Shown here: positions 1-64,000 of the stretch, piece by piece
Layout: each line of letters opens with the position of its first letter
Numbering within the stretch: position 1 is the first letter of the stretch
Assembly (NCBI GenBank): GCA_007130865.1
Contig: SLRR01000131.1
Coordinates: 1-64,000 of the forward strand
Length of the DNA stretch: 64,000 nucleotides
Source: Spirochaeta sp.
GTDB lineage: Bacteria > Spirochaetota > Spirochaetia > DSM-27196 > Alkalispirochaetaceae
Direction of reading: 5' to 3'
Program-made: the position numbers and the translations under genes
Notes under the pieces: generated by a model
What the model was told of the DNA's origin: nothing
What the model saw: the letters and a program-made list of their open reading frames with translations, nothing else
The model's database searches: none

Positions 1-223
1 AGAACCGCCCGGATTCGGTAACGTTGATCCCGTTAAAATGACGCAGATCGATCCCGGGCATGACGAACGTCTCGGTATTGTCGTCCTGGCCGTATTCCAG
101 TTCCACAATCGCGATATTGAACCCGTACGACGGCGAAGCAATACGCGTCTTCCACTCGTTCCCGGTGTCTGCGCTCTGAGCGGAAAGCAGGAAAACCGGC
201 ACCACGAACAGGAGTCCTGACAA
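1..223 (-). CDS. Hypothetical secreted protein, 3' end outside window (TTG start assumed)
   Basis: Minus-strand frame reads (L/M)SGLLFVVPVFLLSAQSADTGNEWKTRIASPSYGFNIAIVELEYGQDDNTETFVMPGIDLRHFNGINVTESGRF: signal peptide then soluble-like sequence. Not in the supplied ORF list (edge, non-ATG start). Confidence 0.45.
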   Translation of the reverse strand, partial: MSGLLFVVPVFLLSAQSADTGNEWKTRIASPSYGFNIAIVELEYGQDDNTETFVMPGIDLRHFNGINVTESGRF

Positions 224-461
224 CAGTCCACCACGAGAATTGCTCGTTTCTCAGCCCTCGCATAGAAAAACCCGATTTACGTTGAAATGGAGGCATGTGC
301 TTCCACTACCAGTATAGTACCAAACAACGACAGTGAACGAAAACACGCTTCAATTCCGGAAAAACCCTAACCCGCAGTATTGAGGAAGATGGATCAATCG
401 GCGCGGAGATCTACACGCCCGACCGGTCAACGACGGCGGGCCGGATCCGGTTCCGTCGGCA

Positions 462-3400
462 TCAATGAAAATCCCGGCTTCCCGGATCTACCGGTACACG
501 GGAGAAGCGCGGGGTGAAGCAGGAGTTCACCAGAACGTGCACCACCCCGTCCCGGGACTGGATCGTCCCGGTAATTCCGAGACAGGGTGACATGAGAATG
601 ACCGTACGATACCGCTGATAAATCTTCTTCCAGACGATCAGGTTGACCAGACCCGTTTCGTCCTCCAGCGTGAGGAAGACCGCTCCTCCCGCCGTACCGG
701 GACGCTGCCGGCAGATAACAACCCCCACGTACCCGACAGGCGCTCCGTCCGACAAAGACGCCACCCCCCGGGCGTCGGGCAGACCCCAGCGCGTGATCTC
801 CTCCCTTAACGGTTCGAGCGGATGGCCCCGCACGCTGTGAACGGAGGCACGGTAATCCCAGAGGATCTCGTCAAAGGAGGAAAGCCCGGAAAACGTCGCC
901 GGTGCCTCGTCTTCCCGGAGCAGAACCGGTTCACTCCCGGCGTTCCGGGTGTATCCGCGGTCCACGGACCCGAGTACTTCCCAGAGAGCATTCCGTCGTC
1001 CCGTCCCGAGGGACACAAAAGCGCCTGCGCGGGCCAGGGAAGCGAGAGATTGCCTGTCGAGTCCTGTGCGACGGGCCACGTCATGCACGGAACGGAACGG
1101 TCCGCCCGCGCAGGCCTCCTCGATCCGGCGCCGATCCCTTTCTCCCAGATCCTTGACGTACCGCAATCCCATACGGACCGAGGTTTTTCCGGATTTTGAG
1201 CCGGACTCTTCCAGGGTGCATTCCCATCGACTGGCGTTGATATCCAGGGGCAGTACGGCAACGCCCCGGCGCCGCGTATCCTCCACGATCGTCGCCGGCG
1301 AGTAGAATCCCATGGGCCACGCGTTGAGCAGCGCACAGGCAAACACCGCCGGATGGTGCGCGCGCATCCAGGCGGTAGCGTAGGCTATCAGGGCAAAACT
1401 GGCGGCGTGACTCTCGGGAAAGCCGTACTCCCCGAAACCGCGGATCTGCTCAAACACGCGTTCCGCAAACTCCCGCTCGATTCCCCGGGCAACCATGCGA
1501 CCGATGATCCGCTCCCGGTGTTTCTCCATTCGACCCGTGCGGCGCCACGCCGCCATATCGCGCCTGAGCTGGTCCGCCTCGCCCGGCGTGTAATCCGCGG
1601 CTATAACCGCTACCCGCATGACCTGCTCCTGAAAGAGCGGCACCCCCAGAGTCTTCCCCAGAACAGGTTCCAGATCCGGATGGGGGTACTCCACCGGCTC
1701 CTCTCCGTTCCGACGCCGGAGAAAGGGGTGAACCATGCCGCCCGTGATCGGTCCCGGACGGATGATACTCACCTCGATCACCAGGTCGTAGAATGTGCGG
1801 GGTTTCATTCGCGGCAGCATCGCCATCTGCGCGCGGCTCTCCAGCTGAAACACGCCGATCGTGTCGCCCCGGCCCAGGAGTCGGAACGTCTCGTGATCTT
1901 CCCGGGGGATCTCCGCCATCGAACGGGGATGCGCCGCAGGCTCACGCGACCTCTCCGCGAGCAGATCAAAGCAATAGTGGAGGTGCGTCAACGCTCCCAG
2001 CCCCAGCAGGTCCACCTTGAAGAGGTTCATCTCCTCCACATCGTACTTGTCCCATTGGATCACAGTGCGCCCGGGCATCGTGGCGTTCTCCACCGGTACG
2101 ATCCGGTCCACCGGTTCGTTCCCCAGAAGAAACCCGCCGGGATGAATCGAGAGGTGCCGGGGAAAATCGATTATCTCCGTAATCAGGTCCAGCAGGCGGC
2201 CGCCTCCAAGAGCGGGATCGAGACCGGCCTGGCGCAACGCCTTCTGCGGATTCCCATCACGACCTGCAAGCTTGGCTGCGGTGTCCAGAGCAGTCCGGGG
2301 AAGATCCAGCGCCTTACCTACATCCCGGATCGCCGATTTGATACGGTACCGCACGATATTGGCTACCATGGCGGCACGATCGCGTCCGTATCGGGTGTAC
2401 ATGTAGCGGATCACTTCCTCCCGGCGCCGGTGCTCTATGTCCAGATCGATATCCGGGGGCTCAGCGCGTTCCCGGGAGAGAAACCGTTCAAAGAGCAGGT
2501 TCATCCGTACCGGATCAACCGCCGTTATGCCCAGGCAGTAGCAGACCACGGAGTTTGCCGCGGATCCTCTTCCCTGGCATAGTATTCCCTCGCGCCGGCA
2601 GAACGCCACGATCTCGTACATCGTGAGAAAGTATCCACCGTATCTCAGCTCCCCGATCAGCTGAAGTTCCGTCTCTATCTGAACAGCCACTTCCGCCGGT
2701 ACTCCCCGGGGATAGCGCCGGCGCGCCCCCCGGAAAGTGAGTTCCCGCAGGTATGCGGTACTGCTCATCCCTTCCGGAAGGGGCTCCGTGGGGTATCTAT
2801 ACTCCAGTTCTCCCAGGGAAAACGCGCACCGTTCCGCGATCTCCACGGTAGCCACCGGCAAACCCGGGTCATCGCGGTAGAGATCCTCCATCCCGGCGGG
2901 CGAATGGAGGGCGTATTCCCCGTTCCGGCGAAGCAGCCCCCCGGTCCGGTGCAGCGGAACACCATGACGGATCGCCGTGACCACATCCTGCAGCGGTCGA
3001 CGATCCCGGGAGTGATAGAGCACTTCCGGGAATGCCACCCGCGTGAGACCGTAACGTCGCGCCAGACCCCGCAGCGTGAGTTCCCGTCGCCGGTCTTCCG
3101 GCAGGTGATGCCGGGGGATCCCCAGGTACAACCGATCCCGGAAGGCCTCCTTGAACAGCGGCAGTCCTGCTTCCCGGTGATACTCTTCAGGAAGCTCTTC
3201 CGGAACGTTCCACCGGACCGCGATCAACCCCTCCGCAGCGTCGCATACTTCACGGAACGTCACGCTGCACCGTCCCTTCTCGCTGCGAAGCCGCCCCCGG
3301 GAAATCAGCCGGGACAAACCGGCGTATCCTTCCCGGTTGATCGCGAGCAGCACCACATCGCCTCCCTCCACCAGGGTAACCTGGCTGCCCACGATCAGGC

Positions 3401-3575
3401 GGACGGACCGGCGCCGCGCTTCACTGAACGCCCGCACCACACCGTAGAGACCGTCCCGGTCGGTCAGAGCCAGGGCAGGCATCCCATACTCCGCCGCGGC
3501 CTGTACCAGCTCCTCCGGATGGCTCGCTCCCTCGAGAAAGGAGTAGTTGCTCTTGCACCAGAGCGGAACGTACAC
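462..3575 (-). CDS. dnaE2: Error-prone DNA polymerase III alpha subunit, DnaE2/ImuC family
   Basis: YVPLWCKSNYSFLEGASHPEELV N-terminal PHP region, polymerase core (CQGRGSAANSVVCYCLGIT, PDIDLDIEHRRREEVI), OB domain at C-terminus; directly after imuB. GTG start at 3575 chosen over the ORF-track start that overlaps imuB. Confidence 0.93.
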   Translation of the reverse strand: MYVPLWCKSNYSFLEGASHPEELVQAAAEYGMPALALTDRDGLYGVVRAFSEARRRSVRLIVGSQVTLVEGGDVVLLAINREGYAGLSRLISRGRLRSEKGRCSVTFREVCDAAEGLIAVRWNVPEELPEEYHREAGLPLFKEAFRDRLYLGIPRHHLPEDRRRELTLRGLARRYGLTRVAFPEVLYHSRDRRPLQDVVTAIRHGVPLHRTGGLLRRNGEYALHSPAGMEDLYRDDPGLPVATVEIAERCAFSLGELEYRYPTEPLPEGMSSTAYLRELTFRGARRRYPRGVPAEVAVQIETELQLIGELRYGGYFLTMYEIVAFCRREGILCQGRGSAANSVVCYCLGITAVDPVRMNLLFERFLSRERAEPPDIDLDIEHRRREEVIRYMYTRYGRDRAAMVANIVRYRIKSAIRDVGKALDLPRTALDTAAKLAGRDGNPQKALRQAGLDPALGGGRLLDLITEIIDFPRHLSIHPGGFLLGNEPVDRIVPVENATMPGRTVIQWDKYDVEEMNLFKVDLLGLGALTHLHYCFDLLAERSREPAAHPRSMAEIPREDHETFRLLGRGDTIGVFQLESRAQMAMLPRMKPRTFYDLVIEVSIIRPGPITGGMVHPFLRRRNGEEPVEYPHPDLEPVLGKTLGVPLFQEQVMRVAVIAADYTPGEADQLRRDMAAWRRTGRMEKHRERIIGRMVARGIEREFAERVFEQIRGFGEYGFPESHAASFALIAYATAWMRAHHPAVFACALLNAWPMGFYSPATIVEDTRRRGVAVLPLDINASRWECTLEESGSKSGKTSVRMGLRYVKDLGERDRRRIEEACAGGPFRSVHDVARRTGLDRQSLASLARAGAFVSLGTGRRNALWEVLGSVDRGYTRNAGSEPVLLREDEAPATFSGLSSFDEILWDYRASVHSVRGHPLEPLREEITRWGLPDARGVASLSDGAPVGYVGVVICRQRPGTAGGAVFLTLEDETGLVNLIVWKKIYQRYRTVILMSPCLGITGTIQSRDGVVHVLVNSCFTPRFSRVPVDPGSRDFH

Positions 3576-3643
3576 AGCTGCCTCTACCCTTTGTACCACC
3601 GACTTTATTCTGCAGGCATTATTCTGCAGGCTTCTTTGCAGGC

Positions 3644-5251
3644 CTACTCCACAAACCCCTGGAGCATCCACGTCCCGTCCCGGCGATCCCGGTATACCCA
3701 GAGGATCGTTCCCTCTTCCAGCTCCAGATAATAGTATTCCCGGTGGTAGTCCTCCCCCCACCACTCACCGGAGAACAGGTACGGTCCCATCCGACGCCCC
3801 ACTCTGAGGAGCCTCTCTCGCCTCATACCCCGCGAGGCAGTGCGCTGCGGGGGGAAAAGCGGCTCCGGTTCCCGCAACATCCTTCTCACCAGAACCGGAC
3901 CGGACAATCCGGCGCCCCCCACGGTGCTCCGGGTACTCCGAGCACCCCGGGAGCTCGTCGCACAACGCGGTAGTTCCTGCAGCGGCTCCCATATGACGGC
4001 ATCCTCCGGCACGCCTCCCTGCCGCAATTGGTAGCGTCCCGCCACGGCGTTTCCGAAGCGTGCCCGTAGCAGCGATATAGCGGAGACCACCTGTTCCACG
4101 TCCCGCCGATTATCCCGGGGGAAGAGCGAACCCTGCCGGGCGGTTACGGCGGTAGAATCCACCGTGAATGTGCAATGCACTACACCGTTGACGGTGCTGC
4201 GGCTGCCGCTGCGGCTGCTGCCGGGGATACTGTCGCTGCCGGCGCCGTTTCCGTAATGGTTGCCGCTTCCGTCGGTGATCGCGAATCCCTCGGCCAGCTT
4301 CAACCGCCACAGGTGCTTCAGAAACGCCCCGTCGGCGGTAGTGCGCGCCGGACGTATCGAGAATGTCCGATCGGCACCGTCTTCCAGCCGGAGATTCAGG
4401 GTCATTTCAACGACAGCCTCTCCCCGCCGCTGAAGCTCTCCCAGCATCTCCTCCATCAGGGTGTCCAGGAACGCGGTCAGCCGCGACGTGTCCCGTATCG
4501 GGTACGGGCACGCCGCAGTCCGCACGCAGTCCCGGGGTTCTTCAGCGGTCGCCACCGGAACGTCCCGGTCGTTCCGGAAAAAAGCGTGCATCCGGACCGT
4601 CGGTTCCAGGAACCGCCGCCGCACGCTTTCCGGGTTGAGATTCTGAAACGCTCCTGCCGTCTCAATACCCAGATCCGCAAGCTGCCGACGATCCCGCGAC
4701 TCCAGGGGAAACTCCTCCAGGGGAGCCTGCTCCAGAAACGCGATCTCTTCACGGCGCGAGGTAAAGACCGTGAGATCCCCCCCCGCTCGCGCGGCGGCGT
4801 AGGTCCCCGCCCGGGTCCACCCGATCGCTGCGCGGCAGAGAAATCCCTCCCGCTTCACGGCACTCCGGCATGCCTCTCCCCAGGCACGGAGATCAGGGTA
4901 GAGCCGGCCCATGCCTTTCACTCCGACCTGAAACGTCCCGGCGTCCTCTGGATAGGGCTCCACATCCGCCGAGACCGTGGTCAGGGCGCGTACGAGCTCT
5001 TTCTCCGCGGTGAGGCGCTCTTCGGGTGAAACTGTACCCGCCCGCAGATCCGGCACCAGGGAAAGCGCCGCCGCAAAGCGCATACCCGGACGGATACCGC
5101 CGTACCGGGCAAGGCGATCGGCGTCCAGCACAGTCCCGCCGGGTAAATCCTCCGTAACAACCACGCAGGCTCCCCGTTGCCGGGACGGGTCCCGACCGAG
5201 CAGAATCTGCAGCAGAAAGGGACGGACGCTAATACACGCCGTCCGGGCCAT
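3644..5251 (-). CDS. imuB: ImuB-like Y-family polymerase homologue
   Basis: MARTACISVRPFLLQILLGRDPS... with C-terminal FSGEWWGEDYHREYYYLELEEGTILWVYRDRRDGTWMLQGFVE typical of ImuB; located between imuA and dnaE2. Confidence 0.88.
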   Translation of the reverse strand: MARTACISVRPFLLQILLGRDPSRQRGACVVVTEDLPGGTVLDADRLARYGGIRPGMRFAAALSLVPDLRAGTVSPEERLTAEKELVRALTTVSADVEPYPEDAGTFQVGVKGMGRLYPDLRAWGEACRSAVKREGFLCRAAIGWTRAGTYAAARAGGDLTVFTSRREEIAFLEQAPLEEFPLESRDRRQLADLGIETAGAFQNLNPESVRRRFLEPTVRMHAFFRNDRDVPVATAEEPRDCVRTAACPYPIRDTSRLTAFLDTLMEEMLGELQRRGEAVVEMTLNLRLEDGADRTFSIRPARTTADGAFLKHLWRLKLAEGFAITDGSGNHYGNGAGSDSIPGSSRSGSRSTVNGVVHCTFTVDSTAVTARQGSLFPRDNRRDVEQVVSAISLLRARFGNAVAGRYQLRQGGVPEDAVIWEPLQELPRCATSSRGARSTRSTVGGAGLSGPVLVRRMLREPEPLFPPQRTASRGMRRERLLRVGRRMGPYLFSGEWWGEDYHREYYYLELEEGTILWVYRDRRDGTWMLQGFVE

Positions 5252-5858
5252 ACCGCATCCTCCGGAACTCCTCTCCCGCCCCATACCGACGATCCTTGGT
5301 AATCCGCACCACCGAACAGAACGTTCCCTCCACACTGTCTCCGCGATTGCGCTCACGCACCGCCTCAGCCCGCACCGTCACGAGAGACCCGAGTCTGTTT
5401 TCCGGGGTAAGGCAGATAACGGCAGTACCGTGAGTACGCGCCAGGGGGACGATCCGCGGAGCAAAGCGGCGGTCGATCTCACCCGCGGAGGAACTGGTAA
5501 AGTCCGCTATCAGCACCCCCACCCCCCCGGAACGGACCAGGTACTCCGCCGACCGGGCAACCGCAGAAAGGTCGGGAACGCGCACCACCAGCAGAGCCTC
5601 CAGGTCAACGCCGCTCCTGGCCAGGTCGGGTGCATAGAAAGCACTCTCCACGGTGGTCACCCATACACAGGGCTCACCGATCTCCTGTGCCTCATGAACC
5701 AGCTCCACCGCTGCCGTGAGAACGGATGAAGGCGAGGTATCGACGATCTCTACCAGCAGCCCCGCCAGGGAAGCGACGTTCCAGGAACCGGCCCCGTCAT
5801 CACGGGGACCGTCATGTACCAGAGAAGCTGCTTTTACAAGCGATCCCGAGAGCTCCAT
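5229..5858 (-). CDS. imuA: ImuA-like (RecA/SulA-related) protein
   Basis: 209 aa first gene of the imuA-imuB-dnaE2 set; ESAFYAPDLARSGVDLEALLVVRVPDLSAVARSAEYLVRSGGVGVLIADF pattern of ImuA proteins; overlaps imuB start. Confidence 0.8.
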   Translation of the reverse strand: MELSGSLVKAASLVHDGPRDDGAGSWNVASLAGLLVEIVDTSPSSVLTAAVELVHEAQEIGEPCVWVTTVESAFYAPDLARSGVDLEALLVVRVPDLSAVARSAEYLVRSGGVGVLIADFTSSSAGEIDRRFAPRIVPLARTHGTAVICLTPENRLGSLVTVRAEAVRERNRGDSVEGTFCSVVRITKDRRYGAGEEFRRMRYGPDGVY

Positions 5859-5893
5859 GGAGAGATAGTACTATACATATGTTTACTTTTCAA
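5856..5893 (-). promoter_or_regulatory. imuA promoter with palindrome in the -35/-10 spacer
   Basis: Minus strand: TTGAAA-N17-TACTAT-N6-ATG; spacer contains TAAACATATGTATA (5872-5885), palindromic except one symmetric pair. Confidence 0.65.
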
Positions 5894-5991
5894 CCGGCGA
5901 AGTCGGACCGCGGCGAAGTCAGACCAAAAAGCGCACCTCCGGCGGGTTCCGTCGCCCGCCGGCTCCGTGCCGTTTGTTCCGTCGCCGGCGG

Positions 5992-6288
5992 TCAGACCCG
6001 GACACTTTCGTTCACCCGGGAAAAATCGGACTCCACCAGTTCCACAAGATCCTGAACAGCCGCATCTTCGTCGGGTCCGTCCGCGGTTATCGTGATTTCC
6101 TCTCCCGGAGCGACGTTCAACAGGATCACACGGATGATATTCTTGGCATCCGCCGGTTCCTTCTCACTGTTCGAGGAATGAGCGACCGTGACCGCGCACT
6201 CATACAAGCGCGCCGTACGTACAAAAAGGTCCGCCGGACGACTGTGCAGCCCCGCTTTGTTGCGCACGACCGCTGTTGCGCTCTTCAT
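5992..6288 (-). CDS. ptsH: Phosphocarrier protein HPr
   Basis: NKAGLHSRPADLFVRTA active-site His15 region, APGEEITITADGPDEDAAVQDLVELVES C-terminus; overlaps ptsI. Confidence 0.92.
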   Translation of the reverse strand: MKSATAVVRNKAGLHSRPADLFVRTARLYECAVTVAHSSNSEKEPADAKNIIRVILLNVAPGEEITITADGPDEDAAVQDLVELVESDFSRVNESVRV

Positions 6289-8051
6289 AGGTGTGACTCC
6301 TCGTGCTGTCTGTCCAGGTCCTCAACTCGGCGCCGATATATCTGGTCCAGCATATCCGCAACTTCCCGATGAGTTTCCGCGGTGAGGATCTCCCTGGCGA
6401 GCTTTCGCGCCTCCGAGATCCGGGTGTCCCGGATGATCCAGTTTGCCTCCGCCACCAGCCCGGCACTCATGCTGAGCTCACGTACGCCGAGCCCGATGAG
6501 CGCGGGAATAGCTCGGGGATCTCCCCCGAGCTCTCCACACACGCCGATCCACCGACCATGACGCCTCGCCGCTTCCGCCGCCTGGTGTACTGCTGTAAAG
6601 ACGGCTGGATCGTAAACGCGGTAGTATGAGGAGACATCGCTGTTCATGCGGTCCGCCGCCAGGAGGTACTGCGTCAGATCGTTGGTGCCGATGCTGAAAA
6701 AATCGACCCGTCGCGCCAGCGCATCGGCGACCCAGATAGCAGAAGGGACCTCCATCATGATACCCACCTCCATCGTGGGATCATGCGGCAGTTCCTCCCG
6801 GGCAAGATCATCCTTCACCGACGACAGGAGCGCCAGCGCGTCTTCCAGTTCCGGCACCCCTCCAACCATGGGAAACATCATCTTCACCGGTCCCCAGGCA
6901 CCGGCTCGCAGGATTGCCCGCAACTGCGTTCTGAACAGATCCGGCCGGTTCAGCGTGAAGCGCAGTCCCCGGCTGCCCAGAAACGGGTTTTCCTCCGGGG
7001 GAGACGAGACCGTGGGAATCGTTTTATCGCCGCCCACGTCAAGCGTCCGTATCACTACAAACCCGTCCGGAAACGTCTCCGCTGCAGCCCGATACGCGGT
7101 CAGCTGCGTCTCTTCGTCGGGGAGACGCGGGACGCCCAGGAAGAGAAACTCCGTCCGGTACAGGCCGATACTCCGTACTCCCGATTCGCGGGCTTTGGCA
7201 AGGTCCGCGGTGGACCCCACGTTCACCGAGAGGATGTGCTCCACGCCATCGGGCGTTACCGACGGCAGCCCACGGAACGTGCGCATATGTTCCGCCCGGT
7301 CCCGGAGTCGCGACTGTTGAACCTCCACCTTCTGCATCGACGCTTTCCCGGGGTTCACCAGAACACGGGCCCGCACCGCGTGAGCGCTGTCCACTACCAC
7401 CACATCCCGGTTTTTGATCCGCTGTAACGCCGCGGAGACTCCCACCGCCGCGGGAATTCCCAGGTTCTTGGCGAGGATCGCCACGTGCGACGAAGGACCA
7501 CCACGCTCGGTGATGATCCCATTCACCCGGCGAGCATCCAGCGTGATCGTGTCACTGGGAAAAAGGTCGTGCGCTACCAGTATCGTGCTGCGAGGCAGAT
7601 CCGAAAGGTCCACGCCGGGTATACCCAGAAGTACCCGGAGAATACGCTTTGCCACGTCATCCACGTCGGTAGCGCGTGTCTTGTTATAATCTCCGTCGGG
7701 AAGGTCCTCAAAGAGCGCGGCGTACTTCTGAAAGACTCGCTGAAGAGCGGTTTCGGCGGAGAACCGCGCCGAGTCGATCAGTGCTTCCACCTCGCCGATT
7801 ATCGATGCATCCTCGGCGATCGTCTGCTGGGAGCGGAAGATTCCGGCGTAATCAACGCCCATGGTATGCCGGACTTTATCCTGCAGGCGTACCAACTCCT
7901 CCGTGGCGGTCCGGGCTGCTTCGTGGAGGCGCGTCTTCTCCCATTCCGTATCCTGCGTGGATTCCAGTATTTCCGTCATCACCGAGGAATGGAACAGGAC
8001 AGCTTTACCGGTAGCAATACCTGGTGATGCCACAAGGCCTTCCAGTTTCAT
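6285..8051 (-). CDS. ptsI: Phosphoenolpyruvate-protein phosphotransferase (enzyme I)
   Basis: GIITERGGPSSHVAILAKNLGIPAAVG phospho-His domain; GLYRTEFLFLG, FFSIGTNDLTQYLLAADR, GVCGELGGDPRAIPALIGLGVRELSMS. Confidence 0.96.
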   Translation of the reverse strand: MKLEGLVASPGIATGKAVLFHSSVMTEILESTQDTEWEKTRLHEAARTATEELVRLQDKVRHTMGVDYAGIFRSQQTIAEDASIIGEVEALIDSARFSAETALQRVFQKYAALFEDLPDGDYNKTRATDVDDVAKRILRVLLGIPGVDLSDLPRSTILVAHDLFPSDTITLDARRVNGIITERGGPSSHVAILAKNLGIPAAVGVSAALQRIKNRDVVVVDSAHAVRARVLVNPGKASMQKVEVQQSRLRDRAEHMRTFRGLPSVTPDGVEHILSVNVGSTADLAKARESGVRSIGLYRTEFLFLGVPRLPDEETQLTAYRAAAETFPDGFVVIRTLDVGGDKTIPTVSSPPEENPFLGSRGLRFTLNRPDLFRTQLRAILRAGAWGPVKMMFPMVGGVPELEDALALLSSVKDDLAREELPHDPTMEVGIMMEVPSAIWVADALARRVDFFSIGTNDLTQYLLAADRMNSDVSSYYRVYDPAVFTAVHQAAEAARRHGRWIGVCGELGGDPRAIPALIGLGVRELSMSAGLVAEANWIIRDTRISEARKLAREILTAETHREVADMLDQIYRRRVEDLDRQHEESHL

Positions 8052-8513
8052 TCAGGCATTCTCCCCGGCAAAGGCATCACGCAGAACACGATACATCGCC
8101 GCGCCGTCCGGTGCGGCCATCACCGATCCGTACAACTCCGGGCGCTGGAACGCTGATACCAGTGCCACCAGGGTCTTCCCCGCAAGAGACGTGTCCTGAA
8201 GGGCGAACATAACGACCAGAGAAACCTCCAGTTCCTGGTCGGGCCGGCCCATCATAAAAAACGATACCGGCTTCTGCAGGCGGGCAAAGAGAAAGCCCGA
8301 GCGGAGAACATGGTCCGTATCCGTGTGCGGGATCGCCAGGTTGCCTCCGGGCATGGGCAGTCCCGACGGATGTTCCCTCTCCCGATCAAGGATCGCCTGA
8401 ACGAAACTGTCGGCACAGCAACCCGACGTAACGAGGTGTGATGCCATCTCACGGAGCACCTCGTCTCGGGAAGTCGCCAAAAGATCACTCAGAACGAGCT
8501 CCGGACTCATCAT
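8052..8513 (-). CDS. PTS EIIA domain protein (fructose/PtsN-like)
   Basis: ILDREREHPSGLPMPGGNLAIPHTDTDHVLRSG EIIA histidine motif; immediately upstream of ptsI. ORF track extends to 8606 but MMSPELVLSDLLATS is the likelier start. Confidence 0.83.
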   Translation of the reverse strand: MMSPELVLSDLLATSRDEVLREMASHLVTSGCCADSFVQAILDREREHPSGLPMPGGNLAIPHTDTDHVLRSGFLFARLQKPVSFFMMGRPDQELEVSLVVMFALQDTSLAGKTLVALVSAFQRPELYGSVMAAPDGAAMYRVLRDAFAGENA

Positions 8514-8643
8514 CCCGTTAAAACCCGTATTATCCCCCTCGCTTCTCATTTTAAACGCCGGGTGAAACATGTCAACGCGATATTGCAATTTTTTTGCAGG
8601 CCTCACCTCTCTGAGACGGAGGCCGATCGAGGCGAGGTGTTTA

Positions 8644-9522
8644 CTACGCGGTAGACACCGGTCGTACCCCCACCACAGTTACGCTCGTCACGGAGGCATC
8701 GCTCGCGCGATATTCCTCGACCACGGCGGTATCGAACATCCCCCGGAGAACGCTGTCCGGCGGATCAACGGAGTGCTCCTTTTCTACCCGTACGTCCATG
8801 AAACCGGTCGCTTCCAGCGCGTTCAAGTAATCCGGGCGCTGCATCGCTCCGGCAACGCACCCGACGTACGCTTCAAGAGACGCCTGTACGCTCGGAGGAA
8901 GCTTACCGTCGATAACGATGTCGGAGATACAGAACCGTCCCCCGGGCTTGATGATCCGGTACATTTCCCGGAACGCCGCGGGTTTATCGGGCACAAGGTT
9001 CAGAACGCAATTACTGATCACCAGATCGGCGATACCATCCTCCAGCGGCATCGCTTCGATGTCGCCCTGGACGAACTCCACGTTCCCGTAACCACGGCGA
9101 GCGGCGATCTCCCGCGCTTTTTCCACCATCTGCTGCGTGAAGTCGACGCCGATCACGCGGCCCGTCTCACCCACGGCAGCCCGTGCGACGAACGCATCGT
9201 TCCCTGCGCCGGAGCCGAGGTCCACCACGGTCTCTCCCGGTACAATACCGGCGATTCGTGTGGGGATTCCGCATCCCAGCCCGAGGTCCGCATCCTGCTC
9301 GTGTCCCTCAAGCCCCTGGTACAACTCACCTACCATGGAATAGCCGTCCGCCTTCAACGCTGTCTCCGGCGCGGAACTACAGCAGGTCTCTTCCGCGGAC
9401 GGTGTGTATAATGTAGATCCGTCATCGGTTTCCACCGGACCGCCGCAGCAGGACGTGCCGGTGGACCCGGCGATCTTTCCGTACCGTTCTCGTACCCGTT
9501 CCTTGATTTCGTTCGTTTTCAT
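8644..9522 (-). CDS. arsM: Arsenite S-adenosylmethionine methyltransferase
   Basis: VVDLGSGAGNDAFVARAAVGETGRVIGVDFTQQMVEKAREIA SAM fold; NCVLNLVPDKPAAFREMYRIIKPGGRFCISDIV; adjacent arsR. Confidence 0.92.
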   Translation of the reverse strand: MKTNEIKERVRERYGKIAGSTGTSCCGGPVETDDGSTLYTPSAEETCCSSAPETALKADGYSMVGELYQGLEGHEQDADLGLGCGIPTRIAGIVPGETVVDLGSGAGNDAFVARAAVGETGRVIGVDFTQQMVEKAREIAARRGYGNVEFVQGDIEAMPLEDGIADLVISNCVLNLVPDKPAAFREMYRIIKPGGRFCISDIVIDGKLPPSVQASLEAYVGCVAGAMQRPDYLNALEATGFMDVRVEKEHSVDPPDSVLRGMFDTAVVEEYRASDASVTSVTVVGVRPVSTA

Positions 9523-9557
9523 ATTATCGTAATATTACGATATAAGGGTTTTGTCAA
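9520..9557 (-). promoter_or_regulatory. arsM promoter overlapped by a perfect 16-bp palindrome (candidate ArsR operator)
   Basis: Minus strand: TTGACA (9552-9557)-N17-TATTAC-N6-ATG; ATCGTAATATTACGAT palindrome at 9526-9541. Confidence 0.65.
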
Positions 9558-9587
9558 CTGTCGCGACGCGTTTTTACGACAAATCGC

Positions 9588-9926
9588 TCACAATGAGGCT
9601 ACGATTTCCTTGAACCGTCGCACCCGGTCGTTGTTCAGGCAGTAACACGTGGCGGGTCCTGAGACGATACCGGAGATCCACCCCGCTTCACGAAGAACTT
9701 TCAGGTGCTGTGACGTCGTAGCCTGCGCGATCGGCAGAGCCTCCACGATCTGGCCGGTAATACAACCGGGGTTCTGAGCGAGATACTGCACGATCTCGAA
9801 CCGGATCGGGTGTCCGATCGCGCGCGCCATCTCGACGAAAAACGTCTCGTCCCTGGGGTCGATTCTCAGGGAACAGCACGGCGCCGGTAATCCCTCGATT
9901 ATGCGTTGTATAGCTCGGGGCTTCAT
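9588..9926 (-). CDS. arsR: ArsR/SmtB family transcriptional repressor
   Basis: Winged helix LPIAQATTSQHLKVLREAGWISGIVSGPATCYCLN; good SD (GGAGGAG); upstream of arsM. Confidence 0.92.
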   Translation of the reverse strand: MKPRAIQRIIEGLPAPCCSLRIDPRDETFFVEMARAIGHPIRFEIVQYLAQNPGCITGQIVEALPIAQATTSQHLKVLREAGWISGIVSGPATCYCLNNDRVRRFKEIVASL

Positions 9927-10059
9927 TTTCTCCTCCGGCGATCTTATCCCGGTTTAACCGCTTCCGGTAACAGGTATCAACCGTTAATATGATACCACAA
10001 AATAATCATAGGAGAGTCCTGATTGGCGTGACACACCACCGAGCCGACGAGTCACTATC

Positions 10060-11754
10060 GTGAAGATATCCCAGATCCGTACCACGATCCTTCTGACGAT
10101 AATTCTGGCGACCGCTCCCGCGATCGGACTGATCGTCTATGTAGGAGTAGAGCTGCAGGACGTCACCCGTGAACAGTTGCTACGGGAAGCGCACCGCCAC
10201 CTGGACGCCCTGGAGGAACAGCAGCGTCTTCTCGGAGAATCGACCCGGGAGGTTCTCCGTACGATCGCGGCGGTCCCGGCAATACGGGCGGGAAACAGGG
10301 AGGAAATCGACCCCTTTCTCAGAACGCTGGTTTCTGAAACCTCCTACTTCGTGACGTTTCTCGTGGCGGACGTCGGCGCAACGGTGATCGCCACCGGTGC
10401 CGGCGTAGACGGTCACTCCCTGCGGGACCGTCCCTACGTCTTTGAGTACGAACTGGAGCGGAACTATTACGCGGGGAACCTTGTGATCGGCCGTGCGACA
10501 GGCAACCAGGTCGTACCGTTCGTGTATCCTTACTACGATCTTGAGAACCGATACGCCGGGTTTGTTCTTGCATCGCTCCATGCAACGCGTTATTTCCAGC
10601 TCCTCACCCCACCGGACCTTCCCCCGGGCAGCGAGGTCACGTTTACCGACAGCCGGGGCGTGATCATGTACCACTCAACACGGACCGGTGAACTCTGGCG
10701 CGCGCTCTCACCGGAGATCTGGACGGAGATACAAAACCGCCCGGACGGAGGTTATTTCACCGTACCGCATGACGACGACAACGGAGAAAAACTCCTGGTC
10801 TACTCCGGAATACGCCTGCGACCGGAGCTTGACCCGTACGTGTGGATCACCGTCACAATACCGTACCGGACGTTCTTTGAACCGGTGCGTCGCCTGGTGG
10901 CACAAAACTCCCGCGCCGCCGCGGGGTCGCTCGTCGCCGCCCTGGTGATCGGTTATCTGGTGGTAACCATCAGTATCGTCCGTCGCATCGGGACCCTGGT
11001 GGAAGCTACTGAATCGGTCGCCCACGGCACGATCGACCCGGTCCTTCCCCGTATCGGCGGCCATGACGAGATCACCGATCTGGCACGTGCCTTCGATCGA
11101 ATGACGGAGCAGATACAGGCGCGGGAGAACGACCTCCGGCAAACCGTGGAGGAGCGGGAGCTTCTCCTGCGGGAGCTGCACCATCGCGTAAAGAACAATT
11201 TCCAGGTACTGGCGAGCCTGCTTAACCTCCAGATGGACGGCCACTCGGATCCCGCGGTTCTGACGCCGCTTCAGGAGGGTCGAAACAGAATACTGTCGAT
11301 GGCGTTGATCCACGAACGCTTTTCCGGATCCCGGGAACCGGCGCGGATCGACTTCGCGGCGTATCTTGACGACCTGATACGGGAGCTTCAGTCCACGTAC
11401 GACGGCCAGAATGTGGAAATCCACCTTGAGGCGGAAGATATAACCCTGAACATCGAGGAAGCGACTCCCCTGGGGCTGATCGTGAACGAGACTGTATCCA
11501 ACGCGTTTAAACACGCGTTCAAGGACGATCGGAAAGGAGTGCTCACGGTGGAGCTCACAACGTGCGAGACCTGTGTACGCCTGGCAGTCACCGACAACGG
11601 TCGTGGCTTGCCGGCCGATCTCGACCCGGAGCGTTCGGAGTCTCTGGGATTTCTCCTCATCTCGATACTGACACGACAGATCAACGGTACCTGGTGCGCT
11701 GAAACGGTACAGTCGCAAGGAACACGCATATCCGTGGAGATTCCCCGTAAATGA
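10060..11754 (+). CDS. Membrane sensor histidine kinase (Cache sensor, HAMP, HisKA_2/HATPase)
   Basis: N-terminal TM, Cache-like periplasmic region, HAMP (VRRIGTLVEATESVAHGTIDPVLPRIGGHDEITDLARAFDRMTEQI), LLRELHHRVKNNFQVLASLLNLQ H-box, VNETVSNAFKHAF N-box. Confidence 0.9.
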   Translation: MKISQIRTTILLTIILATAPAIGLIVYVGVELQDVTREQLLREAHRHLDALEEQQRLLGESTREVLRTIAAVPAIRAGNREEIDPFLRTLVSETSYFVTFLVADVGATVIATGAGVDGHSLRDRPYVFEYELERNYYAGNLVIGRATGNQVVPFVYPYYDLENRYAGFVLASLHATRYFQLLTPPDLPPGSEVTFTDSRGVIMYHSTRTGELWRALSPEIWTEIQNRPDGGYFTVPHDDDNGEKLLVYSGIRLRPELDPYVWITVTIPYRTFFEPVRRLVAQNSRAAAGSLVAALVIGYLVVTISIVRRIGTLVEATESVAHGTIDPVLPRIGGHDEITDLARAFDRMTEQIQARENDLRQTVEERELLLRELHHRVKNNFQVLASLLNLQMDGHSDPAVLTPLQEGRNRILSMALIHERFSGSREPARIDFAAYLDDLIRELQSTYDGQNVEIHLEAEDITLNIEEATPLGLIVNETVSNAFKHAFKDDRKGVLTVELTTCETCVRLAVTDNGRGLPADLDPERSESLGFLLISILTRQINGTWCAETVQSQGTRISVEIPRK

Positions 11755-11826
11755 CACGTCGCCGTCGCGCCGACATTCGGGATTTTACAATACAAATCAA
11801 CACGCAACGACTATAATACAACTAAG

Positions 11827-12774
11827 ATGACACGACGATGGTGGTGGCTCCTGGTCCCGGCGTTGCTTATCGCGCCGGCCGCCGGTTTCTACGCAACACG
11901 AGCAACCGAGACAAAAGGAGCAGCCGGTCCGCGCGATAGCGCTCGGGAGACTACCGGGTTTGACCGGACCGGTTGGCCGCCGGTAATCCGCCTCGGGATC
12001 CTGCCGGAGGAATCTCCCTCCCGAATGGCGGCCCGCTACCAGCCATTCCTGGACTACCTCGAAACGTTTCTGGGACACCCGGTGGAGTTGGTTTTCGGAC
12101 CGGATTTTTCCGCGATGATCGACGCCCTGGAGCACCGGGAGATCGAAGTAACCAAACTTGGACCCTTTGCGTATATCCAGGCAGCCGAACGCATCGGAGC
12201 AGAGCTCTTTGTCCAGGGTGTCCGGGATGCCTCCGCTCCGACGTACCGGAGCTATATCATCACCCGGGAGGATTCCGGTGTGCAAACCCTGGACGATCTC
12301 CGGGGCAGGTCGTTTCTGTGGGTGGATCCCGATTCCACCTCGGGATATCTCTTCCCACGGGCGCTCCTGATCGGAGAACTGGAATCCTCCGAGAGAGAAC
12401 TGAACGGGATCTTTTCCCGGGTGGGGTTCTCCGGCGGGCACGACGCGTCGGTCCGCTACGTGATCGATCGTCTCGTCGACGCCGCCGCGGTGAGCGACAG
12501 CCAGGTACAGCGAATGCGACAGGGCGGGTATCCCGGGATCGACTCCATCGTCGCGATAGCCGAAACCAGACCGATTCCACGCTCCCCGGAGGTCTACCGC
12601 CGGGATCTGCCGGACACGCTGAAAAACGCGCTCCGTACGGCGTACCTCCAATACGATGACCCGGTATTTCTGGAGGCGCACAATTACCACGACGGATACA
12701 TACCGATCGACGACGAAGCATACGACGTAGTTCGCGAGACCGTCGGACGTCTCGGATCGTCTCCGGTCGAATAA
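11827..12774 (+). CDS. PhnD-like periplasmic substrate-binding protein
   Basis: IRLGILPEESPSRMAARYQPFLDYLETFLGHPVELVFGPDFSAMIDALEHREIEVTKLGPFAYIQAAE; LDDLRGRSFLWVDPDSTSGYLFPRALL. Confidence 0.85.
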   Translation: MTRRWWWLLVPALLIAPAAGFYATRATETKGAAGPRDSARETTGFDRTGWPPVIRLGILPEESPSRMAARYQPFLDYLETFLGHPVELVFGPDFSAMIDALEHREIEVTKLGPFAYIQAAERIGAELFVQGVRDASAPTYRSYIITREDSGVQTLDDLRGRSFLWVDPDSTSGYLFPRALLIGELESSERELNGIFSRVGFSGGHDASVRYVIDRLVDAAAVSDSQVQRMRQGGYPGIDSIVAIAETRPIPRSPEVYRRDLPDTLKNALRTAYLQYDDPVFLEAHNYHDGYIPIDDEAYDVVRETVGRLGSSPVE

Positions 12775-12821
12775 GCCCTGTCGGACCGTCGAAGACGGGG
12801 AAGTCATCGGGGAATTCGTCG

Positions 12822-12863
12822 TTGCAATCCCGCCGGTGGTGGGCGATAATTTTCTGCACAATG
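12822..12863 (+). promoter_or_regulatory. sigma70-like promoter abutting hyuA ATG
   Basis: TTGCAA (12822-12827)-N17-GATAAT (12845-12850)-N10-ATG (12861). The ORF-track start at 12822 is the -35 hexamer. Confidence 0.6.
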
Positions 12864-14210
12864 ATCATACGTAACGGCGCCGTAGCAATCTCAGGAGCTC
12901 CCCGGCTCATCAGGACCGATATCCAGGTAAAAGGTGAGAAGATCACCGCCCTGGGCAGAGATCTCCCCTCCGACGGGGAACGGGAGATCGATGCTTCCGG
13001 GCTCGAGATCTTCCCCGGCGGGATCGATCCCCACGTGCACTTCTTTGACCCCGGGTTCCCGGACAAAGAGGACTTCTTCCACGGCACCGCGGCGGCGGCC
13101 TCCGGCGGGATCACTACCGTAATCGACATGCCCGGCACCTCCGATCCCCCGGTGATCAACAAACGAAACCTTGAGCACAAGCGCTCGATCGTGGAACCAA
13201 AAGCCGTGGTGGACTTCGCGTTCTTCGGTGGTGTGTCCGCGCAGGCGTACCGCGAAGGATTTCCACACTGGATGCGGGAGCTCGCTCCCCTCGTACCGGC
13301 GTTCAAGACGTACGCCACCTCCGGGAGTACCGCCTTTGAGCGGCTCAACCATTACCAGTACTCCCGGGTCCTTGAAGTGGCGCGGGAGTTGCACCGGCCG
13401 ATCCTCGTACACGCGGAGGACGCGGACTTTGTCCTGCCCGCCACGGAGGACCTCCGGGAAAAGGAGAATACCCCGGCGGCTTTCGCCGCGACGCGACCGG
13501 AGCTGGCGGAAACGCTCGCGGTGTTCGCGGTGTCGGAGATCGCCGAAACGCTGCAGGCTCCGCTGCATATCGTGCATATCGGAACGGCCCGGGCGGCGGA
13601 AATAGTCGCGGGACGGACCACCACTACCGGCGAGACGTGCCCGCAGTACCTGGCGTTCGATATTGACGACTTTGAGCGGATCGGGTCGCCCCTGAAGATC
13701 ACCCCCCCGGTTAAAGGTCCGGAGGAAAAACACCTGCTCTGGAACTATCTCGCCGACGGCGGGATCGATTTCGTCGCGTCCGATCACGCTCCCGGTACCC
13801 GCGCGGAGAAGAACACCGGCTCGATCTGGACCGACTACGCCGGGATACCGGGAGGCCCCACGATCTACCCCTACCTTTACTCCGCGGGTCTTCGGTCCGG
13901 CCGCCTGACACTGGCACGATTCCTCGAGGTTACCTCCGCCGCGGCGGCGCGACGGTACGGCCTGGACGACCGAAAAGGCCGCATCGAGGTCGGGATGGAC
14001 GCGGACCTCACGTTCGTGGATCCCACGGCTGCAACGGTGGTGCACGGAGCGGATTCACCCTCGAAAGGGAAGATCACGCCCTTTGAGGGGATGCGTCTGC
14101 ACGGGCGGGTCCAGATCACGATCGTTCGGGGATCGGTCGTTTACCGCGAGGGTAAGGTTCTCTCCGCCGGTGGTACCGGTCGCTTCCTGGCGCCGCGGAA
14201 CGGTGAATAA
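12861..14210 (+). CDS. hyuA: Hydantoinase/allantoinase/dihydroorotase-family cyclic amidohydrolase (HyuA-like)
   Basis: GGIDPHVHFFDPGFPDKEDFFHGTAAAASGGITTVIDMPGTSDPP; DHAPGTRAEKNTGSIWTDYAGIPGG; neighbours ssnA and ygeY. Confidence 0.85.
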   Translation: MIIRNGAVAISGAPRLIRTDIQVKGEKITALGRDLPSDGEREIDASGLEIFPGGIDPHVHFFDPGFPDKEDFFHGTAAAASGGITTVIDMPGTSDPPVINKRNLEHKRSIVEPKAVVDFAFFGGVSAQAYREGFPHWMRELAPLVPAFKTYATSGSTAFERLNHYQYSRVLEVARELHRPILVHAEDADFVLPATEDLREKENTPAAFAATRPELAETLAVFAVSEIAETLQAPLHIVHIGTARAAEIVAGRTTTTGETCPQYLAFDIDDFERIGSPLKITPPVKGPEEKHLLWNYLADGGIDFVASDHAPGTRAEKNTGSIWTDYAGIPGGPTIYPYLYSAGLRSGRLTLARFLEVTSAAAARRYGLDDRKGRIEVGMDADLTFVDPTAATVVHGADSPSKGKITPFEGMRLHGRVQITIVRGSVVYREGKVLSAGGTGRFLAPRNGE

Positions 14211-14220
14211 AAGGTCGGCC

Positions 14221-15558
14221 ATGATACAGATAATTAACGCCCGGATTCTGCAGCTGGATCCAGCTCGGGTAAGCGGCCCCGTGACGATCACGATCGAGGG
14301 ATCCACCGTCACCACGGTAACGGATCAACCGACAAGAACGGTGCCACCTCCTGATCAAACCCTGATAATCGACGCCGGCGGAGCGTACGTGATGCCTGGG
14401 GCGGCGTGCGGACACCACCACTTCTACTCCTGGCTTGCCCGGGGAATGACCGCGGCGATCGGTCCCACACCGGACTTTGTATCGATCCTGAAGCAGGTCT
14501 GGTGGCGTCTTGACCGGGCACATACCGAGGAAACGCTCCGAGCAACCGCGGAGGTAGCGGCGCTTGAGACGATCCGCACCGGCACCACCGCGGTGATCGA
14601 TCACCACGCTTCGCCGAACTGCATCGACGGCTCGCTCTCGATCCTGGCGGAAGCATTCCGCGAAACCGGTCTCCGGGGGATACTCTGTTACGAGGCGACC
14701 GATCGCAACGGAAAGGCTGGTCTGCGCGCCGGGGTTGCCGAGAACGCCCGATTTGCCCGGGAGGTCGCGCAGGATACCGCCGGACCGGATCGGCTCGTGG
14801 AGGCCGCCGTGGGGGCCCACGCTCCCTTCACGCTCGAGAACGATTCCCTGGAACTTCTGGCGGAAACGGTATGCACCACCGGAAAGGGACTGCACATCCA
14901 CGTGGCGGAAGACCGGTTCGACGCCTCCCACAGCCGTTTTGCCCATGGGCAGGAACTCCTGCGACGGTTGAACCGGTTCAAGCTGCTCTCCCCGCTGGCG
15001 ATCATCGCCCACGGAATCCATCTCACCGCGGAGGATATCGATCTTCTCAACGAGGCGGATCTGACCCTCGCGCATAACTGCCGCAGCAACATGAACAACG
15101 GCGTCGGGTATAACCCGCACCTGCCGCAGGTCAACAGAGTTACGCTGGGTACCGACGGGATCGGAAGCGATATGTGGGAGGAACTCCGGTTTGCGTTCTT
15201 CAAGCACCATGACGCGGGAGGACTCCTCGGACCGGACACGTTCGTGCGGTTTCTGAACAACACCAACCACGTGCTCCGGCGATACTTCGGGCGTCCCTTT
15301 GGATGCATCGAGGCCGGGTCAACGGCGGACCTGGTTATAACCGACTACCACGCCCCGACACCTCTGGATCCCGCCAACGTTCCCGGGCACCTTCTGTACG
15401 GCATGAGCTCCCGGGATGTCCATACGGTGATCGTGAACGGACGCGTTGTACTGCGCGACCGGGAGTTCACCATCGATCTGGACCACGAGCGCGTCTACGC
15501 GCGCGCCCGGGAAGCGGCGCAGAAACTCTGGAAACGGATCGATTCAATAGCACCGTAA
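14221..15558 (+). CDS. ssnA: Amidohydrolase of SsnA family
   Basis: MIQIINARILQLDPARVSGPVTITIEGS...GAACGHHHFYSWLARGM; LNEADLTLAHNCRSNMNNGVGY. ATG with SD at 14221 preferred over ORF-track start. Confidence 0.85.
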   Translation: MIQIINARILQLDPARVSGPVTITIEGSTVTTVTDQPTRTVPPPDQTLIIDAGGAYVMPGAACGHHHFYSWLARGMTAAIGPTPDFVSILKQVWWRLDRAHTEETLRATAEVAALETIRTGTTAVIDHHASPNCIDGSLSILAEAFRETGLRGILCYEATDRNGKAGLRAGVAENARFAREVAQDTAGPDRLVEAAVGAHAPFTLENDSLELLAETVCTTGKGLHIHVAEDRFDASHSRFAHGQELLRRLNRFKLLSPLAIIAHGIHLTAEDIDLLNEADLTLAHNCRSNMNNGVGYNPHLPQVNRVTLGTDGIGSDMWEELRFAFFKHHDAGGLLGPDTFVRFLNNTNHVLRRYFGRPFGCIEAGSTADLVITDYHAPTPLDPANVPGHLLYGMSSRDVHTVIVNGRVVLRDREFTIDLDHERVYARAREAAQKLWKRIDSIAP

Positions 15559-15575
15559 TTGCAAAAGGAGCAGAG

Positions 15576-16775
15576 ATGATACCAGGCGAAGAAATCAGGA
15601 AAAAAGCGGATCAGTACCGGGATTACACCGTAGCCAACCTTGCTCGGCTCGTACAGACCCGGTCGTACAGCGGGCAGGAAAAAGAGGCGGCGGAACTCAC
15701 GGAACAGCTCCTGCGGGAAGCGGGCGTGACCGATCTCCGTATCGACGGACTCGGTAACGTGATCGCCCGGGTCGGCACGGGAGAAAAAATTCTCGCGATC
15801 GACGGTCACATCGATACTGTCGAGGTAGGCGACCCGGCCCAGTGGCAACGGGATCCCTTCTGCGGCACGGTAGAAGGAGACTACCTGCACGGGCGCGGCG
15901 CGTCGGACCAGAAGGGCGGCGTTGCCTCAATGATCACCGCCGCAAGGATACTCCAGGAGATGAACTACGACGGCGAATACTCCGTGGTGTTCACCTTTAC
16001 CGTAATGGAAGAAGACTGCGACGGGCTGTGCTGGCGATACCTGATCGAGAAGGAGAACCTGAAACCGGACTTTGCCGTTTCCACGGAGCCGACCAGCCTC
16101 GGGTTATACCGCGGCCAGCGGGGGCGTATGGAAATGGAACTCTTCTTCACCGGCGTTTCCGCCCACGGCAGCGCCCCGGAACGGGGCGTCAACGCCGCCT
16201 ACAAAGCCGCCCGTGCCGCCGTGGCGATCGGTGAGTTCAACGAGCGACTCGAACCCGACCGGGACCGGTTTCTCGGCAAGGGAACGGTGGTAGTCTCCCA
16301 GGTTCACGCCCACGGCCCCTCCCAGTGCGCCGTACCCGACCAGGCGCGGCTGTACCTGGACCGGCGCCTCACCTGGGGTGAGACGATGGAGAGCGCTATC
16401 GCGGAAATCCAGGATCTCTGCGGCGAAGACCTGAAGGAGGTGCGGGTACCGGAGTACACCAGGCCGAGTTGGAAAGGGACGGTCCACGCACAGGAACTGT
16501 ACTTTCCGACGTGGAAGACACCGGAAAACCACAGGATCGTGCAGGCCGGCGTGCACGCCTGGGAAGCGCTCTACGGGGAGAAACCCCGCGTAGACAAGTG
16601 GACGTTTTCCACCAACGGGGTAGCGATCGCCGGTTACCACGAAGTCCCCTGTATCGGGCTCGGTCCCGGCGACGAAGATCAGGCTCACGCGCCGAACGAG
16701 CGCATCCGGATCTCGGACCTGCCCCGGGCGGCCGCGTTCTACGCCACCCTGCCCTGGGTTCTGAACGAAGGATAG
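15576..16775 (+). CDS. ygeY: YgeY-family M20 peptidase-like hydrolase
   Basis: EKILAIDGHIDTVEVGDPAQWQRDPFCGTVEGDYLHGRGASDQKGGVASMITAARIL; VDKWTFSTNGVAIAGYHEVPCIGLGPGDEDQAHAPNER; SD AAAAGGAG. Confidence 0.88.
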   Translation: MIPGEEIRKKADQYRDYTVANLARLVQTRSYSGQEKEAAELTEQLLREAGVTDLRIDGLGNVIARVGTGEKILAIDGHIDTVEVGDPAQWQRDPFCGTVEGDYLHGRGASDQKGGVASMITAARILQEMNYDGEYSVVFTFTVMEEDCDGLCWRYLIEKENLKPDFAVSTEPTSLGLYRGQRGRMEMELFFTGVSAHGSAPERGVNAAYKAARAAVAIGEFNERLEPDRDRFLGKGTVVVSQVHAHGPSQCAVPDQARLYLDRRLTWGETMESAIAEIQDLCGEDLKEVRVPEYTRPSWKGTVHAQELYFPTWKTPENHRIVQAGVHAWEALYGEKPRVDKWTFSTNGVAIAGYHEVPCIGLGPGDEDQAHAPNERIRISDLPRAAAFYATLPWVLNEG

Positions 16776-16862
16776 TCCCGACGCAGCCGGGTACGGGGCG
16801 CCCGATATGAGCAGTTCGATCCGAGAAGCCCGCTGTGAGGAGCTCGATGTGAGGAACACCAC

Positions 16863-19640
16863 ATGAAACATCATCCCGGTCCCATAACGATGAGGGTCAA
16901 CGGAGTCACGGTGCGGATCGATCGCACCCGCGGCACCCTCCTGGAGGTGCTCCGGGAGGATCTGGGTCTCACGGGAACAAAGAACGGGTGCGGTGTCGGC
17001 CAATGCGGCAGCTGTACCGTACTGATTGACGGAGCTCCCCGGCGCGCGTGTACGGTACCGGCAGGCTCGCTGGAAGGGTGTTCCCTGGAGACGGTGGAGT
17101 CCCTGGGGATGCGCGAGCCAAAGGCCGGTTCCTTCCGAACGACCCCCGCCCGCGCAACGCTGCATCCGATCCAGCAGGCGCTGCTCGCCGCCGGAGCGGT
17201 GCAGTGCGGCTTCTGCACGCCGGGCATCGTCATGACGGTAAAGCACCTGCTGGAAACCACACCGGACCCCTCCGAGACCGAGATCCGCCGCGCCCTCCGG
17301 GGTAATCTCTGTCGGTGCACGGGATACCAGTCGATCGTGCAGGGTGTACGGCGCGCCGCCCGGGCGCTCCGTGGAGACCCGGCGGCGCTGCAACCACCCG
17401 GGAGCGCGCCGGTACCGCGCCTGGAAGGGGTCCCCAAAGTCACAGGCACCCTTCCCTACGCGGACGACCTGAGTCGGCCGGACATGCTTCACGGAGTCCT
17501 GCTCTTCTCCGAGCACTCCCATGCGGAAATCCTGGAGGTGGATACGTCGGCCCTCACAGGCGGCGAGTCAAACGGGGACCAACCGTTGCCGGTCCTGGTC
17601 CTAACCGCCGCGGACCTGCCGGGACGCAACGGATTCGGTCTGCAGGTACCACATCAGCCGGTTTTTGCCATGGACCGCGTCCGCTACCCCGGTGAGGTGA
17701 TCGCCTGTGTCGTGGCGGAAACAGCCGACGCGGCCCGCGCATCGCGGGACCGGATCACCGTACGGTATCGCCCGCTGCCACCGCTACGCGATCCCGCGAA
17801 TAACATGCGGTCCGACGCTCCCCCGCTGCATCCCGACGGTAACGTGGCGGAACACGTGGAATTTACCCGGGGAGACCCGGACCAGGCGTTCAACGAGGCG
17901 GACCTCGTCGTGGAGGGGGAGTATCGCGTACCGCCCGTGGAACACGCCTACCTGGAGCCGGAAGCGTGCATGGCCGTACCGGACGAGGACGGATTCCGGA
18001 TCACGGTGTACGCCGCGACGCAAGGCGCCTTTGCGTTCCGGGAGATGATCGCGGCCTCGCTGGACCTGCCGGTGGAACAGGTACGGGTGGTGCAGACGAT
18101 GCCCGGCGGCGGATTCGGGGGTAAGGAAGAACCTACCGTGCATATCCAGGCCGCGCTGGCGGCGCTGCGCGCGGGCCGACCCGTTAAAATCACGCTGAAT
18201 CGGGAAGAGTCGATCCGGATCAGCACCAAACGCCACGCAGCGGTGATCCGCATGAGCCATGCGGTCCGCTCCGACGGAACGATCCTGGGATTCCGTTCAC
18301 GCACGGTCTGCGACGCCGGGGCGTATCTCTCACTCACGAAGCCGGTGGTATTTCGCACGGTGGTGTGCGCCGCGGGGCCCTATGCGATTGAGAACGTCCA
18401 CGCCGAGGGATTCGGTGTATACACCACTACCAACCCGGGAGGCGCGTTCCGTGGGTTCGGCAGTACGCAGGTAGCCTTTGCCGCGGAGCGGCAGATGGAC
18501 AAGATCGCCCGTCGTCTCGGGATCGACCCCCTTGTGCTGCGCCGACGGAACGGCCTTGCAGCCGGCAGGCGCACGATAACCGGACAGCTCCTGCGCGCCG
18601 ACGGCACCGGGTTTTCCGCAGTACTGGAAACGATGGAGCGGGCGCTCGCAGAAGAACGGGACCCGCTCATGAAGGCCCCCCTGGAGCCCGGCTGGACGCG
18701 GGCGGTGGGGATCGCCACGTCCTACAAGAACGTCGGTCTCGGCAAGGGGCTGCCCGACACGGCGGAAGCGGAAGTGGAGCTCACCGCCGACGGGACGCTG
18801 GTGGTCCGCGTGGGCGCCACCGACATGGGACAGGGCTCGGATACGGTGATGGCGCAGATCGCCGCCCGGGCGTTTGGTACCGACTACCACCGTGTGCGGG
18901 TTGTCTCCAGCGACACCGCCGTCTGTCCCGACGGTGGTATGACCACCGCCAGTCGTCAGACGTTTGTCACCGGCAACGCCGTACGCCTGGCGGCGGAACA
19001 GCTGGCTGCCAGGGTACGGGACCGCGCCCGGTCGGGGGCGAGCAGTGACGGAAGCACGGACACGGGCGGTATTACCGGCGGCCTCGAACGAGACCATGCC
19101 GCGACAGCTCCGCTGCGCGAACGGGTGGTCTACACGCCGCCCACAACGGTGCCCCTGGCTTCCACGGACGGTCCCGGCGCCGACGGCGATATCCATTTCG
19201 CGTTTTGCTACACCGCTCACGCCGTAGTGGTGACGGTGCACCGGGACAGCGGCGCGGTCCGGGTGGAGCGGATTATCGCGGTGGCCGACGCGGGAAACGC
19301 GATTCACCTGCAAAACGTACAGGGTCAGATCGAGGGCGGCGTCGCCATGGGACTGGGGTACGCGTTGACAGAGTCGTTCGTACACGAAGGCGACGAGATC
19401 AGAACAAACTCGCTGGCAAAACTCGGCGTACCCCGGTCCGACCAGGTTCCGCCGATCCGCAGCGAAGTCGTGGAAATCGCGGACCGGAACGGGCCGTACG
19501 GTGCAAAGGGACTCGGTGAGGTTCCGCTCAACCCCGTCGCCCCGGCGATCGCCAACGCTATCGCGGCGGCGATCGGGGTCGAGGTCGATACGCTGCCGAT
19601 CACGCCGGAACGGGTCAGGTCGCGGCTACCTCCGCGTTGA
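16863..19640 (+). CDS. Molybdenum hydroxylase with N-terminal [2Fe-2S] domain, selenium-dependent xanthine dehydrogenase-like
   Basis: CGVGQCGSCTVLIDG, AVQCGFCTPGIVM, RGNLCRCTGYQSIV clusters fused to Mo-binding domain (MPGGGFGGKEEPTVHIQAALAAL, NPGGAFRGFGSTQVAFAAER, GATDMGQGSDTVMAQIAA); no FAD domain. Confidence 0.88.
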   Translation: MKHHPGPITMRVNGVTVRIDRTRGTLLEVLREDLGLTGTKNGCGVGQCGSCTVLIDGAPRRACTVPAGSLEGCSLETVESLGMREPKAGSFRTTPARATLHPIQQALLAAGAVQCGFCTPGIVMTVKHLLETTPDPSETEIRRALRGNLCRCTGYQSIVQGVRRAARALRGDPAALQPPGSAPVPRLEGVPKVTGTLPYADDLSRPDMLHGVLLFSEHSHAEILEVDTSALTGGESNGDQPLPVLVLTAADLPGRNGFGLQVPHQPVFAMDRVRYPGEVIACVVAETADAARASRDRITVRYRPLPPLRDPANNMRSDAPPLHPDGNVAEHVEFTRGDPDQAFNEADLVVEGEYRVPPVEHAYLEPEACMAVPDEDGFRITVYAATQGAFAFREMIAASLDLPVEQVRVVQTMPGGGFGGKEEPTVHIQAALAALRAGRPVKITLNREESIRISTKRHAAVIRMSHAVRSDGTILGFRSRTVCDAGAYLSLTKPVVFRTVVCAAGPYAIENVHAEGFGVYTTTNPGGAFRGFGSTQVAFAAERQMDKIARRLGIDPLVLRRRNGLAAGRRTITGQLLRADGTGFSAVLETMERALAEERDPLMKAPLEPGWTRAVGIATSYKNVGLGKGLPDTAEAEVELTADGTLVVRVGATDMGQGSDTVMAQIAARAFGTDYHRVRVVSSDTAVCPDGGMTTASRQTFVTGNAVRLAAEQLAARVRDRARSGASSDGSTDTGGITGGLERDHAATAPLRERVVYTPPTTVPLASTDGPGADGDIHFAFCYTAHAVVVTVHRDSGAVRVERIIAVADAGNAIHLQNVQGQIEGGVAMGLGYALTESFVHEGDEIRTNSLAKLGVPRSDQVPPIRSEVVEIADRNGPYGAKGLGEVPLNPVAPAIANAIAAAIGVEVDTLPITPERVRSRLPPR

Positions 19641-21090
19641 ACGCGCGAATCATCTCGTCGATCTCCTCCGCCTGGGCCTGCACGTTGCGCCAGTAATCGC
19701 GGTCGTACCACTGCCGGTTAAGCTCCTCGGAGTCTTTTCCCTGCTGTTCCACCCAGGTGTAGTACTTGAGATTATGTATGCGCTTGCGCTCACGGTAGGT
19801 CGTCTCGATCAACGCGTCGGGACGCACTCCCTCGATGTGACGGTAGGCGATCCGCTCTGCGTCCGCTTGAGAGAGTTCGCCCTGCACTTCCCTCTCCTCG
19901 TCGAGCCGGGAGTGGTACAGGTCCATCGAGTCGGTAAGGACCGTGAGTATCACATCCTCCGGTCCGAGCTCGAGGTACCGCGCCATCTTGGCGGCGGCCA
20001 GAATGTTGCCGATCCCGGAGATTCCCGCCGCATCAAGCTGCTGTGCGAGTTTTGTGTCTACGCCGCGTTCTACAAGGTGACGGCGGCCGGCGGGCTCGTT
20101 GTAAAGCCGCAGAAGTTGCATCGTGTCCTCGTCGTCCACGGCGATCGCCATATCGGTATTCCGAACGTTGTGGACCCAGGGAATGTGCTTGTCGCCGATT
20201 CCCTCGATACGGTGCTCGCCGAATCCGTTCTCCAGAATCGTGGGGCATTGTAACGCCTCCACAGCGGCGACCTTCATCGTCGGAAAGATCTCCTTCAATC
20301 GATCCCCTGCGGCAAGCGTCCCGGAAGATCCGGTGGCCACCACGAAGCCCGCTACGTCCTGGCCCGACTTCAGCACCTCCCGTAGCGCCTCCAGCAACGC
20401 TTCCCCGGTAACGTGATAGTGCCAGAGGTAGTTTCCGAACTGGTCGAACTGGTTGAACACCACCACCTTGTCGCCGCGGTCCCGCACGAGGTCGTGGCAC
20501 GCGTCAAAGATCTCCTTCACATTACTCTCCGTGCCGGGAGTGGCGACGATCTCTCCGGCCACGGTCTTGAGCCACTCAAACCGCTCCCGGCTCATCCCCT
20601 CCGGCAGGATCGCCACGGACTCACAGTCCAGGAGTGCAGCGTTGTACGCGCCGCCCCGGCAGTAGTTACCGGTGGACGGCCAGACCGCTTTTTGCCGGGT
20701 CGCGTCAAAGTTACCGCTCACCAGCGCCGGTACGAGGCACCCGTAGGTGGCCCCCACTTTGTGCGCCCCCGTGGGAAACCATCGCCCCACAAGCGCGATT
20801 ATTCGCGCCGGTACGCCGGTCAGTTCCGGAGGCAACTCGAGGAAGTTCACCGGGCCAAATCCATCCCCGGCACGACCGCCTGGTGAAGCCGGGCGATTCT
20901 TCCAGGTGATCCGGAACAGGTTCAGCGGGTCCATGTCCCAAAGCCCCACGCGGGTAATTCTCTCGATCAGGTCCGGTTCGAGCCGTTCCGGGAACTTCTG
21001 CTGTTCCAGGGTGGGCAGAACTATTCCACGACGGCGACATACCTCAATATTACGTTTGCGCGCCGCGTCATGTACGGTGGTTTCAATCAT
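19615..21090 (-). CDS. PLP-dependent fold-type II enzyme (cysteine synthase/cystathionine beta-synthase-like)
   Basis: MIETTVHDAARKRNIEVCRRRGIVLPTLEQQKFPERL...; RWFPTGAHKVGATYGCLV (PLP Lys), WPSTGNYCRGGAYNAALL, VATGSSGTLAAGDRLKEIFP. Internal Met chosen. Confidence 0.8.
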   Translation of the reverse strand: MIETTVHDAARKRNIEVCRRRGIVLPTLEQQKFPERLEPDLIERITRVGLWDMDPLNLFRITWKNRPASPGGRAGDGFGPVNFLELPPELTGVPARIIALVGRWFPTGAHKVGATYGCLVPALVSGNFDATRQKAVWPSTGNYCRGGAYNAALLDCESVAILPEGMSRERFEWLKTVAGEIVATPGTESNVKEIFDACHDLVRDRGDKVVVFNQFDQFGNYLWHYHVTGEALLEALREVLKSGQDVAGFVVATGSSGTLAAGDRLKEIFPTMKVAAVEALQCPTILENGFGEHRIEGIGDKHIPWVHNVRNTDMAIAVDDEDTMQLLRLYNEPAGRRHLVERGVDTKLAQQLDAAGISGIGNILAAAKMARYLELGPEDVILTVLTDSMDLYHSRLDEEREVQGELSQADAERIAYRHIEGVRPDALIETTYRERKRIHNLKYYTWVEQQGKDSEELNRQWYDRDYWRNVQAQAEEIDEMIRAFNAEVAAT

Positions 21091-21152
21091 ACAGTGCTCC
21101 CGTTTACGTGATGGTGGTGATCCATCCACCGTACGCCATAAACGGGAATACA

Positions 21153-21374
21153 TCAAATGGAATCGCCGGGGATATCTCCCACGTCGGAGAGAATATTGTG
21201 CGGTCCGCAGGCGAAACGATGCAGATCCTCGTCGGAAATGGCAGGCTCGATCGGTGCGATTAGCGCTCCCGTTCCCGGGGTGATTCCCTGCTCCACCGGT
21301 CCGGTGAGGTCCGGGTTGGTACCGATCAATCGGGCACCACGTTCGACCACGGTACCGTCCCCATTACCAGACAA
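21153..21374 (-). pseudogene. Remnant of a HAD-IIA (NagD-like) phosphatase
   Basis: 73-codon ORF contains GARLIGTNPDLTGPVEQGITPGTGALIAPIEPA, matching the TNPD-x-PGTGAL-x-IE core of HAD-IIA phosphatases; flanking family motifs absent. Confidence 0.5.
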
Positions 21375-22131
21375 ACGTCTGGTCGTTGATCGAATCGAAC
21401 ATCCGATCCAGGTCTTCCCGGGAGGCGGAGACTACCGATAACGCACCAGGGTACTCGATCTCCGGCACATCCGCTTCCAGGCCCTTCATTACGGACTCCA
21501 CGTATTCCTCCACGTCTACTCCGCTGTCGGCGTAACCCGCTTTCTTTCTACCTTCAGCGTTCAATTCGGTTCTGACTCTTGGAGGCAGAACCTCGTACAC
21601 GGAGACTCCGGCTTGTCGCATCTGAAACCTGAGAGAGAGGGTGAAGTTATGGATGAACGCTTTTGTCGCGCAATACACCGGGACACGGGCCATAGGGGTG
21701 AACGCCAGGACCGACGAAATGTTGATGATCGCGGCGTTCTTCCGTGACTTGAGATGCGGCATCAACCTCGCCGTCAGATAGACCGGGGCTTCGATGTTCG
21801 TACCGATCTCACTCGGTCCGCTCTCGAGATCTTCCATGCCAAGGTTGAAATTGACATCACGCTGAATTCCCGCGTTGTTCACGAGGACATTCAGTTCGCT
21901 GAACTTGCCAGTCACCCAGGAGACGAGTTCCTGACGGTCATCTTCGCTGGAAACGTCACAAACTACCGTGTGAATCCCGGGGTGGCGCCGGCGGATCTCT
22001 TCCAGCATCTCCTCTCTTCGACCGCAAATTATTACGGTATTATTTCGTTCCAGGAGGCTCTTCGCAAGCGCATAACCAATTCCTGATGTTCCACCGGTTA
22101 TCAAAACGGTATTATTGTTCAACTGCATCAT
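21364..22131 (-). CDS. Short-chain dehydrogenase/reductase
   Basis: VLITGGTSGIGYALAKSL, LVNNAGIQRD, YCATKAFIHNFTLSLR; overlaps DUF89 stop by 4 nt; SD AAAGGAG. Confidence 0.93.
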   Translation of the reverse strand: MMQLNNNTVLITGGTSGIGYALAKSLLERNNTVIICGRREEMLEEIRRRHPGIHTVVCDVSSEDDRQELVSWVTGKFSELNVLVNNAGIQRDVNFNLGMEDLESGPSEIGTNIEAPVYLTARLMPHLKSRKNAAIINISSVLAFTPMARVPVYCATKAFIHNFTLSLRFQMRQAGVSVYEVLPPRVRTELNAEGRKKAGYADSGVDVEEYVESVMKGLEADVPEIEYPGALSVVSASREDLDRMFDSINDQTFVW

Positions 22132-23429
22132 TTGACTCCTTTAACGAGTTGTATTACGCCGCGCTTTCCGGCGGTGCGCCAGCCCGGCTCCGTGCGGTCC
22201 AGGGTATTCACAACCGTGTTGTCGCACCCCACGAGGCAGTCGCTTTTCATCGTTCGCAACAGCACGATCGGAAAAGGATACCGGCATCCCAGGGCGTGTT
22301 CCGCATCCGTCGCCGCCGACCAGATCGTATCCCGGAATACCCGACGGTAGTTGAAGTCACCCTTGACCACGAGGATCGCCGCATCGGCCAGGAGTCTCGT
22401 TATACGCTCCGGTGCACCCGGAAGGTAACGCGTACCACACCAGTACTGATCGGGAGCGACCGAGAGTTGTCCGCGTTCAAACGCTGTTCGGAGTACGATC
22501 GCGCCGCGACGGACCTCCGCATCACCGTGTAATTCAGCGATGCGCAGGAACTCCCGGATATCCTCCACGGTCGTATCGCTTACATAGGTGGGATACATCT
22601 TCGGGTGCAGGACAACGGCCTTCCCGGTGATCGCGATCACCGTAAGCGCAAGCACCAGGTCCCCGGCAAGCTCCGCTCCGGAATTATCCATAACGATGTG
22701 TGCCGGCCCGGATCGTGTAACAAGGTGCTCCGCCGCTCGCGCGCCGTGATCGAGCAGGAGCAGTTCCCGATCACCCTCGGAGTGATCCAGCGTCTCGCCG
22801 GCGGTAAAGGAGATATCCGCTTTGTTCCCCCACATCGCGAGGTGCAACGCTTCCTCCAGGATGAGCACATCCTCCGGGGGCACACCGGCGGTGGAGGCAC
22901 GCCGGCCGGGAAGCTCACCGGTCTGCTCGGCGCGTTGCTCTTCGTCGCGCTCATCGGTCTGCTCGGCGGCCCGCTCGGCGCGATCGAGAATGCTCTCCGC
23001 CGGTCCGCCGGACCCGAAAAATCTCGTGAAGGGAAGGAAGGGAGCTCCCGATTCGAGCTCCGCGCGTTTCATCGGCCCGTACGGATCGATCCGCGTCTCG
23101 AAGTAGCGACACGCCTGCAGGACCAGGCGGAACCCGTAGGTCTCCCCAAAGAACCAGTCCGTATCGTGCCAGGTATCTCCGGCGTATGGTCCGTATTCGG
23201 CCTGCCACTGCTCGTAGTCCCACGCCGGCAGTGCCGGTGCGGGAATCGGCCGATCGCGGGTAATTGCGTCGGCGAGATCCTCAAGGTCACCGCGGATCGT
23301 ACGGGAGTATTCCGGATGGGCGTTGATCACATTCCGTATATTTGCGGGAAGGCGGTCGGTCATCGTGGCGTGGGCAAACGCGTTGTCCGGTGTCGTCCGG
23401 ATCGGTGCCGGTGCGGGGAAGTACGTCAT
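22128..23429 (-). CDS. DUF89 / ARMT1-like metal-dependent (damage-control) phosphatase
   Basis: HIVMDNSGAELAGDLVLALTVIAITGKAVVLHPKMYPTYVSDTTVEDI; LVVKGDFNYRRVFRDTIW. Confidence 0.82.
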   Translation of the reverse strand: MTYFPAPAPIRTTPDNAFAHATMTDRLPANIRNVINAHPEYSRTIRGDLEDLADAITRDRPIPAPALPAWDYEQWQAEYGPYAGDTWHDTDWFFGETYGFRLVLQACRYFETRIDPYGPMKRAELESGAPFLPFTRFFGSGGPAESILDRAERAAEQTDERDEEQRAEQTGELPGRRASTAGVPPEDVLILEEALHLAMWGNKADISFTAGETLDHSEGDRELLLLDHGARAAEHLVTRSGPAHIVMDNSGAELAGDLVLALTVIAITGKAVVLHPKMYPTYVSDTTVEDIREFLRIAELHGDAEVRRGAIVLRTAFERGQLSVAPDQYWCGTRYLPGAPERITRLLADAAILVVKGDFNYRRVFRDTIWSAATDAEHALGCRYPFPIVLLRTMKSDCLVGCDNTVVNTLDRTEPGWRTAGKRGVIQLVKGVK

Positions 23430-23480
23430 TGAATGGTTATACCATCCCCGGACCGGTGTTCACTACCCTGTTGACGCGGT

Positions 23481-23553
23481 GGGACGGGACGCGACCGCTT
23501 GAGACGGGACGCGACCGCTTGAGACGGGACGCGACTGCACGAGACGGGACGCC
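23481..23553. repeat. Tandem direct repeat, 20-bp period, ~3.7 copies
   Basis: GGGACGGGACGCGACCGCTT / GAGACGGGACGCGACCGCTT / GAGACGGGACGCGACTGCAC / GAGACGGGACGCC between divergent DUF89 and ygeW genes. Confidence 0.95.
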
Positions 23554-23617
23554 TTGGAAAATTTCTGGATTACTCCCGGTCGGTCCGGTGGTACAATCCT
23601 AGCAAAGGAGCATCACT

Positions 23618-24841
23618 ATGAACGCTAACGCAACAGGACGACCCGACGACAATCGTCTACAGGAGTCCGTCGAGAATTTCGACGCGGCAGCTGCAAAGGA
23701 GCTGTCCGGAAAGGACTTCCTGCTCACCTGGGAGAAGAGCGACCCCGCTCTCAGAACGGTTCTGCAGGCTGCCTCAATCCTGCGCGATATGCGCGCCGCC
23801 GGGATCGGTACGGAAGCGTTCTCAAATGGGCTGGCGGTCTCGCTCTTCCGGGACAACTCCACCCGGACGCGTTTCAGCTTCTCCAGCGCCGCCAACCTAC
23901 TGGGGTTGGCGGTTCAGGATCTGGACGAGACGCGATCACAGATCGCCCACGGTGAGACGGTACGGGAAACCGCCACGATGATTTCCTTCCTCGCGGAGGT
24001 GGTGGGGATCCGGGACGATATTTTTCTCGGTGCCGGTCACGAGTACATGGTGGAGGTTGGTCACGCTCTGGACGAAGGGTTTCGTGAGGGAGCTCTCCCG
24101 CAGCGTACTACCGTGGTAAACCTGCAGTGCGACCGGGACCATCCTACGCAGAGCATGGCGGACCTGGCGCACCTGATCGAATACTTCGGCGGGGTGGAGA
24201 ACCTCAAAGGAAAGAAACTCGCCATGACCTGGGCGTACTCCCCGTCCTACGGCAAGCCTCTCTCGGTACCGCAGGGGATCATCACCCTGCTCACGCGGTT
24301 CGGCATGGACGTGAGCCTTGCCCACCCCAAAGGGTACAACCTCATTCCGGATATCGAGACCCTTGCGGCGGAGCACGCCTCCGAGTCGGGGGGCTCCTTT
24401 GTCTGTACCGACAGTATGGCCGGAGCGTTTGAGAACGCCGACATCGTATACCCCAAGAGCTGGGCCCCCTTCTCGGTGATGCAACGCCGGACGGAACTGT
24501 TGCGGGAGAAGAACACCGCCGCCCTGGCTGATCTGGAACAGGAATGCCTGGAAAACAACCGGGCGTTTACCGATTGGGAGTGCACGGAAGATCTCATGAA
24601 GACCACGCGTAACGGCTCCGCACTCTATATGCACTGCCTGCCGGCGGATATCACCGGTGTCAGCTGCGAACGAGGAGAGGTGGCGCAGTCCGTGTTTGAA
24701 CGCTACCGCCTGGACACCTACCGTGAAGCGGGGTGGAAACCGTACGTGATCGCCGCGATGATCCTGCTCTCGCGCACGCCGGACCCGCAGAAAACGCTCA
24801 AGACGTTGATCGTGCAGAACAAACGGCGCGTGGCGGGGTAA
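23618..24841 (+). CDS. ygeW: YgeW-family (knotted) carbamoyltransferase
   Basis: SLFRDNSTRTRFSFSSAANLLGLAVQDLDETRSQIAHGETVRETATMISF; DRDHPTQSMADLAHLIEYFGGVENLKGKKLAMTWAYSPSYGKPLSVPQG; SD AAAGGAG. Confidence 0.92.
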   Translation: MNANATGRPDDNRLQESVENFDAAAAKELSGKDFLLTWEKSDPALRTVLQAASILRDMRAAGIGTEAFSNGLAVSLFRDNSTRTRFSFSSAANLLGLAVQDLDETRSQIAHGETVRETATMISFLAEVVGIRDDIFLGAGHEYMVEVGHALDEGFREGALPQRTTVVNLQCDRDHPTQSMADLAHLIEYFGGVENLKGKKLAMTWAYSPSYGKPLSVPQGIITLLTRFGMDVSLAHPKGYNLIPDIETLAAEHASESGGSFVCTDSMAGAFENADIVYPKSWAPFSVMQRRTELLREKNTAALADLEQECLENNRAFTDWECTEDLMKTTRNGSALYMHCLPADITGVSCERGEVAQSVFERYRLDTYREAGWKPYVIAAMILLSRTPDPQKTLKTLIVQNKRRVAG

Positions 24842-24844
24842 ACG

Positions 24845-27800
24845 ATGTCGGATACGATGAGAACTCTACCGATCGGCAATCTGCTGGAACGAATGATCAC
24901 GGAGTACCGTCGGGAACGCTCGGTATTCGGGCTGCACGAATACACGTGGTACCGGAAACCCGACGACCGCACCGTGGACATCCTGGGTGAATCGGCGGGG
25001 ACGGCGCTCGGCCCCGCGGCGGGGCCGCACACGCAACTCGCGCAGAACATCGTCGCCGCCTACCTCACCGGCAGCCGCTGCATCGAGCTCAAAACGGTTC
25101 AGATCCTGGACGAGCTGGAGATCGAGAAACCCTGCATCGCAGCGCCGGACGAGGGTTACAACACCGAGTGGTCCACGGAACTCTCCCTGCAGTCCGCCTG
25201 GGAGGAATACGCCAAGGCGTGGATACTGCTGCACCTGGTGGAAGAACTCTGGGACCTGCGCGGGCCCGTTCCTGCGGCCTCGGGAAAACCTGCGGCCCTG
25301 CAAAAAACGGCACCGCGTACGTTCCTTTTCACGATGAGCGTCGGCTACAACCTGGAAGGCATCAGAAACCCGCGCATGCAGCAGTACATCGACCGCATGA
25401 TCGACTCCTCCGGGGAAGAGCTCTTCCACGACTGGATCGCCGAAGCGGAAGGAACCCTAGGATCCCTTCTAACCGGCACGGATCTGGAGCACAGGATTCC
25501 CGCCGTCGCAACCGCGTTACCGTCGATCTCGGGCAGGATGTGCCAAACCGTTACGCTTTCCACGATGCACGGGTGCCCTCCGGAGGAGATCGAAGCGATC
25601 TGCCGTCACCTGCTGGTCGATAAGAAACTCCACACCTACGTGAAGCTCAACCCCACTCTCCCGGGATACGAGTCGGTCGGTTCTATCCTGGATCAGCTCG
25701 GGTACGGGTACGTGGAGCTGGACCGGGATGGTTTTGCCCAGGATCTCTCCTGGGATCGAGCCGTCCCAATTCTGCACAACCTCCGCCGTACCGCCGGTGA
25801 CGCAGGACGACAGTTTGGGGTAAAGCTCACCAACACGCTGGCGGTAGTCAACCGAGCCTCTCAAGAGCTTCCCGGCGGACTCGCGCTGCCGGGAGAACAG
25901 AAATACCTCTCCGGGCGCGCCCTTTTCCCATTGGCGATCACCGTGGCGGCGCGGGTCGCCCGGGAGTTTCACGGAACGATCCCGATATCGTTCTCCGGCG
26001 GGATCACGGCCCACAACGTGGCGGAGGTATTCCGCACGGGGATCCGGCCGATCACGGCGTGCACGGTTTTTCTCAAACCCGGCGGTTATACGCGCCAGGT
26101 ACAGCTTGCGCAGGCGATCGACGGCGTGGCCTGCTGGGATCCACCGGACACGGAACCTCCGGTGATCGACGTGGCAGCGCTCACGGCGCTGGCGGCGCAG
26201 ACGCTCCGGGACGCGACGCTGCGCAAGCAGTTCCGCGGCACCCGGGAAATTACCGTCCCGGGTCCACTCCCACGGCACGACTGTTACCGGGCACCCTGCG
26301 TGGAGGCATGCCCGATCGGACAGCACGTTCCGGAGTATATCCGCCTTGTCGGAGAGGGGCGGTACGGTGAAGCCCTGGAACTGATCTACGAGCAGAACGC
26401 GCTGCCGGGAATAACCGGGTATATCTGCGACCACGCGTGCCAGCACAACTGCACCCGCCTCGATTACGAAGGGTGTCTGAACATACGCGAACTCAAGAAG
26501 ATCGCGTTTCTGAACGGAAAAGACCGGGAGACCCGTACAGGACCGTCGGCGACCGCCGGACTCCATACCGCCGGGCTCCAAACCAGCGCGGCCGATCGCG
26601 CCGATTCCACGGATCACCCCCGATGCGCCGTGATCGGCGCGGGACCGGCGGGCCTGTCCACGGCGTACTTCCTCGCCCGCAGGGGTGTTCCGGTGACCGT
26701 TTTCGAGCGGGAGGCGAGCGCCGGTGGCGTCGTACGCCACGGGATACCGCCGTTCCGTCTGCCCCAGGAAGCGATCGAGGAGGACGTGCGTCGTATCCGG
26801 GAACTGGGTGTGGAGTTCCGGTTCGGCGCAAACCCCGAGATTACGCCGGACGAGCTCCGGCGCGAGGGCTTCGGCCCGGTGGTTCTCGCAGTGGGGGCGG
26901 AGATCGACAACGCGCTACCCCTGGAGGGTGACAAATCACGGGTGATCCCTTCGCTCGAGTTTCTCTGGGCGTGCCGGAGTGAACCGCACCTCGCCCAGGC
27001 GTCGTCCGTGCTCGGACGGGAGATCGGGAGCCGCATCGTCGTTGTAGGCGGCGGGAACACCGCGATGGACGCCGCCCGGACCGCGATCAGGCTCGATGGA
27101 GTTACACAGGTAACCGTCCTCTACCGCCGTACGGAACATGAGATGCCCGCCGACCGGGAAGAATACGATAACGCCCGTACCGACGGGGTACAGTTCCGGT
27201 TTCTGCGCAACCCGGAACAGATCGGCACCGGCGGAGAGCTAACGGTGCGCGTGATGGAGCTGGGCGACCGCGACGCGTCCGGTCGGCGCCGGCCCGTTTC
27301 GACGGAGCGGACCGAGTCGATGCAGGCGGACACGGTGATCGCCGCGATCGGGGAGAGGGTGGACTCCAAGGTGCTGGACCGCTTCGGGGTCCGGTCCGGT
27401 CGGGAAACACCGGAGACGGCGGAAGCGCCCGAGACCACCGTGCCCGACGTATACCTGGTGGGGGACGCCCGTACCGGTCCTTCCACGGTGGTTCGATGCG
27501 TTGCCGCGGGACGCCGTGCCGCGGAAATGATCATCGGCAACCACCACGACCGCGCCGTCCCGGCGGCCACGACGACCACGACGTACTCTCCGGAACGGGC
27601 TCGGCAGATCCTCGAGCGGAAAGCGTGCATCCGGACGAAGCCGGACACCGAGAGGTGGTCCGACGCGGAAACGTTCTCCCGCCGGGAATACGACCGGTGC
27701 CTGGAGTGCGGCGACCTCTGTAACCGGTGCGTGGAGGTATGCCCCAACCGGGCCAACATCACGGTTACCACCACCGGTGATCCGCGTTTTCAGGATCCGT

Positions 27801-28162
27801 TTCAGATCGTCCATCTGGATGCGCTCTGCAACGAGTGCGGTAACTGCGCGCAGTTCTGTCCCTGGGAGAAGGGCGTCCCCTACCGGGACAAGCCCACCGT
27901 GTTCAATACGAGCTCGGACTTTGAGAACAGTACCAACGACGGCTGGCTACTCATGGGCGATCTTTCGGGCGACCGTTCCAGAGACCCGGACTTCCTGTAT
28001 CGTTTTGACGGCGAAGCGCGCGAGATTTCCCGGGCGGACCTGCGACGGTTTGGTACCGCATCGAGTGCATCCGCGGGATCGGCGGAGTCACGGTTCCTGT
28101 CGCTCCTGGACAGGCTGGTTTCCGACCGGCCGGACCTGTTCCGGCGATTGGACCGGCCATGA
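24845..28162 (+). CDS. ygfK: YgfK-family putative selenate reductase/oxidoreductase subunit (FAD, Fe-S)
   Basis: 1105 aa; HDCYRAPCVEACPIGQHVPEYIRLV, GAGPAGLSTAYFLARRGVPVTVFEREASAGGVVRHGIPPFRLP, C-terminal ferredoxin CNECGNCAQFCPW; adjacent to ygeW. Confidence 0.92.
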   Translation: MSDTMRTLPIGNLLERMITEYRRERSVFGLHEYTWYRKPDDRTVDILGESAGTALGPAAGPHTQLAQNIVAAYLTGSRCIELKTVQILDELEIEKPCIAAPDEGYNTEWSTELSLQSAWEEYAKAWILLHLVEELWDLRGPVPAASGKPAALQKTAPRTFLFTMSVGYNLEGIRNPRMQQYIDRMIDSSGEELFHDWIAEAEGTLGSLLTGTDLEHRIPAVATALPSISGRMCQTVTLSTMHGCPPEEIEAICRHLLVDKKLHTYVKLNPTLPGYESVGSILDQLGYGYVELDRDGFAQDLSWDRAVPILHNLRRTAGDAGRQFGVKLTNTLAVVNRASQELPGGLALPGEQKYLSGRALFPLAITVAARVAREFHGTIPISFSGGITAHNVAEVFRTGIRPITACTVFLKPGGYTRQVQLAQAIDGVACWDPPDTEPPVIDVAALTALAAQTLRDATLRKQFRGTREITVPGPLPRHDCYRAPCVEACPIGQHVPEYIRLVGEGRYGEALELIYEQNALPGITGYICDHACQHNCTRLDYEGCLNIRELKKIAFLNGKDRETRTGPSATAGLHTAGLQTSAADRADSTDHPRCAVIGAGPAGLSTAYFLARRGVPVTVFEREASAGGVVRHGIPPFRLPQEAIEEDVRRIRELGVEFRFGANPEITPDELRREGFGPVVLAVGAEIDNALPLEGDKSRVIPSLEFLWACRSEPHLAQASSVLGREIGSRIVVVGGGNTAMDAARTAIRLDGVTQVTVLYRRTEHEMPADREEYDNARTDGVQFRFLRNPEQIGTGGELTVRVMELGDRDASGRRRPVSTERTESMQADTVIAAIGERVDSKVLDRFGVRSGRETPETAEAPETTVPDVYLVGDARTGPSTVVRCVAAGRRAAEMIIGNHHDRAVPAATTTTTYSPERARQILERKACIRTKPDTERWSDAETFSRREYDRCLECGDLCNRCVEVCPNRANITVTTTGDPRFQDPFQIVHLDALCNECGNCAQFCPWEKGVPYRDKPTVFNTSSDFENSTNDGWLLMGDLSGDRSRDPDFLYRFDGEAREISRADLRRFGTASSASAGSAESRFLSLLDRLVSDRPDLFRRLDRP

Positions 28163-29379
28163 CTGCGACCATGACTACCCGGAACGGCCCGTTCGCATTT
28201 CATTACCGGTGCAACGAGTGCGGCCGGGAGTACACGATCACGCCTGAACGGATGCGATGCGACCACTGTGCGGGTCGGCAGGAGGAGAAGCGGCCCTTGC
28301 GAGGCCTTCTGGAGGTGGTGATCTCCGTCACGACCCTCCTCCCTCCGGAATGGCAACCGCTGGACCTGCTCCCGGTAGAACGGGAGTGGTTTCCCCCGAT
28401 CCCCGTGGGGAACACCCCGCTCTGGGAACCCCGACGATTACGGGAACACCTGGGATTACCGTCACTCTTTCTGAAGGATGACGGTCTCAACCCCACGGGA
28501 TCCCTGAAAGACCGTGCCAGCTGGCTCGTAGCGGCGTTCGCCCGCAAACACGGAATCCGCCGCGTCGTGGTGGCTTCCACAGGGAACGCCGGGAGCTCCA
28601 TGGCGGGTATCGGCGCCGCGGCGGGTCTCGAGGTTCGACTGTACCTGCCCGCCTCCGCTCCACCGGCAAAACGCGTCCAGTCCCGGCAGTACGGAGCGGA
28701 CCTGCAGGAGGTGGACGGCACCTACGACGAGGCGTTTGAGCTGTCTCTCAAGTACCTGGACGAACACGGAGGGCTCTCCCGCAACACCGGCTTTAATCCG
28801 CTTACGATCGAAGGTAAAAAGACTGTGGCTCTGGAGATCTTCCGGCAGCTCGGCCGCACCCCGGATCACGTGTTTGTCTCTACCGGGGACGGCGTGATTA
28901 TCAGCGGCGTGTTCCGCGGATTCGAGGACCTGGTCTCGCTGGGTTTGGCACCGCGTGTCCCGGAGGTGATCTGCGTACAGGCCGAGGGCAGCAACGCGAT
29001 CGCCCGCGCGCTCGCACAAGGCTCATTCGGACCACCGGTCCGGTCGGACACGATCGCGGACTCGATCAGCGTGGACGTCCCTGCCGGTGGTGAGTTCGCG
29101 CTGCGACGGCTGCAGCGCCACCGGGGCAAAACGGTCACAGTAAGCGACCGGGAGATCCTGGAGGCGCAACGTCTGCTCGCCTCCGGAAGCGGCTGTTTTG
29201 TGGAACCCGCCGCGGCAACCGCGTTCGCCGGGTTACGTCGGTACCGGGAGAAAATTTCCCCGGACCGTTGCGTGGTGGTACTGCTCACCGGCAACGGCCT
29301 CAAGGATATCGCCGCTGCCACCCGGGGAATCGAGGAAAACGTAAAAACTTTACAACAGCCCGGGAGCGAGCTATCCTGA
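28159..29379 (+). CDS. Threonine synthase-like PLP-dependent enzyme with N-terminal zinc ribbon
   Basis: YRCNECGREYTITPERMRCDHCAG; LFLKDDGLNPTGSLKDRASWLV; VVASTGNAGSSMAGIGAAAGL. Confidence 0.85.
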   Translation: MTATMTTRNGPFAFHYRCNECGREYTITPERMRCDHCAGRQEEKRPLRGLLEVVISVTTLLPPEWQPLDLLPVEREWFPPIPVGNTPLWEPRRLREHLGLPSLFLKDDGLNPTGSLKDRASWLVAAFARKHGIRRVVVASTGNAGSSMAGIGAAAGLEVRLYLPASAPPAKRVQSRQYGADLQEVDGTYDEAFELSLKYLDEHGGLSRNTGFNPLTIEGKKTVALEIFRQLGRTPDHVFVSTGDGVIISGVFRGFEDLVSLGLAPRVPEVICVQAEGSNAIARALAQGSFGPPVRSDTIADSISVDVPAGGEFALRRLQRHRGKTVTVSDREILEAQRLLASGSGCFVEPAAATAFAGLRRYREKISPDRCVVVLLTGNGLKDIAAATRGIEENVKTLQQPGSELS

Positions 29380-29413
29380 AAAAAGCAACGTCTAAAGTCA
29401 AAACCGGCCACTC

Positions 29414-31633
29414 ATGCGGTCGCAAGGTGTAACGATGAGCCATCCCGTCACGAGACCTGTGGAACGCGTCGATGCCCGTCCAAAAGCACGAGGGGAGACG
29501 CTGTATCTCGCGGACCTGCCGCTGCAGGGAGCCCTGTTCGCCCGGGTTGTCCGCTCACGGGTGCCCCGCGGGAGGATCGTGGCCCGCAACACACCGGACC
29601 TTCCCGAGGGGTACACGCTGGTTACCGCAGAGGATATACCACCTTCCGGCCGGAACTGCGTCCGCATGATACAGGACGACTGGCCGGTCTTTGCGGAAGA
29701 CCAGGTCAGGTACTACGGAGAGCCCCTGGGGCTGCTTCTGGGACTGGACCGGCAGGTACTGGACGAACTGGTACACCTCTGCGAGAACGCGATCCGATAC
29801 GAAGAGCAGGAGCCGGCGATCACGATCGACGACGGGCTTGAGTGCCGCGGTGGCGCTATCCACGGGACGGACAATCTCTTCGCGGACCTACACACCGGCA
29901 AGGGGAACCCGGAAACGGCACTCGCCGGTGCCGCTCGCGTGATCGAGGGGGAGTACACCACAGGGTTTCAGGAACACGTGTATCTTGAACCACAATCATT
30001 ACGTACAATGTTCACCAGCGATACGGTGACGATCCATATCTCTACACAGTGTCCGTTCTACGTCCGGAAAGCGGTGGCCACCGCGATGGGTCTTCCCCCG
30101 GAGAAGGTCGTGGTGGTGCAGACACCCACCGGGGGTGGGTTCGGCGGGAAGGAGCACTACCCGGACGTGCTGGCCACAGCCGCGGCGGTCGCCGCCAGGC
30201 GCGTCGGGAAGCCTGTGGAACTTGTGCTGGACCGGATGGAAGACCTGGAGGTCACGAGCAAACGCCATCCCAGTCGCGTACGGTACCGCGTCGGCCTGGA
30301 CGCGGAAAACCGCGTCGTCGCGATCGACGTGGATATGGTCTTGAACGCCGGTGCCTACGAGAGCAGTTCCCGGGTAGTTCTTCAGCGCGGGATGTTCTCT
30401 TCCAACAGCGTCTACGAGATACCCCACGTCCGCATCCGGGGGCGAGCGGTTGCGACCAGTACCGTGCCTTCCGACGCGTTTCGGGGGTTCGGGGCGCCGC
30501 AGGGATTGTTCGCCGCGGAGATGCTCATGACCAGGATCGCCCGCGAGATCGGGGTGGACGAGGTGGAGTTCAAGCGCAGCCACTTCCTGCAACAGGGGTC
30601 CACCACGGTAACCGCCGGGACGATCCGGGAAGAGGTAAAACTCCCGCAGATGCTCGACCACGTACTGACCGCGTCGGAATACCGGCGCAAACGGGAACGC
30701 TTCGATGAGGAGCACCGGCACCGCGCAGCCGGCGGTCCGGATTCCACCTCCTGGCGGGGAATAGCGGTGTCCTGCTTCAAGCACGGAAGCGCGTTTACCG
30801 GCAGCGGCGAACAGGAGATCATCAAAGCGCGCGTGCGTATCCGCAAACGCAGCGACGGCCGCCCGGAACTGCTCGCATCCAACGTGGAGATCGGCCAGGG
30901 GGTACTCACGACGTTTCGGAAGATCGTGGCGGAGGTCCTGGAAATACCGTACACGGAAGTGGTCTTTGAGCAACACGACACCGGGAACGTTCCCGATTCG
31001 GGCCCCACCTGCGCGTCCCGATCGGTGGCGGTAGTGGGATACCTCCTGCAGGAGGCGGCGAAGAAACTTCAGGGCCGCCTTGACGAGCCGGGAGAGTTCG
31101 AGGTGGAACAGGTATACGAACATCCCTCTCACCTTAAATGGGACGCCGCTTCGCTTACAGGCGACGCGTACCCTTCCTACGCGTGGGGTATTACCTGCGT
31201 GGAAGTCACGGTTGATCCGGTCACGTTGGAGGTAACCGTCCCGGGCGTGTGGACCGCCTACGACGTGGGTCGCGCGATCGACGAGGAGGTGGTTCGCGGC
31301 CAGGTGATAGGCGGTGCGGTTCAGGCTCTCGGTTACGCCGGACTGGAGAAGCTGGAAAACCGGGACGGACGTTTCCTGCAACGGACTATGGCGGATTACT
31401 GCATACCCACTTCGCTGGACTATCCCGCGGTCCATACGGCGTTCTTCGATAACCCCTACCGGTGGGGACCGTTCGGGGCGAAGGGGGCCGGCGAGGTGGT
31501 ATTCGACGGCATCGCCCCGGCCTACGCCGCGGCGGTTCAACACGCGATCGGTCGCGAGATCGACCGTCTCCCGGTTACACCGGAGTACATAGCGGAGTTG
31601 CTGCATGGAACAGACCAAGACCACCCGGCGTGA
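29414..31633 (+). CDS. Xanthine dehydrogenase-family molybdenum-binding subunit
   Basis: TPTGGGFGGKEHYPDVLATAAAVAARRVGKPVELVLDRMEDLEVTSKRHP; DAFRGFGAPQGLFAAEM; FGAKGAGEVVFDGIAPAYAAAVQHAIG. Confidence 0.93.
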   Translation: MRSQGVTMSHPVTRPVERVDARPKARGETLYLADLPLQGALFARVVRSRVPRGRIVARNTPDLPEGYTLVTAEDIPPSGRNCVRMIQDDWPVFAEDQVRYYGEPLGLLLGLDRQVLDELVHLCENAIRYEEQEPAITIDDGLECRGGAIHGTDNLFADLHTGKGNPETALAGAARVIEGEYTTGFQEHVYLEPQSLRTMFTSDTVTIHISTQCPFYVRKAVATAMGLPPEKVVVVQTPTGGGFGGKEHYPDVLATAAAVAARRVGKPVELVLDRMEDLEVTSKRHPSRVRYRVGLDAENRVVAIDVDMVLNAGAYESSSRVVLQRGMFSSNSVYEIPHVRIRGRAVATSTVPSDAFRGFGAPQGLFAAEMLMTRIAREIGVDEVEFKRSHFLQQGSTTVTAGTIREEVKLPQMLDHVLTASEYRRKRERFDEEHRHRAAGGPDSTSWRGIAVSCFKHGSAFTGSGEQEIIKARVRIRKRSDGRPELLASNVEIGQGVLTTFRKIVAEVLEIPYTEVVFEQHDTGNVPDSGPTCASRSVAVVGYLLQEAAKKLQGRLDEPGEFEVEQVYEHPSHLKWDAASLTGDAYPSYAWGITCVEVTVDPVTLEVTVPGVWTAYDVGRAIDEEVVRGQVIGGAVQALGYAGLEKLENRDGRFLQRTMADYCIPTSLDYPAVHTAFFDNPYRWGPFGAKGAGEVVFDGIAPAYAAAVQHAIGREIDRLPVTPEYIAELLHGTDQDHPA

Positions 31634-33197
31634 CAGCTCACCCGCCACAACAAATCGCCGGTTCAACCTGAACGGCGTGGAACGGGAGATTCCCGGGGAT
31701 CCGCGGCGCCGCCTGCTGGACGTCCTCCGGGAGGATTTCAACCTCCTCTCGGTCAAAGAGGGATGCGGGGAGGGAGAGTGCGGCGCGTGTTCGATCCTCG
31801 TGGACGGGCGCGTGGTGGATGCGTGCATTCTGCCCGCGGGAGCGGGGGAAGGACGCCGCGTGGAAACGCTGGAAGCGATTCGCGACACGCCCCGGGGGGA
31901 GCGTATCGTCACCGCGCTCAGCCTGGGTGGCGGCGTACAGTGCGGGTTCTGCATACCCGGGATAGCTGTGGCGCTGGAGGCGCTCCTGCGTGACACGCCG
32001 GCACCGGACGACCGGGCGATCCGCGAGGGAATATCCGGCAATCTCTGCCGATGCACCGGCTATCAGCAGATCGTCGAGGGTGTCCTGCACCACGCAGTAC
32101 CGGAACAGCACAACTCTCCGGAGAAAACAGACTCTCCGGACAAAACAGGGATCGACGCGCACGGTAATCACCGGGAAAACGGTCGAACCGGTAACGGTGC
32201 GCCCAGCTCGCTGAAGGAGCGGGACCGTTGGTTCCGTCCCGGTACGCTGGAGGAGGCCCTGTTTATACGAGCCGAGTACCCCACGCTGCCGCTGGCGGGG
32301 GCCACGGACCTGTACGTCCGTCATCGGGCGTTAGCCGGGACGATCCCCACCGGTTCCGGGGAAGATACAAACGCTCTTCCACCGTTTCTCTTTCTGGGTC
32401 ACCTGGACGAACTGACGGAGATAACCGTGGAGACCGATCCTGGAAGGAAACAGCAGACTCTGAGAATCGGTGCCGCCGCTACCTACACCGATATCGCCGC
32501 ACACCCGGCCGTCCCGGAACTGCTCCGTAAGGCGATCGCGGAGCTTGCGGCACCGGCGCTGCGCAACGTCGCGACCCTGGGGGGCAATATCGGAAACGCG
32601 TCGCCCGCGGCGGACGCGGTATGCGCGCTCTACGCTCTGCACGCGGAAGTGGAGTTACGTCGTCACCGGGGTGCCCGCCGCCGGCCGATCGAGGCGGTGA
32701 TCACCGGACCGGGAAGTACAGCGATCGAACCGGACGAGCTCATCACAGCCGTATTGATCCCGCTCAACGGAGATCTCCCCGTCGGAACTGCCGGTACGGC
32801 CGACAACGCTCGTGCGGTACACGCGCCCCGGAGTACGCCGATGGCGCACAATTATTACCGCAAGGTGGGAACGCGTCGGGCAAACGCGCTCTCCAAGATC
32901 TCCGTCGCCGGCACGGCAGTTGTCCGGGACGGTCGTTTTGAACGTTTCGGTCTCGCCCTCGGCGCTGTAGGACCCAGGGTGATCGTCGACCGGGAGATGG
33001 AGAAACGCGTAATTGGTACAGACCGGGAACAGTACATGGAAATCCTCCCGGAGCTGCGGGAGCGTTATACGAGTCTACTCGCGCCGATCTCCGACCAGCG
33101 ATCCACCGAGTTCTATCGCCGTACCGTTACGGGAAATCTCCTGCGGGATTTCCTGTTACGGTTTGTGCCGGAAGCGCTGGGAGACGAGAAACGATGA
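31605..33197 (+). CDS. Xanthine dehydrogenase-family fused [2Fe-2S] + FAD-binding subunit
   Basis: GCGEGECGACSILVDG, GVQCGFCIPGIAVALEALL, SGNLCRCTGYQQIVEGV then FAD domain (RNVATLGGNIGNASPAADAVCALYAL). Confidence 0.93.
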   Translation: MEQTKTTRRDSSPATTNRRFNLNGVEREIPGDPRRRLLDVLREDFNLLSVKEGCGEGECGACSILVDGRVVDACILPAGAGEGRRVETLEAIRDTPRGERIVTALSLGGGVQCGFCIPGIAVALEALLRDTPAPDDRAIREGISGNLCRCTGYQQIVEGVLHHAVPEQHNSPEKTDSPDKTGIDAHGNHRENGRTGNGAPSSLKERDRWFRPGTLEEALFIRAEYPTLPLAGATDLYVRHRALAGTIPTGSGEDTNALPPFLFLGHLDELTEITVETDPGRKQQTLRIGAAATYTDIAAHPAVPELLRKAIAELAAPALRNVATLGGNIGNASPAADAVCALYALHAEVELRRHRGARRRPIEAVITGPGSTAIEPDELITAVLIPLNGDLPVGTAGTADNARAVHAPRSTPMAHNYYRKVGTRRANALSKISVAGTAVVRDGRFERFGLALGAVGPRVIVDREMEKRVIGTDREQYMEILPELRERYTSLLAPISDQRSTEFYRRTVTGNLLRDFLLRFVPEALGDEKR

Positions 33198-34855
33198 CCG
33201 ACACGATTCAGACCGCCGGGTCCGTATCCGGACATATCGTGGACGTGGTAAACCGCCGAATCGGACCGGGAACGGTGCACTTCTCCAGCGGACGGATCGA
33301 GCGGATCGAACCAGCCAATGACGTACCCACACAGTACGTGATCCCCGGGTTCGTGGACGCCCATATTCACGTGGAGAGCACGATGCTTCCCCCGGCGGAG
33401 TTCGCCCGCTGGGCGGCGGCACGCGGTACCGTGGCGACCGTTTCCGACCCTCACGAGATAGCCAACGTACTCGGCGTGAGCGGCGTGGAGTACATGCTCT
33501 CCGAGGCAAGGCGTCGCCCGGAGTTTACGATTCTCTTCGGCGCACCGCCGTGTGTTCCGGCAACGGTCTTTGAGACCGCCGGTGCTGAACTCGACGCGGA
33601 AGCGGTACGACGTCTGCTCGCTCGCGACGATATCGGGTACCTCAGCGAGGTCATGAACGTACCCGGTGTTCTCCAGGGTGACCCCGATCTTATCGCCAAG
33701 CTCACCGCCGCGCGGGAGGCGGGAAAACCGATCGACGGTCACGCGCCGGGACTACGCGGTGAGGGCGTCAGGACCTACGCCGCCGCGGGCGTTTCCACGG
33801 ATCACGAGTGCACAACGATCGAGGAGGCCCGGGAGCGTATCGACGCGGGGATGTGGGTCGTGATCCGTGAGGGCTCGGCGGCGCGCGACTTTGAGGCGCT
33901 GGCACCGTTGCTCTTTGAAGCCCCGGACCGGCTCATGTTCTGCAGCGACGACAAGCACCCGAACGACCTCATTCGCGGACACATAGATCGACTGGCGGCG
34001 CGAGCTGTCTCGCACGGCCTCGACCCGATCGAGGCGCTTCGCATCGCCTGTTATAACCCGCTCGAGCACTACGGCATCAAGACGGGACTTCTGAGGCCTG
34101 GTGATCCGGCTAATTTCGTGGTGGTAAACGATCTCTACGAGTTTGAGCCGGTCACCACGTGGCTGAACGGCCAATGCGTTGCACGCGACGGGGTGCCGCT
34201 CCTGCCCTATCTCACCCCGGACAAACTCAACCGGTTTCGCACCACCATACCCGATATCTCGAGCCTGCGCCTGCCCCTGCCCCCGGACAAAACGATCCGG
34301 GCGATCGCGGTACGAAGCGGCTCGCTCATTACCGGGGAACACCGCGTAGCGAGTCGGCACTGCACGAGGGACGGTGAGTTCCGGACCAACCTCGAACGGG
34401 ACCTGCTCAAGATAGTGATGGTAAACCGGTACAGCGATGAACCGCCGGCGGTGGCGGTCGTCCACGGGTTCGGGCTCAAACGCGGTGCGATCGCGTCGTC
34501 CGTAGCCCACGATTCGCACAACGTAGTCGCCCTGGGAGTGGACGACGGAAGCCTGCTCGCCGCGGTGGCGCACGTCATCACCGCCGGGGGCGGCGTAGCA
34601 GTCGCCCGTTCACCCTCGGAGGTGGACGTTCTGGCCCTGCCGATCGCGGGACTCATGGCTGTGGAAAGTGGTGACTCCGTAGCTGAGCAGTACGAGGCGA
34701 TCGAGAACACCGCCCGGGATCTGGGGTGCACCCTGGGTTCGCCCATGATGACGCTCTCCTTCACGGCGTTGCTGGTGATACCGGAACTGAAACTGAGCGA
34801 TCGGGGGCTCTTCGACGGACGATCCTTCGGCTTCACCCCGATCGTGGTGGATTAA
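33194..34855 (+). CDS. ade: Adenine deaminase
   Basis: YVIPGFVDAHIHVESTMLPPAEFARWAAARGTVATVSDPHEIANVLGVSGVEYML; DGHAPGLRGEGVRTYAAAGVSTDHECTT; FCSDDKHPNDLIRGHID. Confidence 0.95.
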   Translation: MTDTIQTAGSVSGHIVDVVNRRIGPGTVHFSSGRIERIEPANDVPTQYVIPGFVDAHIHVESTMLPPAEFARWAAARGTVATVSDPHEIANVLGVSGVEYMLSEARRRPEFTILFGAPPCVPATVFETAGAELDAEAVRRLLARDDIGYLSEVMNVPGVLQGDPDLIAKLTAAREAGKPIDGHAPGLRGEGVRTYAAAGVSTDHECTTIEEARERIDAGMWVVIREGSAARDFEALAPLLFEAPDRLMFCSDDKHPNDLIRGHIDRLAARAVSHGLDPIEALRIACYNPLEHYGIKTGLLRPGDPANFVVVNDLYEFEPVTTWLNGQCVARDGVPLLPYLTPDKLNRFRTTIPDISSLRLPLPPDKTIRAIAVRSGSLITGEHRVASRHCTRDGEFRTNLERDLLKIVMVNRYSDEPPAVAVVHGFGLKRGAIASSVAHDSHNVVALGVDDGSLLAAVAHVITAGGGVAVARSPSEVDVLALPIAGLMAVESGDSVAEQYEAIENTARDLGCTLGSPMMTLSFTALLVIPELKLSDRGLFDGRSFGFTPIVVD

Positions 34856-34865
34856 CGGCGCAGCG

Positions 34866-35360
34866 TCAGTAGTCCACCCGGTCCGGTTTCTCCCGCCACG
34901 CTGCAAACCCCGCCTGAGCTTCTTCCCGGAGAAGCTGTTCCATAGGCAACGCGCGCTGATCGGGGCTGCAGTCGATCTCGTCGTAGATCATCGCGTCGTC
35001 AAAACCGACAGCGGCGGCGTCCTCCCGGGTCGCGCCGTAAAAGACACGGCGCGGCCGCGCCCAGTAGATAGCCCCAAGACACATGGGACAGGGTTCGCAG
35101 GAGGTATAGATCTCGCAGTCCGTGATCTGGAAGTCTCCCAGAACGCGACAGGCCGCGCGGATCGCGTTCACCTCGGCGTGCGCCGTGGGATCGTTCGTGG
35201 AAGTCACGGTGTTGGTACCCCGGGCGATCACTTCCCCGTTCCGTACAATCACCGCCGCAAAGGGACCTCCCCGCCCGGCGCGGACGTTCTCCACCGCCAG
35301 CTCGATCGCTTCCCGCATAAACCGCGGGTCTCCCGGTGTCTCCCGTTGGTCCTGTTCCAT
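34866..35360 (-). CDS. guaD: Guanine deaminase-like nucleoside deaminase
   Basis: GTNTVTSTNDPTAHAEVNAIRAAC, YTSCEPCPMCLGAIYWARPRRVFYGATREDAAAVGFDDAMIYDEI. MEQDQRETPG start fits promoter position. Confidence 0.88.
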   Translation of the reverse strand: MEQDQRETPGDPRFMREAIELAVENVRAGRGGPFAAVIVRNGEVIARGTNTVTSTNDPTAHAEVNAIRAACRVLGDFQITDCEIYTSCEPCPMCLGAIYWARPRRVFYGATREDAAAVGFDDAMIYDEIDCSPDQRALPMEQLLREEAQAGFAAWREKPDRVDY

Positions 35361-35396
35361 TGATCTCATGATAGCCCCGGCGGTTCCCGGCGGCAA
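35358..35396 (-). promoter_or_regulatory. sigma70-like promoter abutting guaD ATG
   Basis: Minus strand: TTGCCG-N17-TATCAT-N7-ATG. Confidence 0.65.
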
Positions 35397-35425
35397 GAAA
35401 TATCTGTCGAATATTTTGTCGGTCG

Positions 35426-35463
35426 TTGACCGAATTACCGGAAAGGCGTACAATTTCTTCATG
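35426..35463 (+). promoter_or_regulatory. sigma70-like promoter abutting fabH ATG
   Basis: TTGACC (35426-35431)-N17-TACAAT (35449-35454)-N6-ATG (35461). Confidence 0.75.
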
Positions 35464-36498
35464 GAACAATCCTGTATCTACTCCCTGGCAACGGCTCTTC
35501 CCGATCGGGTAGTAACCAACGATGATATGGCCCGTATCGTGGAAACCTCGGATGAATGGATCTACTCCCATACGGGAATCCGGGAACGCCGTCACGTCGG
35601 CCCCGATCAGGCCGCAAGCGATCTGGGCGTTGAAGCCGGAGAACGAGCGCTTGAGATCGCACGGACAAACGGAGGTATCCACCGGGAGTCGATCGACCTG
35701 GTGGTCTGCGCCACATCGACCTCCGATTACCCCAATTTCCCGGCCACGGCGTGTATCATCCAGGACAAACTCGGTCTTGAGAACGCCGGCGCGTTCGACC
35801 TGCTGGCGGGGTGTACAGGATTTGTCTACGGCCTCGAGACCGCTCGGGCGTACGTTGAAGCGGAGCTCGCGCAGAACGTCCTGCTCGTAGGGACGGAAGT
35901 CTTGAGCAAGCTCAGCAACATGCAGGACCGCAACACCTGCGTCCTCTTCGGTGACGGCGCCGGTGCGGTCGTGGTCGGCCGGACCGACGGTTCGGAAGGG
36001 ACCGGAACCTCCGACGACAGCCTCGCCGGGGGACGACCCCGGGTGATCAAGTCATGGCTGCGTTCCCGGGGCAGCGGCGCGGAAGCGCTTCTCCGCCGCG
36101 CCGGGGGCACGCGTAATCCCTTTGTCTCCGGTGAGACCGACCCTGCTCATCTCACGATCGAGATGAACGGCCGCGACGTGTACATGTTCGCCGTGGACGC
36201 GATCGTGCAGACGATCCGACGGCTCCTGGAACTCACGGGAATGGAACTGTCCCAGATATCGCGGATCGTCCCGCACCAGGCGAACGTGCGTATAATCGAA
36301 GCTGCGGCAAAACGCCTGCGCGTAGAACCGGATCTGTTTTTCACCAATATTGACAAGTACGCCAATACATCCGCCGCGTCGATACCCCTCGCGTTGTACG
36401 ATTTGGTTAACGAGGGGAGCGTTGCACCGGGAGACACGATCCTGACGGTCGGATTCGGGGCGGGGCTCACTTACGGCGGCAATATTATCCGGTGGTAG
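35461..36498 (+). CDS. fabH: 3-oxoacyl-ACP synthase III
   Basis: RVVTNDDMARIVETSDEWIYSHTGIRERRHVG; AGAFDLLAGCTGFVYGLETA; RIVPHQANVRIIEAAAKRL; LTVGFGAGLTYGGNIIRW. Confidence 0.95.
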   Translation: MEQSCIYSLATALPDRVVTNDDMARIVETSDEWIYSHTGIRERRHVGPDQAASDLGVEAGERALEIARTNGGIHRESIDLVVCATSTSDYPNFPATACIIQDKLGLENAGAFDLLAGCTGFVYGLETARAYVEAELAQNVLLVGTEVLSKLSNMQDRNTCVLFGDGAGAVVVGRTDGSEGTGTSDDSLAGGRPRVIKSWLRSRGSGAEALLRRAGGTRNPFVSGETDPAHLTIEMNGRDVYMFAVDAIVQTIRRLLELTGMELSQISRIVPHQANVRIIEAAAKRLRVEPDLFFTNIDKYANTSAASIPLALYDLVNEGSVAPGDTILTVGFGAGLTYGGNIIRW

Positions 36499-36525
36499 GC
36501 ATCATCCGCCGGCGAACCGCAAAAA

Positions 36526-37206
36526 TCATCCGCCGGCAATAGACTCGTAGGCGACAACCTTGTTCTTTTTCCGGACCTTGGCGGAATACATCGCAGTATC
36601 CGCCTGCAGTACCAGGTGTTCCCAGTCGTGGCACCCGTTCCCGGTACGGGATGTACAGACGCCTCCGCTCACGGTAACCGTGATCCTGTTTCCACCGGAG
36701 ACGATCTCAGTCTCTTCCACAGCGTGACGGCATTTCTCCGCTACCACGATCGCGCGGGACAGGTCCGTGTCGGGACAGAGCACGAGAAATTCCTCTCCCC
36801 CCCACCGCGCGCAGACATCGGAAACACGCAGCACCGATCTGACCGCTTCAGCCACCTTCACGAGGACGTGGTCACCGACCTTATGCCCCCAGGTATCGTT
36901 AATCCGCTTGAAATCGTCGATATCGTAGAGGATCACCGCATAGTCATTACCACTCCGGTGACACCGGGCCGACTCCGCCATCAGCCGATCGGTCATGTCC
37001 CGTCGGTTCGCGAGCCCTGTGAGCATGTCCGTCCGGGCCATGCGCTCCAACTGCGCCGTGGAATCGTGCAGCTGCGCTTGATAAACGTCGCTGATCGACA
37101 TGATCTTGTGCATTTGTGCCTCGGTCTTCTCGAGTCGCGACACCAGTTCTCTCACGTCCGGGTCCTTGTGGTTCCTCAGTTTCTTGATGAGCGGATCGTT
37201 ACTCAT
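36526..37206 (-). CDS. siaD: GGDEF diguanylate cyclase, SiaD-like
   Basis: RVSDVCARWGGEEFLVLCPD: active-site GGEEF plus RxxD I-site at canonical spacing; fourth gene of siaABCD-like operon. Confidence 0.88.
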   Translation of the reverse strand: MSNDPLIKKLRNHKDPDVRELVSRLEKTEAQMHKIMSISDVYQAQLHDSTAQLERMARTDMLTGLANRRDMTDRLMAESARCHRSGNDYAVILYDIDDFKRINDTWGHKVGDHVLVKVAEAVRSVLRVSDVCARWGGEEFLVLCPDTDLSRAIVVAEKCRHAVEETEIVSGGNRITVTVSGGVCTSRTGNGCHDWEHLVLQADTAMYSAKVRKKNKVVAYESIAGG

Positions 37207-37595
37207 GTGTCTCGTGGCTCCGGATCGATCGGCCGTATCTCAAAGGGCAGATCCAGGTCTTCCCGGAACTCTTCCGCCAACTCCAGGGCGCGTTCGTTCC
37301 CATCTTCGTAAAGCCATTGAACCGAGACCTCGGCACCGGCGGCGGCGCGTTCGCCGAACATATCTAGAATATCCAGCATACACTTGGTACTGCTCGAGTT
37401 CATGTAACTCACGTGTACGCGGAGTTTCATTCCGGACCGGCGGGGAAGTTCCGCCTGAAGCCAGGAAAAAACGGGGCCAAAAAACTCAAAAGAGTTTTCC
37501 GGATAGGACTCGCCGGTGATTTCAAGCGTCTCTTCGTCCTCGTGAAAAACGATCCGGGGACTTGATCTGGTAGCTTCAATCGCGAGCATACTCAC
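37203..37595 (-). CDS. siaC: SiaC-family regulatory phosphoprotein (DUF1987)
   Basis: SPRIVFHEDEETLEITGESYPENSFEFFGPVFSWLQAEL...VSYMNSSSTKCMLDILDMF. Confidence 0.88.
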   Translation of the reverse strand: MSMLAIEATRSSPRIVFHEDEETLEITGESYPENSFEFFGPVFSWLQAELPRRSGMKLRVHVSYMNSSSTKCMLDILDMFGERAAAGAEVSVQWLYEDGNERALELAEEFREDLDLPFEIRPIDPEPRDT

Positions 37596-38134
37596 GCTCC
37601 TGCCACTACGGCGGTAAGGGTAAAAAAATCGAAACGATCATCCTGCTCGTGGAACTCGTACCGCAGAGGTTCCGCCGCCCGTCGCGCCATGTCGATCAGG
37701 CCGAGTCCCGCGCCGGTGGCGTCCGCCGGCATTTCCCGTCGCAGCTGTTCCTTGTACATCCGCTTCAGTGCCGCCCGGTCGAGACCATCCATCGCCTGCA
37801 GACGATCCCGGAGGGGCGGTACATCCTCCTTCAGGATATAATTACCGGAGGATACGGTATATTCCGTTCCGGCGTATCCGATTACCACGACAGCGGCGTC
37901 CCGTTCCCAGGTTCCGAGGTTCTTCCGGGCGGTATAGTTCCGCACGTTCTGCGTCTGCTCGATGTAAAGAGCAAACACATCGGTGATCGTCGTCGCCCTC
38001 AGATCCCGGGATTCGAGATAGCTCTTGGCGGCATTTCCCAGTTCCTCGATCAGGCTATGATAAAACGCTCCGTTGAACGCGATCAGAATACCTTCTTGAG
38101 TAAACGTGTGCTTGAGATCCAACAGGTTGGTCAC
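37592..38134 (-). CDS. siaB: SiaB-family protein kinase
   Basis: 180 aa; ALYIEQTQNVRNYTARKN...GAGLGLIDMARRAAEPLRYEF; located between siaA-like and siaC-like genes. Confidence 0.82.
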   Translation of the reverse strand: MTNLLDLKHTFTQEGILIAFNGAFYHSLIEELGNAAKSYLESRDLRATTITDVFALYIEQTQNVRNYTARKNLGTWERDAAVVVIGYAGTEYTVSSGNYILKEDVPPLRDRLQAMDGLDRAALKRMYKEQLRREMPADATGAGLGLIDMARRAAEPLRYEFHEQDDRFDFFTLTAVVAGA

Positions 38135-40146
38135 GTACCCTCCTCGCGCAAGATCGGCGCAAACGATAAGAGCAGCATATCATCCCGCGGGCTCGCTGTC
38201 CCGTGGTACCGCTCCAACTCCTGTATCAAATAGTCCTCCCCGAGATCATCGCGTTTCTCCACCAACTCCCGCAGGATCTCCGTGAGCTTCCCTGTTCCCA
38301 GTCCAAACCCCGTATCCTCCCCCGGAAGATCCAGGATTCCGTCGCTGAAAAGAAAGTGCCGCGACGACGCGGTAACATCGACCGAGTGCACCGGGATATC
38401 CGGATTCCGTTCCGTACTGAGGTATCCCAGATGTGTCCGAGCACCGTCCACGCGGTGCATCGAACCGTCGCGATGGTATACCAGGGGTAGTCCCGTCCCG
38501 GAAAACTCCAGCACGTTCTTGGAACGTCGGAACCGGCAGAGCGCGATATCCATACCGTTTTCAAGGTGCTGCCTATCCGCCGCCGCCCTGAGACCGTCCT
38601 GCACGTAGTGGTGCGTTCGGAGCAGCATATCCCCGGGGTCGTCTTCAGGACCGGAGGTATCCACAACCCGGTTCAGAACGGTACTCACAAGCATCGTCAT
38701 GAACGCACCGGGAACCCCGTGTCCCGTACAGTCCACGGCGGCGATACAGAACCCGTCGTGCATCGGCCGGAAGTACGGAAAATCACCGCCCACCGTATGC
38801 AGTGGTCGGTGAAAAACAAACCATGAACGCAAATGCTCTTCCAGTTCCTTGCGTGCGGGCATTATCGATTGCTGGATGAGTTGCCCGTAACGGATGGACT
38901 CCATGACCCGCTCCTGCGATGCCTGCAGATCCCGTGTCCGCTCGTCCACCATCTCTTCCAGGCGGGTGGTATATTCACGGATCTCGCCGGTCATCGAGGT
39001 AAAAGATGCGCTTAATCGCGCGATCTCGTTATCACCGACCGGATCCAGTTGAACGCTGTAATCGCCTTTCGCCACCAGGTTGGCCGCATGAGACAGTTGT
39101 TGCAGTGGCCGGAGAACGAGTCGGTTCAGCAACAGCGCTACCACTACGAGCACGGTTAACAGTGCAACGATACTGACCTGTATGAGGGGAAGAAAGCTAC
39201 CGACTCCCATAATCCGACCCGCATCGACGAGAACGAGATTGTACCACTGAAGCTCCGGTATGTACCCGATCGCCGCAACGTAGGGCTCCCCGTCGAACTG
39301 TAGCGTTGCCGTGCGGACGCTCGCCGGGTGTTCCGGGTCTTCAGGAAGAATCGCGAGTACTCGCTGCAGCGTTTCCCGGTGTTCACCGCTATCGACCAGG
39401 GTGTCCAGCGTTATCCTGTCCTCGTTTCGATCCACGTTTGCGTTGTGTTCGATGATCGCCCGGTCGCGATGAGCCAAAATCTCCCCCTGGCGGTTGACGA
39501 TTATCGTGGAAAGACCCGGATCATCGTGTTCGACCAGCGCGCCGAGAAAATCACTCAAATCCATTCCTGTTCCGGCAGCCCCAAGCAAAGCTCCATCACC
39601 ATCCCGGACGAGGCTGTTAATCCAGACACGAATCTCTCCGAGCAGTACGTTGAAGTCAACGTTGATCCAGAACTCCCGGTCCGAACGGAGCGTCTCAAAA
39701 AACCACCGATCGTAGGGCGCGTCCGGATCGAGAACGGTATGAGACATGGATTCGGTCCCGGGGGTGTGCACGTAATAGCTGAGAGTGTCCGCGACACCTA
39801 CAAAGTACGTGGCGTCCCGGAAATGGTCCCGATAGCTTTCCAACTGCCGGATCGCCCGTTCTCGCAGCTCCGGATCGCGCTCATCTTTCATCCAGGACTG
39901 GATGAAGGGATCGTCCGCTAACTTGAGACTGAGCGTAGCGTCCCGGTCCACGATAGCGAGAATGCGGTTCCGTTCCATCAGGTTCTGGGACCGGGCAAAC
40001 CGCTCTACATATCGATCGGCCACGGCGGTGACGTTGCGGACGAACACCCCCACCGCGGCACCTACCGTGACGACGTACAGCAGAACCAGAGAGACGAGGA
40101 ACGTCCGCCTGAGCGAACCCTTAAAAATGAAACCGAACACCGACAC
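38131..40146 (-). CDS. siaA: SiaA-like PP2C/SpoIIE phosphatase with Cache and HAMP domains
   Basis: TM + periplasmic Cache-like region, HAMP (LQQLSHAANLVAKGDYSVQLDPVGDNEIARLSASF), SpoIIE domain (HTVGGDFPYFRPMHDGFCIAAVDCTGHGVPGAFMTMLV). GTG start at 40146 assumed. Confidence 0.88.
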   Translation of the reverse strand: MSVFGFIFKGSLRRTFLVSLVLLYVVTVGAAVGVFVRNVTAVADRYVERFARSQNLMERNRILAIVDRDATLSLKLADDPFIQSWMKDERDPELRERAIRQLESYRDHFRDATYFVGVADTLSYYVHTPGTESMSHTVLDPDAPYDRWFFETLRSDREFWINVDFNVLLGEIRVWINSLVRDGDGALLGAAGTGMDLSDFLGALVEHDDPGLSTIIVNRQGEILAHRDRAIIEHNANVDRNEDRITLDTLVDSGEHRETLQRVLAILPEDPEHPASVRTATLQFDGEPYVAAIGYIPELQWYNLVLVDAGRIMGVGSFLPLIQVSIVALLTVLVVVALLLNRLVLRPLQQLSHAANLVAKGDYSVQLDPVGDNEIARLSASFTSMTGEIREYTTRLEEMVDERTRDLQASQERVMESIRYGQLIQQSIMPARKELEEHLRSWFVFHRPLHTVGGDFPYFRPMHDGFCIAAVDCTGHGVPGAFMTMLVSTVLNRVVDTSGPEDDPGDMLLRTHHYVQDGLRAAADRQHLENGMDIALCRFRRSKNVLEFSGTGLPLVYHRDGSMHRVDGARTHLGYLSTERNPDIPVHSVDVTASSRHFLFSDGILDLPGEDTGFGLGTGKLTEILRELVEKRDDLGEDYLIQELERYHGTASPRDDMLLLSFAPILREEGT

Positions 40147-40543
40147 CCGCGTCCAGGTCGAATCCCGTGGAGGGTACGAGTTGCATTCCCGGAACGATTT
40201 CCCCGAACAGTTCCAGGCGCGGCAACGCATACCACTGTACTCCCAGTGGGACACGAACACCAACGCGCAGGCTATCTCCCGCGGGCTTCAGTTGCATCTT
40301 CCCACCGAGACCGAGATACCAGTCAAGTGGATCTACCAGCTTCTGTCGGAGCATCCACACGTCTCCGTGAAAATGCACCCTCTCTGACGGCAGGTTCCAC
40401 GCCGCCGCCAGGGCGACGCGATTACCCACGAGAACACTGACCCCCGTAGGCGCCCCGAGAATTACGCCGACTCCAACGTCCGCTAGTACCGGCGAGACAC
40501 CCAGACCTAGGAACACCACCACCGACAGGAAAAACTTCTTCAT
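40121..40543 (-). CDS. Small outer-membrane beta-barrel-like protein (DUF3996/BAPKO_0422-like)
   Basis: Signal peptide MKKFFLSVVVFLGLGVSPVLA; GVGVILGAPTGVSVLVG, C-terminal GVGVRFHF aromatic end. Confidence 0.65.
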   Translation of the reverse strand: MKKFFLSVVVFLGLGVSPVLADVGVGVILGAPTGVSVLVGNRVALAAAWNLPSERVHFHGDVWMLRQKLVDPLDWYLGLGGKMQLKPAGDSLRVGVRVPLGVQWYALPRLELFGEIVPGMQLVPSTGFDLDAGVGVRFHF

Positions 40544-40580
40544 GATGCCAGATTATGGAAAAGTCTGATAATAAGGTCAA
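40541..40580 (-). promoter_or_regulatory. sigma70-like promoter abutting the outer-membrane protein ATG
   Basis: Minus strand: TTGACC-N17-CATAAT-N8-ATG. Confidence 0.7.
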
Positions 40581-40707
40581 CCAACACCAGGAGTTGGCGA
40601 GGGAGAGATGTCCGTCCGGCGTCCCACGTGGAGCACTCGCGTAGAACGTCCTGTACTCACTTCTTTCCTACGTTGTGTCGGCGGTCACCAGGATCGGCGG
40701 TCGAAGA

Positions 40708-41904
40708 TTAACGCGGTTCAGCTTTCTGCCGGGCATGAAGGTTAAGATGGATCAACAATCCGATCGATACCAGCGCCATGAAGAATGGGACACCCCAGAA
40801 GTAACGGTACTCCACGAGGTCTCCCCGGGTAAAGAGATCATAAAGCATCCCCGCGAGAAAGCTCCCTCCCAGCGCACCGCCGCCTTCAACGCACAGGATA
40901 TACAGTTGCTGCACGCCCGCCCGCGATTCCGTGTCCGCAAAGGAGTTGACGTAGATAACCGAGACTATAAAGAAAAACGTGTAGGACGGGCCGTGGAACA
41001 AAATCCCCAGGATAGCCGGCAGGGCGGACGTCCCAAAATAGAACGCCGCGAACCGGCACAGTTCCATCACGGCCCCCATGACGAGTACCGTCCGATGACG
41101 AAACCGAAGAAAAAGAAACGGTAGTACCAGCATGCTGAGCACCTCAGCGACCTGCCCGAGACTCAACGCCGGAAGGATCGCACCGTCGCTGAATCCGAGA
41201 TGCCGCAGGTACGGTGCAGCGCCAAAGTAGTAAACCCGGTGGGTCACCTGCATTAATAACGCTACGACTGCCACGAGAGCAACTTCCGGACGCCGGAAGA
41301 TCCTCAGCGCCGCCCGGGGCACCAGCTCGGTGCGGCGTGGCTCCTGTCCGCGTCCCCGGGGAAGAGTCAACGCGAATAACCCCAGACCTCCCGCGGAGAT
41401 CGCCGTGAAGAGAGGCGCGTCGATTACACGTCCCCCGGCGTATCCGATCCAGAAGTAACCGAACGCCCAGCCCGCAACGACCCAGCCCACGGTACCCCAG
41501 AGTCGCACGCCACCAAACGAGTTCCCCGCCTCAGGCATATAATGAAAGACGATCGTATTGGAAAGGGCCATCGCGGGAATCAACATGCTCATGTACAGCA
41601 CGTAGAAGACCAGCACGGCCGTGAACGTCTCGCTCGTCCACATGAGAAAGATGAACGCCCCCGCTCCAAACTCCACCAGGGAAAACAATCTTTCCGCCGA
41701 GATCAGCCGGTCGGTAACAAACGCTCCAAAGAGCGGCGCAACAAACGCGGACACCGCGGATACCGCGAGGATGATCCCCGCTCCGGTTCCGCCAAAACCG
41801 AGTTCCTGGCTCAGATAGAGACTCATGATCGGAAGGGTGATTCCCGCGGAAAAATAGTGCAGGAACATCAACGTCGACAGGCGAATCTTCAGGTGATCTC
41901 GCAT
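40708..41904 (-). CDS. MFS transporter (nucleoside/sugar symporter-like)
   Basis: Multiple TM segments, TLMFLHYFSAGITLPIMSLYLSQELGFGGTGAGIILAVSAVSAFVAPLFGAFVTDRLI. MRDHLKIRLS start preferred to the ORF-track start at 41943. Confidence 0.82.
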   Translation of the reverse strand: MRDHLKIRLSTLMFLHYFSAGITLPIMSLYLSQELGFGGTGAGIILAVSAVSAFVAPLFGAFVTDRLISAERLFSLVEFGAGAFIFLMWTSETFTAVLVFYVLYMSMLIPAMALSNTIVFHYMPEAGNSFGGVRLWGTVGWVVAGWAFGYFWIGYAGGRVIDAPLFTAISAGGLGLFALTLPRGRGQEPRRTELVPRAALRIFRRPEVALVAVVALLMQVTHRVYYFGAAPYLRHLGFSDGAILPALSLGQVAEVLSMLVLPFLFLRFRHRTVLVMGAVMELCRFAAFYFGTSALPAILGILFHGPSYTFFFIVSVIYVNSFADTESRAGVQQLYILCVEGGGALGGSFLAGMLYDLFTRGDLVEYRYFWGVPFFMALVSIGLLIHLNLHARQKAEPR

Positions 41905-41972
41905 TAACGGAGAATATCGCACGCCCCCGGGGAATTTGTACATCAGTAGTGGTTCAGGGTACGTTAGACGTC

Positions 41973-43340
41973 ATGACACACGCGGAACGCAGCGAACTGC
42001 TTGGAACAATGCCGATCGGACCGCTCCTGCTGCGCATGGCCATTCCGTCAACGGTGGCGATGATGTCCAACGCTCTTTACAACCTGGTGGACACGATCTT
42101 TCTCGGTCGCTGGGTCGGGCCTCATGCGATCGGAGGCCTGAGCATAGCGTTTCCAATCCAGATAATCCTGCTCAGTCTTGGACTGTTTGCGGGCGTCGGC
42201 GGTGCTTCGATCGTTTCCCGCGCTCTGGGGGCCGGCGATACCCGTCGTGCCGAGGAAGCCACCGGCAACGCCCTGGTCTTCTCCGCGTTCTGTTCCGGCC
42301 TGGTAACTCTGGTGGGTTATCTCTACATGGAACCGATCCTGACTCTCTTCGGCGCAACTGAGACACTGATGCCTTATGCCCGGGGATATCTGACGTGGGT
42401 CCTGCCGGGAGCGGTTTTCATCAGTATGAGCGTAACCGCAAACCACCTGCTCCGTGCGGAAGGTCTCGCCCGCGCGGCTATGCAAGTGACGATGATCGGC
42501 GCTCTGGCCAATATCGTGCTGGACCCGATCTTCATCTACGTCCTGGACATGGGCATCGAAGGTGCTGCGATCGCCACGGTTATCGCCAAAGGATTGAGTT
42601 TTTTCTACACGTTCTGGTTCTTTTTCTCAGGCGGCAGCAATCTTCGACCGGTGCCACGATCGTTCATACCCCGGATCCGAATGCTTCTGGAGATCATCCG
42701 CATCGGGCTGGCCGCGTTCGTCCGGCAGGCCGGCGCGAGTATCTTTGTGATCACCGCCAACAACGCTCTTGGCTACTATGGAGGTGACGTGGCGATTTCC
42801 GTGTTCGGCATCATCAACCGGGTACTGCTCTTCGTGGTTATGCCGCTGGTGGGTGTGGCGCACGGATTCCAGCCGATCGTTGGTTTTAATTACGGAGCGG
42901 GTAACCGGGATCGTGTACTCCAGGTTGTCCGCACAGCGAATCTGGCGTGCGCATCCGTGGCGGGTTTCTTTTTCCTGATCGTCATGATCGCACCCGGCGC
43001 AGTGATCTCGGTCTTCACCGATGCCGCACCACTCCACTCGATGGGAATTCCCGCGATGCGAACGGTACTTCTGGTCATACCGCTTCTGGGGTTGCAGATC
43101 ACCGGGACCGTGTTCTTCCAGGCCGTAGGTCGCGCCGGCCCCGCGCTGGTGCTTTCCATGTCGCGCCAGATAATCCTGCTGATCCCCTTCATTCTTCTCT
43201 TTCCGAGATTCTTTGGGCTCTCAGGAGTATGGGCTGCATTCCCTGCGGCGGATCTTATCAGTACGATCGTAACCGTCCTCTGGCTGCGAAGCGCTCTACG
43301 CAAGCTTCACATCGTCGATAATCATAAGTACCAACCATGA
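41973..43340 (+). CDS. MATE family efflux transporter
   Basis: MALSN-like PSTVAMMSNALYNLVDTIFLGRWVGPHAIGGLSIAFPIQI; FQPIVGFNYGAGNRDRVLQ; 12 TM pattern. Confidence 0.93.
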   Translation: MTHAERSELLGTMPIGPLLLRMAIPSTVAMMSNALYNLVDTIFLGRWVGPHAIGGLSIAFPIQIILLSLGLFAGVGGASIVSRALGAGDTRRAEEATGNALVFSAFCSGLVTLVGYLYMEPILTLFGATETLMPYARGYLTWVLPGAVFISMSVTANHLLRAEGLARAAMQVTMIGALANIVLDPIFIYVLDMGIEGAAIATVIAKGLSFFYTFWFFFSGGSNLRPVPRSFIPRIRMLLEIIRIGLAAFVRQAGASIFVITANNALGYYGGDVAISVFGIINRVLLFVVMPLVGVAHGFQPIVGFNYGAGNRDRVLQVVRTANLACASVAGFFFLIVMIAPGAVISVFTDAAPLHSMGIPAMRTVLLVIPLLGLQITGTVFFQAVGRAGPALVLSMSRQIILLIPFILLFPRFFGLSGVWAAFPAADLISTIVTVLWLRSALRKLHIVDNHKYQP

Positions 43341-43933
43341 AACGTTTTAACTGGAACACCCGGCGACGAGTCGCTCTTGAGTATCTGCGATCGATTTATC
43401 GGTACGATCCGACCACCGAGACCTACACGATCGACATACGCCTTCCGGATTATGCGAACGCGTTCAGTCAGTGGGCGCATGCCTGGGAGGAAGTGCCCGA
43501 GGTCAACCCGGGGCTGGTACAGTACCTCAAGGAATGCTCCGACGACATACCGTTCCGAGCTCCGCTCCGTATCGTTTTCGGAATCGACGACCCCCGGGAT
43601 CAGGCCCTGGAGGCGCAGCTGATTACAAGCATCCGGAAGTACTTCCGATACGAACTGTTTATCGAGCGGCGACGCATTCGCCGGTTGCTGCAACGCGTAT
43701 TGCAATACGCCACGATCGCCATAGGTGTACTCACCGGTGGAATCCTGCTGGAAACGGTACAACCGCAGTCCCTGCTGCTGATGGTTCTACACCAGGGCCT
43801 CTACGTGGGGGGCTGGGTCTTTCTCTGGGAAGCGATTCACCAGTTCACGTTTCAGCAGGCGACGCTGCGACGCACCGTGTCCGACTATGAACGTTTCCTC
43901 CGGGCGGAGATCGTGTTCGAGTCGTCGGAGTAA
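43337..43933 (+). CDS. Hypothetical protein with C-terminal TM pair
   Basis: 198 aa, ATGA overlap with MATE gene; TIAIGVLTGGILLETV and LHQGLYVGGWVFLWEAI hydrophobic segments. Confidence 0.7.
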   Translation: MKRFNWNTRRRVALEYLRSIYRYDPTTETYTIDIRLPDYANAFSQWAHAWEEVPEVNPGLVQYLKECSDDIPFRAPLRIVFGIDDPRDQALEAQLITSIRKYFRYELFIERRRIRRLLQRVLQYATIAIGVLTGGILLETVQPQSLLLMVLHQGLYVGGWVFLWEAIHQFTFQQATLRRTVSDYERFLRAEIVFESSE

Positions 43934-43934
43934 C

Positions 43935-43970
43935 AAAAAAAGCCGGTGAACCGCATTGGCCCACCGGCTC
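43935..43970 (-). terminator. Rho-independent terminator after tRNA-Glu
   Basis: Minus strand: AGCCGGTG...CACCGGCT hairpin followed by TTTTTTT. Confidence 0.85.
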
Positions 43971-43973
43971 TGA

Positions 43974-44045
43974 TAGCCCCTAGGGGAATCGAACCCCTGT
44001 TTCAGGAATGAGAATCCCGCGTCCTAGCCGCTAGACGAAGGGGCC
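43974..44045 (-). tRNA. tRNA-Glu (CTC)
   Basis: GGCCCCTTCGTCTAGCGGCTAGGACGCGGGATTCTCATTCCTGAAACAGGGGTTCGATTCCCCTAGGGGCTA; anticodon loop TTCTCAT, T-arm GTTCGAT. Confidence 0.93.
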
Positions 44046-44052
44046 ACGTACG

Positions 44053-44124
44053 CTTCCCGGGGAGGACTTGAACCCCCACTGTCAGAGCCAGAATCTGATG
44101 TGCTACCAATTACACCACCGGGAA
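44053..44124 (-). tRNA. tRNA-Gln (CTG)
   Basis: TTCCCGGTGGTGTAATTGGTAGCACATCAGATTCTGGCTCTGACAGTGGGGGTTCAAGTCCTCCCCGGGAAG; anticodon loop TTCTGGC. Confidence 0.93.
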
Positions 44125-44142
44125 TTCTGTCCTGCGGTGCGG

Positions 44143-44172
44143 ATGATAGCGCTCTCCCGCAGCCTTTGTCAA
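44143..44172 (-). promoter_or_regulatory. Promoter of tRNA-Gln/tRNA-Glu unit
   Basis: Minus strand TTGACA-N18-TATCAT, 18 nt upstream of tRNA-Gln. Confidence 0.75.
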
Positions 44173-44190
44173 GCATCGGCAACGAAAGGT

Positions 44191-44724
44191 TTATTCGCTC
44201 GCGTAACCCTGGAGGTAGATTATCTCACGCCCGGCGAGCTTCTTCTCGTAATCCAGAAACGGCAGCGCCACCACGGCAAAAATGCCGCTTACGATCGCCC
44301 CCGCTTCCTCCAGAAGCTCGCACGCGGCTTCCACGGTTCCACCGGTAGCGATCAGATCGTCCACCACGAGTATCCGCCGGCCGGGTGCCACATCCTCCCG
44401 GTGTACTTCCACCGTATCCTGGCCGTATTCAAGATCAAAACTGCGGCTGATCGTTGCTCCGGGGAGCTTCCCCTTTTTTCGCAGCAGTACCAGAGGAACG
44501 CCGCGGCTGTAGGCGAATGGTGCCGCCAGAAGGAAACCTCGCGCTTCGATCGCCGCTACCGCGTCGACCGGCCGATCCCGGTAGGTCTCGATCATACGGT
44601 CTACGGTATGTCGAAACGCTGCAGGCTGTGCAAGCAAGCTGGTTAGATCGTAGAACGTGATGCCCGGCTTCGGGAAATCCGCTACCCGACGAATCGCCGC
44701 ATCTATGACTGTGTCAGAGTTCAT
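44191..44724 (-). CDS. apt: Adenine phosphoribosyltransferase
   Basis: DFPKPGITFYDLTSLL, AIEARGFLLAAPFAYSRGVPLVLLRKKGKLPG, ILVVDDLIATGGTVEAACELLEEAGA. Confidence 0.95.
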   Translation of the reverse strand: MNSDTVIDAAIRRVADFPKPGITFYDLTSLLAQPAAFRHTVDRMIETYRDRPVDAVAAIEARGFLLAAPFAYSRGVPLVLLRKKGKLPGATISRSFDLEYGQDTVEVHREDVAPGRRILVVDDLIATGGTVEAACELLEEAGAIVSGIFAVVALPFLDYEKKLAGREIIYLQGYASE

Positions 44725-44760
44725 CAGGTGCAGTATCGAACGATCCGACGCGAGCGTCAA
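44722..44760 (-). promoter_or_regulatory. sigma70-like promoter abutting apt ATG
   Basis: Minus strand: TTGACG-N17-GATACT-N7-ATG. Confidence 0.65.
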
Positions 44761-44769
44761 CGCATCGTG

Positions 44770-44811
44770 TTGAAAACCCACGGATTATGCGCCTATAGTA
44801 GGTAACGTATG
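44770..44811 (+). promoter_or_regulatory. sigma70-like promoter abutting MinD-like ATPase ATG
   Basis: TTGAAA (44770-44775)-N18-TATAGT (44794-44799)-N9-ATG (44809). Confidence 0.65.
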
Positions 44812-45795
44812 CAGCACCTGATCCCGATAGCGAGCGGCAAGGGCGGCGTGGGGAAGACACTCCTCGCCGCAAATCTCGGTATAGCCCTGGCACAACAGAA
44901 GAAAACTGTCGTACTCGTGGATCTTGACCTTGGCGGAAGCAACCTGCATACGGTCCTGGGTATCCGCAATCGCCACGCCGGGATCGGTCACTTCATTTAC
45001 AAGCAGGCGGAGTCGCTGGAACAGTTGCTGGTGGAAACGGCACAATCGCAGCTCTATTTTATACCCGGCGACGGTTTATTCAGCGGGACCGCCAACCTTC
45101 CCTACTACCGCAAGCTGGCGATCATCAAGCAGCTCCAGGAACTCCCCGCGGATTTTGTTCTGCTCGATCTCGGGTCGGGAACGGCTTACAACACGATCGA
45201 TCTCTTTCTCACCTCACCGGCGGGGCTGATCGTAACTACACCGGACACCACGGCGATCCTCAACGCGTACTCCTTCCTGAAATCAAGCATGCTCCGGCTT
45301 CTGCAGCGGAGTTTCCCCGCACGCAGCGAGGAGCGCCGGATCGTTCTGGATTTTCTGCACCAGAAAGTAGAAGGCGAGGAACGCGATATCGGTACAGTTC
45401 TAGAGTCGATCCGCACGGTTGATCGGGAAAGCGGCGATACCGCGGACGCAGCGCTGGAGACGTTCCGACCCCGGGTAGTGATGAATATGGGGCGTTCCGC
45501 CCAGGACATCCGACTCGGGGGCCGACTGCGCCACGTAGTGAGAAACAACCTGAATAGCGACGTCGAGTTTATCGCGTACCTGCCGCAGGACGATCTGGCG
45601 TCCCGGAGTCCCCTGGAGCGTAGTCCCACCCTGCTGCGTTATCCCGACTCTGCATACGCCCAGGCGGTACACACCTGCGCTGCCCGGATTATCCACGATC
45701 CCTCCCCAGGGATGCCTCCCCTGTACAATGATGACGAGGATCTTCGAGAACTGGCGCAGCAGTTTCCCCTGGACCGGGATGGGATAACCCGGTAG
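44809..45795 (+). CDS. ParA/MinD-family ATPase (FlhG/MinD-like)
   Basis: IASGKGGVGKTLLAANLGIALAQQKKTVVLVDLDLGGSNLHTVLG deviant Walker A. Confidence 0.9.
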   Translation: MQHLIPIASGKGGVGKTLLAANLGIALAQQKKTVVLVDLDLGGSNLHTVLGIRNRHAGIGHFIYKQAESLEQLLVETAQSQLYFIPGDGLFSGTANLPYYRKLAIIKQLQELPADFVLLDLGSGTAYNTIDLFLTSPAGLIVTTPDTTAILNAYSFLKSSMLRLLQRSFPARSEERRIVLDFLHQKVEGEERDIGTVLESIRTVDRESGDTADAALETFRPRVVMNMGRSAQDIRLGGRLRHVVRNNLNSDVEFIAYLPQDDLASRSPLERSPTLLRYPDSAYAQAVHTCAARIIHDPSPGMPPLYNDDEDLRELAQQFPLDRDGITR

Positions 45796-45832
45796 TTCCG
45801 TTAATTTTTTTGTTTGTGCTATAATCTTTTTT

Positions 45833-47059
45833 ATGATCTCCAGCGAGGAACCGTGTCGTTACCTGTTTGCGAGAAACGTGCACATCAGTGAGAACACCCG
45901 TATCAAGGACCGGGAAAAGTCCGAGATTTTCCACGCGATCTGTACAAGCGTGGGCGCCACCAGGAAGAACGTCGTCGATCGCCTCGGGATTCGTCCGAGT
46001 ACCGTTTCCAGCGTCGTGACGGAACTGATTCAGGACAATCTTGTCTACGAAGGTGAAAGCGCAAGCCCCGGTAGAAAAGGCCGCCCGGAAATCTACCTTC
46101 ACCCGCAGTTCAACCGACTTTCCGCGATCGCGGTATACGCGGTCTCGCGCAACTTCCACGCCGTTCTCGTCTCGTACGGACGGTGCGTTCTGGCGGAACG
46201 TTCCCGGGCGGTACCACGCGAAGCAGACGAAGCGACGATCCTCGAAAGTATCAGTGTACTTATCCGGGAGATCCGCAGCGATCCCGCCGCCGAAGACACG
46301 GAGATTCTCGGAGTGGGGCTCTCACTCCCGGGAAACCTGGACGTCCTGCGTGGGCGCTGGCTGAAAAGCACCCGCTGGGTCCGGGTGCAGGATCTTTCTT
46401 TTGAAAGCATTTCCCGCGAGACGGGTCTTCCCGTGCGGCTCACCAAGAGTCTCGATGCGGAATGCGCGTACATTCTCAGGCGTTTTCCGGACCTTTCCCG
46501 AGGCGACACGCTTCTTGTTCACTGGGGCTACGGGATCGGCGCTTCCTATGCCCAGCGAGGAACCGTTCTGCACGCGCGAGCGGGAACGTTCGGGGAAATC
46601 GGCCACTGGACGATGGATACGGAAGATCCACGGGAGTGTACCTGCGGAGATCGGGGTTGCCTGGAGACGCGCTCCGCCATGTGGGCGCTGCTACCAGGAA
46701 TCCGTGAGAGGTACCCCCACGCACCGGAACTGGAAGACGAGTTTTCCGACTTTCTGGCAGGGCGAACCCTTGAGGAGATTCCCGGAATCGACACGGCGAT
46801 CCGGTATATGGCGATCGCGCTTCGCAATCTCTACCAGTTGTTCTATCCGGACAATATCGTCCTCTACGGTCCGTTCACGGAACGGGTGGAGATCTTCTCC
46901 TCTCTTTCCAAGGCGTTCCACCAGGAGATATCACAGTTCTCCCGCCGCGCCTCCACGCTCCGGGCGTACAAAATGCGTTCCGAAGGGGAAGTGTTCGGGT
47001 GTACTGAGGAGTTCATGCTGGAAGCACTGCGACGTCACCTCGTGGCTCGCTGGGGTTGA
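45833..47059 (+). CDS. ROK family transcriptional regulator/kinase
   Basis: N-terminal wHTH (TRKNVVDRLGIRPSTVSSVVTELIQDNLV), ROK signature with zinc motif CTCGDRGCLETR. Confidence 0.88.
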   Translation: MISSEEPCRYLFARNVHISENTRIKDREKSEIFHAICTSVGATRKNVVDRLGIRPSTVSSVVTELIQDNLVYEGESASPGRKGRPEIYLHPQFNRLSAIAVYAVSRNFHAVLVSYGRCVLAERSRAVPREADEATILESISVLIREIRSDPAAEDTEILGVGLSLPGNLDVLRGRWLKSTRWVRVQDLSFESISRETGLPVRLTKSLDAECAYILRRFPDLSRGDTLLVHWGYGIGASYAQRGTVLHARAGTFGEIGHWTMDTEDPRECTCGDRGCLETRSAMWALLPGIRERYPHAPELEDEFSDFLAGRTLEEIPGIDTAIRYMAIALRNLYQLFYPDNIVLYGPFTERVEIFSSLSKAFHQEISQFSRRASTLRAYKMRSEGEVFGCTEEFMLEALRRHLVARWG

Positions 47060-48198
47060 GCGCTGAAAAGCTCCTGTCCCTGCACGATCGTCTGCAGTAC
47101 AGTAAGCGTGTCTGCCGCCGTATCATAACGGAAGACCACCAGGTCGGCGGCGCTTCCCTCGGCCAGCGAAAGGGGATAGTCCGGTATCCCCAGGATCTGT
47201 GCAGGATTTTGAGTGCAGAGGCGTAACACCTCCGGCATCGTCCAGCCGGAGGCGCGACGGAAGTTTCCGATCGCCCGGTCAAGTCCGAACGCGGCACCCG
47301 CCAGATAAGGCGTACCCGGTACGCCCAGCCGGCCGTCGGGATGTACCTGTACAGCCACATCTCCCCAGCAGTGTATACCCACCTCAAGGCCCGCCATAGG
47401 AGCAAGGTCACTGACCAGAACGAGACGGTTCTGCCGTTTAACCCGGGCTATAACCCGCAGAACAGCTTCGGGCACGTGAAAACCGTCGGCGATAACCCCC
47501 GCGGTAAGTTCGTCCGCCGCGAGCTGTTCCCAGATGAAATTGCGCAGGCGCGGAAGCTCCGCGGCGCTGCCGTTCCCCAGGTGCGTGGACATCGTGGCTC
47601 CCGCATCGACGGCGGCACGGATCTCGTCCGGCGTCGCCGCGGTATGTCCGATCGACGGGATCACCCCATCGGAACGCAGGCGTTCGATCAGAGGGAGCGC
47701 ACCGGACCGTTCCGGTGCGAGAGTCACGATCCGGATCGCTCCGCCGGACGCATCCTGCCAGTCCTCGTATTCGGCGATACTAGGAGAGCGAATATGTTCC
47801 CGTGGGTGGGCGCCGCGGGGACCATCCAGAGGGGAGATGTAGGGCCCCTCCACGTGAAGACTCGGAACGCTATGAGCCACCAGCTCATCTTCCCGGCGCG
47901 CCTGAGCGATTGTTTTGATCGAACGGACCATCGTATCGGCCGGACCGGTAATGACTGTCGGCAGGTGATGCGTGGTACCCCACCGGGCCAGTTTTTCTAC
48001 GATCGCATGGACATGTTCCGGACGTAATGCAGGAGAGCTGTAATCGAGACCCTCCACTCCGTTAACCTGGATATCCACCAAACCGGGGGCGACAAAAACC
48101 TCGCATTGAGATCGCCGCTCCCGGGACCGGATCAGGCCGTCCCGGATCTCGAGGGATACTCCCTCGCAGTCGGTAACCGAAACCGCTTCAATTCGCAT
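47035..48198 (-). CDS. nagA: N-acetylglucosamine-6-phosphate deacetylase
   Basis: FVAPGLVDIQVNGVEGLDYSSP, HVEGPYISPLDGPRGAHPREHI, IGHTAATPDEIRAAVDAGATMSTHLGNG, LVLVSDLAPMAG. Confidence 0.93.
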   Translation of the reverse strand: MRIEAVSVTDCEGVSLEIRDGLIRSRERRSQCEVFVAPGLVDIQVNGVEGLDYSSPALRPEHVHAIVEKLARWGTTHHLPTVITGPADTMVRSIKTIAQARREDELVAHSVPSLHVEGPYISPLDGPRGAHPREHIRSPSIAEYEDWQDASGGAIRIVTLAPERSGALPLIERLRSDGVIPSIGHTAATPDEIRAAVDAGATMSTHLGNGSAAELPRLRNFIWEQLAADELTAGVIADGFHVPEAVLRVIARVKRQNRLVLVSDLAPMAGLEVGIHCWGDVAVQVHPDGRLGVPGTPYLAGAAFGLDRAIGNFRRASGWTMPEVLRLCTQNPAQILGIPDYPLSLAEGSAADLVVFRYDTAADTLTVLQTIVQGQELFSAQPQRATR

Positions 48199-48240
48199 AA
48201 TTACCGTCCCTGTCCGTTATCATCGCACCTATGACAGGTT

Positions 48241-48264
48241 TAATAATATCTCTAAGTGTTATTA
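48241..48264. promoter_or_regulatory. Inverted repeat TAATAA-N12-TTATTA upstream of nagA (candidate ROK operator)
   Basis: Perfect 6-bp arms, next to a TATAAT (minus strand, 48261-48266). Confidence 0.5.
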
Positions 48265-48316
48265 TATGATACCACGGTTCTGACGAGATACACAGCGTAA
48301 GTGAAAACTGTTTCCG

Positions 48317-49393
48317 TCAGGGACGATGACGAAACGCGGGAATTCGGGCGGAGACACCGGTTTCCCATGCGCTCGGGTTACCGGTCAGAAGAAGGTGATA
48401 CCCCAGGCCCGCCACCATGGCGGCGTTATCCATGCAAAGTATCGGCGGCGGCAGAACCACCTCAACCGACAGTTCCCGTGAAACGTTTTCCAGCTCGCTC
48501 CGCAGATAACTGTTAGCCGCTACGCCGCCTCCCGCGGCAACCCGGGTGATTCCCGTATCTTCAATCGCGTTTCGTACGCGATCTATCACGAGATCTATCG
48601 CCGCTTTCTGAAACCCCGCAGCGATATTTTCCCGAGTTCGGGGAAATCTCTTGTCCCAGAAGCGTTCCAGCTGGTGCACCACCGCGGTCTTCAGCCCGGA
48701 GTAGGAGAAATCGTAGCGGTTGTCGTTTCGGTTCAATCGTGGCCGCGGAAGAGAACACGCCCGGGGATCACCGTCGCGGGCAAGCCGATCGATCGCGGGG
48801 CCGCCGGGGTAGCCCGTTCCAAGAAACGCACTCACTTTATCGTACGCTTCACCGCAGGCGTCGTCGATCGTGGTCCCCAGCACCTGGAGTTCCTCCCGGG
48901 AACGGCTGATCGCCAGGATCGTATGTCCCCCGGAAACGAGAACCACAAGGTACGGATACGATAAGCCGGAGTCCGGGGAGATCGCCCGGCCGGTTATCGA
49001 TCCTTCCGGATCCTGCAGCTGCGCGGCGTACGCGTGAGCGGCCATGTGGTCCACCGCGATCCAGGGGAGTCCGGCAGCAAGAGCGTACCCCTTGGCGAAG
49101 GAAAGACCCACCGCGAGCGAGCCGCTCAGACCGGGCCGGTTGGTTACGGCGATCCCGGTCAGACCGCCGGAGCCCGGGTCGTGCGGTACGATACCCGCTT
49201 CATCGAGAGCACGCTTTACCACCGGGTAGATCTGTTCCGCGTGCGCCCGGGAGGCGGCTTCCGGAACCACCCCGTGATACCGGGCATGCACCCCGCTCTG
49301 ACTCGCCACCACGAGTGAACGGATCCTGGACCCATCCTCTACGACGGCGGCGGAGGTCTCATCACAGGAACTCTCAATACCCAGCGTCAGCAC
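48317..49393 (-). CDS. tsaD: tRNA N6-adenosine threonylcarbamoyltransferase TsaD
   Basis: LTLGIESSCDETSAAVVEDG, NRPGLSGSLAVGLSFAKG, VDHMAAHAYAA, LVSGGHTIL, GGVAANSYLR; GTG start with AGGAGG. Confidence 0.95.
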   Translation of the reverse strand: MLTLGIESSCDETSAAVVEDGSRIRSLVVASQSGVHARYHGVVPEAASRAHAEQIYPVVKRALDEAGIVPHDPGSGGLTGIAVTNRPGLSGSLAVGLSFAKGYALAAGLPWIAVDHMAAHAYAAQLQDPEGSITGRAISPDSGLSYPYLVVLVSGGHTILAISRSREELQVLGTTIDDACGEAYDKVSAFLGTGYPGGPAIDRLARDGDPRACSLPRPRLNRNDNRYDFSYSGLKTAVVHQLERFWDKRFPRTRENIAAGFQKAAIDLVIDRVRNAIEDTGITRVAAGGGVAANSYLRSELENVSRELSVEVVLPPPILCMDNAAMVAGLGYHLLLTGNPSAWETGVSARIPAFRHRP

Positions 49394-50255
49394 CGATCGC
49401 CTCCTGGTACGCGTGCGAAAGCGGTCGAAAACGAAACCCTTCGGCAACGAGTTCGTCCTCCCGCTCGATCAGCAATTGCAACGTTTCGGGAACGGTTACG
49501 TGCCCGATCATGATCACGGAACCGGTCGCGCGGGCGATCTCCAGGGCGAGGTCCAACTGCTCCCGAATCGTGTCGGCCTCCCGGTAATGGTCCAGGAACA
49601 CCTGCCGCACGAGCACGGTCATCCCACGACCGGAGGCTACCGTGGGTACTACGCTGGAAGCGGTCGTGCGGCTGTCCAGAAAGAAGAGCCCTGTCTCAGC
49701 GATGACGTCGAGAATAATCTCCACTACCCGCGGGTCGCTCGTTATACGGCTTCCCATATGGTTGTTCATACCCACAAACCCGGGATACCGTTGCATGTTC
49801 TCCCGAAGAACCGCACGAATCTCCTCCTCGCTCTGATCAGCAAAGATCGCGCCCGGGCCGGGGTCTTCGCCGTTGAGCGCTTCCATCGGCTGGTGAAGAA
49901 TCACCTCGTGGCCCTCGGCAATCGCACGCTTGGTCACCTCCAGACTATGAGGAAGGTCCGGAAGCACCGCGAGTGTATAGGGTCCGCTGAACCCTTTCAG
50001 GCGCTTGATCTCATCTATCGCCTGCCCGGCGTCGTCAAGAACGAGGTAAAGATCGAACTGATCGGCCTCGTCCGGTACGGTCTCGTCCGGAGCGAACTCC
50101 TCATCATCGGGGACGGCCGGTTCCGGTTGTTCCGCCGTCCCCTTCGGGACGCGGTCGCCCCGGGCTCGACGATCCGAGACCACCATAAACGCGATCGCCC
50201 CTGCGGTCACTACCAGGAGAACGATGAGAAAGATGAGTTGTCGCCGATTTATCAT
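49374..50255 (-). CDS. Divergent polysaccharide deacetylase (YibQ-like)
   Basis: LYLVLDDAGQAIDEIKRLKGFSGPYTLAVLPDLPHSLEVTKRAIAEGHEVILHQPMEALNGEDPGPGAIF; FVGMNNHMGSRITSDPRVVEIIL. Confidence 0.88.
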   Translation of the reverse strand: MINRRQLIFLIVLLVVTAGAIAFMVVSDRRARGDRVPKGTAEQPEPAVPDDEEFAPDETVPDEADQFDLYLVLDDAGQAIDEIKRLKGFSGPYTLAVLPDLPHSLEVTKRAIAEGHEVILHQPMEALNGEDPGPGAIFADQSEEEIRAVLRENMQRYPGFVGMNNHMGSRITSDPRVVEIILDVIAETGLFFLDSRTTASSVVPTVASGRGMTVLVRQVFLDHYREADTIREQLDLALEIARATGSVIMIGHVTVPETLQLLIEREDELVAEGFRFRPLSHAYQEAIGADAGY

Positions 50256-50272
50256 CTACCCCCGCCGGAGAT

Positions 50273-51118
50273 TCAGTTTGTCATCATCTCCCGCAGGTGG
50301 TCCGCCTCACGCCGTAGCTTCCTGATCGCCCGCATCTCGATCTGGCGGACGGTCTCGGGAGAGATTCCCATTGTATCGGAAACCTTCTTGAGAGTGTACC
50401 TCTCGCCCCCTTTGAGGGCATAGCGATAGTTCAGAACCGCTCGCTCCCGTTCTTTGAGCGTGTTCAAGCTGTTAATCGTCTCTTCCCGAAGAATATCGCT
50501 CAAGACCTGCGCATCCGGTGAGAAAGAGTAGTCTTCCAGTAGATCCATGATCGTACCGGCATCCTCGTTGATCTCGCTGTCGAGCGACACCGGCGAGATC
50601 GCGGCGTGCATTATCTCCCGGACGTCCTCGACCTTCATGCGGACTTCCTCGGCGATCTCCTCGGTGTTGGGCGCGCGCATCAGGTTCTGACTCAGGAAGT
50701 TATACGCCCGCTGAATACGTTTAAGCGCGTCTTCCTTCCGATGCGGCAGGCGGATCGTCCGCCGGCGATTGGCCATGGAACGAGTTATCGCCTGCTTGAT
50801 CCACCACGCGGCGTAGGTACTGAATCGAACTTCCTTGCGGTAATCGAATCGTGCCGCTGCTTTCAGCAGCCCGAGATTTCCTTCCTGAACGAGGTCGGCC
50901 AGATTCGTGTCCGTCGTTACGTAAGCCTTTGCGATTTTTACGACCAGCCGGAGATTACTCTCGATCAGAACCTTTTTTGCGTCCATATCACCATTCTGGA
51001 TCCGTCGGGACAACGCTTTTTCCTCGTCTGCGCTGAGCAGCGGACTTCTGCGAATCTGAGCATAATAGGCCTGGAGAGAATCATTCTGACTTTGATCGGA
51101 AAATATCTTCTTCGGCAC
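50273..51118 (-). CDS. RNA polymerase sigma-70 family factor, RpoS-like (no region 1.1)
   Basis: LIESNLRLVVKIAKAYVTTDTNLADLVQEGNLGLLKAAARFDYRKEVRFSTYAAWWIKQAITRSMANRRRTIRLP; region 4 HTH; GTG start with TAGGAGG. Confidence 0.92.
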   Translation of the reverse strand: MPKKIFSDQSQNDSLQAYYAQIRRSPLLSADEEKALSRRIQNGDMDAKKVLIESNLRLVVKIAKAYVTTDTNLADLVQEGNLGLLKAAARFDYRKEVRFSTYAAWWIKQAITRSMANRRRTIRLPHRKEDALKRIQRAYNFLSQNLMRAPNTEEIAEEVRMKVEDVREIMHAAISPVSLDSEINEDAGTIMDLLEDYSFSPDAQVLSDILREETINSLNTLKERERAVLNYRYALKGGERYTLKKVSDTMGISPETVRQIEMRAIRKLRREADHLREMMTN

Positions 51119-51140
51119 ACGGACCTCCTACATTCTATGT

Positions 51141-51157
51141 TGCAAAGAGTGTGCCAA
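51141..51157 (-). promoter_or_regulatory. sigma54 (-24/-12) promoter of the RpoS-like gene
   Basis: Minus strand TTGGCACACTCTTTGCA vs consensus YTGGCACGrNNNTTGCW; GG and GC at canonical spacing; predicted +1 at ~51130, SD at 51124-51129. Confidence 0.75.
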
Positions 51158-51240
51158 CCAGCGCCGCAACACAAGCCATCAGCGTAATTCTTTTTAAGTG
51201 AGTAAGTTACGAGCAGGGTTGAATTCGAGGCCGGGAGAAA

Positions 51241-51260
51241 GTGTATATTTATTTATACAC
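51241..51260. repeat. Inverted repeat GTGTATA-N6-TATACAC, candidate upstream activator site
   Basis: Perfect 7-bp arms, centred ~120 bp upstream of the predicted sigma54 start. Confidence 0.6.
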
Positions 51261-51307
51261 AACGCTCCGGGAACTTACGCTTTTACATACAGCCGCTTAT
51301 CAGCCTA

Positions 51308-51622
51308 TCACGGCGTGTGTTGTTTAACAATCATTTCCGCCAATCCAAACCCACCGGTCTTGGTCATCATCTGGGCGTATTCATCGTAGAGCATATCCTC
51401 GTAGAACTCCCCCGCCATTCCGGTGTCTACCAGGCGATTCTCCGGGTTGAGCGTACTGCGCATGCTGTCGAGCATCTGTTTGACAAAAATCGCCTCGAAA
51501 TCGCTCGCCACCTGGCGGAGTTGCTCCTCTCCGGACCCGGAAGGCAACTTGTACCGAAGGTTCTGAAGCTGGAGCTGCGCAAGATTTCCGGGACCGGTTC
51601 CAGTTGTAATTGTATCGCTCAT
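51308..51622 (-). CDS. Flagellar rod-binding protein (FlgJ N-terminal-like)
   Basis: LRQVASDFEAIFVKQMLDSMRSTLNPENRLVDTGMAGEFYEDMLYDEYAQMMTKTGGFGLAEMIVKQ; follows flgG. Confidence 0.88.
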   Translation of the reverse strand: MSDTITTGTGPGNLAQLQLQNLRYKLPSGSGEEQLRQVASDFEAIFVKQMLDSMRSTLNPENRLVDTGMAGEFYEDMLYDEYAQMMTKTGGFGLAEMIVKQHTP

Positions 51623-51665
51623 CGTTCTACCCCTCCCGTATCCGTCGACTCAACGAGCCCGGCTA

Positions 51666-52460
51666 CTACCGCTTCAGTCCGGTGGCTATACCAAGCATGG
51701 AATCACTGGTCTGGATCGCGCGGCTGTTCATCTCGTACGCACGTTGTGCCACGATCATGTTCACCATCTCGTTCACTACGGAAACGTTGGACGTCTCCAG
51801 GAAACGATGAAGAGTCTGCCCCATTCCGTCGAAACCGGGTTGACCCGCGATCGGGCCGCCGCTGGCGGAGGTCTCCTTGAAGAGGTTCTCACCAATCGCG
51901 TTCAGACCAGCCGGATTCACGAACCGATACAGCTCGAGCTGCCCGACTTCCAGAGGATCATCCACGCCGGGGATGTTCACCGTGATACGTCCATCCTGGG
52001 TGATATTGAGCGTCTCCCGGATGAAACCCTCCGGCATGATCACCTCGGGCACCACCCGCAGGCCGTTGTTGGTTACGAGCTGTCCCGTGGAGTCGATCTG
52101 GAACGAACCGTCCCGGCTATACGCAAAGGAACCGTCGTACTGCTGTACCCGGAAGAACCCCTCGCCTTCTATCGCGAGATCACCGACGTTGCCGGTGTTC
52201 TGGAGACTTCCCTGGGTGAAGAGCTTCTGAGTGCCCGCGATATTGACGCCGTGGCCGACCTGAACTCCCACGGGAACCAGTGTCTGCTCCGTTGCGGGCG
52301 TACCGGCGGTCCGTTGCGTCTGGTAGAGAAGGTCCTCAAAATCGGCACGATTCCGCTTGAAACCGGTGGTGTTCACGTTCGAAAGGTTGTTCGAGACCGT
52401 GTCGATATTGAACTGTTGTCCAATCATGCCGGACGCGGCGGTCCACAATGATCTCATCAT
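51666..52460 (-). CDS. flgG: Flagellar basal-body rod protein FlgG
   Basis: MMRSLWTAASGMIGQQFNIDTVSNNLSNVNTTGFKRNRADFEDLLYQT; C-terminal SNVSVVNEMVNMIVAQRAYEMNSRAIQTSDSML. Confidence 0.95.
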   Translation of the reverse strand: MMRSLWTAASGMIGQQFNIDTVSNNLSNVNTTGFKRNRADFEDLLYQTQRTAGTPATEQTLVPVGVQVGHGVNIAGTQKLFTQGSLQNTGNVGDLAIEGEGFFRVQQYDGSFAYSRDGSFQIDSTGQLVTNNGLRVVPEVIMPEGFIRETLNITQDGRITVNIPGVDDPLEVGQLELYRFVNPAGLNAIGENLFKETSASGGPIAGQPGFDGMGQTLHRFLETSNVSVVNEMVNMIVAQRAYEMNSRAIQTSDSMLGIATGLKR

Positions 52461-52499
52461 ACCTCGTTACCCCTCTTCTCCATCACAAGACGGTTTGAA

Positions 52500-53369
52500 T
52501 TACTGTGCACGCAGAACCTCGGCTATCAGGCGGGCCGTACTCTGGTCATGGCTCTGGATCACCTTCTGGTTTGCTTCGTAGGCGCGGTTGACCTCGATCA
52601 TGTTGGTCATTTCCACCACCACATTGATGTTGGCCTTTTCCACGAATCCCTGGAGCACCTGCGGACGTTCCGTCCCGACGAGGTCCACGGCGTCGCCGCT
52701 TTCCCTGGTCACGTTCCAGAGATTCTCTCCCTGCTTGCGGAGATACCGCGTCTCGTCAACGTTCACCAGCCGCACTTGCCCGATCTGAATCGTCTCGTCC
52801 CACTCATTCTCGCGCATCTGGACGAGGCGGTCGGGATCCTGCAGGTACCGTTCGTTGGCAAACACCCGTCCCTGCTGGTCCACGTAAAAGTTATTGGCCT
52901 TCACCTCGATCGGGAAGCCGTCGTCACCCAGCACGGGATAGCCCTGTTGCGTAACAAGCAGACCTTCCGGTCCCAGGGTGAAACTACCGTTCCGGGTGTA
53001 CCGTTCGCCGTACGGCGTGTCCACCACAAAGAATCCGTTCCCCTCGAGGGCGAGGTCAAAGGGGTTCTCCGTGGGGTGTACCGCGCCCTGCTCGAAGATC
53101 GTAAAAACCTCGTTCTGCTCGACGCCGGTGCCGAGTCGCCCCACCACGGGAGCCTTGTCGATCGAACCGATCGGCTCACCGCGGTACGGAAACTGGATCA
53201 CACCCTCGTCACCCATGCGACGGAGCAGTAACTCCGGGAAAGCCTTCTGAACGGAAACGTCCCGCTTGTAACCGACCGTATCGGCGTTTGCGAGGTTATT
53301 GGTCAGCGCGTTGAGCCGATGCTGCTGCGCAGCCATCCCGCTCGCCGCGGTAAAAACACCACGTACCAT
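52500..53369 (-). CDS. flgF: Flagellar basal-body rod protein FlgF-like
   Basis: MVRGVFTAASGMAAQQHRLNALTNNLANADTVGYKRD; C-terminal ANINVVVEMTNMIEVNRAYEANQKVIQSHDQSTARL. Confidence 0.9.
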   Translation of the reverse strand: MVRGVFTAASGMAAQQHRLNALTNNLANADTVGYKRDVSVQKAFPELLLRRMGDEGVIQFPYRGEPIGSIDKAPVVGRLGTGVEQNEVFTIFEQGAVHPTENPFDLALEGNGFFVVDTPYGERYTRNGSFTLGPEGLLVTQQGYPVLGDDGFPIEVKANNFYVDQQGRVFANERYLQDPDRLVQMRENEWDETIQIGQVRLVNVDETRYLRKQGENLWNVTRESGDAVDLVGTERPQVLQGFVEKANINVVVEMTNMIEVNRAYEANQKVIQSHDQSTARLIAEVLRAQ

Positions 53370-53376
53370 GGTCTGA

Positions 53377-53403
53377 ATATCGGCGTCGGCGGGTCGGTGA
53401 TTA
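53377..53403 (-). promoter_or_regulatory. sigma28-like promoter of flgF operon
   Basis: Minus strand TAAT-N15-GCCGATAT, 7 nt before ATG (consensus TAAA-N15-GCCGATAA). Confidence 0.6.
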
Positions 53404-53578
53404 AGAACCAGCAGAAATTAATTCAATCAAGTGTGGACGCCCCGTGAAACGCGGCGTACGAGAGACGCGACGCGGTTACCTAACGCGCGACGCCGCCACG
53501 GACGTTACCACGGATCGCCGCCGCGCAGAGGCTGTCCACGGATAGCCCGCATCGTCGGTAAAGCCGTCGGAAGCAGGC

Positions 53579-53621
53579 GTTCTCAATGTGGGATGTCGGA
53601 ACGACACCCCACATTGAGAAC
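53579..53621. repeat. Long hairpin H1: 20-bp arms (one mismatch), 3-nt loop
   Basis: GTTCTCAATGTGGGATGTCG-GAA-CGACACCCCACATTGAGAAC. Confidence 0.95.
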
Positions 53622-53670
53622 TCGCCAAAAACGTCTTGATTTTGCTTCGTTTCTACGTTGTGGTGGCGTA

Positions 53671-53709
53671 TTCGCAAAGTGAAGGGACGTGGTCCCTTCA
53701 CTTTGCGAA
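53671..53709. repeat. Long hairpin H3: perfect 18-bp arms, 3-nt loop
   Basis: TTCGCAAAGTGAAGGGAC-GTG-GTCCCTTCACTTTGCGAA. Confidence 0.97.
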
Positions 53710-53768
53710 CACCTGCCTCGGAAGGGGCTTTTCAAAACGGTCGGGCTCTGCTATATTCCCGGCATTCC

Positions 53769-53840
53769 GCCAAGGTAGCTCAGGGGCAGAGCAGCTCACT
53801 CGTAATGAGCAGGTCGTCGGTTCGAATCCGACTCTTGGCT
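53769..53840 (+). tRNA. tRNA-Thr (CGT)
   Basis: GCCAAGGTAGCTCAGGGGCAGAGCAGCTCACTCGTAATGAGCAGGTCGTCGGTTCGAATCCGACTCTTGGCT; anticodon loop CTCGTAA; TATATT -10 at 53752-53757. Confidence 0.94.
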
Positions 53841-53898
53841 ATCGTGAAGCCGGTTGTCGGAGGACGGCAACCGGTTGCGTTTCTGTCCTGCAATACCG

Positions 53899-53926
53899 CA
53901 GGCCCTGCTTATGCAGAGCCTGGTTT
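53899..53926 (+). terminator. Terminator-like hairpin downstream of tRNA-Thr
   Basis: CAGGC-c-CTGC-TTAT-GCAG-a-GCCTG followed by GTTTT; a second hairpin CCGGTTG/CAACCGG at 53850-53874. Confidence 0.55.
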
Positions 53927-54016
53927 TACGGCAACCGGGAATCCGGTGTTGTACCATTCGGTCAACTGCCCCGTGCAGTCGGAGCTCGTCTAACGCTGCA
54001 GATTCCGCACAAAGAC

Positions 54017-54529
54017 TCAGCCTTCCTGTTCCAGCTCCCAGGTCTCGCGCATATCATTGATTACTTTTGCCCATTCGTCGCTTACGATTGTTTCCATATT
54101 TTCTTCCAGTTCAGCTCTCGCCGCGGTCGATTCTGCGCGCAGGTCCGCGGCATAATCCGCTGTCCACTGAGCCCGGATCTCGGGTAAGGCGGCTTCCCAC
54201 CGCGCGTTCGCCTCGTTCTCGGCGTTTGTGACGGTTGTTAAGAGAGCTCTTCCTTCAGTAGCTTCCGCCGAACCGGGCTGGTGCTCGAATAACATCTCCA
54301 GCGACTCGGAAGCCTGCGCGTAGTTTCCCGCGGCAAGTTGTTCCTCCGCGTCCGCGAGCAGTCTGCCCGCCTCGAAACGCGAGGTGTCGAGCGCCTGACT
54401 CAGTTGGTCTATCCGGTCGTTGGCGTTGTTCACGACGGTGAAGCTCATGACGGCGAATACCAGCAGTCCACCTGCCAGCATCGCGACGACACGGTTTACC
54501 GTCAATCTTGTCTTCTCGTTCATACTCAT
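54017..54529 (-). CDS. Hypothetical membrane-anchored coiled-coil protein
   Basis: MSMNEKTRLTVNRVVAMLAGGLLVFAVMSFTVV TM then helical Glu/Ala-rich region; SD GGAG. Confidence 0.7.
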   Translation of the reverse strand: MSMNEKTRLTVNRVVAMLAGGLLVFAVMSFTVVNNANDRIDQLSQALDTSRFEAGRLLADAEEQLAAGNYAQASESLEMLFEHQPGSAEATEGRALLTTVTNAENEANARWEAALPEIRAQWTADYAADLRAESTAARAELEENMETIVSDEWAKVINDMRETWELEQEG

Positions 54530-54628
54530 ATCGTTCTCCGATTTCTGTTCCCCGCACGCGTTCGATGCGGGTTATTAGGGCGAAGCTGATCCGGCCGATC
54601 GTCTCCGATGACGGTGTTCCGGACCGAA

Positions 54629-56545
54629 TCAACTGTCTGCAACTGTTCTCTTCCTGGACCTCCCCGGCGCGGTCCCGGCCGATCGTTTCAGTATTTTTGT
54701 AATCTCCGCGCCGTTAACCGTTTCTTTGTCGCACAGGCGACGAGTGAGCGCGTCCAGCGAGACGCGATTGGCCGTCAGGATCGAGAGAGCTTTATCCAGC
54801 GCGTCGTTTACGAGGCGGACCGTCTCGTTATCTACGCGCGCGGCGGTACTGGCACTCACCGAGGCGTCCAGATGTCCCGACGCGCCCAGGTACGGCGTCT
54901 GGGCGTCTGCGGCGAGACGGACCGGGCCGATCTCCTCGCTCATTCCGTATTCGGTTACCATCCTCCGCGCAAGGTCGGTAGCGCGGGCGAGGTCGTCCGC
55001 GGCACCGGTGGAGACCTCGGAAAACACAAGCTTTTCCGCGGCTCGGCCGCCCAGGAGCACTACGAGCCGTTCCTGCAGTTCTTCCTTACCCATCAGGTAA
55101 CGGTCTTCCACCGGACGCTGCCAGGTATACCCGAGGGCGTTCCCCCGGGGGATGATACTCACCTTGTGAACAGGATCGACGTTTGGAAGAAGAGCTGCCG
55201 CGAGCGCGTGGCCCGCCTCGTGAGCGGCAACTACGTGTTTCTCATGCTCGTTCATCGCCCGCGTCCTGCGCTCCGAGCCGGCAACAACCCGCTCGATGGC
55301 GCTGTCAAAATCAGATGCCGCCACGGCGTCCTTGCCGTCCCGCGAAGCCAGCAGAGCGGCCTCGTTAATCACGTTGGCCACGTCCGCCCCGGAAAATCCC
55401 GGTGTGATGCGGGCGAGGTTTTCCAGTTCCACATCCGGCGCCAACGTGATCGACCTGGTATGGATCCGCAGTATCTCCAGCCTGCCGGTGAGATCGGGCA
55501 AACCCACCACGACCCGACGATCAAACCGCCCGGGACGCATCAGTGCCGCGTCGAGCACCTCCGGCCGGTTGGTGGCGGCGATCATCATGAGACCGGTCGT
55601 GGGTTGAAATCCGTCCATCTCCGCCAGTAACTGGTTCAGGGTCTGTTCCCGTTCGTCGTTGGTGGAGAATCCGGCAGCACTGCCCCGGCGGCCGCCGATC
55701 GCGTCGATCTCGTCGATAAATATTATCGCGGGAGCTTTTTTCTTGGCTTGCTGAAAGAGATCCCTCACTCGTGATGCTCCCACGCCCACAAACATCTCCA
55801 CAAACTCCGCGCCGCTCAGCGAGAAGAACGGCACTCCCGCCTCCCCGGCGGTCGCCTTGGCCAACAGGGTTTTTCCCGTTCCGGGGGGGCCTACGAGAAG
55901 CACTCCCTTGGGCATCTTTCCGCCGAGCCGCTGAAAGTGTTCGGGATTCTTCAAAAACTCCGTGATTTCCTGCAGATCCGTCACCGCTTCACCGGCGCCA
56001 CCGATATCCTCGAACGTTACGCCGCTCTGCTCACCCTCGGTAATCCGAGCCTTGCTCTTGCTGAACGAGAATATACCTCCACCAATCCCGCCGCCCATGC
56101 CGCCACCACGCATACGACGCATCATCCAGAAGGAAAGACTCACCATCACTACGAGAGGCAGGATCCACCCCAGCAGCGGATTCGCTACGCGACCACGGAC
56201 GTTTACGGTGTACTCCTCCAGGAGCGGCAGCAGTGAGGGATCGTCCACCCGTACGGTCCGGAACGACTGTCCGTCGCGAAACGTCCCGTCGATCCGATCG
56301 GCGGAAATCACCGCATCCTGTACCCGACTGGACCGTACCGCGGTCCTGAACTCACTGTAAGTCAGGTCGACTGGCGACGCACCGAAGAACGAACCCACGA
56401 GCGGACGCAGGACCGTCAACGCGAGCATCAGCATTAGCACGTGCCAGTACGAGAACTTGATTCGTCTCTTCGGACTCTGCTTCGGTCCGTCGTTTGCCAC
56501 CTGCGGTTTATCTTCCACGATTGTAACGTACTGCTTCGTACGGAT
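54629..56545 (-). CDS. ftsH: ATP-dependent zinc metalloprotease FtsH (exact start uncertain)
   Basis: [87 protein letters not shown] zinc motif. Confidence 0.95.
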
Positions 56546-56638
56546 CCGGTCTGTTCGGTAGCGCACAGACTTCGGAGGTCGAGTGACCTACTGTTGCTCC
56601 ATGGATATCCGAGCAACGAGCGTCGGGCCGGCGAGCGC

Positions 56639-59600
56639 ATGAAGCCGGCAATTCTCACCGCATACTTTGCACGCCGTGGCGACGCGGACCAGGCGTACCG
56701 GAAACTGAAGCGCAAGCGGCCTCGCCGAATCGCTCTTATTCACAAGAGCACCACCGGGCGCATCGTCACCCGTATCCCGTTGTTCCGGTTCCGGCTCGGA
56801 CGCAGAATGCTCGCCGAACACTCCCGCCGTCTGGTCGCGGGGGAATCCGTTCTCATCGTGGAGGGGCCGGTCCTCTCATTCCGGGGACCGGTTTCCTTGT
56901 TGCGGGAAAACGGTGAGTCGCCGCCGGTGATATTTGTACTTAATCGCGCGCAACGAGATCTGATCGATGACGACGGCTCCCTGGAAGCACCACTTCCCGC
57001 GTCGCGGATTCATGATCGAGTCAGGAGACTGGCGGCAAGCGGGAAGGTAACGACCCTTCCCCACGGTAAAACGACGCTGCTGAATCGCCTTAAAGCCGCC
57101 CGGAAATGGCTCCCCCTGGTTTGTTCCGAGCTGTCCGGCGCGGAGACGCTGGGACAACGTACATCCCCGATCGTCGAGTGGATTCTGGACAATCGGTACA
57201 TCGTGGAAAGCAACATTCAGGAAGTCCGACAGAATCTATCCCGTCGGTTCTACCGGGAGCTTCCTGTACTCGATAACGACCCGTATCATGGACTGCCTCG
57301 CGTATACGGTCTTGCCCGGCAGATCATCGACGACCACGCGCTGCGGGTCGACCAGGAATCGATCATCGCTTCTATCGACGCCTTTCAGTCGGAAAGTCCC
57401 CTGACTTCCGCGGAACTCTGGGCGATCCCCCAGATGCTGCGCATTGCGCTGATCGAGCATATTATTTCCTTTGCTACTGGAGGACTTGCGGAGCTCAGGG
57501 ATCGCGAACTCGCGGACTTCTGGGCGTATCGACTCGTTACCGCCGGCCGGCGCGATCCCGCTCGGCTGTTTCCGATGATGACCGAAATCACGGCCCAGCA
57601 TCCGACGCCGAGTCGTCATTTCTCGTTTCAACTGATGGACCATCTCTACGGTGAGGAAGAACCGGCCGTCCTTGTCGGAGGCTGGTTGGAACGCGTCTTT
57701 CACCAACCGATCGACGATGTGAATGCGCGGGAACGGGATCACCAGGCGAAGGGTCAGATCGCGATCGGAAACGCGTTCACCAGCCTCCGTGAACTCGCGC
57801 AGCTGGACTGGAGGGACATATTTGAAGCGGTAAGCCCGGTCGAAAAGATGCTCCGCCTGGATCCGGCGGGTATCTATCCGGGGATGGATTTTGCCACCCG
57901 TGACCTGTACCGGCGCACGATCGAACTCGTCGCTCGTCGCTCCGGGCGGCGGGAAGACGAAATTGCCCGGGACGTAGTGGCTCTCGCTTCTCACGCGATG
58001 CCTGATGCGGACGACGAGACCGCTCTCGGCCACGTGGGAACGTACCTGGTGGGCTCCCGGTGCGACCAACTGTATACACATGCGGGAATTGGTAAACCTG
58101 CCGCCTCGCGGCTCAAGGACTGGGTGAGAAGCCGGCACACCGCGGTATATCTATGGAGTATCGGGCTCTTGACCGCCCTCCTCCTGGCGTTAATCGGAAC
58201 GGCCGTATCGCCGGAGCTCTTACCGATAACGACATTCCTGATTCTGCTGTTTGCCGCGGTACCGGTCAGCCAATTGGGGTTGGAGACGGTGAACTACCTG
58301 GTGATACGGTTCTTTCCTCCCCGCGGGCTGGTCAAGATGGACTTCGAGGACGCGGGCATTCCCGATGCTTTTAGAACGCTGGTGGTGGTTCCAACGGTAT
58401 TGACCGATTCCCGGACGATCGACGACCAGGTGGAAAAACTGGAAGTACGGTATCTGGCAAATCGCGAGGATAACCTGCTCTTCAGCCTGTTCACGGACTT
58501 CATCGATTCGGACCAACCCCACGCGAGCGACGGAGCTCCCCTGCTGAAGCGAGCGATCAACGCGCTGGAGGATCTCAATCGGCGCCATCCGGACGGGCGG
58601 TTTCTACTCTTTCACCGAAACAGAGTCTGGTGCGAAACGGAACGGAAATATATCGGATGGGAGCGAAAACGCGGCAAGCTGGAAGAACTCAATCGCTTGA
58701 TCGACGGGTCCCGCAGCGACCACGCGGAGCAGATCGTCCATGTGGGCGATGAAGAACAGGTACGAGACGTCAGGTTCGTAATCACCCTGGACGGCGACAC
58801 CCAACTGCCCGCCGGTACGGCCCGCAGGATGATCGAGACCCTGGCTCATCCCCTCAACCAGCCGCACCTCGACCAGGACGGCACCGTCGCTCCGGGAACG
58901 TTCACGATCATCCAACCCCGGGTGAGTCCCTCCCTGCCGAGCAGCAGCGGTTCTCCCTTCAGCCGCCTGTATGCGTACTCCGACGGTATGGATCCGTACA
59001 CGCGTGCGATATCCGACGTGTATCAGGATCTCGCCGGCGAGGGGTCCTACCACGGGAAAGGCATATACGACGTACGGACGTTCAGTCGGGTATTGTCGAG
59101 CCGCTTTCCCGACCAGCGGTTACTCAGCCACGATCTTATCGAAGGGGCGTATGTACGCGTCGGTCTGGCCGGCGACATCGAACTCCTCGACGAATTCCCC
59201 CAGGATTACCTCACCTTTTCTACCCGCCGGCACCGCTGGATCCGTGGTGACTGGCAAATAGCAGACTGGCTCCTCCCGCGCGTTCCCGGCAACGTTCCGG
59301 GGTGCCCTGTTCCCAATCCGCTCTCCCTCTTCAACCGCTGGAAGATCTTCGACAATCTTCGTCGAAGCCTGATCGCGATCGCGAGCATCCTGCTTCTCGC
59401 GGCGGCCTGGTTCAGCGCATCAGAGCGAATGGTGTGGCTTGCCGCGCTGCTCGTTACGGGGCAGCTCTTTTTCAGCACCCTGGTGCAGCCCCTTACGATG
59501 GCAACCACGCGGAACGGGTACCGGTCGTTCTCTCCGTCCAGAATGGGGCAGGACCTTCTTCGTACTCTGGCGGAGGCTTCTCTAATTCCGCACCAGGCTA

Positions 59601-62600
59601 TACTGGCGGCCGATGCGATTCTCCGGGTAGCCTGGCGTCGCCTCGTCTCGCACCGGTACCTGCTGGAGTGGACGATTACCCGCTCCCGTCGGGGAAGCCT
59701 GATCGCCTCGCTTGGCGCGACGGCGCTGGGTAGTACGATCGCCGCTGCGTATCTGGTGACGCGAACACCGGAATATCTTCCCGCCGTCGCGCCGTGGCTC
59801 CTGCTGTGGATACTCTCACCTCTGACGGCGTGGCTTCTGTGCCGCCGATCGCCGGCGGCGAAACGAACAGCCGCTCTACAGGCGCTCGACACGTACTATC
59901 TCCGGACGATCGCACGGCGTTCCTGGCGCTACTACGCGGATTTCGTCACCTCGGAGACCTCCTGGTTGCCGCCGGACAACTACCAGGTCTCTCACCAGGA
60001 TCGATTGGCGATGCGCACGAGTCCGACCAACATAGGTCTCTGGATGATGAGCGCCTTTAGTGCCGGTGACTTTGGTTACCTGACAAAGGACCAGGTAGTC
60101 TCCGTTCTCGCGAATACCATGAACACGGTCACCCGACTGGAACGGTACCGCGGGCACCTGTTGAACTGGTACGACCTGGCAACGCTCAAGCCCCTGGAAC
60201 CACGGTACGTGTCAACCGTGGACAGCGGCAACCTCCTGGGGTTGCTCTGGTCGCTGGAACAGGGTCTGGAGTCGCTGATTACGACGCCCGTACTGGACGA
60301 TAGGGTTTTTTCCGGCGTCGGCGATACCGCGGATACTCTCCGGAACTCCCCCGAATCCCGAGACGCTTCGGGAGCAGCGCTGAACGAGCTGATAACGATG
60401 TGCCGCGTGTTTGAAGACGCGGGAACCACCGGCGGCTTGGCCGCATTGCTCGATCACCTGAGGGAAACCGAGAAATCCGTGAACACGCTCGTCGGGGAAC
60501 CGACCGAGGATTCCTCCTACTGGATTCGACAGATCGCCGGCCAGGTCTCCGCGGTCGGTACGATGCGTGACCGCTACCTGGGGTGGTTCAAGATTCTGGA
60601 AGAAAAGCGGGAGAACGAACTGACACCTCTGGGTAATGATGTGATAGACGCGTTGCAACGGGATCGTCGCCACGCCCCGTCGCTGCTCCGTCTCGCGGCC
60701 GGAAATGTCGAATGTATACGGTTGCTCAGGAACAGGCGCGACTCTCCGGATCTCGCCGGATCCCCCCTCGTGCCCTGGATACTTCGGGTGATCGACGCGT
60801 TCGATGTCGCCCGATGGCTTGCCGGAGAACAGCTCGCGCGTACCCGTACACTCATCGACGACGTCCGCGAGCTTTCCCGGTCGATCGACATGCGTTTTCT
60901 CTATGATACCCGGCGGAACCTTTTCCCCGTGGGCTTCAATGTGGTGGATCAGCGCCCGGACAAAGCGTTCTACGATCTGCTCGCGAGCGAGGCGAGAATC
61001 GGGAGCTTCGTCGCGATCGCCCGGGGAGACATCCCGGTAGAACACTGGTTTACGATGGGACGCCCGCATAATGTGATCGGCCGGCGCCACGTTCTTCTCA
61101 GCTGGACCGGCACGATGTTTGAATACCTGATGCCCTCGTTGCTGCTGCGCTCCCACGGGAATTCGCTCCTCGACAAAGCCACGAACGAGGCGGTGGCGAT
61201 TCAGATCAAATACGGGCGGAAACGTCGCGTACCGTGGGGCATTTCCGAATCGGCTTTCTCCGACCTGGACACGGAAAAAACGTACCAGTACAAAGCGTTC
61301 GGTGTACCTGCGCTGGGACTGAAGCGAGGACTGGAGGAGGAACTCGTGGTCGCGCCGTACGCGTCGCTGCTCGCCCTTGAGATCGCTCCAAAAAAAGTCG
61401 TAAGAAACCTTCGTCGACTCGATGCCCTGGGCCTGCTGAAAGACTACGGTTTTTACGACGCGGTCGACTTCAGTCGCCAGGTGACGCGCCACGGGGATCC
61501 CGGCGTGATCGTTCGTACCTATATGTCTCATCACCAGGGAATGGGCTTTCTCTCTCTGAACAACTACCTTCATCGCGGAACTGTGCGGAACCTGTTTCAC
61601 CGGGATCCGCGGGTACGCGCGTACGAACCGTTGCTGCACGAGAGCGTCCCCGCCCTGTCCTCCCGGTACCTCGCCACGCGAGGTCGGACCCCGGCGCCGG
61701 ATCGGACCGGCGAGATCGTTCCCTCCGTAAGCACCTTTGATTCTCCACATACCTCCACCCCGAAAACGCAATTACTCGGCAACACCCGGTACTCCCTTAT
61801 GGTGACCAATACCGGCGGCGGGTACAGTCGGTGGAACGGTTTCGAGATCAACCGCTGGCGAGCGGACGCGACCGGCGATTCCGGAGGTCTGGTATGTTAC
61901 GTCCACGAACCAGACACCGATCGCCTGTGGTCCAACGGTTTTTATCCGGTCTGTGGACCGGTGGAAACGTGCACCGCGGATTTTGCCCTGGACCGTGCGG
62001 TCCTGCGACGGATCGACAACGGCCTGGAGACGAGAACGGAAATCGTCGTTTCGCCGGAAGACGACGTTGAGGTCCGCCGTATCACGCTGGTCAACCGGTC
62101 TCTTCGCGCCCGCCGGCTGAACGTGACAAGCTATCTTGAGCTCTCACTGGCGCCGCACCGGGCCGATCAGCAGCATCCGGCGTTCAACAAGCTGTTTATC
62201 CAGACCGAGGCATCCGAGGTCCGGCGGACACTGATCGCGTACCGGCGGCTCCGCCGCGACGAGGAAACACCGGTTTTTACCGCACACCGGATCACCAGCG
62301 ACGCCGCGGTAAACGACCCGATGTACTTCGACACGGACCGCAGCTCCTTTATTGGTCGGGGCAGGACTCTGCGGAATCCGGCTGGAGCGAGGGCAACTCC
62401 GGAATGCAATCAGGGGTATGTACTGGATCCTATCTTCAGCTTGCGGGAGACCGTGTCCCTCGCACCGGGGGAACGACGCCGGCTCACGCTGGTACTCGCC
62501 GCGGCGGAGTCCAGGCAGGCGGTTCTCGACCTGGTGGACACGTACGACGACCCCCGTGCCGTCGACCGGGCCATGGGTTACGCCTGGGCCGCGGCGCAGA

Positions 62601-64000
62601 TCGAGCTCCGGTCGCGACGAATCCAGCCGGACGAAGCGCGGCGTTTTCAACAGATCGCGAGCCACCTGGTGTTCCCCAGCGCCCGCATGCGTCCCGTGCA
62701 GCCCGTCACGGAGAACAGAAAAGGTCAGTCCGGGTTATGGCCCTACGGGATTTCCGGAGATGTTCCGATCATGCTGGTGACGATCGCCGATTCCCGAGAT
62801 ATGGAGCTCGTTCGCCGGACTCTCAGCGCCCGCTCCTACTGGCGGGCACACGGATTCACGGCGGACCTGGTGATTCTCAACGAGGAGTCCGACGGGTATG
62901 AACACCCGCTGAGGGATCAGCTTGAGATGCTGACCCGGGCGTACCCTGAGGGCGTCTTCCTGCTGCACGCGGATCAGATTCCCCGGGAGGATCATTCTCT
63001 GCTCATGGCCGCGTCCCGGGTGGTGCTAGTCGCCGCTCGCGGTACGCTGGTCCAACAGTTGGGACTGATCGCGGAAGATCGGTCTGTGCCGGAGATCACC
63101 GTCCGTAAGAGGATTCACACCGACCCCTCCGCGGAGCTACCCTTCATGGAACTCCACTACTTCAACGGTCTGGGCGGGTTCACCGAGGAGGGACGAGAGT
63201 ACGCGATCTATCTCGGCGACGCGGAAACCAACACTCCCGCACCGTGGGTAAACGTGATCGCTAACCCGACGTTCGGAACGGTGGTAAGCGAGACCGGTGC
63301 CGGTTTCACCTGGTATGGAAACAGCCAGCGCAACCGTCTCACGGAATGGTCCAATGATCCGGTAATCGATCCTCCCGCGGAAGCATTGTATATCCGCGAC
63401 GAGGAGAGCGGAGAGTTCTGGACCCCGACTGCGTCACCGATACGGGAAAACAGCGCGTATCGAGTCAGACACGGCGCCGGGTACTCGGTCTTTGAGCACA
63501 ACAGTCACGGCATAGAACAGGAACTCACGATCTTCGTTCCGGTGGATGACGCCGGGGGAGAACCGGTGAAACTGCAGCGTCTGCGTCTGAAGAACAACAC
63601 CGGCCGGCCCCGCACGCTCTCAATTACCTACTACCTGGAGTGGACCCTCGGAGAGAACCGGGAATCCTCACAGATGCACGTCACCACCTCCTGGGACGAG
63701 TCCACGGGAGCAATCCTTGCCCGCCAGCGCTATCACCCGGAATACGGCGATCGGGTCGCCTTTACGACGATCACGCCTGAGGCGGACTCCTGGACCGCGG
63801 ACCGCACGCTGTTTCTCGGAAGAAACGGGTCAACCGCGTACCCCGCCGCCATGGATCGGACGATGCTCTCCTCGCGGACCGGCGTTGGCCTCGATCCCTG
63901 TTCGGCGCTGCAGACAACGCTGGTGATAGTGCCGGGAGCGACCGGTGAGGTGATCTGCCTGACCGGCCAGACGGAAACGCAGGAGCGTGCACGAGACTTG
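56639..64000 (+). CDS. ndvB: Cyclic beta-1,2-glucan synthase (NdvB-like), 3' end outside window
   Basis: Single open frame to window end (omitted from ORF track for lack of a stop): MKPAILTAYFARRGDADQAYRKLKRKRP...; GT84 motifs VRFVITLDGDTQLPAGTARRMIETLAHPLN, GKGIYDVRTFSRVL, RHRWIRGDWQIADWLLPRVP; then GT36/GH94-like region. Confidence 0.93.
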   Translation, partial: MKPAILTAYFARRGDADQAYRKLKRKRPRRIALIHKSTTGRIVTRIPLFRFRLGRRMLAEHSRRLVAGESVLIVEGPVLSFRGPVSLLRENGESPPVIFVLNRAQRDLIDDDGSLEAPLPASRIHDRVRRLAASGKVTTLPHGKTTLLNRLKAARKWLPLVCSELSGAETLGQRTSPIVEWILDNRYIVESNIQEVRQNLSRRFYRELPVLDNDPYHGLPRVYGLARQIIDDHALRVDQESIIASIDAFQSESPLTSAELWAIPQMLRIALIEHIISFATGGLAELRDRELADFWAYRLVTAGRRDPARLFPMMTEITAQHPTPSRHFSFQLMDHLYGEEEPAVLVGGWLERVFHQPIDDVNARERDHQAKGQIAIGNAFTSLRELAQLDWRDIFEAVSPVEKMLRLDPAGIYPGMDFATRDLYRRTIELVARRSGRREDEIARDVVALASHAMPDADDETALGHVGTYLVGSRCDQLYTHAGIGKPAASRLKDWVRSRHTAVYLWSIGLLTALLLALIGTAVSPELLPITTFLILLFAAVPVSQLGLETVNYLVIRFFPPRGLVKMDFEDAGIPDAFRTLVVVPTVLTDSRTIDDQVEKLEVRYLANREDNLLFSLFTDFIDSDQPHASDGAPLLKRAINALEDLNRRHPDGRFLLFHRNRVWCETERKYIGWERKRGKLEELNRLIDGSRSDHAEQIVHVGDEEQVRDVRFVITLDGDTQLPAGTARRMIETLAHPLNQPHLDQDGTVAPGTFTIIQPRVSPSLPSSSGSPFSRLYAYSDGMDPYTRAISDVYQDLAGEGSYHGKGIYDVRTFSRVLSSRFPDQRLLSHDLIEGAYVRVGLAGDIELLDEFPQDYLTFSTRRHRWIRGDWQIADWLLPRVPGNVPGCPVPNPLSLFNRWKIFDNLRRSLIAIASILLLAAAWFSASERMVWLAALLVTGQLFFSTLVQPLTMATTRNGYRSFSPSRMGQDLLRTLAEASLIPHQAILAADAILRVAWRRLVSHRYLLEWTITRSRRGSLIASLGATALGSTIAAAYLVTRTPEYLPAVAPWLLLWILSPLTAWLLCRRSPAAKRTAALQALDTYYLRTIARRSWRYYADFVTSETSWLPPDNYQVSHQDRLAMRTSPTNIGLWMMSAFSAGDFGYLTKDQVVSVLANTMNTVTRLERYRGHLLNWYDLATLKPLEPRYVSTVDSGNLLGLLWSLEQGLESLITTPVLDDRVFSGVGDTADTLRNSPESRDASGAALNELITMCRVFEDAGTTGGLAALLDHLRETEKSVNTLVGEPTEDSSYWIRQIAGQVSAVGTMRDRYLGWFKILEEKRENELTPLGNDVIDALQRDRRHAPSLLRLAAGNVECIRLLRNRRDSPDLAGSPLVPWILRVIDAFDVARWLAGEQLARTRTLIDDVRELSRSIDMRFLYDTRRNLFPVGFNVVDQRPDKAFYDLLASEARIGSFVAIARGDIPVEHWFTMGRPHNVIGRRHVLLSWTGTMFEYLMPSLLLRSHGNSLLDKATNEAVAIQIKYGRKRRVPWGISESAFSDLDTEKTYQYKAFGVPALGLKRGLEEELVVAPYASLLALEIAPKKVVRNLRRLDALGLLKDYGFYDAVDFSRQVTRHGDPGVIVRTYMSHHQGMGFLSLNNYLHRGTVRNLFHRDPRVRAYEPLLHESVPALSSRYLATRGRTPAPDRTGEIVPSVSTFDSPHTSTPKTQLLGNTRYSLMVTNTGGGYSRWNGFEINRWRADATGDSGGLVCYVHEPDTDRLWSNGFYPVCGPVETCTADFALDRAVLRRIDNGLETRTEIVVSPEDDVEVRRITLVNRSLRARRLNVTSYLELSLAPHRADQQHPAFNKLFIQTEASEVRRTLIAYRRLRRDEETPVFTAHRITSDAAVNDPMYFDTDRSSFIGRGRTLRNPAGARATPECNQGYVLDPIFSLRETVSLAPGERRRLTLVLAAAESRQAVLDLVDTYDDPRAVDRAMGYAWAAAQIELRSRRIQPDEARRFQQIASHLVFPSARMRPVQPVTENRKGQSGLWPYGISGDVPIMLVTIADSRDMELVRRTLSARSYWRAHGFTADLVILNEESDGYEHPLRDQLEMLTRAYPEGVFLLHADQIPREDHSLLMAASRVVLVAARGTLVQQLGLIAEDRSVPEITVRKRIHTDPSAELPFMELHYFNGLGGFTEEGREYAIYLGDAETNTPAPWVNVIANPTFGTVVSETGAGFTWYGNSQRNRLTEWSNDPVIDPPAEALYIRDEESGEFWTPTASPIRENSAYRVRHGAGYSVFEHNSHGIEQELTIFVPVDDAGGEPVKLQRLRLKNNTGRPRTLSITYYLEWTLGENRESSQMHVTTSWDESTGAILARQRYHPEYGDRVAFTTITPEADSWTADRTLFLGRNGSTAYPAAMDRTMLSSRTGVGLDPCSALQTTLVIVPGATGEVICLTGQTETQERARDL

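Follow-up and report, generated by a model that had tools for sequence, protein, structure and literature searches.

A row of stem-loops upstream of tRNA-Thr in a Spirochaetaceae genome is very probably a MITE whose ends are hairpins

We analyzed a 64,000-nucleotide stretch of DNA (the window; positions 1 to 64,000 of contig SLRR01000131.1) from G000, a 3.73-Mb Spirochaetaceae MAG of 303 contigs. The locus of interest lies between a flagellar gene and a tRNA gene and comprises the following features.

52500..53369, minus strand: flagellar rod protein gene (FlgE/F/G family), a neighbor that served in the synteny test
53565..53573, plus strand: left 9-bp target duplication CGTCGGAAG, 8/9 identical to the right copy
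53574..53715, plus strand: complete element of 142 bp, very probably a MITE, CAGGCGTTC...AACACCTG, with end points shared with other complete copies
53579..53621, plus strand: left terminal hairpin H1, 20-bp arms, 19/20 paired, one A/C mismatch, loop GAA
53622..53670, plus strand: spacer with a weak central stem, CGCCA/TGGCG and AACGT/ACGTT
53671..53709, plus strand: right terminal hairpin H3, perfect 18-bp arms, loop GTG
53716..53724, plus strand: right 9-bp target duplication CCTCGGAAG
53729..53757, plus strand: sigma-70-like promoter of tRNA-Thr, TTTTCA-17-TATATT, a neighbor unbroken by the insertion
53769..53840, plus strand: tRNA-Thr (CGT), a neighbor outside the element

A preliminary description of this locus reported a gene-less row of three stem-loops at 53579-53709, upstream of tRNA-Thr. 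All three are present there, with the middle stem also appearing in the computed fold (predicted at -76 kcal/mol and thus very stable), and the 142-bp element has no room for a transposase. The reported span contains the hairpins but misses the ends, since the repeated unit is 53574-53715. Likewise, the arms are related as described, but the core GTTCKCAAWGTG, said to occur in four alternating copies, is found only three times in the window, twice in H1 and once in the outer arm of H3; the fourth arm, the inner arm of H3, is ATTCGCAAAGTG. The terminal inverted repeats are CAGGAGTTCTCAATGTG on the left and, as the reverse complement, CAGGTRTTCTMAAAGTG on the right. As such, the ends CAGG(A/C)GTTCTCAATGTGGG... 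and CAGGTRTTCNNAAAGTGAAGGG... are related inverted repeats, each of which doubles as the outer arm of the hairpin at its end.

The palindromes are repeated genome-wide, as had been suspected: across the 3.73 Mb, a 12-mer pattern has 41 occurrences and its reversed control none, far more than chance would give. Using blastn with 53560-53715 against G000, we found 79 matches, distributed over about 40 separate places, in both orientations and at unrelated sites. About a dozen of these copies are full length, and the rest comprise truncated copies, copies interrupted by a contig end, and deletion forms. With few exceptions, copies open with CAGG (or CAGC) and close with CCTG.

The direct repeats at the flanks of the copies vary between sites. 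We compared the two flanks of 24 complete copies (G000, G001, G003, and G005). In 23 of them, at least 8 of the 9 bases agree, and the mean flank identity was 0.94 at length 9, whereas the other lengths between 5 and 13 all gave 0.18-0.31. Shuffled flank pairs gave a mean of 0.95 copies with 8-9/9 identity (maximum 6). Altogether, the element is short, gene-less, dispersed in multiple copies, and bounded by terminal inverted repeats and a duplication of fixed length, 9 bp, which are features of a MITE.

To search for the empty site, we joined the window flanks with one copy of the duplication. The flagellar gene followed by tRNA-Thr was found in four relatives (G002, G004, G005, and G006), and in all four the intergenic DNA consists of native sequence only and is free of the element. 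Each of them also has, upstream of the tRNA promoter, the GGGGCTT box that in the window comes after the insertion point, and this box is conserved together with a TATA-like hexamer at that promoter; left of the box, the sequences have diverged, so that the empty site is not demonstrable at single-base resolution along the entire left flank. The simplest reading of these sequences is that the insertion would have arisen in the G000 lineage, beside but not in the tRNA-Thr promoter, which begins 4 bp past the right target duplication. The earlier suggestion of an integration-site remnant is therefore correct insofar as this is an insertion, but the inserted DNA is very probably a MITE, four relatives have the empty site, and the closeness of the element to tRNA-Thr looks incidental.

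Nine-base duplications are the mark of a DDE-type transposase that cuts its target in a staggered fashion. We are confident that the feature is a MITE transposed by a trans-acting enzyme of this type and later altered by template switching, with the window copy standing beside an intact tRNA-Thr promoter; mobilization in trans by a DDE-type transposase is the most likely mechanism. Such an enzyme would recognize the element ends and cleave the two target strands 9 bp apart, and gap repair after insertion would leave the 9-bp direct repeats. In the window, the element would have inserted just upstream of the tRNA-Thr promoter, leaving it unbroken. Subsequently, the palindromes would be re-made in place by replication template switching, with arm copied onto arm, the loop inverted, and a hairpin sometimes deleted, a step suggested by paired changes, loop inversions, and deletion forms among the copies.

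We infer both the transposase and its recognition of the ends. The assemblies gave no autonomous partner sharing these ends. Specifically, searches for Y1, ISAs1, PF01609 (IS4/IS5-type), and IS256 transposases in these fragmented MAGs yielded no autonomous IS with the element ends, expected for the source IS to follow the pattern CAGG(A/T)GTTCTCAAA. Multi-copy IS are often lost from fragmented MAG assemblies. PF01609 and PF00872 loci were rejected as partners, as they do not have the element ends, and a search for UPF0236 (ISLre2) gave no match, with its positive control also silent. The ISAs1 family has CAGGG ends and 8-10-bp duplications, a description to which the CAGG ends and 9 bp of the spirochaete element come near. 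However, none of the genus genomes searched has an ISAs1 transposase (PF13808); the only one found belongs to a sister genus and has CAGGGCAAACGCA repeats on its flanks rather than the present repeat.

The element resembles the bacterial IS-derived MITEs, e.g., QMITE2 (Coxiella) and Chunjie (Geobacter), which are gene-less, dispersed units of 50-250 bp with inverted terminal repeats and truncated copies resembling REPs, and the direct repeats of QMITE2 measure 7-9 bp (reviewed in PMC10969869). Unlike in these MITEs, the terminal repeats of the spirochaete element each self-fold into a near-perfect hairpin, and one-hairpin forms of 53-66 bp also have duplications at their flanks. Typical terminal inverted repeats are not hairpins themselves, which counts against the MITE reading. 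The family apparently represents an undescribed MITE of a Spirochaetaceae genus, belonging to an ordinary class of mobile DNA, and its unusual trait is that each end is a near-perfect hairpin. It is conceivable, though we consider it improbable, that the hairpins are required for transposition, i.e., that a DDE-type transposase making 9-bp duplications would recognize each end once it is extruded as a hairpin, in cruciform or single-stranded form. Hairpin recognition as in IS200/IS605 would then be combined with insertion at a staggered cut, and a single 53-bp hairpin would be the minimal mobile unit.

The derived forms extend this description. A 102-bp form without the right hairpin occurs at C126 and C181, where the deletion junction is shared (GGTGGC/AATACCTG) but the duplications are not; therefore, this deletion form has probably transposed. 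The one-hairpin forms, with their duplications, are at C110, C233, and C222 and at C249 of G003. We also considered whether the C126 copy lies inside a tRNA gene; with its flanks joined, the site gave no tRNA in ARAGORN. Across the related species, the copies follow a common plan of hairpin, 40-50-nt spacer, and hairpin, and G005 and G003 have their own subfamilies, in which the terminal arms are kept and the spacer is different. One copy of the G005-type subfamily (CAGCAATTC... end) was observed in G000 (C127, L016, 1111-1221), with its left hairpin mostly deleted and its 9-bp duplication intact.

According to a sequence search of 40 relatives, the repeat is confined to the genus. In an exact-pattern scan of 85,462 species, from which G000 may have been excluded, the right end and hairpin were found only in two MAGs of the genus (PLM2.Bin22 and GH27, recorded as Spirochaetaceae); matches in Bathyarchaeota and Clostridia were single ends without hairpins and were taken as chance. 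The plasmids and phages searched gave no match to the repeat. In a crude test for a preference for intergenic sites, which counts antisense ORFs, 10 of 22 insertion sites fall in an ORF of at least 150 aa, versus 74% of random flank points.

Two further loci deserve description in their own right. In G003, the start of C12 (L104, 1-185) and the end of C39 (L102) are apparently joined via one copy, with the duplication CACACGCAA on both, and the interior beyond the spacer is unlike the MITE and has other hairpins, possibly representing a longer derivative; C12 was considered as an autonomous copy, and the extra DNA led to no transposase. In G000, the right hairpin of one copy (C130, L110, 2640-2955) is split by a group II intron-like 5′ end (GTGCGCCCGGCAGGGCGCACCC...GGAGGTGAAAGTCCTC), belonging to what we take to be a group II intron, for which Rfam gave no match. 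Other copies of this 5′ end are found directly after terminator-like hairpins (L184, L185, L186, and L187), the position expected of class C group II introns, and the MITE hairpin at C130 seems to have served as the intron target.

The window copy itself probably has little or no host function. The MITE hairpins could have been adopted locally, e.g., as a terminator, mRNA end, or insulator upstream of tRNA-Thr, which would add to the MITE explanation rather than replace it: perfect stems of 18-20 bp might halt transcripts or shield them, and the element lies just upstream of the tRNA promoter. However, no terminator is listed at the stems of the window copy, no T-tract follows them, and the insertion is not conserved between species, which makes such adoption unlikely.

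The preliminary description also raised the possibility of a structured RNA, i.e., a host riboregulator or processing signal whose fold is kept by selection. Besides the very stable fold, this idea draws support from covariation among 20 distinct right hairpins, in which 97% of cells are paired and two-sided changes occur at 9 of 20 pairs (28 such cells versus 6.8 in shuffles, a count that overstates independent events, since some of these changes were passed down within subfamilies). Many paired changes are, at the same time, private to single copies, e.g., C118, C87, C33, and C235b. Loops are found in both orientations: the left loop is GAA or TTC, with the window copy inverted relative to most copies in having GAA; the right loop is GTG in the window and CAC in C257; and G005 has AA versus TT. 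In one G000 copy (C267, L029, 1213-1365), the right stem is extended through a self-complementary loop (GGGACGTGGTCCGGACCGCGTCCC). Polymerase template switching between inverted repeats homogenizes arms and inverts spacers, leaving two signatures (PMC8604942). Because arm homogenization and spacer inversion are these very signatures, we attribute the covariation at least partly to a mutational process, template switching at the palindromes; the lengthened stem of C267 is a further sign of it, and selection on the DNA hairpin for transposition may also contribute. Loop inversions and a lengthened palindrome are expected from template switching, not from selection on RNA. Moreover, the copies are dispersed at unrelated sites with target duplications, the orthologous site lacks the element in four relatives, no promoter-like site was found inside it, and only the tRNA exceeded the family gathering score in an Rfam search of the window region, so that a structured RNA is very unlikely.

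Y1 (IS200-IS605 type) transposition makes no 9-bp target duplication. The REPIN-like family first proposed, in which two inverted REP hairpins are moved by a RAYT (a Y1 tyrosine transposase), holds as to the roughly 40 dispersed, gene-less copies with an inverted hairpin pair, which resemble REP doublets as mobile units (PMC3116915), but as a mechanism it is scarcely credible and we reject it, because no Y1_Tnp/RAYT was found in G000 (six control genomes were positive) and 9-bp target duplications are present at 23 of 24 complete copies.

With the MITE reading, a row of conspicuous stem-loops is explained as one insertion. The many near-perfect palindromes, in which arms have changed in pairs, loops have flipped, one stem has grown longer, and hairpins have been lost, would then form a natural record of template switching at palindromes, and they carry the caution that strong covariation within a repeat need not imply a functional RNA.
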